Positions 1 to 56,766 of a stretch of 56,766 bases of DNA are shown here, piece by piece. Position 1 is the stretch's first letter; every line of letters starts with the position of its first letter. Position numbers and translations under genes: made by a program. Under the pieces are notes generated by a model. It saw only the letters and a program-made list of their open reading frames with translations. It was not told where the DNA came from and did no database searches. Source of the stretch: an uncultured Mediterraneibacter sp. (GTDB lineage: Bacteria > Bacillota > Clostridia > Lachnospirales > Lachnospiraceae); the NCBI RefSeq assembly GCF_944377805.1, contig NZ_CALWFZ010000014.1:1-56766 (forward strand), given 5' to 3'.

Positions 1-152
1 ATATCAAGCAAAATAAGCTCCGGCGTATCAAACGCCAGAGCCTCCATAAAAGCAGAACCGTCTGCAAACCCTCTGGCTTTAAGCCCGGTTGTCTCCAGTG
101 TATATATTACAAGTTCGCGGATGTTATCATCATCTTCTACGCAATATATCAT
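1..152 (-). CDS. Response regulator receiver domain, PhoB/PhoP type (partial, N-terminus only)
   Basis: The window cuts this gene. Translating from the ATG at 152 gives about 50 residues of a CheY-like receiver domain: an acidic cluster EDDD at residues 6-9 and the strand LILLD ending in Asp50, which sits where the phosphoacceptor Asp is expected. The last complete codon in the window is that Asp. A strong ribosome site (GAAGGAG) precedes the ATG. It lies 30 bp downstream of phoU in the same direction, so a PhoB/PhoP-type phosphate response regulator is the natural reading. The DNA-binding domain is outside the window, so the subfamily is inferred from position. Confidence 0.85.
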   Translation of the reverse strand, partial: MIYCVEDDDNIRELVIYTLETTGLKARGFADGSAFMEALAFDTPELILLD

Positions 153-182
153 CTTTCAGTTCTCCTTCGTCCTCTTTGTTCC

Positions 183-851
183 TTAATGTTCCTGCATAAC
201 AGCGCTGTCTTTGTGCACGCCTGTAATAGAGAATTCCACCCATTCCGCGATATTGGTCGCGTGATCTCCGATACGTTCCAGGTACTTTGTCACCATGATC
301 AGATCGAAGATTCTCTTTCCGTTCTCTCCTTTTTCTTCCTTGATGAAGTCAATCATCTCATCACGCACTTCATCAAAATACTGGTCGATCTTATCGTCAG
401 CCCGCATCACGCCCCGCGCAAGTTCCAGATCTCTGTTGACATAAGCCGTCACACTGTTGCGTACCATCTTGCTGACCTCAGAAGCCATTGTTCCGATCAC
501 ATGGATCTCCTCTGTAGCCGCAACTCCCTTCGAGGAGATAATAATCTCCGCAATGTCGGAAGTCTGATCTCCGATACGCTCCATATCCGTAATCATCTTA
601 AGAGCTGCCGAGATTCTTCTTAAGTCTTTTGCCACTGGCTGCTGCTGAAGAAGAAGCTTTAAGCACAGTCTCTCAATGTCCTTTTCGATCTGGTCGATCT
701 CTTCGTCCTCTCTGATAATGATCTTCGCCTGGTCGATACTGCCGTCCTTGAGCGCCTGTGTCGCTTTCGCGATCGCAGTCTCACAGAGTTCTCCCATACG
801 GGTAAGCTGCTCTTCAAGTAAATGCAGCTGCTCGTCAAATTTGTTACGCAT
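183..851 (-). CDS. phoU: Phosphate transport system regulatory protein PhoU
   Basis: A cytoplasmic all-helical protein that, in known systems, links the Pst transporter to the sensor kinase and represses the Pho response when phosphate is plentiful. At 222 aa it has the usual length. Two PhoU repeats are visible, each with the metal-binding signature: ERIGDQ at 91-96 and ERIGDH at 192-197. It starts 3 bp after pstB and is followed by a response regulator, the classical pst-phoU-phoP order. Expression should follow the Pho-box promoter ahead of pstS. The family assignment is secure. Confidence 0.97.
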   Translation of the reverse strand: MRNKFDEQLHLLEEQLTRMGELCETAIAKATQALKDGSIDQAKIIIREDEEIDQIEKDIERLCLKLLLQQQPVAKDLRRISAALKMITDMERIGDQTSDIAEIIISSKGVAATEEIHVIGTMASEVSKMVRNSVTAYVNRDLELARGVMRADDKIDQYFDEVRDEMIDFIKEEKGENGKRIFDLIMVTKYLERIGDHATNIAEWVEFSITGVHKDSAVMQEH

Positions 852-854
852 AGC

Positions 855-1604
855 TTAACCAAACCTCCCTGTAATATAGTCTTCCGTTCTTTTATCAGAC
901 GGTATTGAGAATAATTTTTCGGTGTCATTATATTCTACAACTTCTCCGAGAAGGAAGAAGGCGGTATTGTCCGATACACGCACTGCCTGCTGCATGTTAT
1001 GTGTGACCATAACTATAGTATAGTCTTTTTTCAGTTCCATCGCAAGGTCTTCGATTTTAGAGGTGGAGATCGGATCAAGAGCGGATGTCGGCTCATCCAT
1101 AAGAAGGACTTCCGGCTCTACCGCAAGCGCCCGCGCAATGCAGAGTCTCTGCTGCTGTCCGCCCGACATGCCAAGCGCGCTCGTCTTGAGACGGTCTTTG
1201 CACTCATCCCAGATAGCAGCGTTTCTGAGTGATCTTTCCACAATATCATCCAGTTTAGACTTGGAGCGCACGCCGTGCGTTCTCGGCCCATAGGCGATAT
1301 TATCATATATACTCATAGGAAACGGATTCGGCTTCTGGAATACCATTCCGACACGCTTTCTCAGAAGGTTTACATCCATACCTTTAAATATATTCTCTCC
1401 GTCAAGCTCGATCGAACCCTCGATACGGCATCCTTCCACCAGATCGTTCATACGGTTGATGGATTTTAAAAGAGTAGATTTACCACATCCGGAAGGTCCG
1501 ATGAAAGCGGTAATCTTGTTTGCTTCGATTTCAAGATTTACATCTTTGAGAGCTTTGAAATCCCCATAATATAAATCAAGATTCTTGATACTTATCTTCG
1601 ACAT
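855..1604 (-). CDS. pstB: Phosphate ABC transporter ATP-binding protein PstB
   Basis: ATPase of the high-affinity phosphate importer. At 249 aa it has the typical length. The Walker [10 protein letters not shown] is at 36-44, the ABC signature MSGGQQQR near 146-153, and Walker B LLMDEP near 167-172. The [13 protein letters not shown] stretch after the Q-loop is characteristic of PstB. It follows pstA by 24 bp and precedes phoU by 3 bp. It works as a dimer under the PstC/PstA membrane pair. Confidence 0.98.
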
Positions 1605-1628
1605 TTCCTTCCCCTTTCCTTTTCACTG

Positions 1629-2489
1629 TTATGCTTTCGTAAGCCTTCTGGCAATCACGCCTGAAAGCGCATTAATGCCCACTACGAGAATAAGCAGAAT
1701 TACTGCCGTTGCGTATGCCTGATCCATATACAGGCCTTCACTTGACAGATTGTACATGTGCAGCGCAAGCGTACGTCCTGATCCCATGATGCTGTCAGGA
1801 ATCTGAGCTACGGTTCCTGAGGTGTACATCAACGCCGCGGTCTCGCCTACGATACGCCCGATCGCCAGTATCACGCCTGCCAAAACACCGGGAATCGCAG
1901 AAGGAAGAACGATTCTAAATACCGTGCGCAGTTTGCCCGCGCCCAGTCCGAAGCTTCCCTCACGATAGGAATCCGGCACGGCTTTCAGCGCTTCCTCTGT
2001 CGTTCTCATAATCAGCGGTAGAATCATAATCGCCATAGTAAAGGCGCCCGCCAGAAGAGAAAATCCCCAGTCCAGAGCATTTACAAAGAAAAGCATGCCG
2101 AACAGGCCGTACACAATGGAAGGGATTCCGGAAAGTGTCTCTGTCGTCAGCCGGATGACTTCCACAAATTTGTTGCCCCGCCCCGCATATTCCACAAGGA
2201 AAATAGCGGAGAAGATCCCGAACGGAACCGCGATCAGCAGCGATAACAGTGTCATAACTATCGTGTTGACAAGCGCCGGAACTACCGAAGCATTCTCCGA
2301 CGTGTACTCTAACGAGAAGAGAGAGGGTGTTATGTGCGGCACACCGTTGATTAATATATACGCGATCAGGAAGATCAGAACAGCAAACGTTATGACCGCC
2401 GCCAGCATCACAAGCAGCATCATAATAAATGAACCCGGATGTTTCAGATAAGTTCTGAACTTATCGCCGATTGTCGTCTTATTACTCAT
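1629..2489 (-). CDS. pstA: Phosphate ABC transporter permease PstA
   Basis: One of the two membrane subunits of the phosphate importer, 286 aa with about six hydrophobic segments. The cytoplasmic coupling (EAA) loop EEALKAVPDSYREGSFGLGAG lies in the middle of the protein, followed by the conserved GRIVGETAALMY helix of PstA proteins. Its start codon lies within the end of pstC (8 bp overlap), suggesting translational coupling and equal amounts of the two permeases. Confidence 0.97.
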   Translation of the reverse strand: MSNKTTIGDKFRTYLKHPGSFIMMLLVMLAAVITFAVLIFLIAYILINGVPHITPSLFSLEYTSENASVVPALVNTIVMTLLSLLIAVPFGIFSAIFLVEYAGRGNKFVEVIRLTTETLSGIPSIVYGLFGMLFFVNALDWGFSLLAGAFTMAIMILPLIMRTTEEALKAVPDSYREGSFGLGAGKLRTVFRIVLPSAIPGVLAGVILAIGRIVGETAALMYTSGTVAQIPDSIMGSGRTLALHMYNLSSEGLYMDQAYATAVILLILVVGINALSGVIARRLTKA

Positions 2490-3375
2490 GATCCGCCCCC
2501 CTCTTTAATAAAGCTACACTGAAATTGATGATCAGGATGAACACAAAAAGTACAACTCCGGTAGCGATCAACGCCTCACGGTGCAGTCCTGTCGCGTATC
2601 CCATCTCAATTACGATGTTTCCTGTCAGGGTCCGGATACCGTCCAGGAGACTGGTCGTAAGTCTCGCCTGGTTTCCGACGATCATGATAACCGCCATTGT
2701 CTCTCCGATGGCGCGCCCGATTCCAAGCACGATCCCCGCAATCACACCCGATTTTGCCGCCGGGATGATTACACGGAAAATACTTCTCTCTTTCGTGGCG
2801 CCAAGCGCAAGAGATCCCTCATAATAATGGGTTGGAACTGCCCGCATCGCGCTCTCCGTTGTTCCGATAATAGTTGGAAGTATCATCATACCGAGAATCA
2901 GAGATGCGGTCAGAATGCTGTTTCCGTTTCCCGGATTATCTACAAGTCCGATCCTGCGAAGCGTTGTTCCAAACTCCCGAATTAACGGCACAACGACAAC
3001 CAGGCCAAAGAAGCCGTAAATAACAGATGGGATTCCGGCAAGCAGCTCCGTAGCCGCTTTCAGCGGTTTATAGATCCGTTTCGGGCAGTACATCGCCATG
3101 AATACCGAAGTGAGAATTCCGATAGGTACTCCGAAAATAATCGCGCCGGCCGTCACATACAAACTTCCGACAATCATCGAAAGAATTCCGTACTGCTCAC
3201 TGCTCGGCCTCCAGACCTCGCCTGTGATAAACTTTACAAATCCGATTTCGCGCATCGCGGGGATGCCATTTGCAAACAGGAAGATACAGATAAGCGCTAC
3301 CGCAAGGATGGATGCGCATGCCGCAATAAAGAAAACTCCCTGCATAATTTTTTCAGTCAATGCTTTTGATTTCAT
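2482..3375 (-). CDS. pstC: Phosphate ABC transporter permease PstC
   Basis: Partner membrane subunit of PstA, 297 aa. It has an N-terminal helix, the long periplasmic-side loop typical of PstC (residues about 30-65), the coupling loop ESAMRAVPTHYYEGSLALGA, and the GIGRAIGETMAVIMIVGN helix. An AGGAGG site lies just before the ATG. A 10-bp hairpin stands immediately upstream of that site (3388-3426) and separates pstC from the more abundant pstS message. Confidence 0.97.
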   Translation of the reverse strand: MKSKALTEKIMQGVFFIAACASILAVALICIFLFANGIPAMREIGFVKFITGEVWRPSSEQYGILSMIVGSLYVTAGAIIFGVPIGILTSVFMAMYCPKRIYKPLKAATELLAGIPSVIYGFFGLVVVVPLIREFGTTLRRIGLVDNPGNGNSILTASLILGMMILPTIIGTTESAMRAVPTHYYEGSLALGATKERSIFRVIIPAAKSGVIAGIVLGIGRAIGETMAVIMIVGNQARLTTSLLDGIRTLTGNIVIEMGYATGLHREALIATGVVLFVFILIINFSVALLKRGADHE

Positions 3376-3387
3376 TTTTTCCTCCTA

Positions 3388-3426
3388 ATGAGCCGGGAAG
3401 ACATGCCACATATCTGCCCGGCTCAT
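3388..3426 (-). terminator. Hairpin between pstS and pstC (attenuator or mRNA stabiliser)
   Basis: Perfect 10-bp arms, ATGAGCCGGG at 3388-3397 and CCCGGCTCAT at 3417-3426, with a 19-nt loop. There is no T-run after it in the direction of transcription. It is therefore better read as a partial terminator or 3' stabiliser that keeps the binding-protein message above that of the permeases. This is common in importer operons, but the effect here is inference. Confidence 0.6.
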
Positions 3427-3496
3427 AAATTCATAGCGGAAAATCGTTCACTTTAAGAATTTTTCTCCATTGTACTCTCAGTCCGTTGCGGTCTGA

Positions 3497-4408
3497 TTAG
3501 ATAGCATCCCATGTTGCCACATCGCCAACATAGATCGATTTTACCTGATCTGCTGACAGATCATCTGTCGGGTTCGCCTGGTTTACAATTACAGCGATAC
3601 CGTCTGTAGCGATCACTGTACCCTGAAGCTGTGAAGCCTCTTCATCAGTCAGTTCTCTTGATGCCATACCGATGTCATAGCTTCCCTCGATTGCGGATGT
3701 CATACCTGTTGTAGAATCCGTTGTCTGAAGTTCGATAGATGCGTTCGGGTTCACTCCGGCATAAGCCTCGATCAGCTTCTCCATCAGCGGAGATACAGAA
3801 GAAGAACCACCTACTACACAGCTTCCTTCCGGAGCCTCGCCTGCATATGCCTCTACTTCAGATACCGGAATGTATCCTTCCTCAGATACGACAGCCTGAC
3901 CTTCTGTACTCATGATAAATGCCATGAAATCTGCTGCCACCGGATTATCAAGGCTCTGGCTTACCGCTACGTTGAACGGTCTGGACACTGTATAGGATCC
4001 GTTCTCGATGTTCTCTGCCGTAGCCTCAGCTCCATCGATCTTAACCGCCTTTACGAGTGATTCGTCAAGAGAGCCAAGTGATATGTATCCGATCGCATAT
4101 TCGTTTTCAGATACAGTTGTCATCATAACTGATGTGTTGTTTGTAACCTGTGCATCAAGTGTTGTCAGGTCATTATCGTCATCATCCACTACACCAAACA
4201 GCTCAGTGAAAGCTCCTCTTGTACCTGAACCTTCCTCACGGGATACAACTGTAATCGCATTCGCCGCGTCCCAGTCTCCCGATCCGCCTTCGTCAGACGC
4301 CGCGTCTGTGCCCTGCGCTGACGTATCGTCAGATCCGCCGCATCCGACTGCGAGAGATGCAACCATTCCTGTTACTGCCAACATTGCGATAAACTTTTTC
4401 ATTTTCAT
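3497..4408 (-). CDS. pstS: Phosphate-binding lipoprotein PstS
   Basis: Captures phosphate outside the membrane and hands it to PstCA. At 303 aa it has a lipoprotein signal with the lipobox ending SLAVGC (Cys23) and a Gly/Ser/Asp-rich linker. The mature part carries the phosphate-site motifs REEGSGTRGAF and GGSSSVSPL of the PBP-like family. The order of these segments is circularly shifted relative to E. coli PstS, as is usual for clostridial PstS. It is the first gene of the pst operon, behind a Pho-box promoter. Confidence 0.95.
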   Translation of the reverse strand: MKMKKFIAMLAVTGMVASLAVGCGGSDDTSAQGTDAASDEGGSGDWDAANAITVVSREEGSGTRGAFTELFGVVDDDDNDLTTLDAQVTNNTSVMMTTVSENEYAIGYISLGSLDESLVKAVKIDGAEATAENIENGSYTVSRPFNVAVSQSLDNPVAADFMAFIMSTEGQAVVSEEGYIPVSEVEAYAGEAPEGSCVVGGSSSVSPLMEKLIEAYAGVNPNASIELQTTDSTTGMTSAIEGSYDIGMASRELTDEEASQLQGTVIATDGIAVIVNQANPTDDLSADQVKSIYVGDVATWDAI

Positions 4409-4467
4409 GACCCATAATCTCCTTTTTCAATTCATACGTCTGTGTGCTTTTCTTCATCACGGTAGTT

Positions 4468-4522
4468 ATCATAAAAGAGAAATGTAAAATGTAAAATCAG
4501 GTCTATGTTAAATCTGTGTAAA
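4468..4522 (-). promoter_or_regulatory. Pho-box promoter of the pst operon
   Basis: On the minus strand TTTACA-N5-TTAACA (4522-4506) forms an 11-bp-period direct repeat like the Bacillus PhoP box. Two more TTTACA half-sites follow (4495-4490 and 4488-4483). A -10 TATGAT lies at 4473-4468; no good -35 is present, and a TTTACA half-site occupies that position, as expected for an activator-dependent promoter. The start of transcription should be near 4461. PhoP binding is inferred from family knowledge. Confidence 0.75.
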
Positions 4523-4556
4523 GTCTCAAAAAGCCGTAAAATAGCGTTATTTTCGA

Positions 4557-5330
4557 CTAACCAAGTAGAAATTCTCCCAGATCCTCAATCGTATAAAACA
4601 CTTTGTCAGCTCCCGCCTCCAGAAACCGGTCAGTGACTTCCTTGCACTTCACTTCTTTTTCCTCCGGTGAGAGCGCCGCGTATTCCTCCTGTGTCAGTCC
4701 CATCTCGGAACTTCCCACTACGATTCCGGCGGACCATACGCCTGCGTTCTTTCCCTCCTTAATATCAGATACCGTATCGCCCACTTTCAGGACACGGCGC
4801 ACCTTCTTTATCCCAAGCGCCTCAATGTTCCGGAAGATCATATAGGGATAGGGCCGTCCCTTCTGAGCGGTAGAATCAGGACTGAACCAGACGTCAGGCT
4901 CATATCCTTTTTCCCTTGCTTTCGGAACTATTATCTCCATCATCTTGTCTGTATATCCGGTTGTTGAACCTATTTTTATGCCGCTTCTTCTCAGTCGCTT
5001 CACCGTCTCCACTACGCCCGGTTTCGGGTCGGTATAATCCGAAAGGATTTTCAGAAGGTTCTCCTCAAATATCTGATAGAGCGCCTGAGCTTCCTCCTCA
5101 CCCGGCTCCCTTCCGTGCGTTTCTTTCCAGAGTTCTCTGATCCGCTCCATCTTCAGCATCGTCCGGATATGGTCGATCTTGAGCATCCCCATCGGCTCCC
5201 GCACTTCTTTTATCGTTGGCTCGACGCCATACTGCTTAAACACTTCCACAAACGCCCGGACCGGCGCCATGCATCCATAATCTACCGTAGTCCCTGCCCA
5301 GTCAAAAATAACCGCCTTAATTTTCTTCAT
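4557..5330 (-). CDS. phnX: Phosphonoacetaldehyde hydrolase (phosphonatase)
   Basis: Splits phosphonoacetaldehyde into acetaldehyde and phosphate, the second step of 2-AEP breakdown. A HAD-superfamily protein of 257 aa. The motif FDWAGT places the nucleophile Asp at residue 10, with Ala12 as in phosphonatases. Lys51 in EPMGMLK matches the Schiff-base lysine that distinguishes PhnX from other HAD enzymes. GDTVSDIKEG supplies the C-terminal acidic motif. Its start overlaps the end of phnW by 14 bp, so the two are translationally coupled. Confidence 0.96.
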   Translation of the reverse strand: MKKIKAVIFDWAGTTVDYGCMAPVRAFVEVFKQYGVEPTIKEVREPMGMLKIDHIRTMLKMERIRELWKETHGREPGEEEAQALYQIFEENLLKILSDYTDPKPGVVETVKRLRRSGIKIGSTTGYTDKMMEIIVPKAREKGYEPDVWFSPDSTAQKGRPYPYMIFRNIEALGIKKVRRVLKVGDTVSDIKEGKNAGVWSAGIVVGSSEMGLTQEEYAALSPEEKEVKCKEVTDRFLEAGADKVFYTIEDLGEFLLG

Positions 5331-6423
5331 GATTGTACTCCTCCAAAAAATTCTTCATCAAAGCACACACTTTCTCAATATCTTCCGGATATATCTCTCC
5401 GATGTTGCCGATTCGGAAAGTCTCAGCTTCCGTTACCTTTCCGGGATAGATCGCATATCCCCTGTCTTTAATATAATCGTACATCTGCGAAAAAGTAAAA
5501 TGGCAGTCTTCCGGATAGAAAAACGTAGTAATAATCGGTCCCTGATGTGTGCTGTCTATATACGGATGAATCCCAAGTTCCCCCATCCTCTCAATCAGCA
5601 GGCGGTTGTTCTCCCTGTAGCGCCTGTTTCTTGCCTGAATCCCGCCTTCTTCTCTGAGTTCTTTCATCGCCTGCGCGAAAGCCAGTACTACATGGGTCGG
5701 AGAGGTAAAGCGCCATTTGCCGTCCGCCTCCATTGTCTTCCACTGATCATAAAGATCAAGGGAGAGGCTCCGTGCTTTTCCGGCGCTCTGCTCCAGAAGA
5801 TCCATTCTCGCGATAACAAAGGAGAATCCCGGCACCCCCTGAATACATTTGTTCGCACTGCTGATGATAAAGTCAATCCCCCAGTCTTTTACGGGAATAT
5901 CCACGCCGCCGAAGCTGCTCATAGCATCTACAATGAATACTCTTCCCTTTTCTCTGACGACTCTGCCCACCGCCTCAATATCATTTAAAATACCTGAAGT
6001 CGTCTCGCTGTGCACCATAGACACATGGGTGATCGCCGGATCTGCGTCCAGCATCTCCCCTATCTTCTGTGCATTGGGAACTTGATTGTAATGTTCACTG
6101 TACATATGGTACTTCAGGCCCGCATGCTGTGCAATATCCGCCATTCTTTCCCCATAAGCACCGTTTGCACAGATCAGAAGCTCGTCTGACGTACCAATCA
6201 CACTCGTCAATACCGACTCCACGCCAAAGCTACCGCTCCCCTGCATGAGTACTGCTGTATATTCGTCAGAAGATACATGAGCCAGTTCAAGAAGCTCTTT
6301 TCTGATCTCCTGAGTGATCTGCTTATAGTCGTCATCCCATGTACAATGATCGAACAGCATCTGCTGTTTTACCGTGTCCGTTGTCGTCAGCGGCCCCGGC
6401 GTCAAAAGTTTATATAATTTCAT
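5317..6423 (-). CDS. phnW: 2-aminoethylphosphonate-pyruvate transaminase
   Basis: A PLP enzyme that moves the amino group of 2-AEP to pyruvate, giving phosphonoacetaldehyde and alanine. At 368 aa it matches the family. The N-terminal LLTPGPLTTT is the family signature, and the PLP lysine is Lys192 in SSANKCIQGVPG. It sits between the 2-AEP transporter genes and phnX and overlaps phnX, giving a complete uptake-and-cleavage pathway. The specificity is supported by sequence and by neighbours. Confidence 0.96.
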   Translation of the reverse strand: MKLYKLLTPGPLTTTDTVKQQMLFDHCTWDDDYKQITQEIRKELLELAHVSSDEYTAVLMQGSGSFGVESVLTSVIGTSDELLICANGAYGERMADIAQHAGLKYHMYSEHYNQVPNAQKIGEMLDADPAITHVSMVHSETTSGILNDIEAVGRVVREKGRVFIVDAMSSFGGVDIPVKDWGIDFIISSANKCIQGVPGFSFVIARMDLLEQSAGKARSLSLDLYDQWKTMEADGKWRFTSPTHVVLAFAQAMKELREEGGIQARNRRYRENNRLLIERMGELGIHPYIDSTHQGPIITTFFYPEDCHFTFSQMYDYIKDRGYAIYPGKVTEAETFRIGNIGEIYPEDIEKVCALMKNFLEEYNHEEN

Positions 6424-6455
6424 CTGCGTTTCCTCTTTTCACTAAATTTAGTCCG

Positions 6456-9113
6456 TTACATTCCCGCAGCCTCTTTGGCTTCTTCAGAGAGTGCTTCATG
6501 CTGCTTGAGAAGATCGACTGTCAGTTTCTCCGGAAATACTTTCGGATTTGTTGATTTGTTTGCTGCGTCTGTCGTCTCGCCGTTATACAGAGCATTTGGA
6601 TAATAGGACTGAAGTTCTTCTCTTCCGTTCTCGATGATGCACTGCGCCATCTCCATCGCAAGCGGGTTTGTGTCATCCCCCTTGTCAACAACAGCCACAG
6701 ATTCAGTCAGACTGAAATTGCCCTCAGCCGGATCAATATAGTCGATGGGAAGCCCATCCTCTTTATCCGCGACCGCCTGCTGCCGGAGTCCGAATCCGAT
6801 TGCCACCTCTCCGGCGCGCACCAGTTTAAGCGGCGCCGAGCCGGAATCCTCAAGATGATCCCCCACATTCTCATAAATACCTGCCAGCACATCTTTTGCT
6901 CCATCCTCTCCATACTCCGATACAAGAGCCTGCACAAGAAGCCATGCCGTAGAAGAAGCGGAAATATCCGTCACGGACACAAAGCCTTTGTATACCGGGT
7001 CCCCCAGATCTGCGATAGATTCCGGCATCGGAAGATTGTTCTCCTCCATCATCTCTGTATTCACTATAATCGTTCCCTCCTGAGAAGTGATGGGCGCGCA
7101 GTATGGCTCAAACTCATCTGTTGTATCCACGTCAAATGACAGCTCCTGAAACATGGAATTCTGCTCCTGAGCGCTCTCTACATAGAACGTACTCATCGTC
7201 ACCATATCCGCTTCGATGTCCGCCCCCTCTGCCAGGAGTCTTCCTCCCAATTCAGAAGTACCGAAGGTCTGGAATACGTACTTGCCTTCGTATCCGTTAC
7301 TGTCCAGAGCATTCTCCATTGCGGTGATCGCCTCCTCATCGGCGTTGGAGTAGATAATCACCTGATCCTCGGATGAACCGCCTCCGCAGCCGGTCAGTCC
7401 GGCGCCGGATACTGTCACTGCCGCGGCCAGCGTAAATACTGCCACTCTCTTTAAACTCATTTTTCTTATCTTTTTCATATCAACTATATTCTCCTTTCTT
7501 TTGCTCATCTGAGCAAGTTTCCTAAACACTGCCCTTGCGACCAGATTGGTAAGTAGAATTAATAACGACAGGACAAAGATTTCATTAAATTCATTAAAAT
7601 ACTGCAATTCTTTAATCCTGGTCGTAATAACCATTGTCCGCGTACCCGCAATAAATATGACGGCGCTTACTGTGACCATTGCGTTTACAAAATAATAACT
7701 GAATACTTCCAGCAGTGTGGATAACGCATTGGGCGTTACTACTCTTACAATAGTCTTAAACCAGTTATCTCCCATAAGCATTGCCGTTGTCTCCCAGGAC
7801 GCGTTCATCTTGGAAAGTGAGTTCTTCATCATCAGATATGGAGTGGAGAAAAAATGCACAATATTACATACAATGATGATGGGGAACGTGTTCTGAAGAG
7901 GCGTTCCCGTAAATACGAACAGATAGGCAAGGCCGATAACCATACCCGGAATCGTATTTGTCACAAGGGCGATGCTGTCGATCACTTTCTTCAGTTTCCC
8001 ACTGACCGTGCTTCTCGCCGTCACCAAAGCAGCTCCATAGGAAAGAATCGTTCCCACAAGGGCGGTCGCTGCCGCCACCATAAGCGAGTTCAGATACACG
8101 CCGTACAGCTGCCTGTCCTCAAATACAGCCTGCACATGTTCCATCGTAAATTCCATTCGGTATGGCCACTCCTCGATAAACGGTACAATAAACATTACAA
8201 GAAATATACTGAGTGTACATATGATAATCGCTCCGCTCAGCGCCCCAAAGACAGCGTCTCTTTTCTTTCCTTTTTTCAGTTCAATCGGAGAGATCTTATT
8301 GTATCTCACATTATATTTTTCAAGAACGTGAAGTACCGTGATACTGACGATTGACGGTATCATCATAACCAGAGCTACCACTGCGCCGTTTCCGAAGTCA
8401 GGTACGCTGCCAAGCATCTCTGTATAAAGAACGCTGGCTACCACCTCAAACCGCCCGCCTACAGAAGCCGGAATACCAAAGTCCGTAAAGCACAGAAAAA
8501 AAGTCTGAATAAACGATGTGGCAAGCGTTCCCAATAGCGGAATCAATATGGTCATCCGGAAAGTCCTCAGCGGAGAATCCCCCATCAGCCGGGAAACAAC
8601 CATGAACCTTTTGTCAATGTATCCCATCGCGTTGTGAATCAGCGTAAACGCGATAGGAAGCGTGTAGACTACATACCCGAGCAGCAGTCCGTTGAAACCG
8701 TATATGTCAAAGAGCTGTCTTCCGAACAGCCGGGTCAGAAGGCCCTGTTTCCCAAAAGAATAAATAATCGCAAATCCGTATGTAATCGTCGGCAGCAGCA
8801 TGGGAAGAATCGCAGCCTTGCTGATCAGCCATTTGTACCTCCTGCCCAGATTCGTATAATGAACCGCGTACGCGAGAATAAACGCCAGTATCGTAGTGAC
8901 AAGCGCGCTGCACACAGAAATGAGAATACTGTTTCCAAAAGCGGTGAGAAATCCTCTTCCCGTAAGCACTTCCGCATAATGGGAAAGGGACGGACTGTTT
9001 CCGTCTCCCGTAAAGGACTTTAAAATCACGCTGATCACAGGCACAGCAAGAAATCCGGCAAAAAAGACTGAAACAAGAATAAAAATAAGTTTAATCTCTC
9101 TGTTCTTTCTCAT
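6456..9113 (-). CDS. 2-AEP ABC transporter: tandem permease fused in frame to its substrate-binding lipoprotein
   Basis: One 885-aa reading frame holds two normally separate proteins. Residues about 1-545 are a duplicated binding-protein-dependent permease, two six-helix halves like fused PhnU and PhnV. Residues 546-885 are a complete binding protein with its own lipoprotein signal starting MKKIRKMSLKR and lipobox LTGC. I start at the ATG at 9113 (RBS GAGGTGG, 13 bp after the ATPase stop) and not at 9197, which would run into the ATPase gene. At the junction a good ribosome site AAAGGAG (7497-7491) stands 12 nt before an internal ATG at 7478, and both other frames hit stops within a few codons. 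Either a real fusion, or a one-base change in an A-run that removed the permease stop. Specificity for 2-AEP comes from phnW and phnX next door. Confidence 0.85.
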   Translation of the reverse strand: MRKNREIKLIFILVSVFFAGFLAVPVISVILKSFTGDGNSPSLSHYAEVLTGRGFLTAFGNSILISVCSALVTTILAFILAYAVHYTNLGRRYKWLISKAAILPMLLPTITYGFAIIYSFGKQGLLTRLFGRQLFDIYGFNGLLLGYVVYTLPIAFTLIHNAMGYIDKRFMVVSRLMGDSPLRTFRMTILIPLLGTLATSFIQTFFLCFTDFGIPASVGGRFEVVASVLYTEMLGSVPDFGNGAVVALVMMIPSIVSITVLHVLEKYNVRYNKISPIELKKGKKRDAVFGALSGAIIICTLSIFLVMFIVPFIEEWPYRMEFTMEHVQAVFEDRQLYGVYLNSLMVAAATALVGTILSYGAALVTARSTVSGKLKKVIDSIALVTNTIPGMVIGLAYLFVFTGTPLQNTFPIIIVCNIVHFFSTPYLMMKNSLSKMNASWETTAMLMGDNWFKTIVRVVTPNALSTLLEVFSYYFVNAMVTVSAVIFIAGTRTMVITTRIKELQYFNEFNEIFVLSLLILLTNLVARAVFRKLAQMSKRKENIVDMKKIRKMSLKRVAVFTLAAAVTVSGAGLTGCGGGSSEDQVIIYSNADEEAITAMENALDSNGYEGKYVFQTFGTSELGGRLLAEGADIEADMVTMSTFYVESAQEQNSMFQELSFDVDTTDEFEPYCAPITSQEGTIIVNTEMMEENNLPMPESIADLGDPVYKGFVSVTDISASSTAWLLVQALVSEYGEDGAKDVLAGIYENVGDHLEDSGSAPLKLVRAGEVAIGFGLRQQAVADKEDGLPIDYIDPAEGNFSLTESVAVVDKGDDTNPLAMEMAQCIIENGREELQSYYPNALYNGETTDAANKSTNPKVFPEKLTVDLLKQHEALSEEAKEAAGM

Positions 9114-9126
9114 CACACCCACCTCT

Positions 9127-9897
9127 TCAGCACACCTGCGCCTGCTCCTGAAGCTGCCCCGCGAAGAGTGTATAGATATTATTCTTTTTGATCTCAAGCT
9201 GATTCAGAATAAACTTCTTTACGAATCCATCCTCAGGTTTCGCGATGATCTCTTCGGGTTTTCCGAACTGGGCGATCTTTCCTTCATTAATAATCATCAC
9301 CCGGTTGGAAAGCGTGAGCGCTTCTTCCGGATCATGAGTCACTATGATTGTTGTAAGATTGTATTCCCTTGCAATGGCCCTGATCCTGTCTTTAATAGAT
9401 TCCTTAATCACGCCGTCCAGGGCGCTTAACGGTTCGTCAAGCAGAAGTATCTTCGGTTTCATTACCATCGTCCTGGCGAGAGCGGCTCTCTGCTTCTGAC
9501 CTCCGGAGAGCTGGCTGATCCTCTTGGAGAGATGTTCCTCCAGACCAAGGAGACTGATCAGCTCCTCCACCTCTTCTCTGGAAGATAACTCAGGATTGTT
9601 CCTGAGCCCGTATGTGATATTCTGGTATACATTGAGATTCGGAAAGAGCGCGTAGTCCTGAAAGACAATGTTGAAGCCTCTCTTTTCCATAGGTACATTC
9701 GTAATATCTCTGCCGTTAAAGATGATCTTTCCGCCGTCCGAGTCCACGATCCCGAGGATCAGATTCAGAAGTGTTGTCTTGCCGCATCCGGAGGGTCCAA
9801 GTATCGATACGATCTCTCCGTCCTCAATATTCAGACTGATCCCGGAAAGTACCGGCGTACCGTCATAACTTTTCTTTACATTTCTCAGTTCAAGCAT
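9127..9897 (-). CDS. 2-AEP ABC transporter ATP-binding protein (PhnT-like)
   Basis: The energising subunit of the importer, 256 aa. Walker A GPSGCGKTT is at 34-42, signature LSGGQKQR at 130-137, Walker B LLLDEP at 151-156, followed by the D-loop SALD and the switch His in VTHDPEEA. It belongs to the Fe3+/spermidine/2-AEP group of ATPases; the substrate is inferred from the downstream phnW-phnX. It is the first gene of the operon, about 80 nt downstream of a TATAAT promoter with a Pho-box-like repeat upstream. Confidence 0.9.
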   Translation of the reverse strand: MLELRNVKKSYDGTPVLSGISLNIEDGEIVSILGPSGCGKTTLLNLILGIVDSDGGKIIFNGRDITNVPMEKRGFNIVFQDYALFPNLNVYQNITYGLRNNPELSSREEVEELISLLGLEEHLSKRISQLSGGQKQRAALARTMVMKPKILLLDEPLSALDGVIKESIKDRIRAIAREYNLTTIIVTHDPEEALTLSNRVMIINEGKIAQFGKPEEIIAKPEDGFVKKFILNQLEIKKNNIYTLFAGQLQEQAQVC

Positions 9898-9984
9898 AAT
9901 ACTTTCTCCTCTTCACTTTTTCGTTCCAGAGTGTCCGCTGGCAGCCGGGCATCTGTCCGCGGTTCCCCTGCCTGCACGAGAAAG

Positions 9985-10051
9985 ATTATAGCTGTGATTC
10001 CGATCTGCTTTCTATCAGAAAAAAATCAAGCCTCTGTAAAGAAAATGTAAA
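9985..10051 (-). promoter_or_regulatory. Pho-box-like promoter of the 2-AEP operon
   Basis: On the minus strand TTTACA-N5-TTTACA (10051-10035) has the same 11-bp period as the pstS box. A consensus -10 TATAAT lies at 9990-9985 and no recognisable -35 precedes it, which suggests an activated promoter. The box would sit around -57 to -73, somewhat far for PhoP. The box also lies inside the terminator hairpin of the upstream rpiR gene. Confidence 0.6.
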
Positions 10052-10065
10052 CTTTACAGAGGCTT
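10019..10065 (-). terminator. Terminator of the rpiR gene
   Basis: Perfect 14-bp arms (10028-10041 and 10052-10065) around a 10-nt loop, followed on the minus strand by seven T residues (10025-10019). It lies 24 bp after the stop of the RpiR-family gene and overlaps the Pho-box-like repeat of the next operon. Confidence 0.85.
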
Positions 10066-10080
10066 AACATAGTTTAAGCT

Positions 10081-10093
10081 GTAGATTTTCTAC
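10081..10093. promoter_or_regulatory. Palindrome GTAGA-N3-TCTAC at the rpiR stop codon (candidate operator)
   Basis: The palindrome GTAGATTTTCTAC spans the rpiR stop codon upstream of the 2-AEP operon. The same GTAGA-N3-TCTAC core occurs at 10987-10999 just before the rpiR start. A pair of identical sites flanking a regulator gene suggests operators for that regulator; this is inference. Confidence 0.45.
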
Positions 10094-10977
10094 TGTTTTG
10101 TGCGATAGTCATACGCCTTCCCGCGCACGACTTTTTCACATCTGTTCAACTGTCCCGCATAATGGTCATAATCTGTAGAGATAATCCCCATATAGATCAT
10201 ATCTACAAGGAGGATCTGCGTGGATCTGGAGAAAATCGCATTGCCGTAAAAGGTCTGATCCTGACCTGTCAGGATCAGAATATCTGCGTATCTGCTGATC
10301 GTAGATTCTTTAAAATTCGTAACCGCGATCGTTCGCGCTCCCGCCTTTTTTGCCGAGCGCATTGCATCCACCGTATCCTTTGACTCACCTGAATATGAGA
10401 TCCCAACGGCCACGTCCCCGTCGGTAAGCCGCCCTGCCGCGATCTGCTGTAAATAGCAGTCCGTAAAATGTCGGCAGGGAAGCCCCAGATACAGAAGTTT
10501 TGTCAGAAGATCCTGCGCCATGACCTCAGAGTTCTCCACCCCATATATGTCGATCAGACGTGCGTTTTTCAAAGCGTCTATTACCCGTTGAAATGTCTTT
10601 CCTGAAAAATTCTTCAGCGTATCCTTGAGCATACGCTCTGTCGTCATCGTCACGCTGACCGGGATCTCGTCGAGGGAGGCCTTTGCATCCAGCGTATAGC
10701 CGTACATGAGCTGGGAGTATCCATCCTCCTCACTGCTCTCTGCTTTGGCCAGTTCTGCCACAAGCTGATAACGGAAATCTCTGTACCCTTCAAATCCCGC
10801 TGCCTTAAGCATACGAAGCACTGTGGGCTGGCTTACTTTTGCTTCTTTAGCCAGACGGTCCAGCGGAAGCGCTGACGCCTGATCTATGTGCTCCAGTATA
10901 TAGTCTGCCGCCTGTTTCTCTGATTTTCTCAGATCCGCATATGCGGATTCAATCTGTGTTGTAATGCTGTTTTTCAT
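10090..10977 (-). CDS. MurR/RpiR family transcriptional regulator (HTH plus SIS domain)
   Basis: 295 aa. An N-terminal HTH_6 domain occupies residues about 1-80, with recognition segment AKEAKVSQPTVLRMLKAAGF. A C-terminal SIS sugar-phosphate-binding domain follows (about 125-260), with GVENSEVMAQ and AVGISYSGESKDT. Such regulators sense phosphosugars or related phosphorylated ligands. Upstream lies glmS and downstream the 2-AEP operon, and candidate operators flank the gene on both sides. Control of the 2-AEP genes is therefore plausible but not shown; glmS or itself are alternatives. Confidence 0.9.
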   Translation of the reverse strand: MKNSITTQIESAYADLRKSEKQAADYILEHIDQASALPLDRLAKEAKVSQPTVLRMLKAAGFEGYRDFRYQLVAELAKAESSEEDGYSQLMYGYTLDAKASLDEIPVSVTMTTERMLKDTLKNFSGKTFQRVIDALKNARLIDIYGVENSEVMAQDLLTKLLYLGLPCRHFTDCYLQQIAAGRLTDGDVAVGISYSGESKDTVDAMRSAKKAGARTIAVTNFKESTISRYADILILTGQDQTFYGNAIFSRSTQILLVDMIYMGIISTDYDHYAGQLNRCEKVVRGKAYDYRTKQ

Positions 10978-10984
10978 AATCTCT

Positions 10985-11001
10985 TTGTAGATTCTCTACA
11001 A
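10985..11001. promoter_or_regulatory. Palindrome TTGTAGA-N3-TCTACAA before rpiR (candidate operator)
   Basis: Perfect 7-bp arms with a 3-nt centre, placed in the 5' leader of rpiR 8 bp upstream of its start codon, where bound protein would block elongation or ribosome access. It shares its core with the site at 10081-10093. Autoregulation by the RpiR protein is inferred. Confidence 0.5.
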
Positions 11002-11055
11002 AAATCCCCTCCGCCATAATATCGTACTTGTCTAACGACATTATAGCAGAGGGGA
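11000..11055 (-). terminator. Terminator of glmS, containing a possible rpiR promoter
   Basis: A long imperfect hairpin with 21-nt arms at 11005-11025 and 11035-11055 (a few mismatches) and a 9-nt loop, followed by T5 (11004-11000) on the minus strand. The ascending arm contains TGCTATAAT, an extended -10 sequence (TATAAT at 11045-11040). It may therefore double as the promoter of rpiR, for which I see no other good candidate. Confidence 0.75.
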
Positions 11056-11094
11056 AAACAGATCACATAATTTAATTTGTTAAATGTTTGTAAA

Positions 11095-12933
11095 TCACTC
11101 TACTGTAACGGATTTTGCCAGGTTTCTCGGTTTGTCTACATCCAGGCCTTTTGCGACGCTCACATAGTATCCCATCAGCTGAAGGGGCACGATAGCAAGA
11201 CTTGTCATAAAGTAGGATTCTGTCTTCGGCACATACACAGAGAAATCCGCCGTATCTTCTATATTGTAGTTCCCGTAAGTGGTCAGGCCCATAAGATAAG
11301 CGCCGCGGCTCTTCACCTCCACCATATTGCTCAGCGTCTTTTCAAAAAGCTCGCTCTGAGTCAGGACCCCGATCACAAGAATGCCCTTCTCCACAAGGCT
11401 GATCGGGCCGTGTTTGAGTTCGCCTGCCGCATACGCTTCAGAGTGGATATAGCTGATCTCCTTCATCTTCAGGCTTCCCTCCAGGCTGATTGCATAGTCG
11501 AGCCCGCGCCCGATAAAGAAAATGTCTTTCGCGTTTGCGTACTTACTTGCAAACCACTGGAGCCGCTCTTTATCATCCAGTGTTTTCTGGATTTTCTCCG
11601 GAAGAGTCTCCATCTCCTTTAAAAGTTCCGCGTAGCGGGCATCGTCAATCTTCTCTTTCACTTTCGCCGACTGGATGGCAATCAGGTACATGGCGATAAG
11701 CTGCGTGCTGTACGCCTTTGTCGTTGCCACAGAGATCTCGGGGCCCGCGTAAGTGTACAGAATGTAATCGCTCTCTCTGGCAATGCTGGAACCCACGACA
11801 TTTACAATGCCAAGCACCGGCACTCCCCGTTCTGAGGACAGTCTGAGCGCCGCCAGACTGTCCGCTGTCTCACCGGACTGGGAGACAACGATGATTAAGG
11901 AGTTCGGCGCAATGATCGGGTTGCGGTATCGGAATTCGGATGCCAGATCCACTTCCACCGGAACTCCCGCCAGGTCCTCTAAGACATATTTTCCTGCCAT
12001 CCCCACATGGTAGGCTGATCCGCACGCCACAATATAGATGCGTTCCAGAGACTTCATAACATCATCGGTAAGTCCTACTTCTGAAAAGTCAATGGCACCG
12101 TCTTTTACATACGCGCCGATCATATCCTGCACGGCTTTCGGCTGCTCGTGGATCTCCTTTAGCATGAAATGCTCATATCCGCCTTTTTCCGCGGATTCGG
12201 CATCCCATTTGATCTCTACCAGTTCCTTCTGGATCTCTTCACGGTCGATATTATAAAAATGAACTTCATCAGCGGTCAGCTCTGCGATCTCAAGATTGTC
12301 AATGTAATAGACATTCCTTGTCTTATCCAGAATCGCAGGCACATCAGAAGCGATAAGACTGCCTTTGGTGTTTGTTCCGATAATAAGCGGACTGTCTTTG
12401 CGCGCCGCATATAATTTGCCCGGGTGATCGTGGAACATCACGCCAAAGGCGTAGGAACCTCTGACGCGCAGCATCGTTCTTGTGAGTGCTTCCAGCGGAG
12501 TTCCCGTCTTCTTATAGTAATAATCAACCAGCTTCACGGCAATTTCCGTATCAGTCTGGGAATAGAACGTATATCCGGATCTGACCAGCTTATCTTTGAG
12601 TTCCTGATAATTCTCGATAATTCCGTTATGTACCAGCACCACAGACTGGTCATCCGTGCAGTGCGGGTGAGCATTATTCTCTGAAGGCTCTCCGTGGGTA
12701 GCCCAGCGCGTATGGCCGATTCCGCATGTTCCCTTCACGCTCTTGCCATTGTCCGTCTTCTCTGCGAGGATCTTTAAACGCCCTTTTGCCTTGACAACGG
12801 AAATCTTTCCGGACTTGTCATTGCGGACTGCGATTCCCGCTGAGTCATAGCCTCTGTACTCAAGCCTTGAGAGACCTTTCAGAAGAATCGGCGCCGCCTG
12901 TTCTTCCCCCACATATCCAACGATTCCACACAT
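11095..12933 (-). CDS. glmS: Glutamine-fructose-6-phosphate transaminase (isomerizing)
   Basis: Makes glucosamine-6-phosphate from fructose-6-phosphate and glutamine, the entry to peptidoglycan amino sugars. 612 aa. The glutaminase domain begins MCGIVGYVG with Cys2 as nucleophile. Two SIS domains follow, with GCGSAYH-like ACGSAYHVG and SQSGETADS, and then KELKHGPISL-type AAGELKHGPISL. The C-terminus LAKSVTVE is the family's conserved end. A single gene behind its own promoter, with only about 85 nt of leader and no glmS ribozyme. Confidence 0.98.
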   Translation of the reverse strand: MCGIVGYVGEEQAAPILLKGLSRLEYRGYDSAGIAVRNDKSGKISVVKAKGRLKILAEKTDNGKSVKGTCGIGHTRWATHGEPSENNAHPHCTDDQSVVLVHNGIIENYQELKDKLVRSGYTFYSQTDTEIAVKLVDYYYKKTGTPLEALTRTMLRVRGSYAFGVMFHDHPGKLYAARKDSPLIIGTNTKGSLIASDVPAILDKTRNVYYIDNLEIAELTADEVHFYNIDREEIQKELVEIKWDAESAEKGGYEHFMLKEIHEQPKAVQDMIGAYVKDGAIDFSEVGLTDDVMKSLERIYIVACGSAYHVGMAGKYVLEDLAGVPVEVDLASEFRYRNPIIAPNSLIIVVSQSGETADSLAALRLSSERGVPVLGIVNVVGSSIARESDYILYTYAGPEISVATTKAYSTQLIAMYLIAIQSAKVKEKIDDARYAELLKEMETLPEKIQKTLDDKERLQWFASKYANAKDIFFIGRGLDYAISLEGSLKMKEISYIHSEAYAAGELKHGPISLVEKGILVIGVLTQSELFEKTLSNMVEVKSRGAYLMGLTTYGNYNIEDTADFSVYVPKTESYFMTSLAIVPLQLMGYYVSVAKGLDVDKPRNLAKSVTVE

Positions 12934-12976
12934 ATTTTCATACTCCTCCTTCGCTGCGTATCATCCATTTTCTGTA

Positions 12977-13011
12977 TATAATTCGTGGTCTATGATACCA
13001 TTAATAAAATA
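12977..13011 (-). promoter_or_regulatory. Promoter of glmS
   Basis: On the minus strand TTGACA, an 18-bp spacer and TATCAT precede glmS, with the -35 inside the AT-rich stretch after the spoVAE terminator. A vegetative sigma-A type. The leader is too short for the large glmS ribozyme fold. Confidence 0.6.
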
Positions 13012-13023
13012 TGCCTGTCAACT

Positions 13024-13050
13024 AAATAAAATGCGCCTGTCGGAGGGCGC
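13024..13050 (-). terminator. Terminator of the spoVAD-spoVAE unit
   Basis: Stem GCGCC/GGCGC (13033-13037 and 13046-13050) with an 8-nt loop, followed on the minus strand by ATTTTATTT. It begins 6 bp after the spoVAE stop. The stem is short but GC-rich. Confidence 0.6.
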
Positions 13051-13055
13051 GCCAG

Positions 13056-13412
13056 CTACTTCTTCATCTTCGGATCAAAGATGAAAGACGCAATATATCC
13101 GAAGATCAGCGCCGCGGAGATTCCCACCGCGCTTGCCTTAAATCCTCCCATGAAGATTCCCAGAAATCCGTTTTGATCTACCGCTTCTTTGACTCCCTTC
13201 CACAGGAGGTTGCCGAATCCAAGCAGGGGCACGCTCGCCCCCGATCCCGCCATATCCTGAAACGGCTGGTATATCCCGCAGAATCCCAGCACAGCTCCCG
13301 TACATACGAGCAGCACCATAATACGACCCGGCATCAGCTTTGTCCGATCCACAAGGATCTGCACCAGAGCGCAGATCGCTCCTCCGACTAAAAATGCTGT
13401 AATATATTCCAT
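13056..13412 (-). CDS. spoVAE: Stage V sporulation protein AE
   Basis: A 118-aa integral membrane protein of the spore inner membrane, part of the SpoVA channel that moves Ca-dipicolinate into the forespore and out at germination. Several hydrophobic helices are present, and the conserved segment ASVPLLGFGNLLWKGV fits SpoVAE(b). It follows spoVAD by 37 bp in the same direction, as in other endospore formers. Confidence 0.93.
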   Translation of the reverse strand: MEYITAFLVGGAICALVQILVDRTKLMPGRIMVLLVCTGAVLGFCGIYQPFQDMAGSGASVPLLGFGNLLWKGVKEAVDQNGFLGIFMGGFKASAVGISAALIFGYIASFIFDPKMKK

Positions 13413-13449
13413 CTCTTTTCTCCTTTCACCTTTTGCCCTTTAGGAATCG

Positions 13450-14526
13450 TTATTCAAAATGTTCCAGTACAATCCCGTGTGCAATGCCTGGAACGCTTGC
13501 TCCTTCATTGTAGCTTACTGTTGACATCAGAGCTCCCGTGGGTACGAAGAGTACTCGTTTCCACTCCCCTTTCTCCAGCTTCGGAAGGACAAAAGACGCC
13601 AGAGTGACCGCTGCGCAGCCACAGCCGCTTCCTCCTGCGTGGGTGTCCTGCGCCTCCCGGTCATAGATCGTCATCCCGCAGTCGAGATGGTTCTTGTACA
13701 GATTGTGCCCCTCCTTTTGGACAAGATCTAAGAGAATGGACTGACCTACATATCCCAGATCACCCGTTATAATCCGGTCATAGTCTGATTCATCTCTCGA
13801 CATATCCTCAAAATTGGCAAGTATTGTATCCATAGCGGCAGGAGCCATACACGCTCCCATATTCTGAGAGTCCTTCAGACCATAATCCACAATCTTCCCC
13901 ACAGTAACACCTGTAATCCGGACATGGTGAAATGGAGCAGCTGTTCCCGTATCTCCGTCGTCTCCGTCAGCCGGCCCGTCTTCGCCGCAGTTGTGTCCTG
14001 CCACAAGGAAAGCTCCGCTTCCGGTCACCGTCCAGTGGGCGGACAATGGGCGCTGGCTGGCGTATCCGAGAGGGAAGCGAAATTCCTTCTCCGCGCTTCC
14101 GAAATGGCTGGACGTTACCGCCAGCATATAGTTCCCATATCCTGCCGCCGCGCTCATGGCAGCCAGCGCGAGCGCTTCCCCTGAGGTGGAGCACGCCCCG
14201 TACAGCCCAAACATCGGAATGTTCAGCTCTTCCACCCCCATAGAAGTAGCGATTCCCTGACGCAGCAGATCTCCCCCGAACAGATACCGGATCTCCTCCG
14301 CTCTTACATGAGCCTTTCCTACAGCAAGCACGCAGGCTTCTTTCTGCATTGTACTCTCGGCTTCCTCCCATGTCTGCATACCAAAAAGATCGTCCTGGCC
14401 GCAAACATCAAAAAGTTTTCCAAGCGGCCCCTCCGCTTCCTTGCTCCCGACAACGGAAGCTGCGCTTATCAGTCTCGGCGCTTTTTCAAACATCAGGCTT
14501 TGCTTTCCTTTTGTCATCTGACACAT
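13450..14526 (-). CDS. spoVAD: Stage V sporulation protein AD
   Basis: A thiolase-fold protein that binds dipicolinic acid on the spore inner membrane as part of the SpoVA complex. About 358 aa from the ATG at 14526, chosen because GAGG lies 9 nt before it; an ATG at 14541 is possible but has no ribosome site. Diagnostic stretches are FGLYGACSTSGEALALAA, SSHFGSAEKEFRFPLGY and the C-terminal half with DCGMTIYDR and GGSGCGC. Expression in the forespore is expected; a weak sigma-G-like candidate exists upstream but I could not settle it. Confidence 0.94.
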   Translation of the reverse strand: MCQMTKGKQSLMFEKAPRLISAASVVGSKEAEGPLGKLFDVCGQDDLFGMQTWEEAESTMQKEACVLAVGKAHVRAEEIRYLFGGDLLRQGIATSMGVEELNIPMFGLYGACSTSGEALALAAMSAAAGYGNYMLAVTSSHFGSAEKEFRFPLGYASQRPLSAHWTVTGSGAFLVAGHNCGEDGPADGDDGDTGTAAPFHHVRITGVTVGKIVDYGLKDSQNMGACMAPAAMDTILANFEDMSRDESDYDRIITGDLGYVGQSILLDLVQKEGHNLYKNHLDCGMTIYDREAQDTHAGGSGCGCAAVTLASFVLPKLEKGEWKRVLFVPTGALMSTVSYNEGASVPGIAHGIVLEHFE

Positions 14527-14579
14527 AAACAATATCCTCATTTCCTGTATATTTACCAGTTACTACCGCCATATATCAT

Positions 14580-14605
14580 CCGGCGATAAACACATTATCC
14601 GCCGG
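14580..14605. repeat. Inverted repeat between spoVAD and spoVAC
   Basis: CCGGCGATAA (14580-14589) and TTATCCGCCGG (14595-14605) pair with one bulged base around a 5-nt loop. It lies in the 5' region of spoVAD, upstream of the spoVAC promoter. It could be an operator or a leader hairpin; no function is claimed. Confidence 0.4.
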
Positions 14606-14633
14606 TTTTATGAAAAATATGTATCAAATTGAC

Positions 14634-14662
14634 GCATATTTGCCGGGAAAAGAAAGATACTA
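14634..14662 (+). promoter_or_regulatory. Sigma-G-type promoter of spoVAC
   Basis: GCATA at 14634-14638, a 17-bp spacer and GATACTA at 14656-14662. These fit the forespore sigma-G pattern (GHATR, 17-18 bp, CATWMTA), except for G at the first -10 position. The identical -10 heptamer and spacing occur ahead of spoVT. The leader to the ATG at 14698 is about 30 nt and contains AAAGGAGG. Confidence 0.65.
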
Positions 14663-14697
14663 ACAAAAAATAATCAAAGGAGGCGCCGTACAGATAA

Positions 14698-15159
14698 ATG
14701 GATAAAATAGAGCGCTTAAAACAGAAAAAGCAATATGAAAAATATGTAAAAGAAAAAACACCCAGACACAATGTCTGGGTGAATATGCTCAAAGCATTCG
14801 TGCTGGGAGGACTGATCTGCTGTCTGGGACAGGTGATCTTTCACTACTGTGAACTGCGGGGACTCGATCAGAATATGTGCGGAAGCTGGACGTCCATGAC
14901 ACTGGTACTGCTCAGTGTGATTTTAACCGGAACCGGTATCTATCCCAGACTGGCAAAGTGGGGAGGAGCAGGCGCTCTCGTTCCTATCACAGGCTTCGCC
15001 AACTCAGTGGCCGCCCCGGCAATCGAGTATAAAAAAGAAGGTCAGGTGTTCGGGATCGGATGCAAGATATTCACCATCGCCGGCCCTGTGATCCTCTATG
15101 GAATCTTCACAAGCTGGGCGCTGGGACTCATCTACTGGATCGGCACGCTGTTCGCGTGA
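14698..15159 (+). CDS. spoVAC: Stage V sporulation protein AC
   Basis: A 153-aa membrane protein of the SpoVA complex, proposed elsewhere to act as a mechanosensitive channel for dipicolinate release. It has a charged N-terminal segment (residues 1-25) and about four hydrophobic helices. It carries GGAGALVPITGFANSVAAPAIEYKKEG, which is diagnostic for SpoVAC. Oddly it is transcribed away from spoVAD and spoVAE, whereas these genes usually form one spoVAC-AD-AE operon. It is preceded by AAAGGAGG and a sigma-G-like promoter. Confidence 0.95.
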   Translation: MDKIERLKQKKQYEKYVKEKTPRHNVWVNMLKAFVLGGLICCLGQVIFHYCELRGLDQNMCGSWTSMTLVLLSVILTGTGIYPRLAKWGGAGALVPITGFANSVAAPAIEYKKEGQVFGIGCKIFTIAGPVILYGIFTSWALGLIYWIGTLFA

Positions 15160-15195
15160 CCTTCCGACTATTCTCTTCCGGGCGGAGCAGGAGCG

Positions 15196-16686
15196 CTACC
15201 GCCCATACAGCTTCGTCACCCTGGCGATCTCTTTCACCACCGCTTTATCAAACTGCCCTTTCTTCATTCGCCACGTCCAGTTTCCTCCAAGTGTGGACGG
15301 CGTATTGATGCGCGCCTCACTTCCGAGGTTTAAATAATCCTGCATGGGAATGACGCACAGATCCGCCACACTGCTCATCGCCATTGCGATAAAGTCTTTT
15401 GTCAGGGAATCTTCATCCAGGCGGGATTTGCACATATACTCTTTGGCAAAATCCCTCGCGTCCCTTCCCACTGCGTGGTACCATCCCCTTGTCGTATCAT
15501 TGTCATGGGTGCCGGTATAGACTACGCAGTTTGTCGGATATGTGTGTGGCAGATAGTTGGACGACTCGCGGGCATCAAATGCGAACTGGAGTACTTTCAT
15601 TCCCGGAAAACCGCTGTCTTTTAACAGTTTCAGGACACTTGGCGTAAGAAATCCCAGGTCTTCCGCAATAATCTCAGGTCTGCCCAGACGCTTTTCAATG
15701 GCGCAAAACAGATCCATCCCAGGCCCCGGCATCCATTTTCCGTTGACAGCAGTATCATCCCCATAAGGAATTGCGTAATACTCATCGAATCCACGGAAAT
15801 GATCGATACGCACCACGTCATAGAGCTTAAAACAGTATTCAATCCGCTTAATCCACCACTCATATCCCGTTTTCTTGTGATATTCCCAGTTATAAAGCGG
15901 ATTGCCCCAGAGCTGTCCGGTAGCGGAAAACGCGTCCGGCGGGCATCCTGCCACTCCGGTTGGTTCGTTGTTCTCATCGAACTGGAACATCCCGGGTGCC
16001 GCCCATGTATCCGCGCTGTCAAACGCAACATAGATCGGGATGTCCCCGATGATCTGAATACCGTTTTTATTCGCATATGCATGTAATTTCTTCCACTGTC
16101 TGTCAAATTCATACTGCTGAAATTTATAAAAACCGATCTCTTCCGAAAGTTCTTTTCGGGCGGACATAAGCGTCCTCTCATCTCTGTTCTTAAGCGGCGC
16201 CTCCCACTCACTCCAGCTCGCGCCGCCGTTTTGATCCTTCACAGCCATATAGAGACTGTAGTCGTCCAGCCAGAACGCCTGGTCTGTCACAAATGTTACA
16301 TAGTCTTTTCTGTCCTCTCCCCCGTTTTTTTTAAAACGGTCATATGCTTTTTTGAGCACTTTAAAACGGGAGTGATATATCTTCTCATAGTCAATGCACT
16401 CTTCCCGGTCTCCGTAATCATACTCTCCACACTCCTTTTTCGTCAGGAGCCCTTCTCTGATCAGGGTCTTCAGATCAATAAAATACGGGTTTCCGGCAAA
16501 TGTGGAGAAAGACTGGTACGGGGAATCCCCGTAACCAGTCGGTCCAAGCGGAAGTATCTGCCAGTAACTCTGGCCCGCCTCTTTTAACATATCCACAAAC
16601 TTGTACGCATCCTTTGAGAAACACCCGATTCCGTACTTTGACGGCAGGGAAAATATCGGTAATAAAACTCCGCCTGCTCTTTTCAT
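15196..16686 (-). CDS. malQ: 4-alpha-glucanotransferase (amylomaltase)
   Basis: A GH77 enzyme that transfers glucan segments between maltooligosaccharides, producing glucose and longer chains for phosphorolysis. At 496 aa it has the normal length. It shows RAGGVLLPIFSLPSKYGIGCF at the N-terminus, the catalytic-region motif VVRIDHFRGFDEYYAIP (nucleophile Asp), IIAEDLGFL (acid/base Glu) and YTGTHDNDTTRGWY. It lies 35 bp downstream of glycogen phosphorylase, so one glucan operon is likely. It converges on spoVAC with only 36 bp between them. Confidence 0.96.
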   Translation of the reverse strand: MKRAGGVLLPIFSLPSKYGIGCFSKDAYKFVDMLKEAGQSYWQILPLGPTGYGDSPYQSFSTFAGNPYFIDLKTLIREGLLTKKECGEYDYGDREECIDYEKIYHSRFKVLKKAYDRFKKNGGEDRKDYVTFVTDQAFWLDDYSLYMAVKDQNGGASWSEWEAPLKNRDERTLMSARKELSEEIGFYKFQQYEFDRQWKKLHAYANKNGIQIIGDIPIYVAFDSADTWAAPGMFQFDENNEPTGVAGCPPDAFSATGQLWGNPLYNWEYHKKTGYEWWIKRIEYCFKLYDVVRIDHFRGFDEYYAIPYGDDTAVNGKWMPGPGMDLFCAIEKRLGRPEIIAEDLGFLTPSVLKLLKDSGFPGMKVLQFAFDARESSNYLPHTYPTNCVVYTGTHDNDTTRGWYHAVGRDARDFAKEYMCKSRLDEDSLTKDFIAMAMSSVADLCVIPMQDYLNLGSEARINTPSTLGGNWTWRMKKGQFDKAVVKEIARVTKLYGR

Positions 16687-16721
16687 TCTCTCCTCCTTCC
16701 GGCTTCACGCCGGTATATATA

Positions 16722-18974
16722 TTATAAGTGCCAGATGTCCCTGTTATACTCTTCAATAGTACGGTCAGATGAGAAAAATCCCGCTTTTGCAATGTTGACC
16801 AGAGCCATCTTCGCCCATGCTTTTCTGTCGGCATATGCCGCAAGAGCTTTCTCTTTCGTCTCTTTATAAGAGTCAAAATCTAAAAGAGTCATGAACCAGT
16901 CCTTATGAATCAACTCATTTTTCAGACGTGTCAGGTTTTCCTCACAGCCAATCTCCAGCATTTTATCACTTGTGATAAAATCAATCGCAGCCCGAATGGC
17001 TCCGTTGTTCTCATAGTAATCTCCTGCCACATAATCAGCCTTTGCGTAATGTTCGATCACTTCGTCACTGGATGCGCCGAACACAAAGATATTGTCATCA
17101 CCCACTGCCTCATGAATCTCCACATTGGCTCCATCCTCGGTTCCTAGTGTCACAGCTCCGTTCAGCATGAATTTCATATTTCCGGTACCGCTCGCCTCTT
17201 TGGATGCAAGAGAAATCTGTTCAGAGATGTCGCATGCCGGAATCAGCTTGCCGGCTTTCGTTACATTGTAATTCTCAACCATGACAACTTTCAGATATTT
17301 GTTCACCTCAGGATCGTTGTTGATAATTTCCTGCAGACAGAGAATGAGATGAATAATATCTTTTGCAATCACATATGCCGGAGCCGCTTTCGCGCCAAAG
17401 ATCGCCGTTACAGGAACCGCCGGAATCTTCCCTGACTTGATCTCCAGGTATTTGTCGATGATATACAGGGCGTTGAGCTGCTGGCGTTTGTATTCATGAA
17501 GACGTTTCACCTGGATGTCAAAGATGGTATCCGGACTCACTTCCAGTCCCTGAGTCTCACGCAGGTAAGCGCAGAGTTCCTCCTTGTTCCTGTATTTGAT
17601 CTCAAGCAGTCTGTCGAGTACTCTGTCGTCGTCCTTGTACGCCAGAAGTTTCTCAAGCTCTGCCGCGTTTGTCTTATACCCCTCTCCGATTGTCTCATCC
17701 AGCAGAGCTGTCAGACGCGGATTGCAGTGGATAAGCCAGCGACGGAAAGTGATTCCGTTCGTCTTATTATTGAACTTGTCAAGATAAATCCTGTAAAAGT
17801 TATTAAGCTCTGAGTTTTTGAGAATGTCTGTGTGAAGCGCGGCAACACCGTTTACACTGAATCCGTAATGAATATCAATGTGCGCCATATGAACCGTATC
17901 ATTGCGGTCAATAATCGCTACGCTCTCATCTTCATATTTTCTTCTTACTTTATCGTCCAGCACCTCAATAATCGGCATAAGCTGAGGCACAACTTTCTTC
18001 AGATAGTCAACCGGCCATTTTTCCAGAGCTTCCGCAAGAATCGTATGGTTTGTGTACGCGCATGTCCTGGATACAACATCAATCGCACTGTCCATCTCCA
18101 TGCCTCTCTCCACGAGCAGACGAATCAGTTCCGGGATGACCATAGTCGGATGCGTGTCGTTGATCTGGATCACTGCGTAGTCCGGAAGATCATACAGATT
18201 ACACCCTTTCGCCGTGCATTCATCAAGAATAAGCTGAGCGCCGCTGCTCACCATAAAATACTGTTGATAGATACGGAGCAGTCTTCCCTTTTCATCACTG
18301 TCGTCCGGGTAAAGGAACAATGTCAGGTTTTTCTGAATATCTTCTTTATTAAAATCAATTCCGTTTTCTACAATAGACTCATCAACAGAATCAAGATCGA
18401 AAAGATGAAGTTTGTTTGTCTTATTGTTGTAGCCCGTCACTTCAATGTCGTACATTCTCGCATTGACATTAAGCCCCCTGAACTGTACCGGGTATACCGT
18501 ATCCGTCCTCTTAATCCATGACTTCTCCTCAATCCAGGGATTCGACGTTTCTTTCTGCAGATGATCCTCAAATTTCTGCCGGAACAGGCCGAGATGATAA
18601 TTCAGACCGATTCCGTCTCCCGCAAGTCCAAGCGTTGCAATGGAATCAAGGAAACACGCTGCAAGACGCCCAAGTCCACCGTTGCCAAGAGACGGCTCCG
18701 GCTCAGCCTCCTCGATTCTGCCTATGTCTTTGCCGTTTCTCTCAAGCATCTCTTTTACTTCCTGATAAATTCCAAGATTGATCATATTATTGGAGAGCAG
18801 CTTCCCGATCAGAAACTCTGCTGATATATAGTAAAGTTTTTTCTTGCTGTCCGTGCGCTCTCTTTCCAATGCCAGCTCCTGTACCGTCAGGAGCAGCCCG
18901 TCGTAGATTTCTTTGTCAGATGCCTGCGAAACCGGCTTTCCGAGATATGTTTCTACTTTTTCCTGAATATTCAT
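16722..18974 (-). CDS. glgP: Glycogen/maltodextrin phosphorylase
   Basis: A PLP-dependent GT35 enzyme releasing glucose-1-phosphate from alpha-1,4-glucans. 750 aa. [19 protein letters not shown] lies in the N-terminal half, [16 protein letters not shown] before the PLP domain, and the PLP lysine sits in [14 protein letters not shown]. It is the first gene of the unit with malQ, divergent from an AraC regulator, and the two promoters share one TTGCAA hexamer. Whether stored glycogen or imported maltodextrin is the main substrate cannot be told from sequence. Confidence 0.96.
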
Positions 18975-19026
18975 AATAGTAGTTCTCCTTTCAAAAAAGA
19001 ATCTTTATGTCCTGTCTATGGTTCGC

Positions 19027-19083
19027 ATTATAATACGCCCTGTTTATTATTTCTTGCAATATACTCCCCATTTATTGTACAAT
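19027..19083. promoter_or_regulatory. Overlapping divergent promoters of glgP and the AraC gene sharing one -35
   Basis: The palindromic hexamer TTGCAA at 19054-19059 can serve as -35 on both strands. Rightward, 18 bp on, lies TACAAT (19078-19083). Leftward, 18 bp on, lies TATTAT (19035-19030), overlapping TATAAT (19032-19027). Polymerase could occupy only one at a time. Base matches are direct; use is inferred. Confidence 0.55.
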
Positions 19084-19139
19084 ACTATCATTATCATTCC
19101 GGTTAATTCCAAATATTCTATTCAGTTACGGAGGCCAGC

Positions 19140-20018
19140 ATGAATCTGAATGAATACCAGAACTACCATGAGACCAAGTCACATACAGCCGCAGATTTCC
19201 CATACAATACCTATCTGTGCTCCATACCGGAAGACTTCCGGCATGTTCCACTTCACTGGCATGCGGAACTGGAACTGATCGTCATTAAAAAAGGACGGGG
19301 CATCGTATCCGCTGATTTGGAAAAGCGTTCTGTCGCCTCGGGAGACATCGTTCTCATCCGGCCCGGACAGCTTCACTCCATCGAACAGGAGGCGGAATAT
19401 TCTATGGAGTACGAAAATATCATATTTAAACCTGAGCTGCTTATCTCCTCAGGCAGCGATCTGTGCGCCGAACGCTTTATCCTCCCCTTTATGAACGGAA
19501 GCCTCCCATCCGAAACTTATCTGACTCCTGTTCTCCCCTGCTATGACGGTCTCTCCTCATGCATCCGGCAGATTGACCTGCTCTGCGGTACAAGGGCAGA
19601 AGCCTACCAGCTGGCTGTAAAAGGACTCCTCTTCCAGTTTTTCTATCTGCTCATATCTAACCGGCAGAAAAAAGAGACTGCGTCCGCACCACAGACAAAG
19701 TCTCTTGAAAAAATGAAAACCGTATTGAAATATGTAGAAGATCACTACACCGAGCACATTACTATCGATGACATGGCAGCTCTCACTTACTACAGCAAAT
19801 CTCATTTCATGAAATTCTTCAAACAGCATATGGGCACAGGATTTATCGAGTACCTCAACGACTACCGGCTGACTATGGCAGAGCGGCTTTTGAGAGCTTC
19901 TGACAGCTCTGTCCTTGAAATCGCGGAAAAAAGCGGGTTCGACAATCTCTCTTATTTCAACCGCGTCTTCAAGCGAAAATACGGCATATCGCCCGGGAAA
20001 TGGCGTGCCCGGAAATGA
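19140..20018 (+). CDS. AraC family transcriptional regulator
   Basis: 292 aa. An N-terminal cupin-like sensor domain (about 25-105, with HWHAELELIVIKKGRG and GDIVLIRPGQLHSI) is joined to a C-terminal double HTH (about 190-292) ending NLSYFNRVFKRKYGISPGKWR. It is divergent from glgP-malQ, which makes control of glucan breakdown likely. A paralogue at 32367 stands divergent from an alpha-glucosidase. The effector is unknown; a sugar is a reasonable guess. Confidence 0.92.
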   Translation: MNLNEYQNYHETKSHTAADFPYNTYLCSIPEDFRHVPLHWHAELELIVIKKGRGIVSADLEKRSVASGDIVLIRPGQLHSIEQEAEYSMEYENIIFKPELLISSGSDLCAERFILPFMNGSLPSETYLTPVLPCYDGLSSCIRQIDLLCGTRAEAYQLAVKGLLFQFFYLLISNRQKKETASAPQTKSLEKMKTVLKYVEDHYTEHITIDDMAALTYYSKSHFMKFFKQHMGTGFIEYLNDYRLTMAERLLRASDSSVLEIAEKSGFDNLSYFNRVFKRKYGISPGKWRARK

Positions 20019-20023
20019 CATCC

Positions 20024-21076
20024 CTATTTTCCGAATCCGCAGTTCGGATAAGTACACACCTTGCAGTTCAGACAGAGGCCGCCCTCTCCCATCACGGAAA
20101 AGTCTTCTGCCGCCAGCCGCTCTCCGGCCGCGATACGGGGCAGCACCAGATCGAAAATCGTGCGTTTTGAATACATCACGCATCCCGGCAGTCCCATGAT
20201 AGGAATATCTCCTTCGCCCGCGTCACAATTTTGAGTTCCACAGCGCTTCTTATACGCCAGCATAAACATAGCTCCCGGAAGAACGGGAGCGCCGTAGGTG
20301 ATCACCTCGTCCGCGGCATTGCGGATGGCAAGCGGAGTTCTGTCGTCGGGATCCACGCTCATCCCTCCGGTACAGACGACAATATCCGCGCCTTTTCTGA
20401 TCCACTCGTTTACCGCACCTGTGACCATATCCGCACGGTCATCACAGAGTATATTTCCCAGCACTTCTATTTTCAGTTCTTCTAACTTGCCTTTCACAAC
20501 AGGAGTGAATTTATCCTCGATCCGCCCGCGATAAACTTCGCTCCCCGTAGTGACAATACCTGCTTTCATCTTCCGGTACGGAAGGATTTTAAATACAGGT
20601 CCGCCTTTGCAGATTTCCTTTACACGGTTCATTTTTTCCTCTTCTATTACAAGGGGTACTACGCGCATTCCAACGATTTTATCCCCCTTTTTTACCGGAA
20701 AATCTCCGTGTCTGGATGAGAGCACTATCTGCCCCATCGCATTGACGGCATGTAACTTCTCTCTGTCGATCTTCAAAAGTCCGTCTGTCTGAGCAGCCAG
20801 TTCGATCTTTCCTTCTTTTACTTCTGACGCCTCCATATGTTCTCCCTGGCACACCTGCCGCAGTACTTCGGCAGCGTCGTTCTCATGGAGCATTCCTTCC
20901 TGGTTTTCCCACACATACAGATGCTCTTTTCCGACAGAAAGCAAAATCGGTATATCTTCTTCTGTCACCACATGTCCCTTGCGAAACACCGCGTCTTTCA
21001 CCACTCCCGGGATAATCTGCGTAATGTCATGACATAACACGCTTCCCACCGCATCTTCTGTCCTGATCAGTTTCAT
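20024..21076 (-). CDS. Molybdopterin-binding (MoCF) domain protein with cysteine-rich tail
   Basis: 350 aa. Residues about 170-320 form a MoaB/MogA/MoeA-type molybdopterin-binding domain (KAGIVTTGSEVYRGRIEDKF, VVCTGGMSVDPDDRTP, LPGAMFMLAY, IMGLPGCVMYSKRT). The N-terminal part resembles a MoeA-like arm. The C-terminus ends CLNCKVCTYPNCGFGK, a C-x2-C-x2-C-x4-C cluster that could bind metal or Fe-S. No molybdoenzyme or cofactor pathway gene lies nearby. It ends 6 bp from the convergent AraC gene. The biochemical role is not established by this window. Confidence 0.85.
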   Translation of the reverse strand: MKLIRTEDAVGSVLCHDITQIIPGVVKDAVFRKGHVVTEEDIPILLSVGKEHLYVWENQEGMLHENDAAEVLRQVCQGEHMEASEVKEGKIELAAQTDGLLKIDREKLHAVNAMGQIVLSSRHGDFPVKKGDKIVGMRVVPLVIEEEKMNRVKEICKGGPVFKILPYRKMKAGIVTTGSEVYRGRIEDKFTPVVKGKLEELKIEVLGNILCDDRADMVTGAVNEWIRKGADIVVCTGGMSVDPDDRTPLAIRNAADEVITYGAPVLPGAMFMLAYKKRCGTQNCDAGEGDIPIMGLPGCVMYSKRTIFDLVLPRIAAGERLAAEDFSVMGEGGLCLNCKVCTYPNCGFGK

Positions 21077-21109
21077 CTTTGTTCTCCTCTCCGGGCTTCT
21101 CTGTACTTC

Positions 21110-23023
21110 TTATCCGATGTCATCAAGTTCCTTCATCCACACTGCCGCGCAGGCGTCGCTTGGCATTCTCCAGTCTCCCCGCGGGGAAAGCGCTACCGTA
21201 CCGATCTTCGGTCCGTCAGGCAGACAGGAACGTTTGAACTGCTGGACGAAAAATCTCCGGCAGAATATCTTGAGCCATTTCAGAATCGTATCGCTGTCAT
21301 AGTCTCCCTTAAAAGTCAGTTTAGCCAGGCGGAAAATCTTTGCCGGTTCATAGCCGAAACGCAGCATGTAGTACAGAAAGAAATCATGGAGCTCATAGGG
21401 CCCTACCAGGTCCTCTGTCCGCTGGGCAATGTCACCGTCCTTCGGAGGAAGCAGTTCGGGGCTGACCGGAGTATCCAAAACGTCATAGAGCACTGTTCTC
21501 AATTCATTGTCCAAAGCCGTATCGGCCGCATATTTCACCAGATGCCGCACAAGAGTCTTCGGTACGGAAGCATTCACTCCATACATCGACATATGATCCC
21601 CGTTATAAGTTGCCCAGCCGAGCGCCAGTTCTGACATATCACCGGTTCCGATCACCATGCCGCCGGTCTTATTCGCAATATCCATAAGAACTTGCGTCCG
21701 CTCTCTCGCCTGAGAATTTTCATAAGTCACATCATGGCATTTCGGGTCATGTCCGATATCCCTAAAATGGATATTCACCGCCTCGCCAATCGGAACTTCC
21801 CTAAGAGTTGCCCCTGTCTTTTTAGTCATCTCGCAGGCATTATTGTAAGTCCTGTCCGTCGTTCCAAAACAGGGCATCGTCACGGCGATAATATCTTTCT
21901 TATCCCGTCCCAGCATATCAAATGCCCTCGCCGTCACCAGCAGCGCCAGAGTAGAGTCAAGTCCACCGGATATGCCCACAACCGCCGTCTTCGCGTGAGT
22001 GTGCGCCAGACGTTTTTTCAGGCCCACAGCCTGAATCGTCAGGATCTCTTCACAGCGTCTTGCCCGTTCCCCTTCATCAGCGGGCACAAAAGGCTTTTTC
22101 GGAAATACTCTCGTAAGTTCCGTCCTCTCCTGCCGTAGCTGGAACGGTACCCGAATCAGTGTGCGCTCTGATTGTATCTTAAATGTCGTATTTTTTCTTC
22201 TCTCACTGACACTCCTCTGAATATCCAGCTCAGAATAGATAATTTCATTGTGATACCGGTCTGCCTCTTTTAATACAGCCCCGTTCTCCGCTATGATATT
22301 ATGTCCGCCGAAAACCACATCTGTCGTGGATTCTCCTTCACCCGCATTGGCGTAGACATACCCTGCGATCAGTCGCGCAGACTGACCTGCGATCAGTTCC
22401 CGGCGGTAAGTATCTTTTCCGATTGTCTCATCGCTGGCAGAACAGTTCACAATCACGGTCGCTCCTTCCAGTGCTGCCCGGATGCTCGGCGGAACCGGAG
22501 ACCACACATCTTCACATATTTCTGCGGATACGACCAGGTCTTCCATCTGCGTATCCTGGAAGAGAAGCTGGGGGCCAAACGGCACCTGCTCTTTCCCGAA
22601 CTGAATGTATCCCGCCGTATCCGGTCCCGGAGTAAACTGACGCATTTCATAGAATTCCCCGTAGTTGGGAAGAAACGTCTTTGTCGTAAATCCAATCACT
22701 CTTCCCCCATTTAATGCTGCCGCGACATTATAAAGCTTGCCTCCGACCCCAAGCGGCGCGCCGACAAAAGCGAGAATATCCCTGCCTTCCGTAAACGCGG
22801 CGATTTTCCCGATTGCCTCCCTTGCGGACTTTAAAAGCACATCCTGGGTAAACAGATCGCCGCATGTATAACCGGTCACGCACAACTCCGGAAATACGAT
22901 AATCCTGGCCTTATTCTTACACGCCTCACTGATCGCTTCACATATCTTTTCTGTATTAAATTCCACATCCGCCACCCGGATATCCGGAGTAGCCGCCGCA
23001 ACTTTTACAAAACCGTGGTTCAT
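21110..23023 (-). CDS. nadE: Glutamine-dependent NAD+ synthetase
   Basis: Final step of NAD synthesis: amidates deamido-NAD with ammonia drawn from glutamine. 637 aa, the long two-domain form. The N-terminal nitrilase-type glutaminase has a triad consistent with Glu46 (FPELCVTGY), Lys115 (TKTFLPNYGEF) and Cys170 (SAEICEDVW). The C-terminal synthetase carries the PP-loop GISGGLDSTLAL and GTGDMSELALGWATYNGDHMS. It sits 12 bp downstream of hslO in a leftward housekeeping run. Confidence 0.97.
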   Translation of the reverse strand: MNHGFVKVAAATPDIRVADVEFNTEKICEAISEACKNKARIIVFPELCVTGYTCGDLFTQDVLLKSAREAIGKIAAFTEGRDILAFVGAPLGVGGKLYNVAAALNGGRVIGFTTKTFLPNYGEFYEMRQFTPGPDTAGYIQFGKEQVPFGPQLLFQDTQMEDLVVSAEICEDVWSPVPPSIRAALEGATVIVNCSASDETIGKDTYRRELIAGQSARLIAGYVYANAGEGESTTDVVFGGHNIIAENGAVLKEADRYHNEIIYSELDIQRSVSERRKNTTFKIQSERTLIRVPFQLRQERTELTRVFPKKPFVPADEGERARRCEEILTIQAVGLKKRLAHTHAKTAVVGISGGLDSTLALLVTARAFDMLGRDKKDIIAVTMPCFGTTDRTYNNACEMTKKTGATLREVPIGEAVNIHFRDIGHDPKCHDVTYENSQARERTQVLMDIANKTGGMVIGTGDMSELALGWATYNGDHMSMYGVNASVPKTLVRHLVKYAADTALDNELRTVLYDVLDTPVSPELLPPKDGDIAQRTEDLVGPYELHDFFLYYMLRFGYEPAKIFRLAKLTFKGDYDSDTILKWLKIFCRRFFVQQFKRSCLPDGPKIGTVALSPRGDWRMPSDACAAVWMKELDDIG

Positions 23024-23034
23024 TTTTCCGCCTC

Positions 23035-23919
23035 CTATTTGCTCTTCTTAAGCAATTCTCTGAGTTCATCCACCGTATAATTATACGCTGTATTGCAAAA
23101 ATGGCATTTCACTTCTATATCTTTTCCCTCGTCGATCATAGACTGTATTTCCTCTTTCCCGATACTGATAATCGCTTTCTCGATCCTCTCCTTTGAACAA
23201 TTGCAGGAAAATTGAGTCGGCAAAGTATCTGTAATTTCAAGATCCAGCCCCTCCAGAACCTGCGAGAGCATTTCCTCCGCAGTATGTCCGTTATCCAGCA
23301 TAGAAGTTACACACTGAATATTCTGAATGTTCTGCTCCAGTTTATTCAGAACGTCATCATCAATAAACGGCATCACCTGCACGATAAATCCTCCCGCGCA
23401 TCTGACCGTGTTGTCTTTCTCCATCAAAACTCCCAGCCCTACAGATGAGGGTACCTGCTCTGAAGTCGCGAAATAATAAGTCAGATCCTCCGCTATTTCT
23501 CCGGTCTGGAGAATTGTCTGTCCGGAATAAGGTTCTTTTAATCCCATATCCTTGATTACCGTCATTACGCCCTGTCCCAGCGCGCCTCCTACATCCAGCT
23601 TGCCGTTTTTCGGCGGGAGCATAACTCCCGGATCAAACACATATCCCTTGACATTCCCCCGGCTGTCGGCTGTCACAGTCAGTCCCTGTATAGGCCCGGA
23701 ACATTTGATCTGTATCGTCAGCACATCCGTCTCATTTTTCATCATGCTGCCCATCAGGGCTCCGCCTGTCAGCAGTCTTCCGAGAGCCGCCGTCGCCACC
23801 GGGCTTGTTTCGTGACGCTTCCGCGCCTCCTCCACCAGTTCAGTTGTCACAGCGGCAAACGCGCGGATCTGCGAATGCGCCGCTGATGCTCTTACAATAT
23901 AATCTTTACAGTCTTTCAT
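23035..23919 (-). CDS. hslO: Redox-regulated chaperone Hsp33
   Basis: A cytoplasmic holdase switched on by oxidation. 294 aa. The N-terminal domain begins KDYIVRASAAHSQIRAFA. The zinc-binding switch is visible near the C-terminus as Cys239-x-Cys241 (CNC) and Cys272-x2-Cys275 (CHFC). It lies between the methyltransferase (33 bp upstream) and nadE, same strand. Confidence 0.97.
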   Translation of the reverse strand: MKDCKDYIVRASAAHSQIRAFAAVTTELVEEARKRHETSPVATAALGRLLTGGALMGSMMKNETDVLTIQIKCSGPIQGLTVTADSRGNVKGYVFDPGVMLPPKNGKLDVGGALGQGVMTVIKDMGLKEPYSGQTILQTGEIAEDLTYYFATSEQVPSSVGLGVLMEKDNTVRCAGGFIVQVMPFIDDDVLNKLEQNIQNIQCVTSMLDNGHTAEEMLSQVLEGLDLEITDTLPTQFSCNCSKERIEKAIISIGKEEIQSMIDEGKDIEVKCHFCNTAYNYTVDELRELLKKSK

Positions 23920-23952
23920 TGTCCGTCTCTCCTCTATATCATCCTCTGTATG

Positions 23953-24735
23953 TTATTGTGAAATACATTTTCCATGTTCCCTGGCCGCCACCAGAATCCG
24001 CTCGCTCACATTTGACGGAGCCTCCTTTGTATCCATGTCATACGCCGTCTCAAATATAAGCCCGGATCTCTCAAGAAGTTCTCTTATCTCATCAAGAGTG
24101 TAGCCTCTCTGGTAATGTGTCTCACAGAACTTCCGGTATCGCGGGATCCCGTCTTCCGAATGTTGGGAGTCCAGCACAAAAAAAGTCAGATCATACTCAT
24201 TGATCTTCTCCTCCCCGTAGTAACAGTTATCCCAGATAAAGCTGCATTCCCCGCGATCCTCGGCAATCGTGCAGTCTCCCATAACGTGACGGTACTTATA
24301 GTCTGTATTAAAGTCAAATAAAAATATTCCTCCGGGGTCAAGATAATTATTGATAAGCCGGAACACTTCGGCAAGTTCATCGGGATCCGTTATGTAATTC
24401 ACCGAATCGCAGACGCTTACCACCGCCTTCACTGTACCGTACAGCTCGAACTCCCGCATATCCTGCTGAAGATACAGAATGTCATACCCGGACCGGGCCC
24501 GTTTCTCCATTGCGATCTCCAGCATTTCCGCGGAATAATCAACCCCGATCATATCATAGCCGTATCCTGCCATAATCTCCGTCATCGTGCCCGTGCCACA
24601 TCCCAGATCCAGCAAAATGCCGTCCTTTATGCCATATCTGCACAGCAGGCTGTGAATATAGTCCGCCCAACTGGCATAAGGAACATTATCCATAAAGGTG
24701 TCATACACCGACGCAAAACTTGTATACGCTTCCAA
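23953..24735 (-). CDS. Class I SAM-dependent methyltransferase
   Basis: 260 aa. The SAM-binding motif I LLDLGCGTGT is at 41-50, the acidic end of strand 2 is in MIGVDYSAEML, and motif post-II/III is near VSVCDSVNYI. The N-terminal YTSFASVYDTFMDNVPYASW and the ISYW-like FDFNTDYKY segment match a common clostridial methyltransferase group next to hslO. The substrate is unknown. First gene of the leftward run ending at 20024. Confidence 0.88.
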   Translation of the reverse strand: MEAYTSFASVYDTFMDNVPYASWADYIHSLLCRYGIKDGILLDLGCGTGTMTEIMAGYGYDMIGVDYSAEMLEIAMEKRARSGYDILYLQQDMREFELYGTVKAVVSVCDSVNYITDPDELAEVFRLINNYLDPGGIFLFDFNTDYKYRHVMGDCTIAEDRGECSFIWDNCYYGEEKINEYDLTFFVLDSQHSEDGIPRYRKFCETHYQRGYTLDEIRELLERSGLIFETAYDMDTKEAPSNVSERILVAAREHGKCISQ

Positions 24736-24845
24736 AACAGATTCCTCCCGTATTTAAGAGTGTAACATATTTTAAAAAAATTAGCACTATGAATTAAGAA
24801 CGCAAAAAATCAGAATTTCTTCTTCCCTTTAGCACGGTCAAGTGA

Positions 24846-24851
24846 TATAAT
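24846..24851 (+). promoter_or_regulatory. Extended -10 of the OPT transporter gene
   Basis: TGATATAAT, a TG-extended -10 (TATAAT at 24846-24851), lies 53 bp before the start codon at 24905. No good -35 accompanies it, which extended -10 promoters often lack. Confidence 0.55.
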
Positions 24852-24904
24852 GGTCAAGACTGCGTTAAAAAGTCGTTAAAACAAAAGAAAGGAATGAAAG
24901 AAAC

Positions 24905-26797
24905 ATGGACAACAAAAATGAGTTTAAGCCTTATATTCCTGCGGATAAAATTGTCCCGGAGTTTACGGTAACATCAGCTCTGATCGGTTGTCTTCTCGCG
25001 ATTGTCTTCGGTGCGGCAAATGCGTACCTTGGGCTTCTCGTTGGTATGACTATCTCCGCTTCTATTCCGGCGGCAGTTATCTCAATGGGTATCATCCGTG
25101 TAATCCTCAGAAGGGATTCCATTCTCGAGAACAACCTTGTTCAGACAATCGGCTCAGCCGGTGAGTCTCTGGCTGCCGGTGCAATCTTCACACTTCCGGC
25201 CCTGTTCCTGTGGGCAGGAGAAGGAAAGATCGAGTATCCGAGCCTTATTACTATTTTCTTTATCGCACTGTTCGGCGGTCTCCTCGGAGTCTGCTTCATG
25301 GTGCCGCTGCGTCAGGCACTCATCGTAGAAGAACACGGAACGCTGCCGTTCCCGGAGGGAACTGCCTGTGCAGAAGTTCTTCTTGCAGGTGAGGAAGGGG
25401 GCAGCAAGGCGGGTTCTGTATTTACAGGACTTGGAATCGCAGCAGCTTACAAATTTATCGCTGACGGACTTAAAATCTTCCCGAGTGAAATCGGCTATGT
25501 CTTCCAGGGTTATGCCGGATCGCAGATCGGTATCCAGGTACTTCCGTCACTTGCGGGTGTCGGATTCATCTGCGGACCGAAGATCGCCAGCTATATGCTC
25601 GCCGGCGGTGCTTTAAGCTGGTTCGTGCTTATGCCGGCAATCGCGCTGTTCGGCGGTGACTCTACGATCTATCCGGGTACAGATCCGATCTCCGCGATGC
25701 TTGCGACAGACGGACCGTCCGCCCTGTGGAGCGGTTATATCAGATATATCGGAGCCGGAGCCGTTGCAGCCGGCGGTATGATCAGCCTGATTAAGACATT
25801 CCCGCTGATTGTCCGCACATTTAAACAGGCTATGGCAAGCATGAGCAAAAAGCATACACAGAAAAACGCGCTGCGTACACAGCAGGATCTGCCGATGTCA
25901 GCTCTGCTTGTAATCATTGTCGCAATCGTAATCCTGATCTGGCTCATCCCGACATTCCCGGTAAATCCGATCGGCTCACTGATTATCGTAATCTTCGGAT
26001 TCTTCTTTGCGTCCGTATCGTCTCGTATGGTCGGACTGATCGGTTCTTCCAATAACCCGGTATCAGGTATGGCCATCGCTACACTGATCATTGCCACACT
26101 GCTCCTGAAGGTTACGGGAACAGACGGCACGACAGGTATGGTAGGCGCTATCGCAATCGGCGGCGTTATCTGTATTATCGCGGCAATCGCAGGCGATACA
26201 TCACAGGATCTGAAAACCGGTTTCATCGTGGGCGCTACTCCGAAGAAACAGCAGCTCGGTGAGATGCTCGGCGTTGTTGTATCCGCTGCCGCAGTAGGAT
26301 TCGTTCTTTATCTTCTGAACGAAGCATGGGGCTACGGTACAAATCAGCTTCCGGCAGCACAGGCCACGATGATGAAGATGCTCGTTGAGGGTATTATGAA
26401 CGCGGAACTTCCGTGGGCGCTGATCTTCATCGGAGTATTCATCGCGATTGTAGTTGAGATTCTGAAGATCCCGGTTATGCCGTTCGCAGTAGGTATGTAC
26501 CTGCCGTTTAGTTTGAGCGCAGGTATCATGGCAGGCGGTGTTGTACGCTTTATTGTTGAGAAGATCAAAGGAACTGACGAGGAGAAAAAGGAACGCTCAG
26601 ACAGAGGCGTGCTCTTTACATCCGGTCTGATCGCGGGCGAGGGTATTATGGGTATCGTACTGGCGGTACTCGCTGTAGTAAAAGTGGATTCAGTCATAAA
26701 TCTTGGATTCCAGCTTCCTCAGTGGTGCAGCCTTATCATCTTCGTTGTGCTTCTGTACTTCCTGTACACACGCTGCATGAAGAAAGATAAAAAATAA
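24905..26797 (+). CDS. OPT family oligopeptide transporter
   Basis: A proton-coupled importer family for small peptides or metal-peptide complexes. 630 aa with about 14-16 hydrophobic segments. The N-terminal PEFTVTSALIGCLLAIVFGAANAYLGLLVGMTISASIP, LPFPEGTACAEVL and the later SSNNPVSGMAIATLI and GDTSQDLKTGF motifs are typical of the bacterial OPT/YSL branch. A single gene closed by a strong terminator. Two small genes follow in the same direction. The substrate cannot be assigned. Confidence 0.94.
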   Translation: MDNKNEFKPYIPADKIVPEFTVTSALIGCLLAIVFGAANAYLGLLVGMTISASIPAAVISMGIIRVILRRDSILENNLVQTIGSAGESLAAGAIFTLPALFLWAGEGKIEYPSLITIFFIALFGGLLGVCFMVPLRQALIVEEHGTLPFPEGTACAEVLLAGEEGGSKAGSVFTGLGIAAAYKFIADGLKIFPSEIGYVFQGYAGSQIGIQVLPSLAGVGFICGPKIASYMLAGGALSWFVLMPAIALFGGDSTIYPGTDPISAMLATDGPSALWSGYIRYIGAGAVAAGGMISLIKTFPLIVRTFKQAMASMSKKHTQKNALRTQQDLPMSALLVIIVAIVILIWLIPTFPVNPIGSLIIVIFGFFFASVSSRMVGLIGSSNNPVSGMAIATLIIATLLLKVTGTDGTTGMVGAIAIGGVICIIAAIAGDTSQDLKTGFIVGATPKKQQLGEMLGVVVSAAAVGFVLYLLNEAWGYGTNQLPAAQATMMKMLVEGIMNAELPWALIFIGVFIAIVVEILKIPVMPFAVGMYLPFSLSAGIMAGGVVRFIVEKIKGTDEEKKERSDRGVLFTSGLIAGEGIMGIVLAVLAVVKVDSVINLGFQLPQWCSLIIFVVLLYFLYTRCMKKDKK

Positions 26798-26813
26798 ATA
26801 ACAGCGGAAGATG

Positions 26814-26844
26814 CAGCCTGCCTCTTGCAGGCTGTTTCTTTCTG
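26814..26844 (+). terminator. Terminator after the OPT gene
   Basis: Perfect 8-bp stem CAGCCTGC (26814-26821) and GCAGGCTG (26827-26834) with a 5-nt loop, then TTTCTTTCTG. Confidence 0.85.
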
Positions 26845-26943
26845 TGTTATGTTATGTTTCAGCAGCCGGGCAACCGTCAGTATCTCTGCCGGAATCATAA
26901 ACCGGCAGGATCAATTATCAAAGAGAGGAAACCTCTGTTAATT

Positions 26944-27297
26944 ATGAAGAAAAAAAATGACAATAACTATCTTGACTATATCCCGGTAAAAAATCCGGAA
27001 GTCGAATATGAGGCAGATGAAAACAGTAAAGTCACAGTCTTTATCGAATGGAAGGGATTCTATCACAGAATCGCCCAGAAGTTTTTCCACCGCCCCCGCG
27101 TCAGCGATATAAAGCTGGACGATTACGGAAGCTTCGTGTGGCTCTCGATTGATGACCAGAAGGATGTGCATCAGCTCTCCAAAGAGCTCGACGCCCAGTT
27201 TCCAAAGATGGAAAAATCTCTCTCAAGGCTGATCAAGTTCCTTGAGATCCTTCACGACAATCATCTGATTCACTGGAAAGGAGAAAAATTGAAATAA
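26944..27297 (+). CDS. PqqD-like small protein
   Basis: 117 aa from the ATG at 26944; an upstream ATG at 26854 would add 30 residues of low plausibility lying right after the terminator. Residues about 60-112 (SDIKLDDYGSFVWLSIDDQ, then a helix pair and a C-terminal strand) match the winged-helix PqqD fold, in which a glycine-bearing strand pair precedes an acidic helix. PqqD-type domains often bind RiPP precursor peptides, but no maturase is adjacent and the stand-alone form has no settled role. Its stop overlaps the next start (TAATG), so the two genes are coupled. Confidence 0.75.
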   Translation: MKKKNDNNYLDYIPVKNPEVEYEADENSKVTVFIEWKGFYHRIAQKFFHRPRVSDIKLDDYGSFVWLSIDDQKDVHQLSKELDAQFPKMEKSLSRLIKFLEILHDNHLIHWKGEKLK

Positions 27298-27644
27298 TGC
27301 TTAAATACATTCCATATATCCTCCTTTTCGCCCTGATAACCATGATCGTCTATGCCTGGGGCATGTGGCATGCCATGCGCCAGCAGCGGGATCTGTCCAA
27401 TATGCTGAGCGCAAAGGGAATTGCAAAGGTAAAAAAGGCGTTGAAAAAAAACGGGCCTATGACGAGAGAAGAACTGCTGCCGTACATCGAGAATCTGACT
27501 GCAAAGCAGCCCTTTTCCAGAGAGCAGATCGCGGTAACGGAACCGATAAAATTCCTGGACTCGATACTTCCCTATATGGTCAGGCAGAAGATGATTACGG
27601 AAAATACAGAAAATAAGAAAGCTGTCTATCAGTTAAATAAATGA
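27297..27644 (+). CDS. Small membrane-anchored protein, winged-helix-like C-terminus
   Basis: 115 aa. One N-terminal membrane helix (residues about 5-25, YIPYILLFALITMIVYAWGM) is followed by a soluble part. In it KGIAKVKKALKKNGPMTREELLPYI and the closing hydrophilic strand resemble a winged helix. I do not recognise the family. Start and stop codons overlap the preceding PqqD-like gene as TAATG, pointing to joint function. A hairpin terminator follows directly and covers its last codons. Confidence 0.7.
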   Translation: MLKYIPYILLFALITMIVYAWGMWHAMRQQRDLSNMLSAKGIAKVKKALKKNGPMTREELLPYIENLTAKQPFSREQIAVTEPIKFLDSILPYMVRQKMITENTENKKAVYQLNK

Positions 27645-27662
27645 CTGACAGACAGCTTTTTT
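27618..27662. terminator. Bidirectional terminator between the small membrane protein and the PHP gene
   Basis: AAAGCTGTCTATCAGT pairs with ACTGACAGACAGCTTT across 27618-27660 with one mismatch, followed rightward by a T-run. Leftward the arm is followed by TTTCTTATTTTC, so it can also end the convergent PHP gene transcript. Confidence 0.8.
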
Positions 27663-28484
27663 CTATGAACGGTAATACAGTTCAACCGGATCAATCGGAT
27701 CAAACGGATGCTCCTCTTCCATCTTCTTGTTGCGTCCCCGGCGCTTGATCAGCTCGCCGCTCTTGTTGTAAACCCAGAAGGAATAGACAAGGAGCTTATT
27801 GATCCTGCCAATCTTCTCCTTTGTCGTCTTTTCATAAAGCGTTCCGCCTGCTTTAAACGCTGTTTTCTTGTGGATCAGAGATATCAGATCCGTCTCGCAG
27901 GTCACCGGTTCCGGCAGTATCGTATATCCTCTTCCGACGCAGTCCGGCTTGTGGGAATCACTTCCCCCAGTCATGACCTTACCGTATTTTTTCGCCAGCT
28001 TTTCGGCATCCGCGTTCGAGGCCACGGACTCGCAGCTGTTAAAAGCTTCCACAAAATCAAATCTCTTGACAATCTCCGGAGACAGGTAATACCGTCTTGC
28101 GCGGGTAAAACTCATATACTTTTCACCACACGGGTGAGCAGGGCCAAGCACCCCGCCATTGCGGTGCACCAGATCAATCAAAAGCGCAAGCGGCATCCCT
28201 CTCATCTCGAGAAGCCTCATCTTGACCCCTTCCGGCATGATAACCAGAATATGCCCCGCATCGCGGGTGTCATATTCGATCCCTTTAAGCACTACAAAAT
28301 CCGTATGTTTCTTTCCCTTTATATGTTCTTTCCAGTAGCGGTAACCATTATAAGTGTCATGGTCTGTAATCACCATTCCCTGGAACCCATGTTTTTTCAG
28401 AATCGTAATATATTCATCCAGTCCGATCTTGCTGTCGATGGAGCCTTCCTTTACATGGCAGTGCATATCTATCTTCACAGACAA
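27663..28484 (-). CDS. PHP domain metal-dependent phosphoesterase
   Basis: 273 aa. Metal ligands of the PHP fold are visible in order: DMHCHVKEGS at the N-terminus, ITDHDTYNGY, the middle GPAHPCGEKY and the C-terminal GGSDSHKPDCVG. Members hydrolyse nucleotides or other phosphoesters; some act on RNA ends or 5',3'-nucleotides. The substrate is unknown here. The C-terminal 60 residues are basic and lack a clear domain. Single gene with its own promoter. Confidence 0.85.
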   Translation of the reverse strand: MSVKIDMHCHVKEGSIDSKIGLDEYITILKKHGFQGMVITDHDTYNGYRYWKEHIKGKKHTDFVVLKGIEYDTRDAGHILVIMPEGVKMRLLEMRGMPLALLIDLVHRNGGVLGPAHPCGEKYMSFTRARRYYLSPEIVKRFDFVEAFNSCESVASNADAEKLAKKYGKVMTGGSDSHKPDCVGRGYTILPEPVTCETDLISLIHKKTAFKAGGTLYEKTTKEKIGRINKLLVYSFWVYNKSGELIKRRGRNKKMEEEHPFDPIDPVELYYRS

Positions 28485-28532
28485 GCCCCCTTTTTCGTGA
28501 TGTATCTTTTATCATGTAGTTATTACAGACTA

Positions 28533-28562
28533 ATTATACATCATCTGACGGGACAATGACAA
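28533..28562 (-). promoter_or_regulatory. Promoter of the PHP gene
   Basis: On the minus strand TTGTCA (28562-28557), an 18-bp spacer and TATAAT (28538-28533), about 50 bp before the start codon. Confidence 0.65.
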
Positions 28563-28584
28563 CACGAGACACGCACTTTTCACT

Positions 28585-28764
28585 TCAGCGGTAAATTTTG
28601 GCCGATATAAACTGCATAAGAAATAGACATCCAAACCATCCCGCAGCATACGCCTGCACCGGAATTTCAATCTCCGTAAAACAAAACATAACACTCAATA
28701 CAATAAGAACTATCATTCCTACAAGCGCCGTAAGAGTTGCCAAAACAGACTTTTTAATATACAT
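28585..28764 (-). CDS. Tiny two-helix membrane protein, unknown function
   Basis: 59 aa from the ATG at 28764, chosen because GAAAGGTG precedes it; an ATG at 28803 lacks a ribosome site. Two hydrophobic helices: about 6-28 (VLATLTALVGMIVLIVLSVMF) and 37-55 (AAGWFGCLFLMQFISA). No family recognised. It lies about 400 bp downstream of a leftward promoter at 29171-29199 with structured sequence between, so that element could be its leader. Confidence 0.55.
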   Translation of the reverse strand: MYIKKSVLATLTALVGMIVLIVLSVMFCFTEIEIPVQAYAAGWFGCLFLMQFISAKIYR

Positions 28765-28833
28765 ACAAAACACACCTTTCTCTGATAAAATCTGATACGT
28801 CATTTGCTGATGAAATCATCCTACCAGATCAGG

Positions 28834-29164
28834 TGTGTCATAAAACGGACACAATGAAAATGGATGCCAACCAATCACTTTTGATCAACATCCATTTTCA
28901 TTCTGATATTTCTATCATTCTTTTTTACCTCTTTCTTTTTCTCTATCTGTTTTCTGATAGATTTAATTTACGTTCCCGGTGGTCCGTACCTCCTTTACTT
29001 AAATTCCCATTGAATCTGAGCTCCTCGATAATCTTACGCCCGATATAGATTTTGCTTCTCTCATAACTTTCTCGTCATTATGATCTTTCTCTATATCTGA
29101 TTACCCATTTCCCAATTTCGATATTCAATGGGTTGTATAAAACTTTCAATTAGTTTTATTTGTT
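28834..29164 (-). ncRNA. Candidate structured RNA or long structured leader (family not recognised)
   Basis: This lies in the only stretch over 300 bp without a convincing protein gene (28804-29378). Reading leftward from a promoter at 29199-29171 there are three nested inverted repeats: 29123-29132 with 29006-29015 (10 bp), 29090-29097 with 29042-29049 (8 bp), and 29078-29083 with 29061-29066 (6 bp). Further hairpins follow at 28942-28961 (6 bp), 28853-28902 (14-bp perfect arms) and 28834-28853 (6 bp). The middle is richer in G and A than the AT-rich flanks, and only short stop-ridden frames occur. It is either a stand-alone RNA, a leader for the tiny membrane protein, or a decayed element. 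Confidence 0.4.
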
Positions 29165-29170
29165 GTAATT

Positions 29171-29199
29171 ATAATAACTCTTAATTTAGATTTTGTCAA
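29171..29199 (-). promoter_or_regulatory. Leftward promoter without an adjacent gene
   Basis: On the minus strand a consensus TTGACA (29199-29194), a 17-bp spacer and TATTAT (29176-29171). The nearest leftward protein start is about 400 bp away. Confidence 0.6.
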
Positions 29200-29302
29200 T
29201 AAATTTTTAGTATTTTTCGTGTTTATTTTTTAATTATCTGTTAATTTTGAGCTGTTTTCCAAATATTTCTCATTCGTATACGACACTTACAAAACTGTTT
29301 GG

Positions 29303-29331
29303 TTGACTTCTATACTCCATCCCTTTAAAAT
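29303..29331 (+). promoter_or_regulatory. Promoter of asnA
   Basis: TTGACT (29303-29308), 17 bp, TAAAAT (29326-29331). The leader is only about 40 nt, which leaves no room for a T-box. Confidence 0.75.
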
Positions 29332-29378
29332 AGAATAGTATTGTCGAAATTAACTATCATATTAAAGGAGCTGTGCAA

Positions 29379-30389
29379 ATGGAAAACTTAAAAATACCGG
29401 AGGGCTACTCTTCGCCTCTCACCATCCGTGAGACAGAAGTTGCCATAAAAGAAGTAAAAGATCATTTTGAGCGGGCGCTTGCTAAATCACTTCACCTGAC
29501 TCGCGTATCCGCCCCTCTGTTCGTCCGCCCGGAAACGGGTATGAACGACAACTTAAACGGGGTGGAGCGCCCGGTTTCATTCGGCATCAAAGAGCAGGAT
29601 GACGCCTCGGCTGAGATCGTCCACTCTCTTGCCAAATGGAAACGCTATGCCCTGAAAAAATACGGGTTTCATTCCGGCGAAGGTCTCTACACAGACATGA
29701 GCGCCATACGCAGGGATGAAGATACAGACAACATCCACTCGCTCTATGTGGATCAGTGGGACTGGGAGAAAATCATCTCAAAGGAAGAGAGAAATACAGA
29801 GACTCTTGAATACACCGTCCGCAAAGTATACAGCGCACTGAAAGACACAGAGGACTACATATCCAAAAGATATAACTATATCGAACCTCTCCTGCCGGAT
29901 GACATCTTCTTTATCACTTCTCAGGAACTGGAAGATATGTTTCCGAACTGTACGCCAAAAGAAAGGGAGAAACGAATCGCAAAAGAGAAAGGCGCTGTGT
30001 TTATCTCACAGATCGGCAAAGCGCTTGCTTCCGGGGAGAAACACGACGGACGCGCGCCGGACTATGACGACTGGGAATTAAACGGAGACATTATTGTATA
30101 CTACCCTGTTCTGGATATGGGGCTGGAGCTCTCCTCTATGGGCATCCGAGTGGATGAAGACTCTCTTAAGAGCCAGCTTAAGACCGCAGGGTGCGAAGAG
30201 CGTGCCGAGCTGCCTTTCCAGAAGTCTCTGCTCAACAGAGAACTTCCGTATACTGTAGGTGGCGGAATCGGTCAGTCCCGTATTTGCATGTATTACCTGC
30301 GTAAGGCGCATATCGGAGAAGTTCAGTCTTCCCTGTGGCCTGATGAAGTGACAGCTGAAGCTCTCGCTCACGGCATCAATCTTCTTTAA
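29379..30389 (+). CDS. asnA: Aspartate-ammonia ligase (asparagine synthetase A)
   Basis: Makes asparagine from aspartate and free ammonia with ATP; related in fold to class II aspartyl-tRNA synthetase. 336 aa from the ATG at 29379, which lies 8 nt after AAAGGAG; a GTG two codons earlier is less well placed. Family stretches include RVSAPLFVRPETGMNDNLNGVERPVSF, LYTDMSAIRRDED and the C-terminal YTVGGGIGQSRICMYYLR. Single gene with its own promoter and terminator. Confidence 0.98.
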   Translation: MENLKIPEGYSSPLTIRETEVAIKEVKDHFERALAKSLHLTRVSAPLFVRPETGMNDNLNGVERPVSFGIKEQDDASAEIVHSLAKWKRYALKKYGFHSGEGLYTDMSAIRRDEDTDNIHSLYVDQWDWEKIISKEERNTETLEYTVRKVYSALKDTEDYISKRYNYIEPLLPDDIFFITSQELEDMFPNCTPKEREKRIAKEKGAVFISQIGKALASGEKHDGRAPDYDDWELNGDIIVYYPVLDMGLELSSMGIRVDEDSLKSQLKTAGCEERAELPFQKSLLNRELPYTVGGGIGQSRICMYYLRKAHIGEVQSSLWPDEVTAEALAHGINLL

Positions 30390-30419
30390 TCTGAAACTGC
30401 AGCCAAGTGACTGTACATA

Positions 30420-30457
30420 CTGCCGGGCTCTTTCAGAAGAGTTCCGGCAGTTTTATC
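30420..30457 (+). terminator. Terminator of asnA
   Basis: CTGCCGG (30420-30426) pairs with CCGGCAG (30444-30450), extended inward by CTCTT/AAGAG pairing, followed by TTTTATC. Confidence 0.8.
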
Positions 30458-30503
30458 ATGTCTGGATATACATTGTCGCAGGCTATTGTTCGCAGAATCC
30501 TGT

Positions 30504-32210
30504 TCAGAACGTCAACACGACAGACTCACAGCTGTTCAGTGTAATGCTCCCATCTTTTCTCGCCTGTTCTTCCTGTTCTCTTTCCTTCCCTTTGTTGGAT
30601 AAGAGCACTTTTACGCCGGAGTTTTTCCCTTCCGAAAGTTCCAGATTCAGCGTAACGGGCGCTGTTCCGTAATTTGCAGCCACAAGAATGTCCTGACTGC
30701 TTTCTTCTGATACTCTGTAAAACGCAAAGATTTCGTCCTCATCCTCATATGCGGGGACAAATCTGCCATATGTAAATGTCTCCTTGTATTCCGGCGATTT
30801 TCTGAGGGCAATAAGTGTCCTGTAATATGACAGTACAGAATCACTGCGATTTCTCTGCTCCTCTACATTAATACAGACATAGTTCGGGTTAATGGAAAGC
30901 CAGGGAGTACCTTTGGTAAATCCCGCCCCGGCGTCCGCGCTCCACTGCATCGGAGTTCTGGCGTTATCTCTGCTGTTTTCATAACAGCACTCCAGAGCCT
31001 GAGCCTCACTGCATCCCGCTCTCAGAGCCTCGTGATACTGATCTTTCGTACTGATGTCGTCATACTCCGATATATCGCTTCTGCGGCAGTTTGTCATACC
31101 GATCTCCTGCCCCTGATAGATAAATGGGATTCCATACAGAAGAATCGAGGCAGTGGCCAGCATCTTTTTGCCCGCCTCGTTCTGTGCATATTCGGGCAGA
31201 AAACGACTCGCGCCTCGCGGCTCGTCATGGTTTTCAATAATATTGGCCTCAAAACCGATCCCCTGTACTCTCTTCTGGGCGCTGAATATCGTGTCCCGCC
31301 ACTCTTTAAAAGACGGCCTGCGGACGTCATGCCATCCATTCTCTCCCTGCATCAGGGTATGCGCGCTAAAATCAAACATCGATGAAAAGTGCCCTTCATC
31401 CCCGATGAACTCTGCAAGTTCATCGTCTTTCATGTTGAAGACTTCCGCCACTGTAAAAGCGTCATATTTTGCGAATGTATGGCGCTTGATATCTTCCAGG
31501 TACTCCCCGACGCCATTTACCTTCTCTACCATCTTTACACAGGAGGCAAGCCCGTCCTCTCCATCCGGCGCAAAAGAAGGAAAACTTAAGTCCTTCTTTA
31601 TATTAATAATCGCGTCGATGCGAAAGCCCGCAAGACCTTTATCAAGCCACCAGTTTATCATTTTATATATTTCTTCTCTAAGCTCCGGATTCTCCCAGTT
31701 CAGATCCGGCTGTTCCTTTGCAAACATATGCAGATAATAAAGGTCTGTTCCCGGCACCGGCTCCCATGCGCTGCCGCCGAAATAGGAACGATAATTGCTC
31801 GGCGCTTTCCCGTCTCTGCCCTTCACAAAATGGAAATATCCCCCATACTTCCCATACGGATCCGCCAGAGCTTTCTGAAACCACTCATGCCTGTCGGAAC
31901 AGTGATTTATGACAAGGTCCATCAAAATGTACATGTCGCGCTTCTTGGCCTCGGCAAGAAGTTCATCAAACTCTTCCATTGTTCCGAACTCTTCCGCAAT
32001 CTTATAATAGTCGGAAATGTCATAGCCCTGATCCACAAAAGGAGACTGATAGACCGGAGAAAGCCATATAATGTCGATCCCCAGATCCTTCAGATAATCC
32101 AGCCTGGATATAATGCCTTTCAGATCCCCGATGCCGTCTCCGTTCGTGTCGAGAAAACTTTTCGGATAAATCTGATACGCTACTTTATCATGCCACCATT
32201 TCTTTTTCAT
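30504..32210 (-). CDS. GH13 alpha-glucosidase / oligo-1,6-glucosidase
   Basis: Cytoplasmic hydrolase of short alpha-glucosides. 568 aa from the ATG at 32210, which has GAGGTG before it; the frame opens further upstream to 32309 but without a ribosome site. Catalytic residues by family pattern: nucleophile Asp199 in GFRIDA, acid/base Glu256 in VAEVFN, and Asp329 in ENHDEPR. The sequence QPDLNWENPELR and the calcium-loop-like DTNGDGIGDLKGI fit GH13_31. No signal peptide. Divergent from an AraC regulator. Preference for alpha-1,6 over alpha-1,4 or sucrose isomers is not settled. Confidence 0.94.
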   Translation of the reverse strand: MKKKWWHDKVAYQIYPKSFLDTNGDGIGDLKGIISRLDYLKDLGIDIIWLSPVYQSPFVDQGYDISDYYKIAEEFGTMEEFDELLAEAKKRDMYILMDLVINHCSDRHEWFQKALADPYGKYGGYFHFVKGRDGKAPSNYRSYFGGSAWEPVPGTDLYYLHMFAKEQPDLNWENPELREEIYKMINWWLDKGLAGFRIDAIINIKKDLSFPSFAPDGEDGLASCVKMVEKVNGVGEYLEDIKRHTFAKYDAFTVAEVFNMKDDELAEFIGDEGHFSSMFDFSAHTLMQGENGWHDVRRPSFKEWRDTIFSAQKRVQGIGFEANIIENHDEPRGASRFLPEYAQNEAGKKMLATASILLYGIPFIYQGQEIGMTNCRRSDISEYDDISTKDQYHEALRAGCSEAQALECCYENSRDNARTPMQWSADAGAGFTKGTPWLSINPNYVCINVEEQRNRSDSVLSYYRTLIALRKSPEYKETFTYGRFVPAYEDEDEIFAFYRVSEESSQDILVAANYGTAPVTLNLELSEGKNSGVKVLLSNKGKEREQEEQARKDGSITLNSCESVVLTF

Positions 32211-32366
32211 AGATATACACCTCTTCACATTGTAATTTTTGTATGATGCTGTTATTATATGATTATAAATTTGACTATTCTTGCACAATCTTTTGAATTT
32301 ATAACACAATACTGCCTTTTTTATCCGGGCAGATTATTTAAGAGGGGGATCTGAGGAGGTCTTATC

Positions 32367-33299
32367 ATGAATTCGGGTATGAATCTGCTGCCTGCACAGA
32401 AGGAACAGGCAAGACATGGGGAACGCAGTTTTCCTCTGAAGCAATACATCACAACACTGTCCGATCTCTATCCTTGTGTGAACGCTCACTGGCATGACGA
32501 GGCGGAGCTGACTTTAATCACGGAAGGCTGCTGTACTTATCATATCCATCTGGAGACATACGAAGTGCAGGCCGGAGATTTACTGTTTGTCCCTCCCGCT
32601 GAACTTCATTCTATCAGCATCAGTCCAAAAGGGTACATGCAGTCCAGTACCTATGTGTTTGATATGGATTTTCTCGGCGCAAATTCCGCGGACGTCTGTA
32701 CGTTCCGCTACCTGACGCCAATCAGAAGGCACACGCTCACTCTGCCCCGCGTCATCAGAAGAGAGCATCCTGCCTATCCGGAGCTTATGAAACTTTTTCA
32801 GGAGATGAATCGCGTCTATGAAGAGACGCCGGCAGGATACGAGATGGTTCTCAAAGCGCTTCTGCTCTGTTCGATGGCGTCTCTTATCCCGTACCGGGAA
32901 AGGGAAAATACGCGCCCGCAGCTTGAGGATGAACATACGGATAAGCTCAAGCTTGTCCTGGAGTACATCGGGGAACACTATGCTGAGGAGCTGTCCATCC
33001 CCCGGCTCTCACGGCTGTGCTTTTTCAGCGAGTATCATTTTATGCGCTTTTTCAAGAAATATATCGGGATGTCCTGTCTCGAATACATTAAGAATTTAAG
33101 GCTGGAAAAAGCCGCCTCTCTCCTGGAGAAAGGCGGCCAGTCCGTCCTTGATATATCACTGTCGTGCGGATTTTTCAATCTCTCATATTTCTATCGTGAG
33201 TTCAAAAAGAAATATGGGATGACGCCGAAACAGTTTGTCCGGAAGCTAATTATGTTTTCTTCGTCTGAACAGAACCGTAAACATGAGCCCCATTGCTGA
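32367..33299 (+). CDS. AraC family transcriptional regulator
   Basis: 310 aa. A cupin-like N-terminal sensor (HWHDEAELTLITEGC, GDLLFVPPAELHSI) is joined to a C-terminal double HTH (about 195-295) ending NLSYFYREFKKKYGMTPKQF. RBS GAGGAGG lies before the ATG. It shares architecture with the AraC protein at 19140. Divergent from the GH13 glucosidase, the probable target. Its last 54 bp overlap the 3' end of the convergent surface-protein gene, extending the protein about 20 residues past the usual AraC end. Confidence 0.91.
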   Translation: MNSGMNLLPAQKEQARHGERSFPLKQYITTLSDLYPCVNAHWHDEAELTLITEGCCTYHIHLETYEVQAGDLLFVPPAELHSISISPKGYMQSSTYVFDMDFLGANSADVCTFRYLTPIRRHTLTLPRVIRREHPAYPELMKLFQEMNRVYEETPAGYEMVLKALLLCSMASLIPYRERENTRPQLEDEHTDKLKLVLEYIGEHYAEELSIPRLSRLCFFSEYHFMRFFKKYIGMSCLEYIKNLRLEKAASLLEKGGQSVLDISLSCGFFNLSYFYREFKKKYGMTPKQFVRKLIMFSSSEQNRKHEPHC

Positions 33300-35267
33300 T
33301 ACGGCAGATAAGACAGACCATACAAGAATATTTGTGTCATCTCCGGTCTTCACCGCTGTCTGTGCGCCGTCATTTTTAACCGGCTCATCTGTTTTGTTGT
33401 CTGCTCCGTTGTTGTTCTTATCTTGAGTCTGCGGTCCTGCCTTTTCACTGACAGTCACTGTAATCGTCTTTGTAGCGCTTGCGCCCTGATTGTCTGTCAC
33501 CTTATAAGTCACTTCATAAGTTCCGGCTTTTGCAGTATCTACATTATTGCTGATAACTTCGATCTTACCGGTGAGGTCTCCGTCCTCTGTGTCAGAAGCC
33601 GTCACGCCTTTCTTCGGGTCGAACGAATCACCAACAGTCAGAATCTTATCTTCTGCGGTAATTACCGGAGCATGATTCAGCGGGGGAAGCACAGAAACGA
33701 CCTCCACTGTAATATCAGCTTCAACTATCTGATAATTGTCTGTATCTTCTGGTGTAAAGACTGCCCTGAATGTCTGCTCGCCAAGTACTCCCGCCACCTG
33801 GTTCTCATCTTTCCATGTAAAGCCTGCCGGAAGTTTAAGAGAAGATAACGCTTCTCCCTGCTTGATGATCAGGCCTTTGGGCAGCGTATAAGACGGCGTG
33901 GCTTTTCTGATTTCAAAGATCATATCCACCTGTGAGCCGTTATAATTTTCATCATCTTCTACAGAAGCTGTGACCCTGTAGCGTCCTGCGTTGACAGGCG
34001 CAGAAATATCCCGTGCCGCCCTCCATGTATTATCGACCAGTTTTTCATAAGTGAAACTGACACTTCCTGTACTTCCTCTAACCACCACATCTGCGCCGGC
34101 ATTTATAGAGACAGGCTTTGTATCATACGTCTTATTTAAAGAGAAACCGTCCCTAAAGGCAATCGAACTATCCGCTTTTGAAGTAGTGACCGTCAGATTT
34201 CGCTCTACATAATGTCCGTCCTGACTGTAGCCGCTTACAGCCGTGAAATCGTATTGGCTTTCATAGGGCTTTGTATCAAAACGTGCCGGATATGTATATG
34301 ATCCCGTTACTAAGGCAGTAGTCCCATCTGCCCATGTCCAGCCGGCAGGCAAGTTAACGTCCGATAGTTTTTGCTCATATTTCCCGGTCAAATTGCCGGG
34401 TTCTGCAATCACAGCGCTGCCGTCCGGTTTAGCCGTGGTAGCCGTTGTACTCTCTACAATATCAGGAGCTTTTTCATAGCGCGCGTACACCGTATAGGTC
34501 GTATTAGGCTGCAGGTTAATAAAATAGTTAGAAGACTGCCAGCTCTGTCCATCAAGACTGTACTCAGCGCGCCCAAAAGTCTCCTGATACTCCAGAGCCT
34601 CTATTGTTATCACATTATTTGTTACCTGAAAAATGTTGACCTCAAAGACGGGCCGATAGTTTAAATTTGCTCCGCTCAGTTTGCTGATTCTGGTCACACT
34701 TCCGCTATATAGGTTTGCAGTGCCATTCCTAAACACATCCAGCAATTTTACACTTCCGCCATATATGTTTACAACCGATGCTTCTAAGGCGGCAAGATAT
34801 TCAAACGTTCCTCCTTCAATTTCAATGACTCCTGAGGAATATAATGAGGCAGTCGCGGCAAAATTTCCACTCAGGACAGTCAGGCTTCCCTCAATGTCAA
34901 TCCCCAGACCATCCCCTGTTACGGTGTGATTTTCGCCTTTAAATATGATATTTCCGTTTATGCCTCTCGCGAACCATCCTGTCAGGGACGCATCATCTAA
35001 AAGTGTAATAGTTGCCGTACCGTTCGCGTCACTCACTGTCTGGACGGCTTCATTCAACGTCGAATAATATGCCGCTTTCCCGTCCATGACCACTTCGGCC
35101 ACTGAGTCAGCCTGTGATGTGGCCGTACCGGCGCGCGGTACAGTGCTCTTCTCAGGAGTAGCAATTGTAGTTTCTTTCTGTGCCCGGACAGGATACGCTG
35201 TATATCCCAGCCCTATAACTGCCGCCACCGCAAGGGCTGTCATTCTTTTCAAAACTTTCTTTTTCAC
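33246..35267 (-). CDS. Sortase-type cell-surface protein with MBG/YDG and Ig-like domains
   Basis: 673 aa. Signal peptide about 1-29 (ends YPVRAQ). A short beta-helix-like region about 60-205 contains repeated TVTGDG, IEGSL, IEGGTF and IYGGSV turns. A Fn3-like stretch EYSLDGQSWQSS, TYTVYARYEKAP follows, then an MBG/YDG-type domain (LNKTYDTKPVSI to VDMIFEI) and a DUF5011-type Ig-like domain (PVITAEDKILTVGDSFDPKKGVTA). The C-terminus is a sorting signal with VKTGD in place of LPxTG, a hydrophobic helix and an RRRKHN tail. Likely wall-anchored adhesin or scaffold; ligand unknown. Confidence 0.88.
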   Translation of the reverse strand: MKKKVLKRMTALAVAAVIGLGYTAYPVRAQKETTIATPEKSTVPRAGTATSQADSVAEVVMDGKAAYYSTLNEAVQTVSDANGTATITLLDDASLTGWFARGINGNIIFKGENHTVTGDGLGIDIEGSLTVLSGNFAATASLYSSGVIEIEGGTFEYLAALEASVVNIYGGSVKLLDVFRNGTANLYSGSVTRISKLSGANLNYRPVFEVNIFQVTNNVITIEALEYQETFGRAEYSLDGQSWQSSNYFINLQPNTTYTVYARYEKAPDIVESTTATTAKPDGSAVIAEPGNLTGKYEQKLSDVNLPAGWTWADGTTALVTGSYTYPARFDTKPYESQYDFTAVSGYSQDGHYVERNLTVTTSKADSSIAFRDGFSLNKTYDTKPVSINAGADVVVRGSTGSVSFTYEKLVDNTWRAARDISAPVNAGRYRVTASVEDDENYNGSQVDMIFEIRKATPSYTLPKGLIIKQGEALSSLKLPAGFTWKDENQVAGVLGEQTFRAVFTPEDTDNYQIVEADITVEVVSVLPPLNHAPVITAEDKILTVGDSFDPKKGVTASDTEDGDLTGKIEVISNNVDTAKAGTYEVTYKVTDNQGASATKTITVTVSEKAGPQTQDKNNNGADNKTDEPVKNDGAQTAVKTGDDTNILVWSVLSAVSAMGLMFTVLFRRRKHN

Positions 35268-35340
35268 GTCCTCTTTTTCTCCTCTCCTTATACAAAAAGG
35301 CCAGCCAGCATTTTAAAACTATTAGCCCTTAAACACGATT

Positions 35341-35369
35341 ATTTTAAATAGTTTTCCCAACATTGTCAA
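35341..35369 (-). promoter_or_regulatory. Promoter of the surface protein gene
   Basis: On the minus strand TTGACA (35369-35364), 17 bp, TAAAAT (35346-35341); about 75 bp before the start codon. Close to sigma-A consensus. Confidence 0.75.
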
Positions 35370-35393
35370 GTATATCCAACTAATATATACCAG

Positions 35394-36989
<1,596 letters not shown>

Positions 36990-37019
36990 GTAGAATAGTT
37001 CAAAGGATTAATAAGAAAA

Positions 37020-38447
37020 ATGGATATTTATGACGTAATCATAATCGGAGCCGGCGTATCCGGCTCTGCCGTTGCGCGGGAACTGTCCCGCTACCAGTTG
37101 AAGGTCTGTGTGCTTGAGCGTAAGGAAGACGTATGCGCCGGCACATCCAAAGCCAACAGCGGCATCGTCCACGCAGGCTTTGACGCAGAACCCGGCTCAC
37201 TGATGGCGCGCCTTAATGTGCGTGGAAACAGGATGATGGAACAACTCTCAGAAGAACTCGACTTTCCTTTTCAGAGAAACGGCTCGCTCGTCGTTTGCAC
37301 GGATGAAGATGATGTTCCCCGGCTTGAGGAATTGAAAAAGCGCGGGGAAATAAACGGGGTAAGCGGCCTTGAAATACTGAATCGCTCAGAACTTGCCAAA
37401 ATAGAACCGAATATAAGCGACAGAGCATGCGCGGCTCTCTATGCCCCGTCCGGCGGTATCGTATGCCCCTTCGGGCTCAACATTGCGCTTGCGGAGAATG
37501 CCTGTGAAAATGGAGTAGAATTTTATTTTAACACAGAAGTGACATCGTTAGAAAAAGAAGACAGTGTCTGGAAGATTTATACGAATAGCGGAATATTTTC
37601 CGGGACATATGTGGTTAATGCCGCCGGAGTCTACGCCGATGTCTTCCACAATATGGTCAGTTCCCGCAAAATACACATCGCCCCCCGCCGCGGCGAATAC
37701 TGTCTGCTTGATCATACTGCCGGAAATCATGTAAGCCACACAATCTTCGCGCTGCCCGGCAAATACGGGAAAGGCGTTCTTGTAACGCCGACTGTACATG
37801 CCAATCTTCTGATCGGTCCTACAGCGGCAGATATAGACGACAAGGAGGGAACCTGCACAACAGGAGACGGACTTGAGCAGGTAATACAAAAAGCCTCTCT
37901 CAACGTCAGAGACATCCCCGTGGGGAAAATTATTACTTCTTTTGCCGGTCTGCGCGCCCATGAGGACGGACATGAGTTTATCATTGGCGAGCCGGACGAT
38001 GCACCGAAGTTTATCGACTGTGCCGGAATCGAATCTCCCGGTCTGACCAGCTGCCCTGCTATCGGAGAGATGGCGTCGCAAGTCATTCTGAAAAGAATGA
38101 ACCCAGCTAGAAAACCTGATTTTATCAGCACAAGAAAAGGGATTCTCAATCCGTCACTTCTCTCCGAAGAAGAGCACGCCAGACTGGTCAAAAAGAATCC
38201 GGCTTACGGAAATATCATCTGCCGCTGTGAGCAGATATCTGAGGGTGAGATACTGGATGCAATCCACCGGCCTCTAGGAGCCAAGTCTCTCGATGGAATC
38301 AAACGACGGACCCGAGCCGGTATGGGGCGTTGTCAGGCCGGATTCTGCTCGCCAAAAGTCATGGGGATCCTGTCCCGCGAACTTCATGTGGATATGTCAG
38401 AGATTACAAAGTCCGGCGGATCTTCCAAAATTATCTGGGACAACTGA
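37020..38447 (+). CDS. Anaerobic glycerol-3-phosphate dehydrogenase, GlpA-like, with BFD [2Fe-2S] domain
   Basis: 475 aa. The N-terminal FAD-binding motif IIGAGVSGSAVARELSRY starts at about residue 7, followed by a DAO-type oxidoreductase body (HAGFDAEPGSLMARLNVRGN). A C-terminal bacterioferritin-ferredoxin-like domain (about 400-455) has Cys ligands in CRCEQ and CQAGFC. Expected to oxidise glycerol-3-phosphate to dihydroxyacetone phosphate. Shorter than E. coli GlpA. It lies 30 bp after glpK and works presumably with the next two products. Confidence 0.9.
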   Translation: MDIYDVIIIGAGVSGSAVARELSRYQLKVCVLERKEDVCAGTSKANSGIVHAGFDAEPGSLMARLNVRGNRMMEQLSEELDFPFQRNGSLVVCTDEDDVPRLEELKKRGEINGVSGLEILNRSELAKIEPNISDRACAALYAPSGGIVCPFGLNIALAENACENGVEFYFNTEVTSLEKEDSVWKIYTNSGIFSGTYVVNAAGVYADVFHNMVSSRKIHIAPRRGEYCLLDHTAGNHVSHTIFALPGKYGKGVLVTPTVHANLLIGPTAADIDDKEGTCTTGDGLEQVIQKASLNVRDIPVGKIITSFAGLRAHEDGHEFIIGEPDDAPKFIDCAGIESPGLTSCPAIGEMASQVILKRMNPARKPDFISTRKGILNPSLLSEEEHARLVKKNPAYGNIICRCEQISEGEILDAIHRPLGAKSLDGIKRRTRAGMGRCQAGFCSPKVMGILSRELHVDMSEITKSGGSSKIIWDN

Positions 38448-38465
38448 TATACAGGAGGCAAAAAT

Positions 38466-39767
38466 ATGCTCACATATGACATTGTAATCATCGGCGGCGG
38501 CCCCGCAGGACTTGCCGCCGCCATCTCGGCAAGAGACTGCGGAACGGAACGTATTCTGATCCTGGAGCGGGACAGGGAACTTGGCGGAATCCTGAATCAG
38601 TGTATCCACAACGGATTCGGGCTGCATACTTTCCAGGAAGAACTGACGGGACCGGAATATGCTTACCGTTTTATAGAACAGGTTCTGAACAGAAACATTG
38701 AATATAAGTTGAACACTATGGTCATCGATATTGACGATAACAAAACCGTGACCGCTCTAAGCAGCGCTGACGGTCTTCTGAAAATCAAAGCCAGATCTGT
38801 TATCCTGGCTATGGGATGCCGGGAACGCTCCCGCGGAGCCCTGAATATTCCAGGATACCGGCCCGCCGGCATATTTTCCGCGGGAACAGCCCAGCGCCTT
38901 GTCAACATAGACGGGTATCTTCCCGGTCGCGAAGTCGTAATTCTCGGTTCCGGAGATATCGGGCTTATTATGGCCCGTCGTATGACGCTGGAAGGAGCTC
39001 ATGTAAAACTTGTCGCCGAACTCATGCCCTACTCCGGCGGACTCAAGCGCAATATTGTACAGTGTCTCAATGATTTCGACATTCCACTCAGGCTGAGCCA
39101 CACTGTAATCGACATCAGGGGAAAGGAGAGACTGGAAGGCGTCACGATCGCCAGAGTAGATAAGAGCAGAAAGCCGATCCCCGGCACGGAAGAATATTAT
39201 CCCTGCGATACGCTTCTTCTCTCTGTAGGTCTTATTCCTGAAAATGAACTCTCAGGGAAAATAGGCGTAAAAATGAACCCTGCAACCTCCGGCCCCGCGG
39301 TAAACGAGAGTCTGGAGACAAATATAGACGGGGTATTCGCCTGCGGCAATGTACTCCATGTACACGACCTGGCAGACTATGTATCTCAGGAAGCCGCCTC
39401 TGCCGGAAGGCACGCTGCTTTTTATGCTAAAAACCTCTTCAGGATCCACGAGAAGAGTTCTTCGCGGACCGGCGTCAGACGCTCTGAATCCCGGACGATT
39501 GCTCTCCTGGCACAGAGCGGAGTACGCTATACCGTTCCCTCTGTCATTCGTCCGGAACGCATGGAAGAACGTCTTGTCATCCGCTTCCGCGTTTCAGAGG
39601 TGTTTACAAACCGATATCTGTGCGTCTGTTTCGACGGCTCATGTGTTCTCCGGCGCAAAAAACGTGTTATGGCGCCCGGGGAAATGGAGGAAATCACTCT
39701 TACAAAAAAACAGATCATGCAGTATCCTGACTTGAAAATTATCACATTAAAGATCGAGGAGACATAA
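38466..39767 (+). CDS. FAD/NAD(P)-dependent oxidoreductase of the glp operon
   Basis: 433 aa. Two dinucleotide-binding motifs: IIGGGPAGLAAAISARDCG near the N-terminus and VVILGSGDIGLIMARRM near residue 156. GCRERSRGALNIPGYRPAG and the C-terminal VFACGNVLHVHDLADYVSQEA are typical of the pyridine nucleotide-disulfide-like group without a redox disulfide. It stands where glpB would in other organisms and may pass electrons from the GlpA-like subunit to NAD or another acceptor. The acceptor is unknown. Confidence 0.88.
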   Translation: MLTYDIVIIGGGPAGLAAAISARDCGTERILILERDRELGGILNQCIHNGFGLHTFQEELTGPEYAYRFIEQVLNRNIEYKLNTMVIDIDDNKTVTALSSADGLLKIKARSVILAMGCRERSRGALNIPGYRPAGIFSAGTAQRLVNIDGYLPGREVVILGSGDIGLIMARRMTLEGAHVKLVAELMPYSGGLKRNIVQCLNDFDIPLRLSHTVIDIRGKERLEGVTIARVDKSRKPIPGTEEYYPCDTLLLSVGLIPENELSGKIGVKMNPATSGPAVNESLETNIDGVFACGNVLHVHDLADYVSQEAASAGRHAAFYAKNLFRIHEKSSSRTGVRRSESRTIALLAQSGVRYTVPSVIRPERMEERLVIRFRVSEVFTNRYLCVCFDGSCVLRRKKRVMAPGEMEEITLTKKQIMQYPDLKIITLKIEET

Positions 39768-39769
39768 AA

Positions 39770-40147
39770 ATGGAGTCAAAAACACTGACCTGTATCTGCT
39801 GTCCCGTCGGATGCCAGATCACAATAAAACTTGAGGAAAATAAAATCAAAAGTCTGACAGGAAACACCTGCCAAAGAGGGGGGGCTTACGCACGCCGGGA
39901 GATTACATCTCCTGAGCGTATCGTCACCACAACTGTCCGTGTGACAGGAGGGGATGCAAAAATGGTTCCGGTAAAAACAAAAGATCCCATCCCGAAAGAT
40001 AAGATCTTTGACTGTATCCAAAGCCTGAGAAATGTCACAGCGACCGCCCCTGTTCACGTAGGAGATGTCATTCTTCAAAACGCAGCGGAAACCGGTGTGG
40101 ACATTACGGCCACAAAAAATGTGGCTGCAGTCACTGGTGTGTCCTGA
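39770..40147 (+). CDS. DUF1667 domain protein of the glp operon
   Basis: 125 aa; begins 2 bp after the previous stop. Cys motifs CICCPVGCQ near the N-terminus and GNTCQRGGAYARREI resemble the Fe-S binding head of molybdoenzymes. The rest contains TTTVRVTGGDAKMVPVKTKDPIPK. DUF1667 proteins regularly follow the GlpA-like and FAD oxidoreductase genes in Firmicutes, probably as a small electron-carrying or assembly subunit. That role is inference. Confidence 0.85.
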   Translation: MESKTLTCICCPVGCQITIKLEENKIKSLTGNTCQRGGAYARREITSPERIVTTTVRVTGGDAKMVPVKTKDPIPKDKIFDCIQSLRNVTATAPVHVGDVILQNAAETGVDITATKNVAAVTGVS

Positions 40148-40214
40148 AGCATCTATGTCCGCTACGCCGAAAAATTCCGAAAAATCTCTCTGTAACGATC
40201 CGCATAGATGCTTC
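40146..40214. repeat. 12-bp inverted repeat bracketing the end of the LysR gene
   Basis: GAAGCATCTATG (40146-40157) and CATAGATGCTTC (40203-40214) are perfect complements 45 nt apart. One arm touches the DUF1667 stop codon and the other lies inside the LysR coding end. It may act as a 3' hairpin for both convergent messages. No T-run, so terminator activity is uncertain. Confidence 0.45.
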
Positions 40215-41037
40215 CTCTCCTCCATATAAAGTTAAACTCATGAAAAATGTGAAAGTCAGCAAGAGGAATCTCTATCAGCGTTCCCGCTTTCAGTTCCTTT
40301 CGTACTGCGGCTTCATACAAAAATGTGATGCCGCATCCCGATTTTGTCAACTCTTTAATCGTCTGAAGACTTCCCACTTCCATCACTTTTTTGAAGTCCC
40401 TGACGCTCAGATTCCGAGCGTCAAGACAGCGCTCCAGTACCTCTCGCGTACCGGATCCCTCCTCCCGGATCAGGAGGCGTTCCTGAAAAAGGCGCTCGAT
40501 ACTGTCCGGAGTGTGGTGGAACTGATAGTTCCGGGCGCAGACCGCGATATACGCTTCATCCGAATATTTCTGATAGTCATATTCACTCTTCTGGAAAAAT
40601 CCCTCTACAAGCGCAAAGTCAATCGCGCCTTCATCCAGTCTTTTTAGCAGTTCCTTAGTATTCTCGACAACCATCTGAATATGCGCGTCCGGATGTACAC
40701 TTAAATATCTCTCCAGAATTCCGGCCATAAGCACATCCCCCACCGTTCTGGTTGCGCCAAACCGAAGTTCACGGGTCGCATTTGTCTTCTGCATCTCACT
40801 TAACATGGATAACTCGTCATGCATCATAGTAAGAGAGGCATTACGCAGAATCTCTCCCGCACCGGTCAGTTTCAGCTTCTTCCCCTCATACCGGAAAAGT
40901 TTCGTATTATAATGTTTCTCCAGAAAATGAATATGCTGGGATACTGCCGGCTGAGTAATATTGAGTTTTTCTGATGCTCTGGTAAAATTCATGAACTGAC
41001 ATACTGTAAGAAATGTCTCCATCCTGAAATCAAGCAT
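40162..41037 (-). CDS. LysR family transcriptional regulator
   Basis: 291 aa. The N-terminal winged HTH has FMNFTRASEKLNITQPAVSQHIHFLE; the C-terminal effector domain follows from about 90 (LRFGATRTVGDVLMAGIL). It is divergent from a YeiH family exporter gene, with a 25-bp palindrome between them, like the E. coli YeiE-YeiH pair. Regulation of the exporter is therefore likely. The effector may be a sulfur compound by analogy only. Confidence 0.93.
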   Translation of the reverse strand: MLDFRMETFLTVCQFMNFTRASEKLNITQPAVSQHIHFLEKHYNTKLFRYEGKKLKLTGAGEILRNASLTMMHDELSMLSEMQKTNATRELRFGATRTVGDVLMAGILERYLSVHPDAHIQMVVENTKELLKRLDEGAIDFALVEGFFQKSEYDYQKYSDEAYIAVCARNYQFHHTPDSIERLFQERLLIREEGSGTREVLERCLDARNLSVRDFKKVMEVGSLQTIKELTKSGCGITFLYEAAVRKELKAGTLIEIPLADFHIFHEFNFIWRRGSIYADRYREIFRNFSA

Positions 41038-41146
41038 GATCTTACTCCCCTTATCACCGGAAACACTTTTGTCCTATTTAGAGATCCGGGCGGAGATTCC
41101 TGCCTCGAAACCCCGCCCAAATTTATACTGAACTACTCCCTGTTTC

Positions 41147-41171
41147 TTATCATAACATATATTTATGATAA
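41147..41171. promoter_or_regulatory. Palindrome TTATCATAA-N7-TTATGATAA (LysR operator candidate)
   Basis: Perfect 9-bp arms with a 7-nt AT spacer between the divergent LysR and YeiH genes. It lies about 110 bp from each start codon, the normal position for a LysR-type recognition site. It also satisfies the T-N11-A rule. Confidence 0.65.
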
Positions 41172-41278
41172 AATAAAGATTAATAATTATATTTTATGAT
41201 TTTTTTATGATATGATAGATCGGTATACAAAAAAACAATTTTACACTCTGTTCAGAAAAAATTAGGGAGGTTATATCA

Positions 41279-42286
41279 ATGAATTTTGTGAAAAAAAATG
41301 GAGCTGGATTCCTGCTCTGTCTCATTATCGCCATACCGGCCTGGTTTCTCGGACAGGTTCTGCCTGTTATCGGCGGTCCTGTGTTTGCGATTCTGATCGG
41401 TATGGTTATCACATTAGTTCTCACAAGGAAGGAGGCTTTCACAGACGGAATCAACTATACATCCAAAAAAATCCTGCAGGCAGCGGTCGTTTTCCTCGGG
41501 TTTGGAATGAATCTGACTGAGATTCTGGCAAAAGGAAGACAGTCTCTTCCCATCATCATCTCCACTATCGCCACCTCGCTGATCCTTTCATATATCCTGT
41601 ACAGAATTCTGAAGCTTCGCACAAACAACGCTATCCTTGTAGGAGTCGGATCTTCTATATGCGGGGGAAGCGCTATTGCGGCAACAGCTCCCGTTATCCA
41701 GGCCTCAGATGAGGAAGTGGCTCAGTCCATTTCTGTTATCTTCCTGTTCAATGTCATTGCCGCACTGATTTTCCCCACACTGGGAGCAATGCTGGGGCTG
41801 AGTAATGAGGGATTCGGCCTGTTCGCCGGAACCGCTATCAATGACACCTCTTCCGTCACGGCTGCCGCCGCGGCCTGGGACGGTATACACGGAAGCAGCA
41901 CTCTGGAGTCTGCCACAATAGTAAAAATGACAAGAACGCTGGCGATCATACCGATCACTCTGGTTCTTGCCATCTGGCGAGGGAGGAATGAAAAGATTTC
42001 TAAAGATTCTTCTTTCAATTTAAAAAAATCATTTCCTTTCTTTGTGTTGTTTTTTGTGCTGGCATCCATAGTCACCACAGTATTCCAGCTTCCGGCAGCA
42101 GTGACTGATCCGCTTAAAGAACTAAGCAAATTCCTGATCGTCATGGCTATGGCTGCCATCGGTCTTAATACAAATATCGTAAAATTAATAAAGACCGGCG
42201 GAAAGCCGATCTTTACAGGATTTTGCTGCTGGCTTGGAATATCGCTTGTAAGTCTGGGAATGCAGCATATTCTTGGAATATGGTAG
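41279..42286 (+). CDS. YeiH family putative sulfate/sulfur-compound exporter (UPF0324)
   Basis: 335 aa, about ten hydrophobic helices. Family signatures: [24 protein letters not shown] near the N-terminus, [31 protein letters not shown] and [26 protein letters not shown] before the ATG. The export role is an annotation tradition with limited experimental support. Confidence 0.92.
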
Positions 42287-42316
42287 GAGATGAAGCTGCT
42301 CCGGAACCTCTGAATA

Positions 42317-43606
42317 TTACATCTCCCCGAGCAGTTTATCAATGCTGACAAGTTTTACGCTGAGCACGAAGATGTCGGCAGCCACGGACAACTCTTCCGG
42401 CGTCGGATATGACGGAGCGATGCGGATATTACAGTCATGCGGATCCTTTCCATATGGGTAAGTCGCACCCGCTCCCGTCATCACAAGTCCGGCTTCTTTT
42501 GCCTTTGCCACGATCGCTTTAGCGCAGCCGTCCATTGAATCAAAGGAGATAAAGTATCCGCCTAAGGGCTTGATCCAGGAACCAATCTCCAGGCCGCCCA
42601 GTTCTCTCTCGAGCACATCGATAACTGCCTCGAACTTCGGGCGCATGATGTCCGCATGTCTTTTCATATGTTCTACGATTCCGTGCACATCCCTGAAGAA
42701 ACGCACATGGCGAAGCTGATTCACCTTGTCGTGTCCGATCGTCTGCATCTTCATCATGCTGCGGATCTCATTTAAGTTCGCCTCAGAGGCCGCCAGGGCA
42801 GCGATACCCGAGCCCGGGAAACTGATCTTTGAGGTAGATGAGAACTTATATACCATGTCCGGATTTCCTGCCTTCTTGCACTCTGAGAGAATCTCAATGA
42901 GATAATCCTGTTTATCCTCATACAGATGGTGCACGCAGTACGCGTTATCCCAGTAGATGCGGAAGTCTTCTGCTGCTGGTTTTAAGTTTGCAAAGCGGAA
43001 TACCGTCTCATCAGAATATGTGATCCCCTGAGGATTGGAATACTTCGGCACGCACCAGATTCCCTTCACCGTCGGATCCTCATTTACATATTTTTCTACC
43101 AGATCCATATCCGGTCCTGTGGGCGTCATTGGAATATTGATCATCTCGACGCCGAAATGTTCGGTAATTCCGAAATGACGGTCATACCCCGGTACCGGGC
43201 AGAGGAATTTTACTTTATCAAGTTTACACCAGGGAGTGCTGCCAAGTACGCCGTGTGTCATCGCGCGGGCAACAGTGTCATACATTACATTCAGACTGGA
43301 GTTTCCGAATATGATCACATTGTCCTTCGGAACTTCCATCATATCCGCAAGAAGCTGTTTCGCCTCGCCAATACCGTCAAGTCCGCCGTAGTTGCGGCAG
43401 TCCACGCCATCCTCGCAGGTCAGATCAGCGCCGCTGTTTAGTACATCCATCATTTCCATAGACAGATTCAGCTGTTCCGCCGACGGTTTTCCCCTGGACA
43501 TATCCAGTTTCAGGCCCTTTGCCTTAATCTTTGTATAGCGGTCTTCCAGTCCGCTTTTCAATTCCAGTAGCTCTTCCTTACTTAAATCTCTGTATGCTGT
43601 CATCAC
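42317..43606 (-). CDS. Aspartate aminotransferase, type Ic (Aminotran_MocR family)
   Basis: 429 aa PLP enzyme. It belongs to the group that includes the mycobacterial aspartate aminotransferase Rv3722c: LKLDMSRGKPSAEQLNLS near the N-terminus, YGGLDGIGEAK, IFGNSSLNVMYD, VPKYSNPQGITYSDE and the PLP lysine in FSSTSKISFPGSG. Reaction: aspartate plus 2-oxoglutarate to oxaloacetate plus glutamate. Single gene with its own promoter. Confidence 0.9.
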   Translation of the reverse strand: MMTAYRDLSKEELLELKSGLEDRYTKIKAKGLKLDMSRGKPSAEQLNLSMEMMDVLNSGADLTCEDGVDCRNYGGLDGIGEAKQLLADMMEVPKDNVIIFGNSSLNVMYDTVARAMTHGVLGSTPWCKLDKVKFLCPVPGYDRHFGITEHFGVEMINIPMTPTGPDMDLVEKYVNEDPTVKGIWCVPKYSNPQGITYSDETVFRFANLKPAAEDFRIYWDNAYCVHHLYEDKQDYLIEILSECKKAGNPDMVYKFSSTSKISFPGSGIAALAASEANLNEIRSMMKMQTIGHDKVNQLRHVRFFRDVHGIVEHMKRHADIMRPKFEAVIDVLERELGGLEIGSWIKPLGGYFISFDSMDGCAKAIVAKAKEAGLVMTGAGATYPYGKDPHDCNIRIAPSYPTPEELSVAADIFVLSVKLVSIDKLLGEM

Positions 43607-43647
43607 CAGGCTCCTCCACTCTTTCTTTATTTTTATCGCTGTCTGCT

Positions 43648-43676
43648 ATTTTATCTGATTTATGACGGTTCGTCAA
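43648..43676 (-). promoter_or_regulatory. Promoter of the aminotransferase gene
   Basis: On the minus strand TTGACG (43676-43671), 17 bp, TAAAAT (43653-43648), about 40 bp before the start codon. Confidence 0.7.
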
Positions 43677-43777
43677 TGCCTTCTTGCATTTTCACCTCAA
43701 AAACGCGCGGTTTTTTTCCGGTATTTGGGTTTAATATGAAATTTATCCAATCTCCACATTCATTTTGAATGTCGTCG

Positions 43778-43841
43778 TCGCAAAAAGCTCCTGTTCCGCA
43801 TTGCGGAACGGAGCTTTTACTAAGCCACGCATAATGTGGCT
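43778..43841 (-). terminator. Double-hairpin terminator of the scf-secDF unit
   Basis: Directly after the secDF stop comes a small hairpin AGCCAC/GTGGCT (43823-43841). It is followed by a strong one (43783-43818; a GCTCC/GGAGC and GTTCCGC/GCGGAAC stem with one bulge) that ends in TTTTTG on the minus strand. Confidence 0.85.
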
Positions 43842-43842
43842 A

Positions 43843-46236
43843 TCAGTGTTGCTTTCTCTTCTTCTTTTTCGGTTTCTGCTTCTTATGTCCCGAATTTTTC
43901 TTACTCTCTGAACTCCGGAGATCTGTCGTCTTCTGAGACTCTTCTCCCTGATTTTCCGCCACCGCGCTTACGGAAACTGCGGCTCCTGACGTCATAAGCT
44001 GCGGCGCTTCCCCGCGCTTCTTCATAACATACCAGAGAGCTCCTGTAATGCACACTGACGTATATGCTCCGCAGGCAATACCGACCATGAGGGGAGCCGC
44101 GAATTCTTTAATGGAGCTTACGCCCAGCACATAGAGCGCAACCACCATAATGAATGTCGTCAGATTCGTGTAAATACTTCTGGTCAGCGTCTGCGTGATA
44201 CATCTGTTTACCAGATCTTTCAGATCTTCTTTTGTATTCAGTTTTAACTCTTCACGGATACGGTCAAAAATGACAATCGTCGCATTGATCGAATACCCGA
44301 CTATAGTCAGCATACATGCGATAAACGTGTTCCCCACCGATACTCTCGCGATCACATAGAACGCCAGTACGACGAGCACGTCGTGAACCAGCGCGATGAC
44401 AGCGCTTGAAGCAAACCGTATATCCTTAAACCTGAACCAGATGTAAAGCAACATGCAGACCGTCGCAATGATTACCGCCACAATCGCATCCGTACGCATC
44501 TCGGAACTTACAGTGGAGCTGATGTTCTCTGTCCTGACATTCTCAGCCGTGACATTATAGTTCTCTTCCATATACTGTGCAAATGCTTCACGCTCGGCAA
44601 GGTCAAGCGACTGGGTCTTAAATACAACCTGCGTGCTGTCCTGCACGGTCTGCACCTGGATATTCGGATCTCCGGTAATCTCCTCGAGATCCGGGATCAT
44701 CTCGCTGTCGATCTCATCCAAGGTGTACTCCTGGTCAAACGTAACACTTGTGGAGGTTCCTCCCACAAAGTCCAGGCTATAGTTCATTGCTCCGATTTCG
44801 CGGCTGTGGTTGATCCCCATACCGACAAAGCCGCTTACGCACAGAACAATGGAAATAATAAAGAATACTCTGCGCTTCCCGAGGAAATCGATTGCCCGAC
44901 GCTTTTTCAGCCTTTTAGCGTATACCTTCGGATTTCTGATGCCGATGGCATAAAAAGCGTTGATGATCACGCGTGTGACAAACAGCGCCGTAAACATTGA
45001 TACCACAATACCCAGCGCCAGTGTCTGCGCGAATCCTTTGACTGTTCCGCTTCCTCTCAGCCAGAGAACCGCAGCAGCGATCAGCGTCGTCATATTGCCA
45101 TCGATAATTGCAGACATCGCCTTGTGGAATCCGGACTTTAATGCGGTATGCACAGCCTTGCCATCCGCAAGTTCTTCCTTCACACGGGCAAATATAATAA
45201 CATTGGCATCCACTGCCATACCGATGCCAAGGATAATACCTGCGATACCGGGTAAAGTCAGCGTGATGTCAAAGGCATTCAAAAGCAAAAGGATCAGTCC
45301 TGTATAAATCAGAAGCGCAAGACTGGACGCAAATCCGGGCAGCCGATAGACAAAACACATAAAAAGGCATACGATGATCAGGCCGATTACACCGGCCAGA
45401 AGACTGGTGCTGACCGCTTCCTGCCCGAGCTGGGCTCCGACCACCTCTGAACTGATCTCGGTCAGTTCAACATTCAGACCTCCGATACGGATCGTTGAAG
45501 CGATATTATCTGCCTCTTCGTATGTCATTTCTCCAGAGATCGTAGCACGCCCGTTCTCTATGACAGCCTGTACATTAGGAACGCTGATCAGTTCACCGTC
45601 GTAGTAGATCGCGATGGAATCCTGGCTGTTGCTGTACGCTTCCTGTGTAGCCTGGGCGAACGCCTCGGTTCCCTCATCATTGAGCATGAGTTCCACTCCA
45701 TACTCAGGCTCTCCTGTAGTGGAGCTCGATATGGCGCCTGCCGACGCGTCCTCCACCTCCGAGCCGGTCAGCACGATTGATCCGTCTTCCTGAAGCTCCT
45801 CGATCGTTTTCGTAAGTTCGTAGCCTGTTCCATCCGCGTTGACCGCATAGTTCTCAGTTCCGTCGCTTCCCTGATGTTTAATAAAATACAGCGATCCCGG
45901 CTGTCCCAGTTCTTCTAAAATCTCATTGGCATCCTGTACTCCGGGTATCTCAATGCTGATACGGTTGTTCCCTACCTGATAAGCCTGGGCTTCCGTACTG
46001 TACTCCTCCACACGTCTCTGGAGTTTGTAAACAGTGTCTTCCATATCCGCCTGAGAAGGGGTATCACCGGCAGCCTCATAAGTGATGCTGACGCCTCCCT
46101 CCAGGTCAAGTCCAAGATTAATGTTTCTCGCCGCTCCCATACCACTGGAGTTTAATCCATGAATCGTGGTTACTCCGAGAAACGCTATCACGGCCGCGAT
46201 CAGGATCAGACTTATTATACCTCTGCTCTTTTTCAT
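43843..46236 (-). CDS. secDF: Protein translocase subunits SecD and SecF fused (SecDF)
   Basis: A proton-driven helper of Sec export. 797 aa with about twelve helices. The SecD half opens with a signal-like helix and INLGLDLEGGVSITYEA, contains GNNRISIEIPGVQDANEI, and ends in the membrane block with GIAGIILGIGMAVDANVIIFAR. The SecF half starts near residue 475 (GAMNYSLDFVGGTSTSVTF) and has GYSINATIVIFDRIRE. The C-terminal tail is basic (KKQKPKKKKRKQH). It lies 17 bp after scfB. Confidence 0.97.
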   Translation of the reverse strand: MKKSRGIISLILIAAVIAFLGVTTIHGLNSSGMGAARNINLGLDLEGGVSITYEAAGDTPSQADMEDTVYKLQRRVEEYSTEAQAYQVGNNRISIEIPGVQDANEILEELGQPGSLYFIKHQGSDGTENYAVNADGTGYELTKTIEELQEDGSIVLTGSEVEDASAGAISSSTTGEPEYGVELMLNDEGTEAFAQATQEAYSNSQDSIAIYYDGELISVPNVQAVIENGRATISGEMTYEEADNIASTIRIGGLNVELTEISSEVVGAQLGQEAVSTSLLAGVIGLIIVCLFMCFVYRLPGFASSLALLIYTGLILLLLNAFDITLTLPGIAGIILGIGMAVDANVIIFARVKEELADGKAVHTALKSGFHKAMSAIIDGNMTTLIAAAVLWLRGSGTVKGFAQTLALGIVVSMFTALFVTRVIINAFYAIGIRNPKVYAKRLKKRRAIDFLGKRRVFFIISIVLCVSGFVGMGINHSREIGAMNYSLDFVGGTSTSVTFDQEYTLDEIDSEMIPDLEEITGDPNIQVQTVQDSTQVVFKTQSLDLAEREAFAQYMEENYNVTAENVRTENISSTVSSEMRTDAIVAVIIATVCMLLYIWFRFKDIRFASSAVIALVHDVLVVLAFYVIARVSVGNTFIACMLTIVGYSINATIVIFDRIREELKLNTKEDLKDLVNRCITQTLTRSIYTNLTTFIMVVALYVLGVSSIKEFAAPLMVGIACGAYTSVCITGALWYVMKKRGEAPQLMTSGAAVSVSAVAENQGEESQKTTDLRSSESKKNSGHKKQKPKKKKRKQH

Positions 46237-46253
46237 GATCTCACGTTCCTTTC

Positions 46254-47660
46254 CTATTCTCCGTCCTGCATATCAGCAAGGGCTGCTTTTATCATAATCG
46301 CACACTCCACGCGCTTGCGCTCCATCTCACAGCTCACCTCATATGTGTCGTTGATCGTGTGATGGAATTTATAAGAGTTCGCCATGCAGCCGCCGCTGCA
46401 GTAGAACCTTGCGAAACACTTCCTGCAGCTTTCTTTGGAATAGACGCTGCATCCCCGAAATGCATCGGCGGTCTCCGGCTTTGTAATCCCCTCGTCTACA
46501 TTTCCCATAAGAAACTCTTCCTGCCCGACAAACTGATGGCACGGATACAGATCTCCCCAGGGCGTCACTGCCAGATACTCCGTACCCGAACCGCAGCCCG
46601 AAAGCCGTTTGGAGACGCAGGGCCCGCCTTCCAGATCAATCATAAAGTGAAAGAAGTTAAACCCTCTTCCTTCTCTCTCCCTGTCTACCATGATCTTTGC
46701 CAGCCTGTCATACTCCGCAAAAATCGCGGGCAGATCCTCCCTTCGGATCGCATAGGGATCTGTGTCATCCCCTACTACCGGCTCGATAGAAATCTGCTCG
46801 AATCCAAGTTCGGCAAAATGTAGCACATCACTTGAAAAATCAAGGTTGTTTCTCGTAAATGTGCCTCTTATGTAATATTTCTGCTGATTCCTGCTCCTGG
46901 CCAGCTTCTGGAACTTCGGAACAATCAGATCGTAACTTCCCTTTCCGTTCCGGAAGGGGCGCATCTGATCATTGATCTCTTTTCTTCCGTCCAGACTTAA
47001 TACAACATTGTCCATCTCCTTGTTGACAAACTCCTGTACCTCATCATTTAACAGCACTCCGTTTGTCGTAAGGGTAAACCGGAAACGCTTGTCACATTTC
47101 TTTTCCAGTTCTCTTCCGTACGCTACCAGGTCTTTTACAACCTGCCAGTTCATCAAAGGCTCTCCGCCAAAGAAATCCACTTCCAGGTTTCTTCTCTTCC
47201 CTGAGTTAGCGATCAGGAAGTCCAACGCCTTCTTTCCCACCTCAAAAGACATCAGCGCGCGTCTTCCGTGGTACTCGCCTTCCTCCGCGAAACAGTATTT
47301 GCATGCAAGGTTGCAGTCGTGGGCGATATGAAGGCACAGCGCCTTTACAACCGTCTTTCTCTGCTTTACCTCATCGATGAAATCTTCATATATGTCTCTC
47401 GTAAAGAGCCTTCCCTCTCCAGCCAGCGTTGCTGCTGCGTCAAGAATATCCATCAGATCCCGCTCTTCGTACTGATCCCCGAGCTCATCTTTCAGATATG
47501 CCTTTGTCTCCGGTGTCCGGAGCGTATCAGCAGTATGAAACTCATTCTGCCTCTCAAGGGCGCCGATCACATCATAAGCCGTCTGATCGACTACATGCAC
47601 CGCGCCGCTGTTCACATCGAGAACGATATTATATCCATTATTCTGATACAGATGTATCAC
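46254..47660 (-). CDS. scfB: SCIFF peptide maturase, radical SAM/SPASM
   Basis: Forms thioether cross-links in the SCIFF peptide. 468 aa. The N-terminal RiPP-recognition-like part occupies about 1-85. The radical SAM cluster is Cys116-x3-Cys120-x2-Cys123 (CNLACKYC), followed by VDFFGGEPLMNW. The SPASM region has GCGSGTEYLAVTPWGDLYPCHQFVGQ and CFARFYCSGGC for auxiliary clusters. It follows the scfA peptide gene by 86 bp, with a hairpin between, and precedes secDF. Confidence 0.97.
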   Translation of the reverse strand: MIHLYQNNGYNIVLDVNSGAVHVVDQTAYDVIGALERQNEFHTADTLRTPETKAYLKDELGDQYEERDLMDILDAAATLAGEGRLFTRDIYEDFIDEVKQRKTVVKALCLHIAHDCNLACKYCFAEEGEYHGRRALMSFEVGKKALDFLIANSGKRRNLEVDFFGGEPLMNWQVVKDLVAYGRELEKKCDKRFRFTLTTNGVLLNDEVQEFVNKEMDNVVLSLDGRKEINDQMRPFRNGKGSYDLIVPKFQKLARSRNQQKYYIRGTFTRNNLDFSSDVLHFAELGFEQISIEPVVGDDTDPYAIRREDLPAIFAEYDRLAKIMVDREREGRGFNFFHFMIDLEGGPCVSKRLSGCGSGTEYLAVTPWGDLYPCHQFVGQEEFLMGNVDEGITKPETADAFRGCSVYSKESCRKCFARFYCSGGCMANSYKFHHTINDTYEVSCEMERKRVECAIMIKAALADMQDGE

Positions 47661-47687
47661 AACAGTACCTCACTTTCACACATGCAT

Positions 47688-47716
47688 AAGGCAGCGGCTT
47701 TACAGACCGCTGCCTT
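47688..47716 (-). terminator. Hairpin between scfA and scfB
   Basis: Perfect 10-bp arms AAGGCAGCGG (47688-47697) and CCGCTGCCTT (47707-47716), 9-nt loop, no T-run after it. Probably a partial stop or 3' stabiliser that keeps precursor-peptide mRNA in excess over the maturase message. Confidence 0.65.
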
Positions 47717-47746
47717 CCCCATTGATCTTTTGTTGCTGCGATATAA

Positions 47747-47890
47747 TTATTTTCTGTTTTCGCAGGTCTGATTTCCCACGGTACAGGATGTCTTACAGGC
47801 TGACTGGCATGATGTCTGGCATTCTCCGCATCCGCCTTTTTTCACTGTATTATTTAATGTCTGTGTATTTAATGTCTTAATGTGTTCCAT
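47747..47890 (-). CDS. scfA: SCIFF precursor peptide (six cysteines in forty-five residues)
   Basis: A 47-aa peptide I translated by hand. It begins MEHIKTLNTQTLNNTVKKGG and has six cysteines at 21, 24, 28, 32, 36 and 43 in the core, ending in NRK. The conserved leader and the Cys-rich core match the SCIFF family, the near-universal clostridial RiPP substrate of ScfB. AGGAGG lies 7 nt before the ATG, and the gene has its own promoter. The biological role of the mature peptide is unknown in general. Confidence 0.95.
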   Translation of the reverse strand: MEHIKTLNTQTLNNTVKKGGCGECQTSCQSACKTSCTVGNQTCENRK

Positions 47891-47930
47891 GTTCTATCCT
47901 CCTACTCTTCTGCAATGTTATGCTCGTAAC

Positions 47931-47959
47931 ATTATATCACAGGACCGGCAGTTTTGAAA
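47931..47959 (-). promoter_or_regulatory. Promoter of scfA
   Basis: On the minus strand TTTCAA (47959-47954), 17 bp, and an extended -10 TGATATAAT (TATAAT at 47936-47931), about 40 bp before the scfA start. Confidence 0.65.
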
Positions 47960-47967
47960 GTATTTTT

Positions 47968-48354
47968 TTACGATACCATACCGCCGAGCATTCCGCCGCC
48001 CGCGCACAGTAGAAATGTGGTGATCAGGCTGGTCATACCACTCTCCAGAGAGTGATACACTCCCAGGGAGATGAGCAGAAGCAGAATAAAATAAACAACA
48101 CCGGTCAGAAGCCCCCACAAAAATTTTCTCACGCCGGTCAGTTTTCCGATCACAAATCCGCCGGAAAATGTAGAGATTACATAAGTTAAAATAATTCCGG
48201 CGTTTACATTCTCCTCGCTGAGTCCCGCCTTATACAGCAGCAAAGTCAGGATAAGAAGCAGGATTCCTGTTACAACATAAGCGCACAGCAGCGCTTTTAC
48301 AATACTGAACGCTCTCAATTCCACGCCCTGTTTCCCGCCAGATTTTTTCTCCAT
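47968..48354 (-). CDS. TIGR04086 family membrane protein
   Basis: 128 aa from the ATG at 48354 (GGGAGGAG just before it; the ATG at 48378 has none). About four hydrophobic helices, with FSGGFVIGKLTGVRKFLWGLLTGVVY in the middle and GGGMLGGMVS at the end. Proteins of this family commonly sit just before scfA and scfB in Clostridia, as here. No function is known. Confidence 0.85.
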   Translation of the reverse strand: MEKKSGGKQGVELRAFSIVKALLCAYVVTGILLLILTLLLYKAGLSEENVNAGIILTYVISTFSGGFVIGKLTGVRKFLWGLLTGVVYFILLLLISLGVYHSLESGMTSLITTFLLCAGGGMLGGMVS

Positions 48355-48461
48355 TTTTCTCCTCCCGAATCCAAACATAGTCCATCAGCAGTAGTTCCAT
48401 TTGTCCTTCTGATACATCCTATGTTTGTCCGGCCGGATTTATGACAGTACTTCCGGAATAT

Positions 48462-49004
48462 CTATCCCATCTGACGGCCGAGAAAGTCGGCGGCGCTGCT
48501 GGCAACCCGCTGTTCCACCTCCCCAAATCTTTTCTTCTGGTCTTTGTTGAGCAGTACGACAGAACCAATGACATCGCCCTCGCTTATAATCGGGCAGATC
48601 GCCTCATCCTGGAAATCTTTCATATCCGGTATCACCCTGATATAAGACGAATCTGTATTCACCGCCAGGATCTGTCCGCGCTCTTTCAGTAAATGATCCA
48701 GCTCTTTTCCTATAAACTGATCCTGCAGCTCCTTCTTTCCGCTGCCGGACGCCGCCACTATCTGATCCGTATCCGTAATGCACACGGTACATCCCAGTGT
48801 CTGGGAAAGGCTCTCAGCGTAAAGTTTAGCCAGTGTTCCCAGTTCTCCGATCGGGGAATACTTTTTCAGAATAATTTCGCCTTCCCTGTCGGTAAATATC
48901 TCCAGCGGATCCCCCTCCCGGATGCGAAGCGTTCTTCTGATCTCTTTTGGAATGACGACACGCCCCAGATCGTCAATCCTCCTTACTATACCTGTCGCTT
49001 TCAT
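48462..49004 (-). CDS. spoVT: Stage V sporulation protein T
   Basis: Forespore transcription regulator that tunes sigma-G genes. 180 aa. The N-terminal AbrB swapped-hairpin DNA-binding domain covers about 1-50 (MKATGIVRRIDDLGRVVIPKEIRRTLRI). A C-terminal GAF domain covers about 55-178 (SLSQTLGCTVCITDTDQIVAASG, ICPIISEGDVIGSVVLL). A sigma-G-like promoter lies upstream, in agreement with the known control of spoVT. Confidence 0.97.
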   Translation of the reverse strand: MKATGIVRRIDDLGRVVIPKEIRRTLRIREGDPLEIFTDREGEIILKKYSPIGELGTLAKLYAESLSQTLGCTVCITDTDQIVAASGSGKKELQDQFIGKELDHLLKERGQILAVNTDSSYIRVIPDMKDFQDEAICPIISEGDVIGSVVLLNKDQKKRFGEVEQRVASSAADFLGRQMG

Positions 49005-49064
49005 ACAAAAAATCCTCCGTCATACAAATATCTACATAAAAATATACTTTTCTGTCAGTAAATG

Positions 49065-49094
49065 TAGTATCTGTAAAACGGAGGAATTTATTCA
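49065..49094 (-). promoter_or_regulatory. Sigma-G-type promoter of spoVT
   Basis: On the minus strand TGAATA (49094-49089), 17 bp, GATACTA (49071-49065), about 60 bp before the start codon. The -10 heptamer and spacing are identical to those ahead of spoVAC at 14634-14662. Confidence 0.7.
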
Positions 49095-49113
49095 TATTTC
49101 CGGCATGCCGGTT

Positions 49114-50742
49114 CTATCCCATTTCCTTATACTGCTGCGCAATATTGAGCGCATGGTCTCCCATTCTTTCAAAATCAGTCAGCACCTCTGAGAATACAAT
49201 TCCACTCTGGGGTTTGCATTTGCCTTTTTTCAGTCTCTGCATCTGCTTCTTAAAGTATTTGTCGCGCATATCGTCCGTCTTCTGCTCCATGACGACCGCC
49301 TGTCCCAGTACCTGTTCAGCGTCTTCCGGAGCCACATTTTTTATATTCTCCAGAGATGCGAGACACTGCTTTTTCATCTCTTCCAGTTCCAGGAGTACGT
49401 TCTCTGAAAATTTCAGGTCCCACTTCTTCATATCGTCCGCGTATTCCGCAATGTTGGTGGCATGATCCCCGATCCGCTCCAGATTGCTGATAATAGCGTA
49501 ATATCCGTTGATCTTCCGGGAGTCATCCGCGTTGAGCTCTCCCGACATAAGGGAGACGATATACTCGGAAATCCCTTTGTTCAGATAATCGATATACTCC
49601 TCCCTCTCATCGACCTTGCTGCGGGCTCTCTCATTATACTGGATCAGCGTATCAAATGCGTCTTCAATATTTTTCGTCACCATATCCACCATTCTTCCCA
49701 CTTCTTCCCTTACCTGGGTAAGAGCAATCGCACTGTTGCCGACAGCGTACGAAGAGTCGAACGGCTCGATATATTTCAGGCACAGATCCTCGTCGTCCTC
49801 TTTTTTGCTGTCCGGAAGGATCTTCTCAGCCGCTTTGGCCATATAAGTTCCAAATGGCAGCAGGATCACTGTCGTCACAATATTAAATACCGTATGCGCG
49901 TTCGCGATCTGCGCCACCGGATCTCCCGGAGTGACAGATTCAATCAGGGAAACATATGGAGTCACCATACAGATAACGGTAAAGATTGCGGTTCCGATAA
50001 TATTGAACATCAGATGAATAACGGTAGTGCGCCTTGCGTTCACCTTTGTTCCGATAGACGCAAGAACCGCAGTGATACACGTTCCGATATTCTGTCCGAA
50101 GAGCACATAGACCGCGCTTGAAAGCGGAATCATCCCCGTTGCCGCCAGCGCCTGCAAAATACCTACTGATGCTGAAGAGGACTGAATAACAGCCGTAAAC
50201 ACTGCTCCTACGAGAATTCCGATCAAAGGATTGCTAAACTGTGTCATCAGGCTGATGAATGCTTCCGAATCCTGAAGAGGCTCCATAGCTGCTCCCATCA
50301 TATCCATGCCCATAAAAAGGATACCCAGCCCCGCAATGATGCTGCTGATATGATGTACTTTCTCACTCTTTACGAACATAATCGCTCCCACGCCGAGAAT
50401 TGCGAACAGCGGCGCGACGGCGCCAATATCCAGAGCGATAAGCTGGCCCGTGATCGTAGTTCCGATGTTGGCTCCCATAATGATCCACACAGCCTGCCTC
50501 AGGGTCATGAGCCCCGAATTAACAAATCCAACCACCATGACCGTAGTTGCCGAAGAAGACTGAATCACCGCGGTAATTCCGGCTCCAACGAGAACTCCTT
50601 TGATCCGGTTGGAAGTCAGCTTTTCCAGAATCGATTTCATCTTGTTCCCGGCAGCAGCCTCAAGACCGTTGCTCATCATCTGCATCCCGTACAAAAAGAG
50701 CGCCAGGCCGCCCAGTAAAGAAAGTATATCTGTTATCCCCAT
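49114..50742 (-). CDS. Na/Pi cotransporter with C-terminal PhoU-like domain
   Basis: Sodium-linked phosphate transporter. 542 aa from the ATG at 50742 (AAAGGAG 9 nt upstream); the frame opens at 50796 but has no ribosome site there. Two inverted membrane halves each carry the QSSSA signature (AVIQSSSATTVMVVG and AVIQSSSASVGILQA). The C-terminal about 200 residues are helical and PhoU-like, with LERIGDHATNIAEYADD and FERMGDHALNIAQQ. Uptake versus efflux cannot be told from sequence. It has its own TTGACA promoter element (50801-50796). Confidence 0.94.
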   Translation of the reverse strand: MGITDILSLLGGLALFLYGMQMMSNGLEAAAGNKMKSILEKLTSNRIKGVLVGAGITAVIQSSSATTVMVVGFVNSGLMTLRQAVWIIMGANIGTTITGQLIALDIGAVAPLFAILGVGAIMFVKSEKVHHISSIIAGLGILFMGMDMMGAAMEPLQDSEAFISLMTQFSNPLIGILVGAVFTAVIQSSSASVGILQALAATGMIPLSSAVYVLFGQNIGTCITAVLASIGTKVNARRTTVIHLMFNIIGTAIFTVICMVTPYVSLIESVTPGDPVAQIANAHTVFNIVTTVILLPFGTYMAKAAEKILPDSKKEDDEDLCLKYIEPFDSSYAVGNSAIALTQVREEVGRMVDMVTKNIEDAFDTLIQYNERARSKVDEREEYIDYLNKGISEYIVSLMSGELNADDSRKINGYYAIISNLERIGDHATNIAEYADDMKKWDLKFSENVLLELEEMKKQCLASLENIKNVAPEDAEQVLGQAVVMEQKTDDMRDKYFKKQMQRLKKGKCKPQSGIVFSEVLTDFERMGDHALNIAQQYKEMG

Positions 50743-50824
50743 TCCTTTTTCTCCTTTGCAAAGCTGGTTTAAAAGTAACACGCGCTGTCGCGACATGTCA
50801 ATGTTTATTTTACAAGATCTGTTA

Positions 50825-50853
50825 TTGAAATGAATTCTCTCTTCTGCTAATAT
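50825..50853 (+). promoter_or_regulatory. Promoter of the AEC transporter gene
   Basis: TTGAAA (50825-50830), 17 bp, TAATAT (50848-50853), about 40 bp before the ATG. Confidence 0.7.
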
Positions 50854-50893
50854 TTATTACATCATACTAAACAGAAAACGGAGTGCTTAAATC

Positions 50894-51811
50894 ATGTTTA
50901 TTCTTATTTTCGAGCAGCTTGTAAAAATGTTTTTTATTATGGCGCTCGCATTTATATGCTATCGAATCGGCCTGGTCAGGCAGGAGGGCAATAAAACCGT
51001 ATCAAACCTGCTTCTTATGGTTGTCAACCCAATCCTTATCATAACCGTTTATCAGACAGATTATGACGCGGAATTAGTAAGAGGACTTCTCTTCTCATTT
51101 GCCGCCGCGGCAGTATGCCACATAATCGGCATCATCATCTCGACAGTCCTTGTCCGGCCCGGAAGCGGCGCCGACTATACGCTCGACCGGTACAATGCCA
51201 TGTATTCCAACTGCGGGTTCATCGGAATACCGCTGATCGGCAGCGTACTCGGAAGCAACGGCATCTTCTTTCTGACCGCATATATAGCCATGTTTAACCT
51301 GTTTACATGGACTCACGGAGTAATCCTCATGGAAAAGAAGTGTTCGCTTAAAAGCCTGAAAGAGGGACTGCTCTCCCCGACGTTTCTCGCAACGATCGTC
51401 GCCATCCTGCTCTTTTTCGTGCAGTTCAGGATCCCTTCCGTACTGCTCGATTCCATGAATTATGTCGCGGATATGAACACACCCCTTGCCATGATGGTGG
51501 CAGGATTTTCCGTAGCGCAGGCAGACATCGGGAAAGTGTTTGGTACCTTGCGGCTGTATTATGTGGCGGCTATCAAACTGTTTTTATTTCCTCTGCTCTG
51601 TCTCCCTCTTCTCTGTCTCCTCCCGCTCTCAGGGGATGTGGCAATGACGATGCTGATTGCGGCAGCCTGCCCGGCCGCCACTACAGGCATTATGATGGCA
51701 ATCCGCTATAATCAGAATTATACGTATGCGTCGGAGGCGTTCTCCCTGTCAACACTGCTCTCGGTTCTGACTCTTCCGACTGTCGTGCTGATAGCAGAAC
51801 AAATATTATAA
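50894..51811 (+). CDS. AEC family transporter (auxin efflux carrier-like)
   Basis: 305 aa with about ten hydrophobic helices. The N-terminal FFIMALAFICYRIGLV, the central YNAMYSNCGFIGIPLIGSVLG and the C-terminal PAATTGIMMAIRYNQNYTYASEAFSLSTLLS are typical of the bacterial AEC/malate permease-like branch. Substrates are usually dicarboxylates or unknown anions. Single gene; not linked to a pathway here. Confidence 0.92.
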   Translation: MFILIFEQLVKMFFIMALAFICYRIGLVRQEGNKTVSNLLLMVVNPILIITVYQTDYDAELVRGLLFSFAAAAVCHIIGIIISTVLVRPGSGADYTLDRYNAMYSNCGFIGIPLIGSVLGSNGIFFLTAYIAMFNLFTWTHGVILMEKKCSLKSLKEGLLSPTFLATIVAILLFFVQFRIPSVLLDSMNYVADMNTPLAMMVAGFSVAQADIGKVFGTLRLYYVAAIKLFLFPLLCLPLLCLLPLSGDVAMTMLIAAACPAATTGIMMAIRYNQNYTYASEAFSLSTLLSVLTLPTVVLIAEQIL

Positions 51812-51813
51812 GC

Positions 51814-51850
51814 AAAAGTGTGGAGTGAAATAATTTCACCCCACACTTTT
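51814..51850. terminator. Bidirectional terminator between the AEC gene and xylB
   Basis: AAAAGTGTGGAGTGAAA pairs with TTTCACCCCACACTTTT around a 3-nt loop with one mismatch. It ends in T4 on both strands, and the convergent genes stop on either side of it. Confidence 0.85.
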
Positions 51851-51855
51851 CTATG

Positions 51856-53319
51856 TCATCGCTTATACAGATCCTTTATGGCCGGATATATTTCCTTGAA
51901 TCTGGAATATTTTTCTTCATATTTTTCTGTCAGTTCTGCCACAGGTTCTATTGTACCAGCCACTTTTACCAGTTTATCAGCAGCAGTATTCACATCCGGA
52001 TATTCTCCACATCCGACGGCGGCAAGCATAGCTCCCCCAAGAGCCGGTCCCTCCTCGTTTTCCGGTACATCCACCTTCAATTTCATAACATTGGAGATGA
52101 TCCTTTTCCACAGATCACTCTTCGCGCCTCCGCCGCAGATTTTTGTCCGTTCCGGACAAATACCAAGATTTTTAGCGATTTCGAGGGAATCTCTGAGCCC
52201 AAAAGCAACACCTTCCAATACCGCCTGTGTCATGTCCTCTCTTGTTGTATTCATAGACATCCCCATAAAAAGCGCTCTCACATAAGGATCATTGTGCGGG
52301 GATCTCTCCCCCATCAAATACGGCAGATAAAAGACATCATTTTCTCCCAGCCGGCAAATGTTTTCCTGCTCCGCACTGTAATCTCCAGCCTTTAAAATCT
52401 CATCCATCCACCATTTGTTGCATGATGCCGCGCTCAGCATACAGCCCATCAGATGATATTTACCGTCCGCATGCGCAAAAGAATGGAGGCTATTATATTT
52501 ATCAACACAGAAATCGTCACTGGAGATAAATATCGTTCCGGAAGTTCCAAGGGAAATATTACATCTCCCGCCTCCGACCGTTCCTGTCCCCACGGCCGCC
52601 GCTGCGTTATCCCCTGCCCCCGCAACGACCTTTACCGTCCGGGGCAGCCCCACTTTCCCGGCAATCTGTGGCCGAAGCTGTCCGACCACTTCGTAACTCT
52701 CATGGATGGTCGGGAACATCCCTTCATTTATCCCGCATATGTCGAGCATTTTATCGGACCAGCATCTGTTTCTTACGTCCATCAGCAGCATGCCCGATGC
52801 ATCCGACACATCCGTGACAAAAGAGCCCGTCAGCTTATACGCCAGGTAGTCCTTTGGGAGCATAATCTTTTTGATACGGGCAAAATTATCAGGTTCATTC
52901 TTTTTCATCCAGAGGATCTTAGGTGCTGTAAAACCTGCAAATGCGATGTTAGCCGTATATTGGGAAAGATTTTGTTTTCCCACTGTATTGTTTAAATATT
53001 CTGTTTCCTCTGCTGATCTTCCGTCATTCCAAAGGATTGCCGGGCGTATAGAACAATCCCTTTCATCCAGAGTTACAAGTCCATGCATCTGACCGCCAAT
53101 CCCGATCCCAGCCACCTGCGTTCTTTCATAGCCCCCCGTCAGTTCGCAGATACCCTCCAAAGTCTTATCATACCAGTCGTCCGGCTCCTGTTCCGCCCAT
53201 CCGGCATGCAGCAGAGACAACGGATATGTTTTGGATACTATATTTTTGATACTGCCATTACCATCCATCAGAAGCAGTTTTACCGCGGAGGTTCCAAGAT
53301 CTATACCTATATACAACAT
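51856..53319 (-). CDS. xylB: Xylulokinase
   Basis: FGGY-family kinase making xylulose-5-phosphate. 487 aa. The N-terminal phosphate loop is YIGIDLGTSAVKLLLMD. GIGIGGQMHGLVTLDE is the sugar-binding motif typical of xylulokinases, and VAGAGDNAAAAVGTG and CGGGAKSDLWKRI complete the ATP site. Last gene of the polyol operon, 22 bp after the dehydrogenase. Confidence 0.95.
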   Translation of the reverse strand: MLYIGIDLGTSAVKLLLMDGNGSIKNIVSKTYPLSLLHAGWAEQEPDDWYDKTLEGICELTGGYERTQVAGIGIGGQMHGLVTLDERDCSIRPAILWNDGRSAEETEYLNNTVGKQNLSQYTANIAFAGFTAPKILWMKKNEPDNFARIKKIMLPKDYLAYKLTGSFVTDVSDASGMLLMDVRNRCWSDKMLDICGINEGMFPTIHESYEVVGQLRPQIAGKVGLPRTVKVVAGAGDNAAAAVGTGTVGGGRCNISLGTSGTIFISSDDFCVDKYNSLHSFAHADGKYHLMGCMLSAASCNKWWMDEILKAGDYSAEQENICRLGENDVFYLPYLMGERSPHNDPYVRALFMGMSMNTTREDMTQAVLEGVAFGLRDSLEIAKNLGICPERTKICGGGAKSDLWKRIISNVMKLKVDVPENEEGPALGGAMLAAVGCGEYPDVNTAADKLVKVAGTIEPVAELTEKYEEKYSRFKEIYPAIKDLYKR

Positions 53320-53341
53320 AATCTTTCTCCTGTTCTTACAG

Positions 53342-54388
53342 TCAAATCTTAATTACTGCTTTAACGAGATCCGTCTTATTACTAACAGCCTCATCGAACG
53401 CTTCCTGGATGTGATCCAGGTCAAATCTGTGTGTTATTATTCTTTTTACGTCAATCGTGCCGCTGGCTACCGCGGCAATTGCTTTGGGATAAATGTTGCG
53501 ATAACGGAATACCGTTGTTATTCGGGCTTCTTTGTCCATGATCTGAGCAAAATTATAGTTTATTTCCTCCTGGGAAGAGAGCCCCACCAAAGTAATGGTT
53601 CCGCCTCTTCTTACCACAAAGGCAGATTGGGCTATAGTTACCGGCGAACCGGCAGTCTCGAAAACAACATCTCCGCCACGACCTCCGGTTATCTTCTCTA
53701 TCTCTTTGAGCATATCAGTCTGCCCGCTGTTGATCACATAGTCAGCTCCCAATTCTTTTGCCTTTGCAAGTCTGGCGTCTACCAGATCTGTTACTATAAT
53801 CCTTCCCGCGCCGCGAGCCTTGCTGGCAAGAAGAGTCACCAGGCCTATACACCCGGCTCCAAGAATTACAACCGTGTCTCCAGTCTGTACCTCGCCTTGA
53901 TTTACCGCGTAAAACCCTACCGAGAGAGGCTCGATCAGGGCGCCCTCCTCCGTAGATACATTATCCGGGAGTTTAAAGCACATGTCCGCCGGAAAGGCAA
54001 TGTACTCTTCATAGCATCCCTGAACCGGCGGTGTCGCAAGAAATACGACATCCGGGCAGAGATTATAATGCCCTGTCTTGCAAAACTCACATTTACCGCA
54101 GGTAATACCTGGTTCAAGAGCGACACGGTCCCCCTCCTTTAATCCGGTCACATTTTTGCCTGTTTTTACTACTGTGCCCGCGCATTCATGTCCCAACATG
54201 AAATCTTCCTCAAGATTTACTTTATACGCTCCACAGTTTCCATAATGAAAATAATGTACATCAGAACCGCATATGCCGACATATTCCAGATGCACCAGCA
54301 CCTCTTCGTCCTTTATATCCGGCACCGGAATTTCTTTAAGCACCATTTTGTTCGTTCCTCTCATATACGCCGCTTTTTGCATTTTCAT
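53342..54388 (-). CDS. Zinc-dependent polyol dehydrogenase (sorbitol/xylitol dehydrogenase family)
   Basis: Medium-chain dehydrogenase, 348 aa. The catalytic zinc set is Cys40 (GICGSD), His67 and Glu68 (GHECAG). The structural zinc set is Cys97, Cys100, Cys103 and Cys111. NAD motif GAGCIGLV. It probably oxidises a pentitol to a ketopentose, D-xylulose being the likely product given xylB next door. Xylitol or D-arabitol as substrate is inference; sorbitol to fructose is less consistent with the kinase. Confidence 0.92.
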   Translation of the reverse strand: MKMQKAAYMRGTNKMVLKEIPVPDIKDEEVLVHLEYVGICGSDVHYFHYGNCGAYKVNLEEDFMLGHECAGTVVKTGKNVTGLKEGDRVALEPGITCGKCEFCKTGHYNLCPDVVFLATPPVQGCYEEYIAFPADMCFKLPDNVSTEEGALIEPLSVGFYAVNQGEVQTGDTVVILGAGCIGLVTLLASKARGAGRIIVTDLVDARLAKAKELGADYVINSGQTDMLKEIEKITGGRGGDVVFETAGSPVTIAQSAFVVRRGGTITLVGLSSQEEINYNFAQIMDKEARITTVFRYRNIYPKAIAAVASGTIDVKRIITHRFDLDHIQEAFDEAVSNKTDLVKAVIKI

Positions 54389-54422
54389 TCTGTTCTGCCT
54401 CCTTTTCTTATTTATAATTTAT

Positions 54423-54452
54423 ATGCCTGACAGGCTTTCACCCGTCAGGCAT
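54423..54452 (-). terminator. Hairpin between the binding protein and dehydrogenase genes
   Basis: ATGCCTGACAGG (54423-54434) pairs with CCCGTCAGGCAT (54441-54452) with one mismatch and a 6-nt loop. It sits just after the binding-protein stop and lacks a T-run. Likely a partial stop or 3' stabiliser favouring binding-protein mRNA. Confidence 0.6.
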
Positions 54453-54493
54453 CTCATTACACACCTTATTTGCCTATCTGGTTCTCAGGGATT

Positions 54494-55561
54494 TTAGCCC
54501 GCAAGTGCTCCGTCGTCCGTGATTTCTCCATTGTCAATATAAATCTGGATATATTCTTCTACATTGTCGCTGTTAATTTCGGGGGCATCGACAAAATCGT
54601 TGACCTCTGTAACATCCATCTCACCTCTCAGAACCCGCGCAGCGTATTCCATATTTTTCTCGGCAAGTTCAGAAGCTGACTGAAGCGCTGTAGAGGTAAG
54701 AAGCCCCTCCCGTATCAAAAGACACCCCTGCGCTGTTCCGTCTACGCCATATGCAAGGAAACTAGTTGTGCCATCTGAGCCAACATAGTTTGTATCATTT
54801 CTGATGGCCTCAATAGCACCGGCAGCCATATTATCGTTCATCGAGATAATCGCGTCAATATGAGTACCTGACTGTACCCACGATTCCATGAGTGTCAGCG
54901 CCTCATCACTATTCCAGTTTGCATAATCTTCATATAAAATGGCGACATCCGAACGCTTATCAAAGAAATATGTATCCCACGCTTCTCTTCTCATCTCCGC
55001 ATGATAATTGCCGGAAGGTCCGCGAAGCACAACGACATTTGCATTCTCAGGAATCTCTTCTACCGCACGCTCGGCGCTTACTTTCGCCTGTTCAACCGGG
55101 TCGGCATCAACCGTTCCCGTTCCCTCAAGAATCGAAGTGTCATCTGAACCGTCCAGATCTCCCTGATGCGTCGTCGGATTAGTTGTAATAACCGGGATTC
55201 CCGCATCCACGAGTTGCTTAACATACGGCGCCTGCGCCGCATTATTATTAGATTGAACAATTACCAGGTCATACTCCTGTGTGATGCAGTCTTCCAGCAG
55301 ACCGTTTTCCGTATTGTCATCTCCCTCACCGCTTACACATGTAAGTTCAATGTCATCGTACTGTGCTGCCGCATCTTTCATTTCTGTTGTCAGCCATGCG
55401 GCAAATGTGTCGGCGCTCGCCCTTGCCACAAAACATACTCTGTACTTACTCTCATCTTCCGAAGCGCTTTCCCCGCCTCCTGACGGGCTGCTGCACCCTG
55501 CCGCCAGGGCTACTAGCATTGTCGCGCTGAGCAATACTGCGCTGATTTTTTTCCACTTCAT
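54494..55561 (-). CDS. Sugar/polyol ABC transporter substrate-binding lipoprotein
   Basis: Periplasmic-binding-protein-like domain of the ribose type. 355 aa from the ATG at 55561 (GGAGGAG 8 nt before); the ATG at 55576 is less well placed. Lipobox ALAAGC with Cys23, then a Ser/Gly/Glu linker. The fold shows YRVCFVARASADTFAAWLTTEM, VQSNNNAAQAPYVKQLVDAGIPVITTN and IISMNDNMAAGAIEAIR. It works with the adjacent permease and ATPase. A pentitol ligand is inferred from the operon. Confidence 0.93.
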   Translation of the reverse strand: MKWKKISAVLLSATMLVALAAGCSSPSGGGESASEDESKYRVCFVARASADTFAAWLTTEMKDAAAQYDDIELTCVSGEGDDNTENGLLEDCITQEYDLVIVQSNNNAAQAPYVKQLVDAGIPVITTNPTTHQGDLDGSDDTSILEGTGTVDADPVEQAKVSAERAVEEIPENANVVVLRGPSGNYHAEMRREAWDTYFFDKRSDVAILYEDYANWNSDEALTLMESWVQSGTHIDAIISMNDNMAAGAIEAIRNDTNYVGSDGTTSFLAYGVDGTAQGCLLIREGLLTSTALQSASELAEKNMEYAARVLRGEMDVTEVNDFVDAPEINSDNVEEYIQIYIDNGEITDDGALAG

Positions 55562-55619
55562 AACAATCTCCTCCATTTTTCCTGTTTAATAGTTTCTTTA
55601 AAATAAAATGTGTAATGAA

Positions 55620-56606
55620 TTACTGTTTTGCCTGCTCGCCGCTTTCGTCTTTTGCAATGATTACCTTAGAAGCTTTCTTCGATTTACTCATCACATCAAA
55701 TGATACCGCAAGCACGATGATGGCGCCCTGCACAATCTGTTGTATGTATGAATTAACCCCCATCAGGTTCATGACATTTTCCAGGAATCCGATAATAAAC
55801 GCTCCCGCAATCGTTCCGCTTACTGTTCCAATTCCTCCGGTAAATGACGTGCCGCCTACGATCGCTGCCGTCAGTCCGGTCATTTCATATCCCACGGCTC
55901 CATTCGGAAGGCCCGCATTATTTCTGGCCATAAAAATCATGCCCGCCAGACCCACAAGAAGACCATTAATAATATACGACTTGTAAATGCTCTTTATTGA
56001 ATTGATACCGCTGGCTTCCGCTGCGCTGCGATTACCTCCAATCGCGTAAATCCCCCGGCCATAGCGGGTATGATTAACGATATACCAAACGATGACCGTT
56101 ACAGCAACGACAAGAATAACCGGTATCGGTATCGGTCCGATCATCCCCTGTCCCACACGCACAAAGTCACCAAGCTGAAGAATATTCTGCCCGTCTGTAT
56201 AGTAGAGCGCGATGCCTCTGGCCGCCTGCTGCATCCCAAGCGTGGCAATAAACGCCGGAACATTACAGTTGCCCACAAAGAAAGCATTCACCACATTACA
56301 GACTACCGCAACCATGAGGGCAACAATTACTGCGGCTGTCATGGAACCGGTCTTCTGGTATACAGATACCGACATAACTCCCGCAAGAGCTAAAACAGAT
56401 CCCACTGACAGATCCAGAAAACCACTGATGATCAGAATCATTTCCCCGTATGCAATCAAAATCCCGACACTGAGCTGTCTGGAAACATTGATCAAGTTGT
56501 TGCTGTTCAGAAAGTAGGGGCTAAGCAGACTGCATACTATAAACAATACGATCAGCACAATATAAATACTGAACTTCTGCAGATAATGTGACGCATTTGA
56601 TTTCAT
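55620..56606 (-). CDS. Sugar ABC transporter permease (RbsC-like)
   Basis: Membrane subunit of the importer, 328 aa, about eight to ten helices. Family motifs: EMILIISGFLDLSVGSVLALAGV near the N-terminus, NAFFVGNCNVPAFIATLGMQQAARG, YAIGGNRSAAEASGINSIKSIYKSYIINGLLVGLAG and GGTSFTGGIGTVSGTIAGAFIIG. It lies 15 bp after the ATPase stop and 58 bp before the binding-protein start. Confidence 0.94.
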   Translation of the reverse strand: MKSNASHYLQKFSIYIVLIVLFIVCSLLSPYFLNSNNLINVSRQLSVGILIAYGEMILIISGFLDLSVGSVLALAGVMSVSVYQKTGSMTAAVIVALMVAVVCNVVNAFFVGNCNVPAFIATLGMQQAARGIALYYTDGQNILQLGDFVRVGQGMIGPIPIPVILVVAVTVIVWYIVNHTRYGRGIYAIGGNRSAAEASGINSIKSIYKSYIINGLLVGLAGMIFMARNNAGLPNGAVGYEMTGLTAAIVGGTSFTGGIGTVSGTIAGAFIIGFLENVMNLMGVNSYIQQIVQGAIIVLAVSFDVMSKSKKASKVIIAKDESGEQAKQ

Positions 56607-56621
56607 TTTGTTTTCCCTCCT

Positions 56622-56766
56622 TTATTCTTTCAATCCTGTCGCATATTTCATGATTGTTTCCTGGGAAAATTCCTCCTTTTCAACACAACATAACTTCTCG
56701 GAATCTTCAGCCCTGATTTTGTAAGGCTTTCTGACCCCTATCTCAAAAAAATCACCCACTTTTTTT
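56622..56766 (-). CDS. Sugar ABC transporter ATP-binding protein (partial, C-terminus only)
   Basis: The window ends inside this gene. The last 47 residues read in one frame and finish EEFSQETIMKYATGLKE, the usual C-terminal end of RbsA-type double ATPases (the E-[ED]-x-S-Q-E-x-I-M-x-Y-A-T-G pattern). No ATPase motif lies within the window, so the call rests on this tail and on position directly before the RbsC-like permease. Confidence 0.8.
   Translation of the reverse strand, partial: KKVGDFFEIGVRKPYKIRAEDSEKLCCVEKEEFSQETIMKYATGLKE

Follow-up and report, generated by a model that had tools for sequence, protein, structure and literature searches.

We consider it fairly probable that the gene at positions 6456..9113 (minus strand) of the window, a stretch of 56,766 nucleotides from an uncultured Mediterraneibacter sp., encodes a genuine and inherited chimera of an importer permease and its substrate-binding protein (SBP), in which the SBP is tethered, with two outputs in the window's genome and other lineages committed to the tethered form. 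The sequence-only reading had described a permease running into a complete lipoprotein in one frame, and this holds: 885 codons are read from 9113 to 6456 without an internal stop, and Pfam recognises both domains along the chain, BPD_transp_1 twice and then SBP_bac_8/SBP_bac_6, as expected of a type I ABC importer with a fused binding domain. Many divergent relatives keep this frame open as well, which is more than would be expected by chance. Coordinates of the gene, its junction and its neighbours are collected in Table 1.

Table 1. Features of the fused gene, its junction and its operon in the window
Feature	Position	Strand	Basis or remark
RpiR-type regulator upstream of importer genes	10090..10977	-	HTH_6 + SIS
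ATPase of importer	9127..9897	-	best NCBIfam PhnT2, 293 bits, below cut-off 457.7
Fused permease-SBP gene	6456..9113	-	885 codons + stop
Tandem (double) permease	7479..9113	-	residues 1-545, two BPD_transp_1 stretches
Basic linker after last permease helix	7446..7538	-	residues 526-556
Internal Shine-Dalgarno AAAGGAG	7491..7497	-	sequence
Internal ATG of lipoprotein, codon 546	7476..7478	-	sequence; Met = residue 546
Lipoprotein signal sequence / candidate 13th membrane helix	7389..7445	-	residues 557-575
Lipobox cysteine, residue 576 (LTGC)	7386..7388	-	sequence
Substrate-binding domain, mature part	6459..7388	-	residues 576-885, Pfam SBP_bac_8/SBP_bac_6
PhnW, 2-AEP-pyruvate transaminase	5317..6423	-	TIGR02326 518.9 bits, above cut-off 400.8
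PhnX, phosphonoacetaldehyde hydrolase	4557..5330	-	TIGR01422 366.6 bits, above cut-off 220

The permease part gives a fold match to the ferric importer FbpBC (chain 9j4r_A, E 1.3e-11), and the SBP part matches AfuA (4r72) and Salmonella stm0429 (4r6y), placing it in the AfuA/FbpA fold. The tandem permease and SBP are thus like FbpBC and AfuA/FbpA in fold, whereas those PDB entries hold separate chains serving other substrates and the two parts are fused here. Calculated masses are 97.1 kDa for the full chain, 36.5 kDa for the pre-SBP and 33.4 kDa for the mature SBP, and a search of the window's genome at E 0.001 returned no second copy of this SBP.

The fused gene sits between the ATPase gene and PhnW-PhnX, and both PhnW and PhnX, which adjoin the importer, score above their cut-offs, as expected of a 2-AEP degradation operon. 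The importer parts resemble the NCBIfam 2-AEP importer equivalogs TIGR03262/TIGR03261 and nevertheless miss the cut-offs (PhnU2, 352.2 against 593.25 bits; phnS2, 92.1 against 392.75 bits), so the assignment of 2-AEP as the probable substrate rests on the operon. Among 46 non-redundant loci of the named-genome scan (see below) with at least 10,500 bases each, the ATPase lies near the importer in 46/46, PhnW and PhnX in 43/46 each, and an RpiR-type regulator in 38/46. Split by state, all three enzymes' genes stand beside the gene in 24/24 fused context loci, 6 of these without a lipobox, and the split ones have the ATPase in 22/22, PhnW in 19/22 and PhnX in 19/22.

The junction retains what the sequence-only reading had called the relics of two genes: an AAAGGAG motif, an ATG behind it, and stops in both other frames close to that ATG (TAG at 7486-7484 and TGA at 7482-7480), all of which we find as described. 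Residues 546-576 (MKKIRKMSLKR..LTGC) carry the basic n-region, hydrophobic stretch and lipobox cysteine of a lipoprotein, with the hydropathy window spanning residues 557-576. The motif stands 12 nt from the ATG, which is on the long side, and its energy of -6.9 compares with -6.7 expected from its amino acids alone (synonymous shuffles, p 0.465). The linker before the signal has a net charge of +7 in the window and of at least +3 in all 52 fused rows of the comparison below (medians +8 with and +7 without a lipobox); so basic a stretch is as expected for a cytoplasmic segment. AlphaFold places a helix at residues 553-573 of the window's protein, at pLDDT <50, and at 556-580 in that of locus L078, at low confidence. 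Model confidence is low throughout residues 542-582, and neither of these two models shows docking of the binding domain, the linker having pLDDT <50.

Genome samples in the strict sense were those of the window's family, order and class and of Bifidobacterium only. In the family sample of 397 genomes, a match at E 1e-50 was obtained in 46, and in 37 of these the homologue had at least 50% identity. The sequence-only reading had envisaged a lone outlier among two-gene relatives; instead, permease end and SBP lie in one frame in 15 of these 37 genomes, the window's counted. The other 22 comprise 19 with two separate genes, one whose SBP is missing from this locus (L028), one with a truncated SBP (L035) and one in which the SBP lies elsewhere (L125). 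The order sample (392 genomes, 24 matched at E 1e-80, with G476 and G490 read in part) held five fused loci, four already counted in the family sample; outside the family the fusion was seen in 1/16 (G574), and in the class sample in 0/4 further genomes with a homologue. Fusion is thus frequent within the window's family but rare outside it in the order and class samples.

Beyond the window's family it occurs also in Bifidobacterium, the genus of L118, in which 39/112 genomes have a homologue and 37 of these 39 one open frame. Twenty-four Bifidobacterium loci were read; 22 are fused, and the lipobox is absent from 22/22. Exceptions in the genus are L172 (G784), which is split, and L173 (G766), whose permease frame is broken. 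When named genomes were scanned, with the best 80 of 365 loci taken and one-frame matches favoured, the fusion was found among those 80 in Agathobaculum, Romboutsia, Peptacetobacter and Cellulosilyticum.

For comparison across all sources, loci without both parts (L028, L127, L128 and L139) were set aside, and the 139 loci with both parts were reduced to 119 by removing 20 duplicates and to 112 by removing seven more (six second hits of loci already included and one short piece). These 112 non-redundant loci comprise 60 split and 52 fused, the latter made up of 15 from the genome samples and 37 from the best 80 of 365 named loci. L125, first scored as fused by the script, has its SBP elsewhere and was scored with the split loci; the lipobox counts omit L035 (split n=59), and the Shine-Dalgarno counts omit both L035 and L125 (split n=58). 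At L119 (G384) the permease frame overruns the SBP start by roughly 30 codons in a different frame, an arrangement that is, going by the reading frames, a long gene overlap and not a fusion.

The lipobox is absent from 12/52 fused and 0/59 split loci (Fisher p 5e-5, kinship ignored); for three loci (L022, L027 and L096) the automatic lipobox call was overruled by hand, the cysteine lying inside the hydrophobic stretch. Claveliimonas bilis and Merdimonas faecis are examples of species with a fused gene that has the lipobox, and Blautia caecimuris DSM 29492 and Bifidobacterium pullorum of those with one that lacks it. On the tree, lipobox loss takes at least six changes, and when fusion and lipobox loss are compared over independent pairs, about 1 in 10 pairs differs, which is not significant. 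The lipobox and the internal start go together: an ATG in frame and behind a Shine-Dalgarno occurs in 39/40 fused loci with a lipobox and in 0/12 without, at an energy cut-off of -5.25 that was chosen after the values were seen. With other cut-offs the 40 lipobox loci give 39 at -4.5 and -5, 38 at -5.5, 33 at -6 and 24 at -7, and the lipobox-less ones 0/12 at every cut-off tried. Over independent pairs, lipobox and internal start vary the same way in 4/4 in nearly all pairings (p 0.125); with fewer than six such pairs, a level of 0.05 is unreachable.

Median Shine-Dalgarno energies are -8.3 in fused loci with a lipobox, -2.75 in fused loci without and -9.1 in split loci. The signal stretch itself has a hydropathy of 2.28 in lipobox-less fused loci against 1.82 in both the fused loci with a lipobox and the split ones (p 1.5e-5, kinship ignored). 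Synonymous shuffles of the internal Shine-Dalgarno reach p 0.05 in 2/40 genes and fall on the expected side in 35/40, a weak sign of selection beyond the protein code that does not prove use of the internal start. The core of the motif is distributed over the three codon positions (18, 14 and 6 of 39, with one lacking a core), and this argues against a purely protein cause, yet it is no test.

In the mechanism that we propose, the tandem permease would be followed by a brief basic segment in the cytoplasm and then by the lipoprotein signal sequence, which would serve as a 13th membrane helix and hold the binding domain on the outer side, attached to the channel that it serves. In this, the simplest topology, the permease C-terminus would be inside, helix 13 would run outward and the SBP would lie outside; with both membrane halves in one chain, each complete transporter would have a single tethered binding domain. 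Since the ATG, its Shine-Dalgarno and the lipobox are all kept in the window, two outputs are most likely there, the fused chain and a free lipoprotein from the internal start, whose use in translation is probable from its retention; cleavage of the fused chain by signal peptidase II might occur as well. Both release routes had been raised in the sequence-only reading, which expected an unusual subunit ratio either way. Other lineages have lost both the internal start and the lipobox and have a more hydrophobic anchor, and in these the tethered form alone would be left. A usual free lipoprotein is impossible where the lipobox is missing, as in the fused Bifidobacterium loci read, and the fused chain is therefore most likely the working form there. 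That one gene thus supplies a channel with a tethered SBP and a reserve of free lipoprotein, and that it has been caught in mid-evolution, is to our mind slightly better than an even bet. If so, present-day genomes would display two genes, a fusion with both starts and lipobox, a fusion without them, and perhaps a reversal, and the change of state would set the ratio of SBP to channel, from an excess to exactly one per transporter.

A processed polyprotein is one rival reading. One chain would be made, Lgt and signal peptidase II would act at the lipobox, permease and lipoprotein would result at 1:1, and the internal start would be little used. Consistent with this, the lipobox is kept in 40/52 fused loci with a signal hydropathy like that of split lipoproteins, the window's Shine-Dalgarno does not exceed the strength expected from its amino acids, and one locus (L068) keeps the lipobox without an internal ATG and Shine-Dalgarno. 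If cleavage did everything, however, the ATG and Shine-Dalgarno found in 39/40 lipobox loci would be needless, and among the entries listed by the literature search none reported a lipoprotein being cut off the end of a polytopic chain. We regard processing as an unlikely account, with L068 as the foremost candidate for release by cleavage alone.

On trees obtained by quick searches without bootstrap, with horizontal transfer and in-place change counted together, the fused and split states of the 112 loci require no fewer than 15 changes, 10 of them forced by well-supported branches; none of 500 label shuffles gave a number as low as that observed, and removal of 15 long or partial rows left 14 changes over 97 rows. 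Judged from these trees, the fusion, which spans several genera, is either recurrent or ancestral. Among fused rows the linker changed in length at least 30 times, always in frame, compared with the minimum of 15 state changes, and frame changes among split rows number at least 23. This suggests, but is no proof, that the junction frame is held in fused rows, since the tree counts are minima and the split rows are near saturation.

These figures bear on a neutral read-through, in which an intergenic stop was lost, nothing depends on the fusion, function falls to the free lipoprotein from the internal start and the longer permease does no harm. Such a view gains from the 15 or more changes between the states, from the retention of internal starts and from the split state of sister species. 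It fits poorly, on the other hand, with the frame being retained across at least 30 linker-length changes, with Bifidobacterium keeping the fusion in 37/39 genomes that have a homologue, and with the lipobox-less lineages, for which no usual free lipoprotein is possible and which keep the operon in 6/6. We think neutral read-through quite improbable.

Lesions of several kinds occur among the loci. Four of the 15 fused loci of the family sample carry one, namely deletions in L024, an in-frame TGA soon after the beginning of the permease in L026, and breaks in L122 and L124. L024 and L093, from the same genome (Sellimonas caecigallum), have a 1227-codon frame that runs through two deletions and holds the ATPase, permease, SBP and C-terminal part of PhnW; it could be real or an assembly fault. 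At L028/L127 (G296, a single contig) the permease 3' end, inspected by eye, runs into the C-terminal part of PhnW, and the SBP absent from this junction marks a deletion in the operon. At L035/L126 (G028) the SBP is internally deleted after its signal sequence, with the permease stop at the junction present.

It may be asked whether the fusion is itself one step in the loss of a decaying operon. The locus without an SBP here (L028/G296), the shortened SBP of L035/G028, the two deletions of L024/L093, the in-frame TGA of L026, the breaks of L122 and L124 and a frame break near the permease start of L092 would all fit such a course. The window's fused gene and its neighbours, however, are open and full-length against their models, and a set of 42 fused sequences shares many invariant residues; decay is a very improbable explanation of the fused state.

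The junction in close relatives speaks for an inherited chimera. L042, L094 and L046, at 87-89% identity, are fused in the same frame as the window, and so, with the same open frame, are the more distant L010, L047 and L048; L010 (G035) is from a single-contig genome and L047 from a record titled complete. In the alignment, no indel separates the window from any of these six between the A4 run (7502-7499) and the ATG, and L042 has one extra codon just past the ATG. A base lost from the A4 run, suspected in the sequence-only reading and favoured by the out-of-frame stops right at the ATG, by the draft state of the genome (45 contigs) and by split sisters, is scarcely credible as a sequencing or assembly error when fused relatives share the frame without an indel, and we reject it.

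Within the Mediterraneibacter clade, 12 sampled sister loci are split, with a longer permease tail. Here a permease stop is followed by a spacer of varying length and by the SBP's own ATG behind a Shine-Dalgarno. In one of the split loci, L039, the sequence around the SBP start still aligns with the fused junction, and the aligned ATG is likely to be the SBP start. Because the nearest deeper neighbours are fused, the split state of this clade may be a reversal, a direction that the tree cannot prove.

Permeases joined to their binding proteins are already established in OpuA, GlnPQ and MalF-MalE, as far as the available parts of the sources go. The MalF-MalE construct of Licht (2019) reportedly has a single binding domain on a membrane subunit, the fusion being said to involve one of two membrane subunits. 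In the accessible text on this system, MalE fused to MalF is transport-competent (PMC7756565), and it is like the present protein in having a single binding domain on a membrane subunit and unlike it in belonging to the maltose system. OpuA, the glycine betaine importer of Lactococcus, is described in the consulted excerpt as having its binding domain covalently joined to the membrane subunit, with an anchoring sequence of hydrophobic character and a linker of 11 residues (PMC11065425). Going by that excerpt, the covalent attachment and the hydrophobic anchor are as here, whereas OpuA has two OpuABC subunits, two binding domains and another substrate, against what would be one chain and one domain in our importer, most fused members of which, unlike OpuA, keep a lipobox and internal start. 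In GlnPQ, binding domains are linked to the membrane domain (PMC8025302, in part); there are two in tandem, as against a single C-terminal domain here. The 2-AEP importers PhnSTUV and AepXVW/AepSTU are tied to PhnWX, with pfam13343 in AepX/AepS, and they are described with a separate binding protein, the available portion of that paper mentioning no permease-SBP fusion (PMC8316502); in the window's gene the two are fused.

None of the titles and abstracts that our literature search found described a fused 2-AEP importer. What looks new here is the importer family, the single binding domain that each transporter would carry, and the graded series of states from free to tethered. SBPs tend to be in excess over the channel and may be permease-fused, according to the part of a review available (PMC9045158). 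A family whose members apparently range from free to one-per-transporter tethered SBPs, with close relatives in either state, would be a natural experiment on whether SBP excess is needed, and equally one on the fixation of gene fusions. An internal lipoprotein start of this kind may be masked by automatic gene calling.

The phosphonate operon (4557-9897) directly adjoins an apparent PstSCAB-PhoU phosphate operon (183-4408) on the same strand, its genes other than that of PstS named by eye. In the PstS encoded there (3497-4408 of the window, minus strand) the two halves are swapped relative to 4q8r, and their order equals that of PstS 2 in 4h1x, so this circular permutation is already known from a solved structure.
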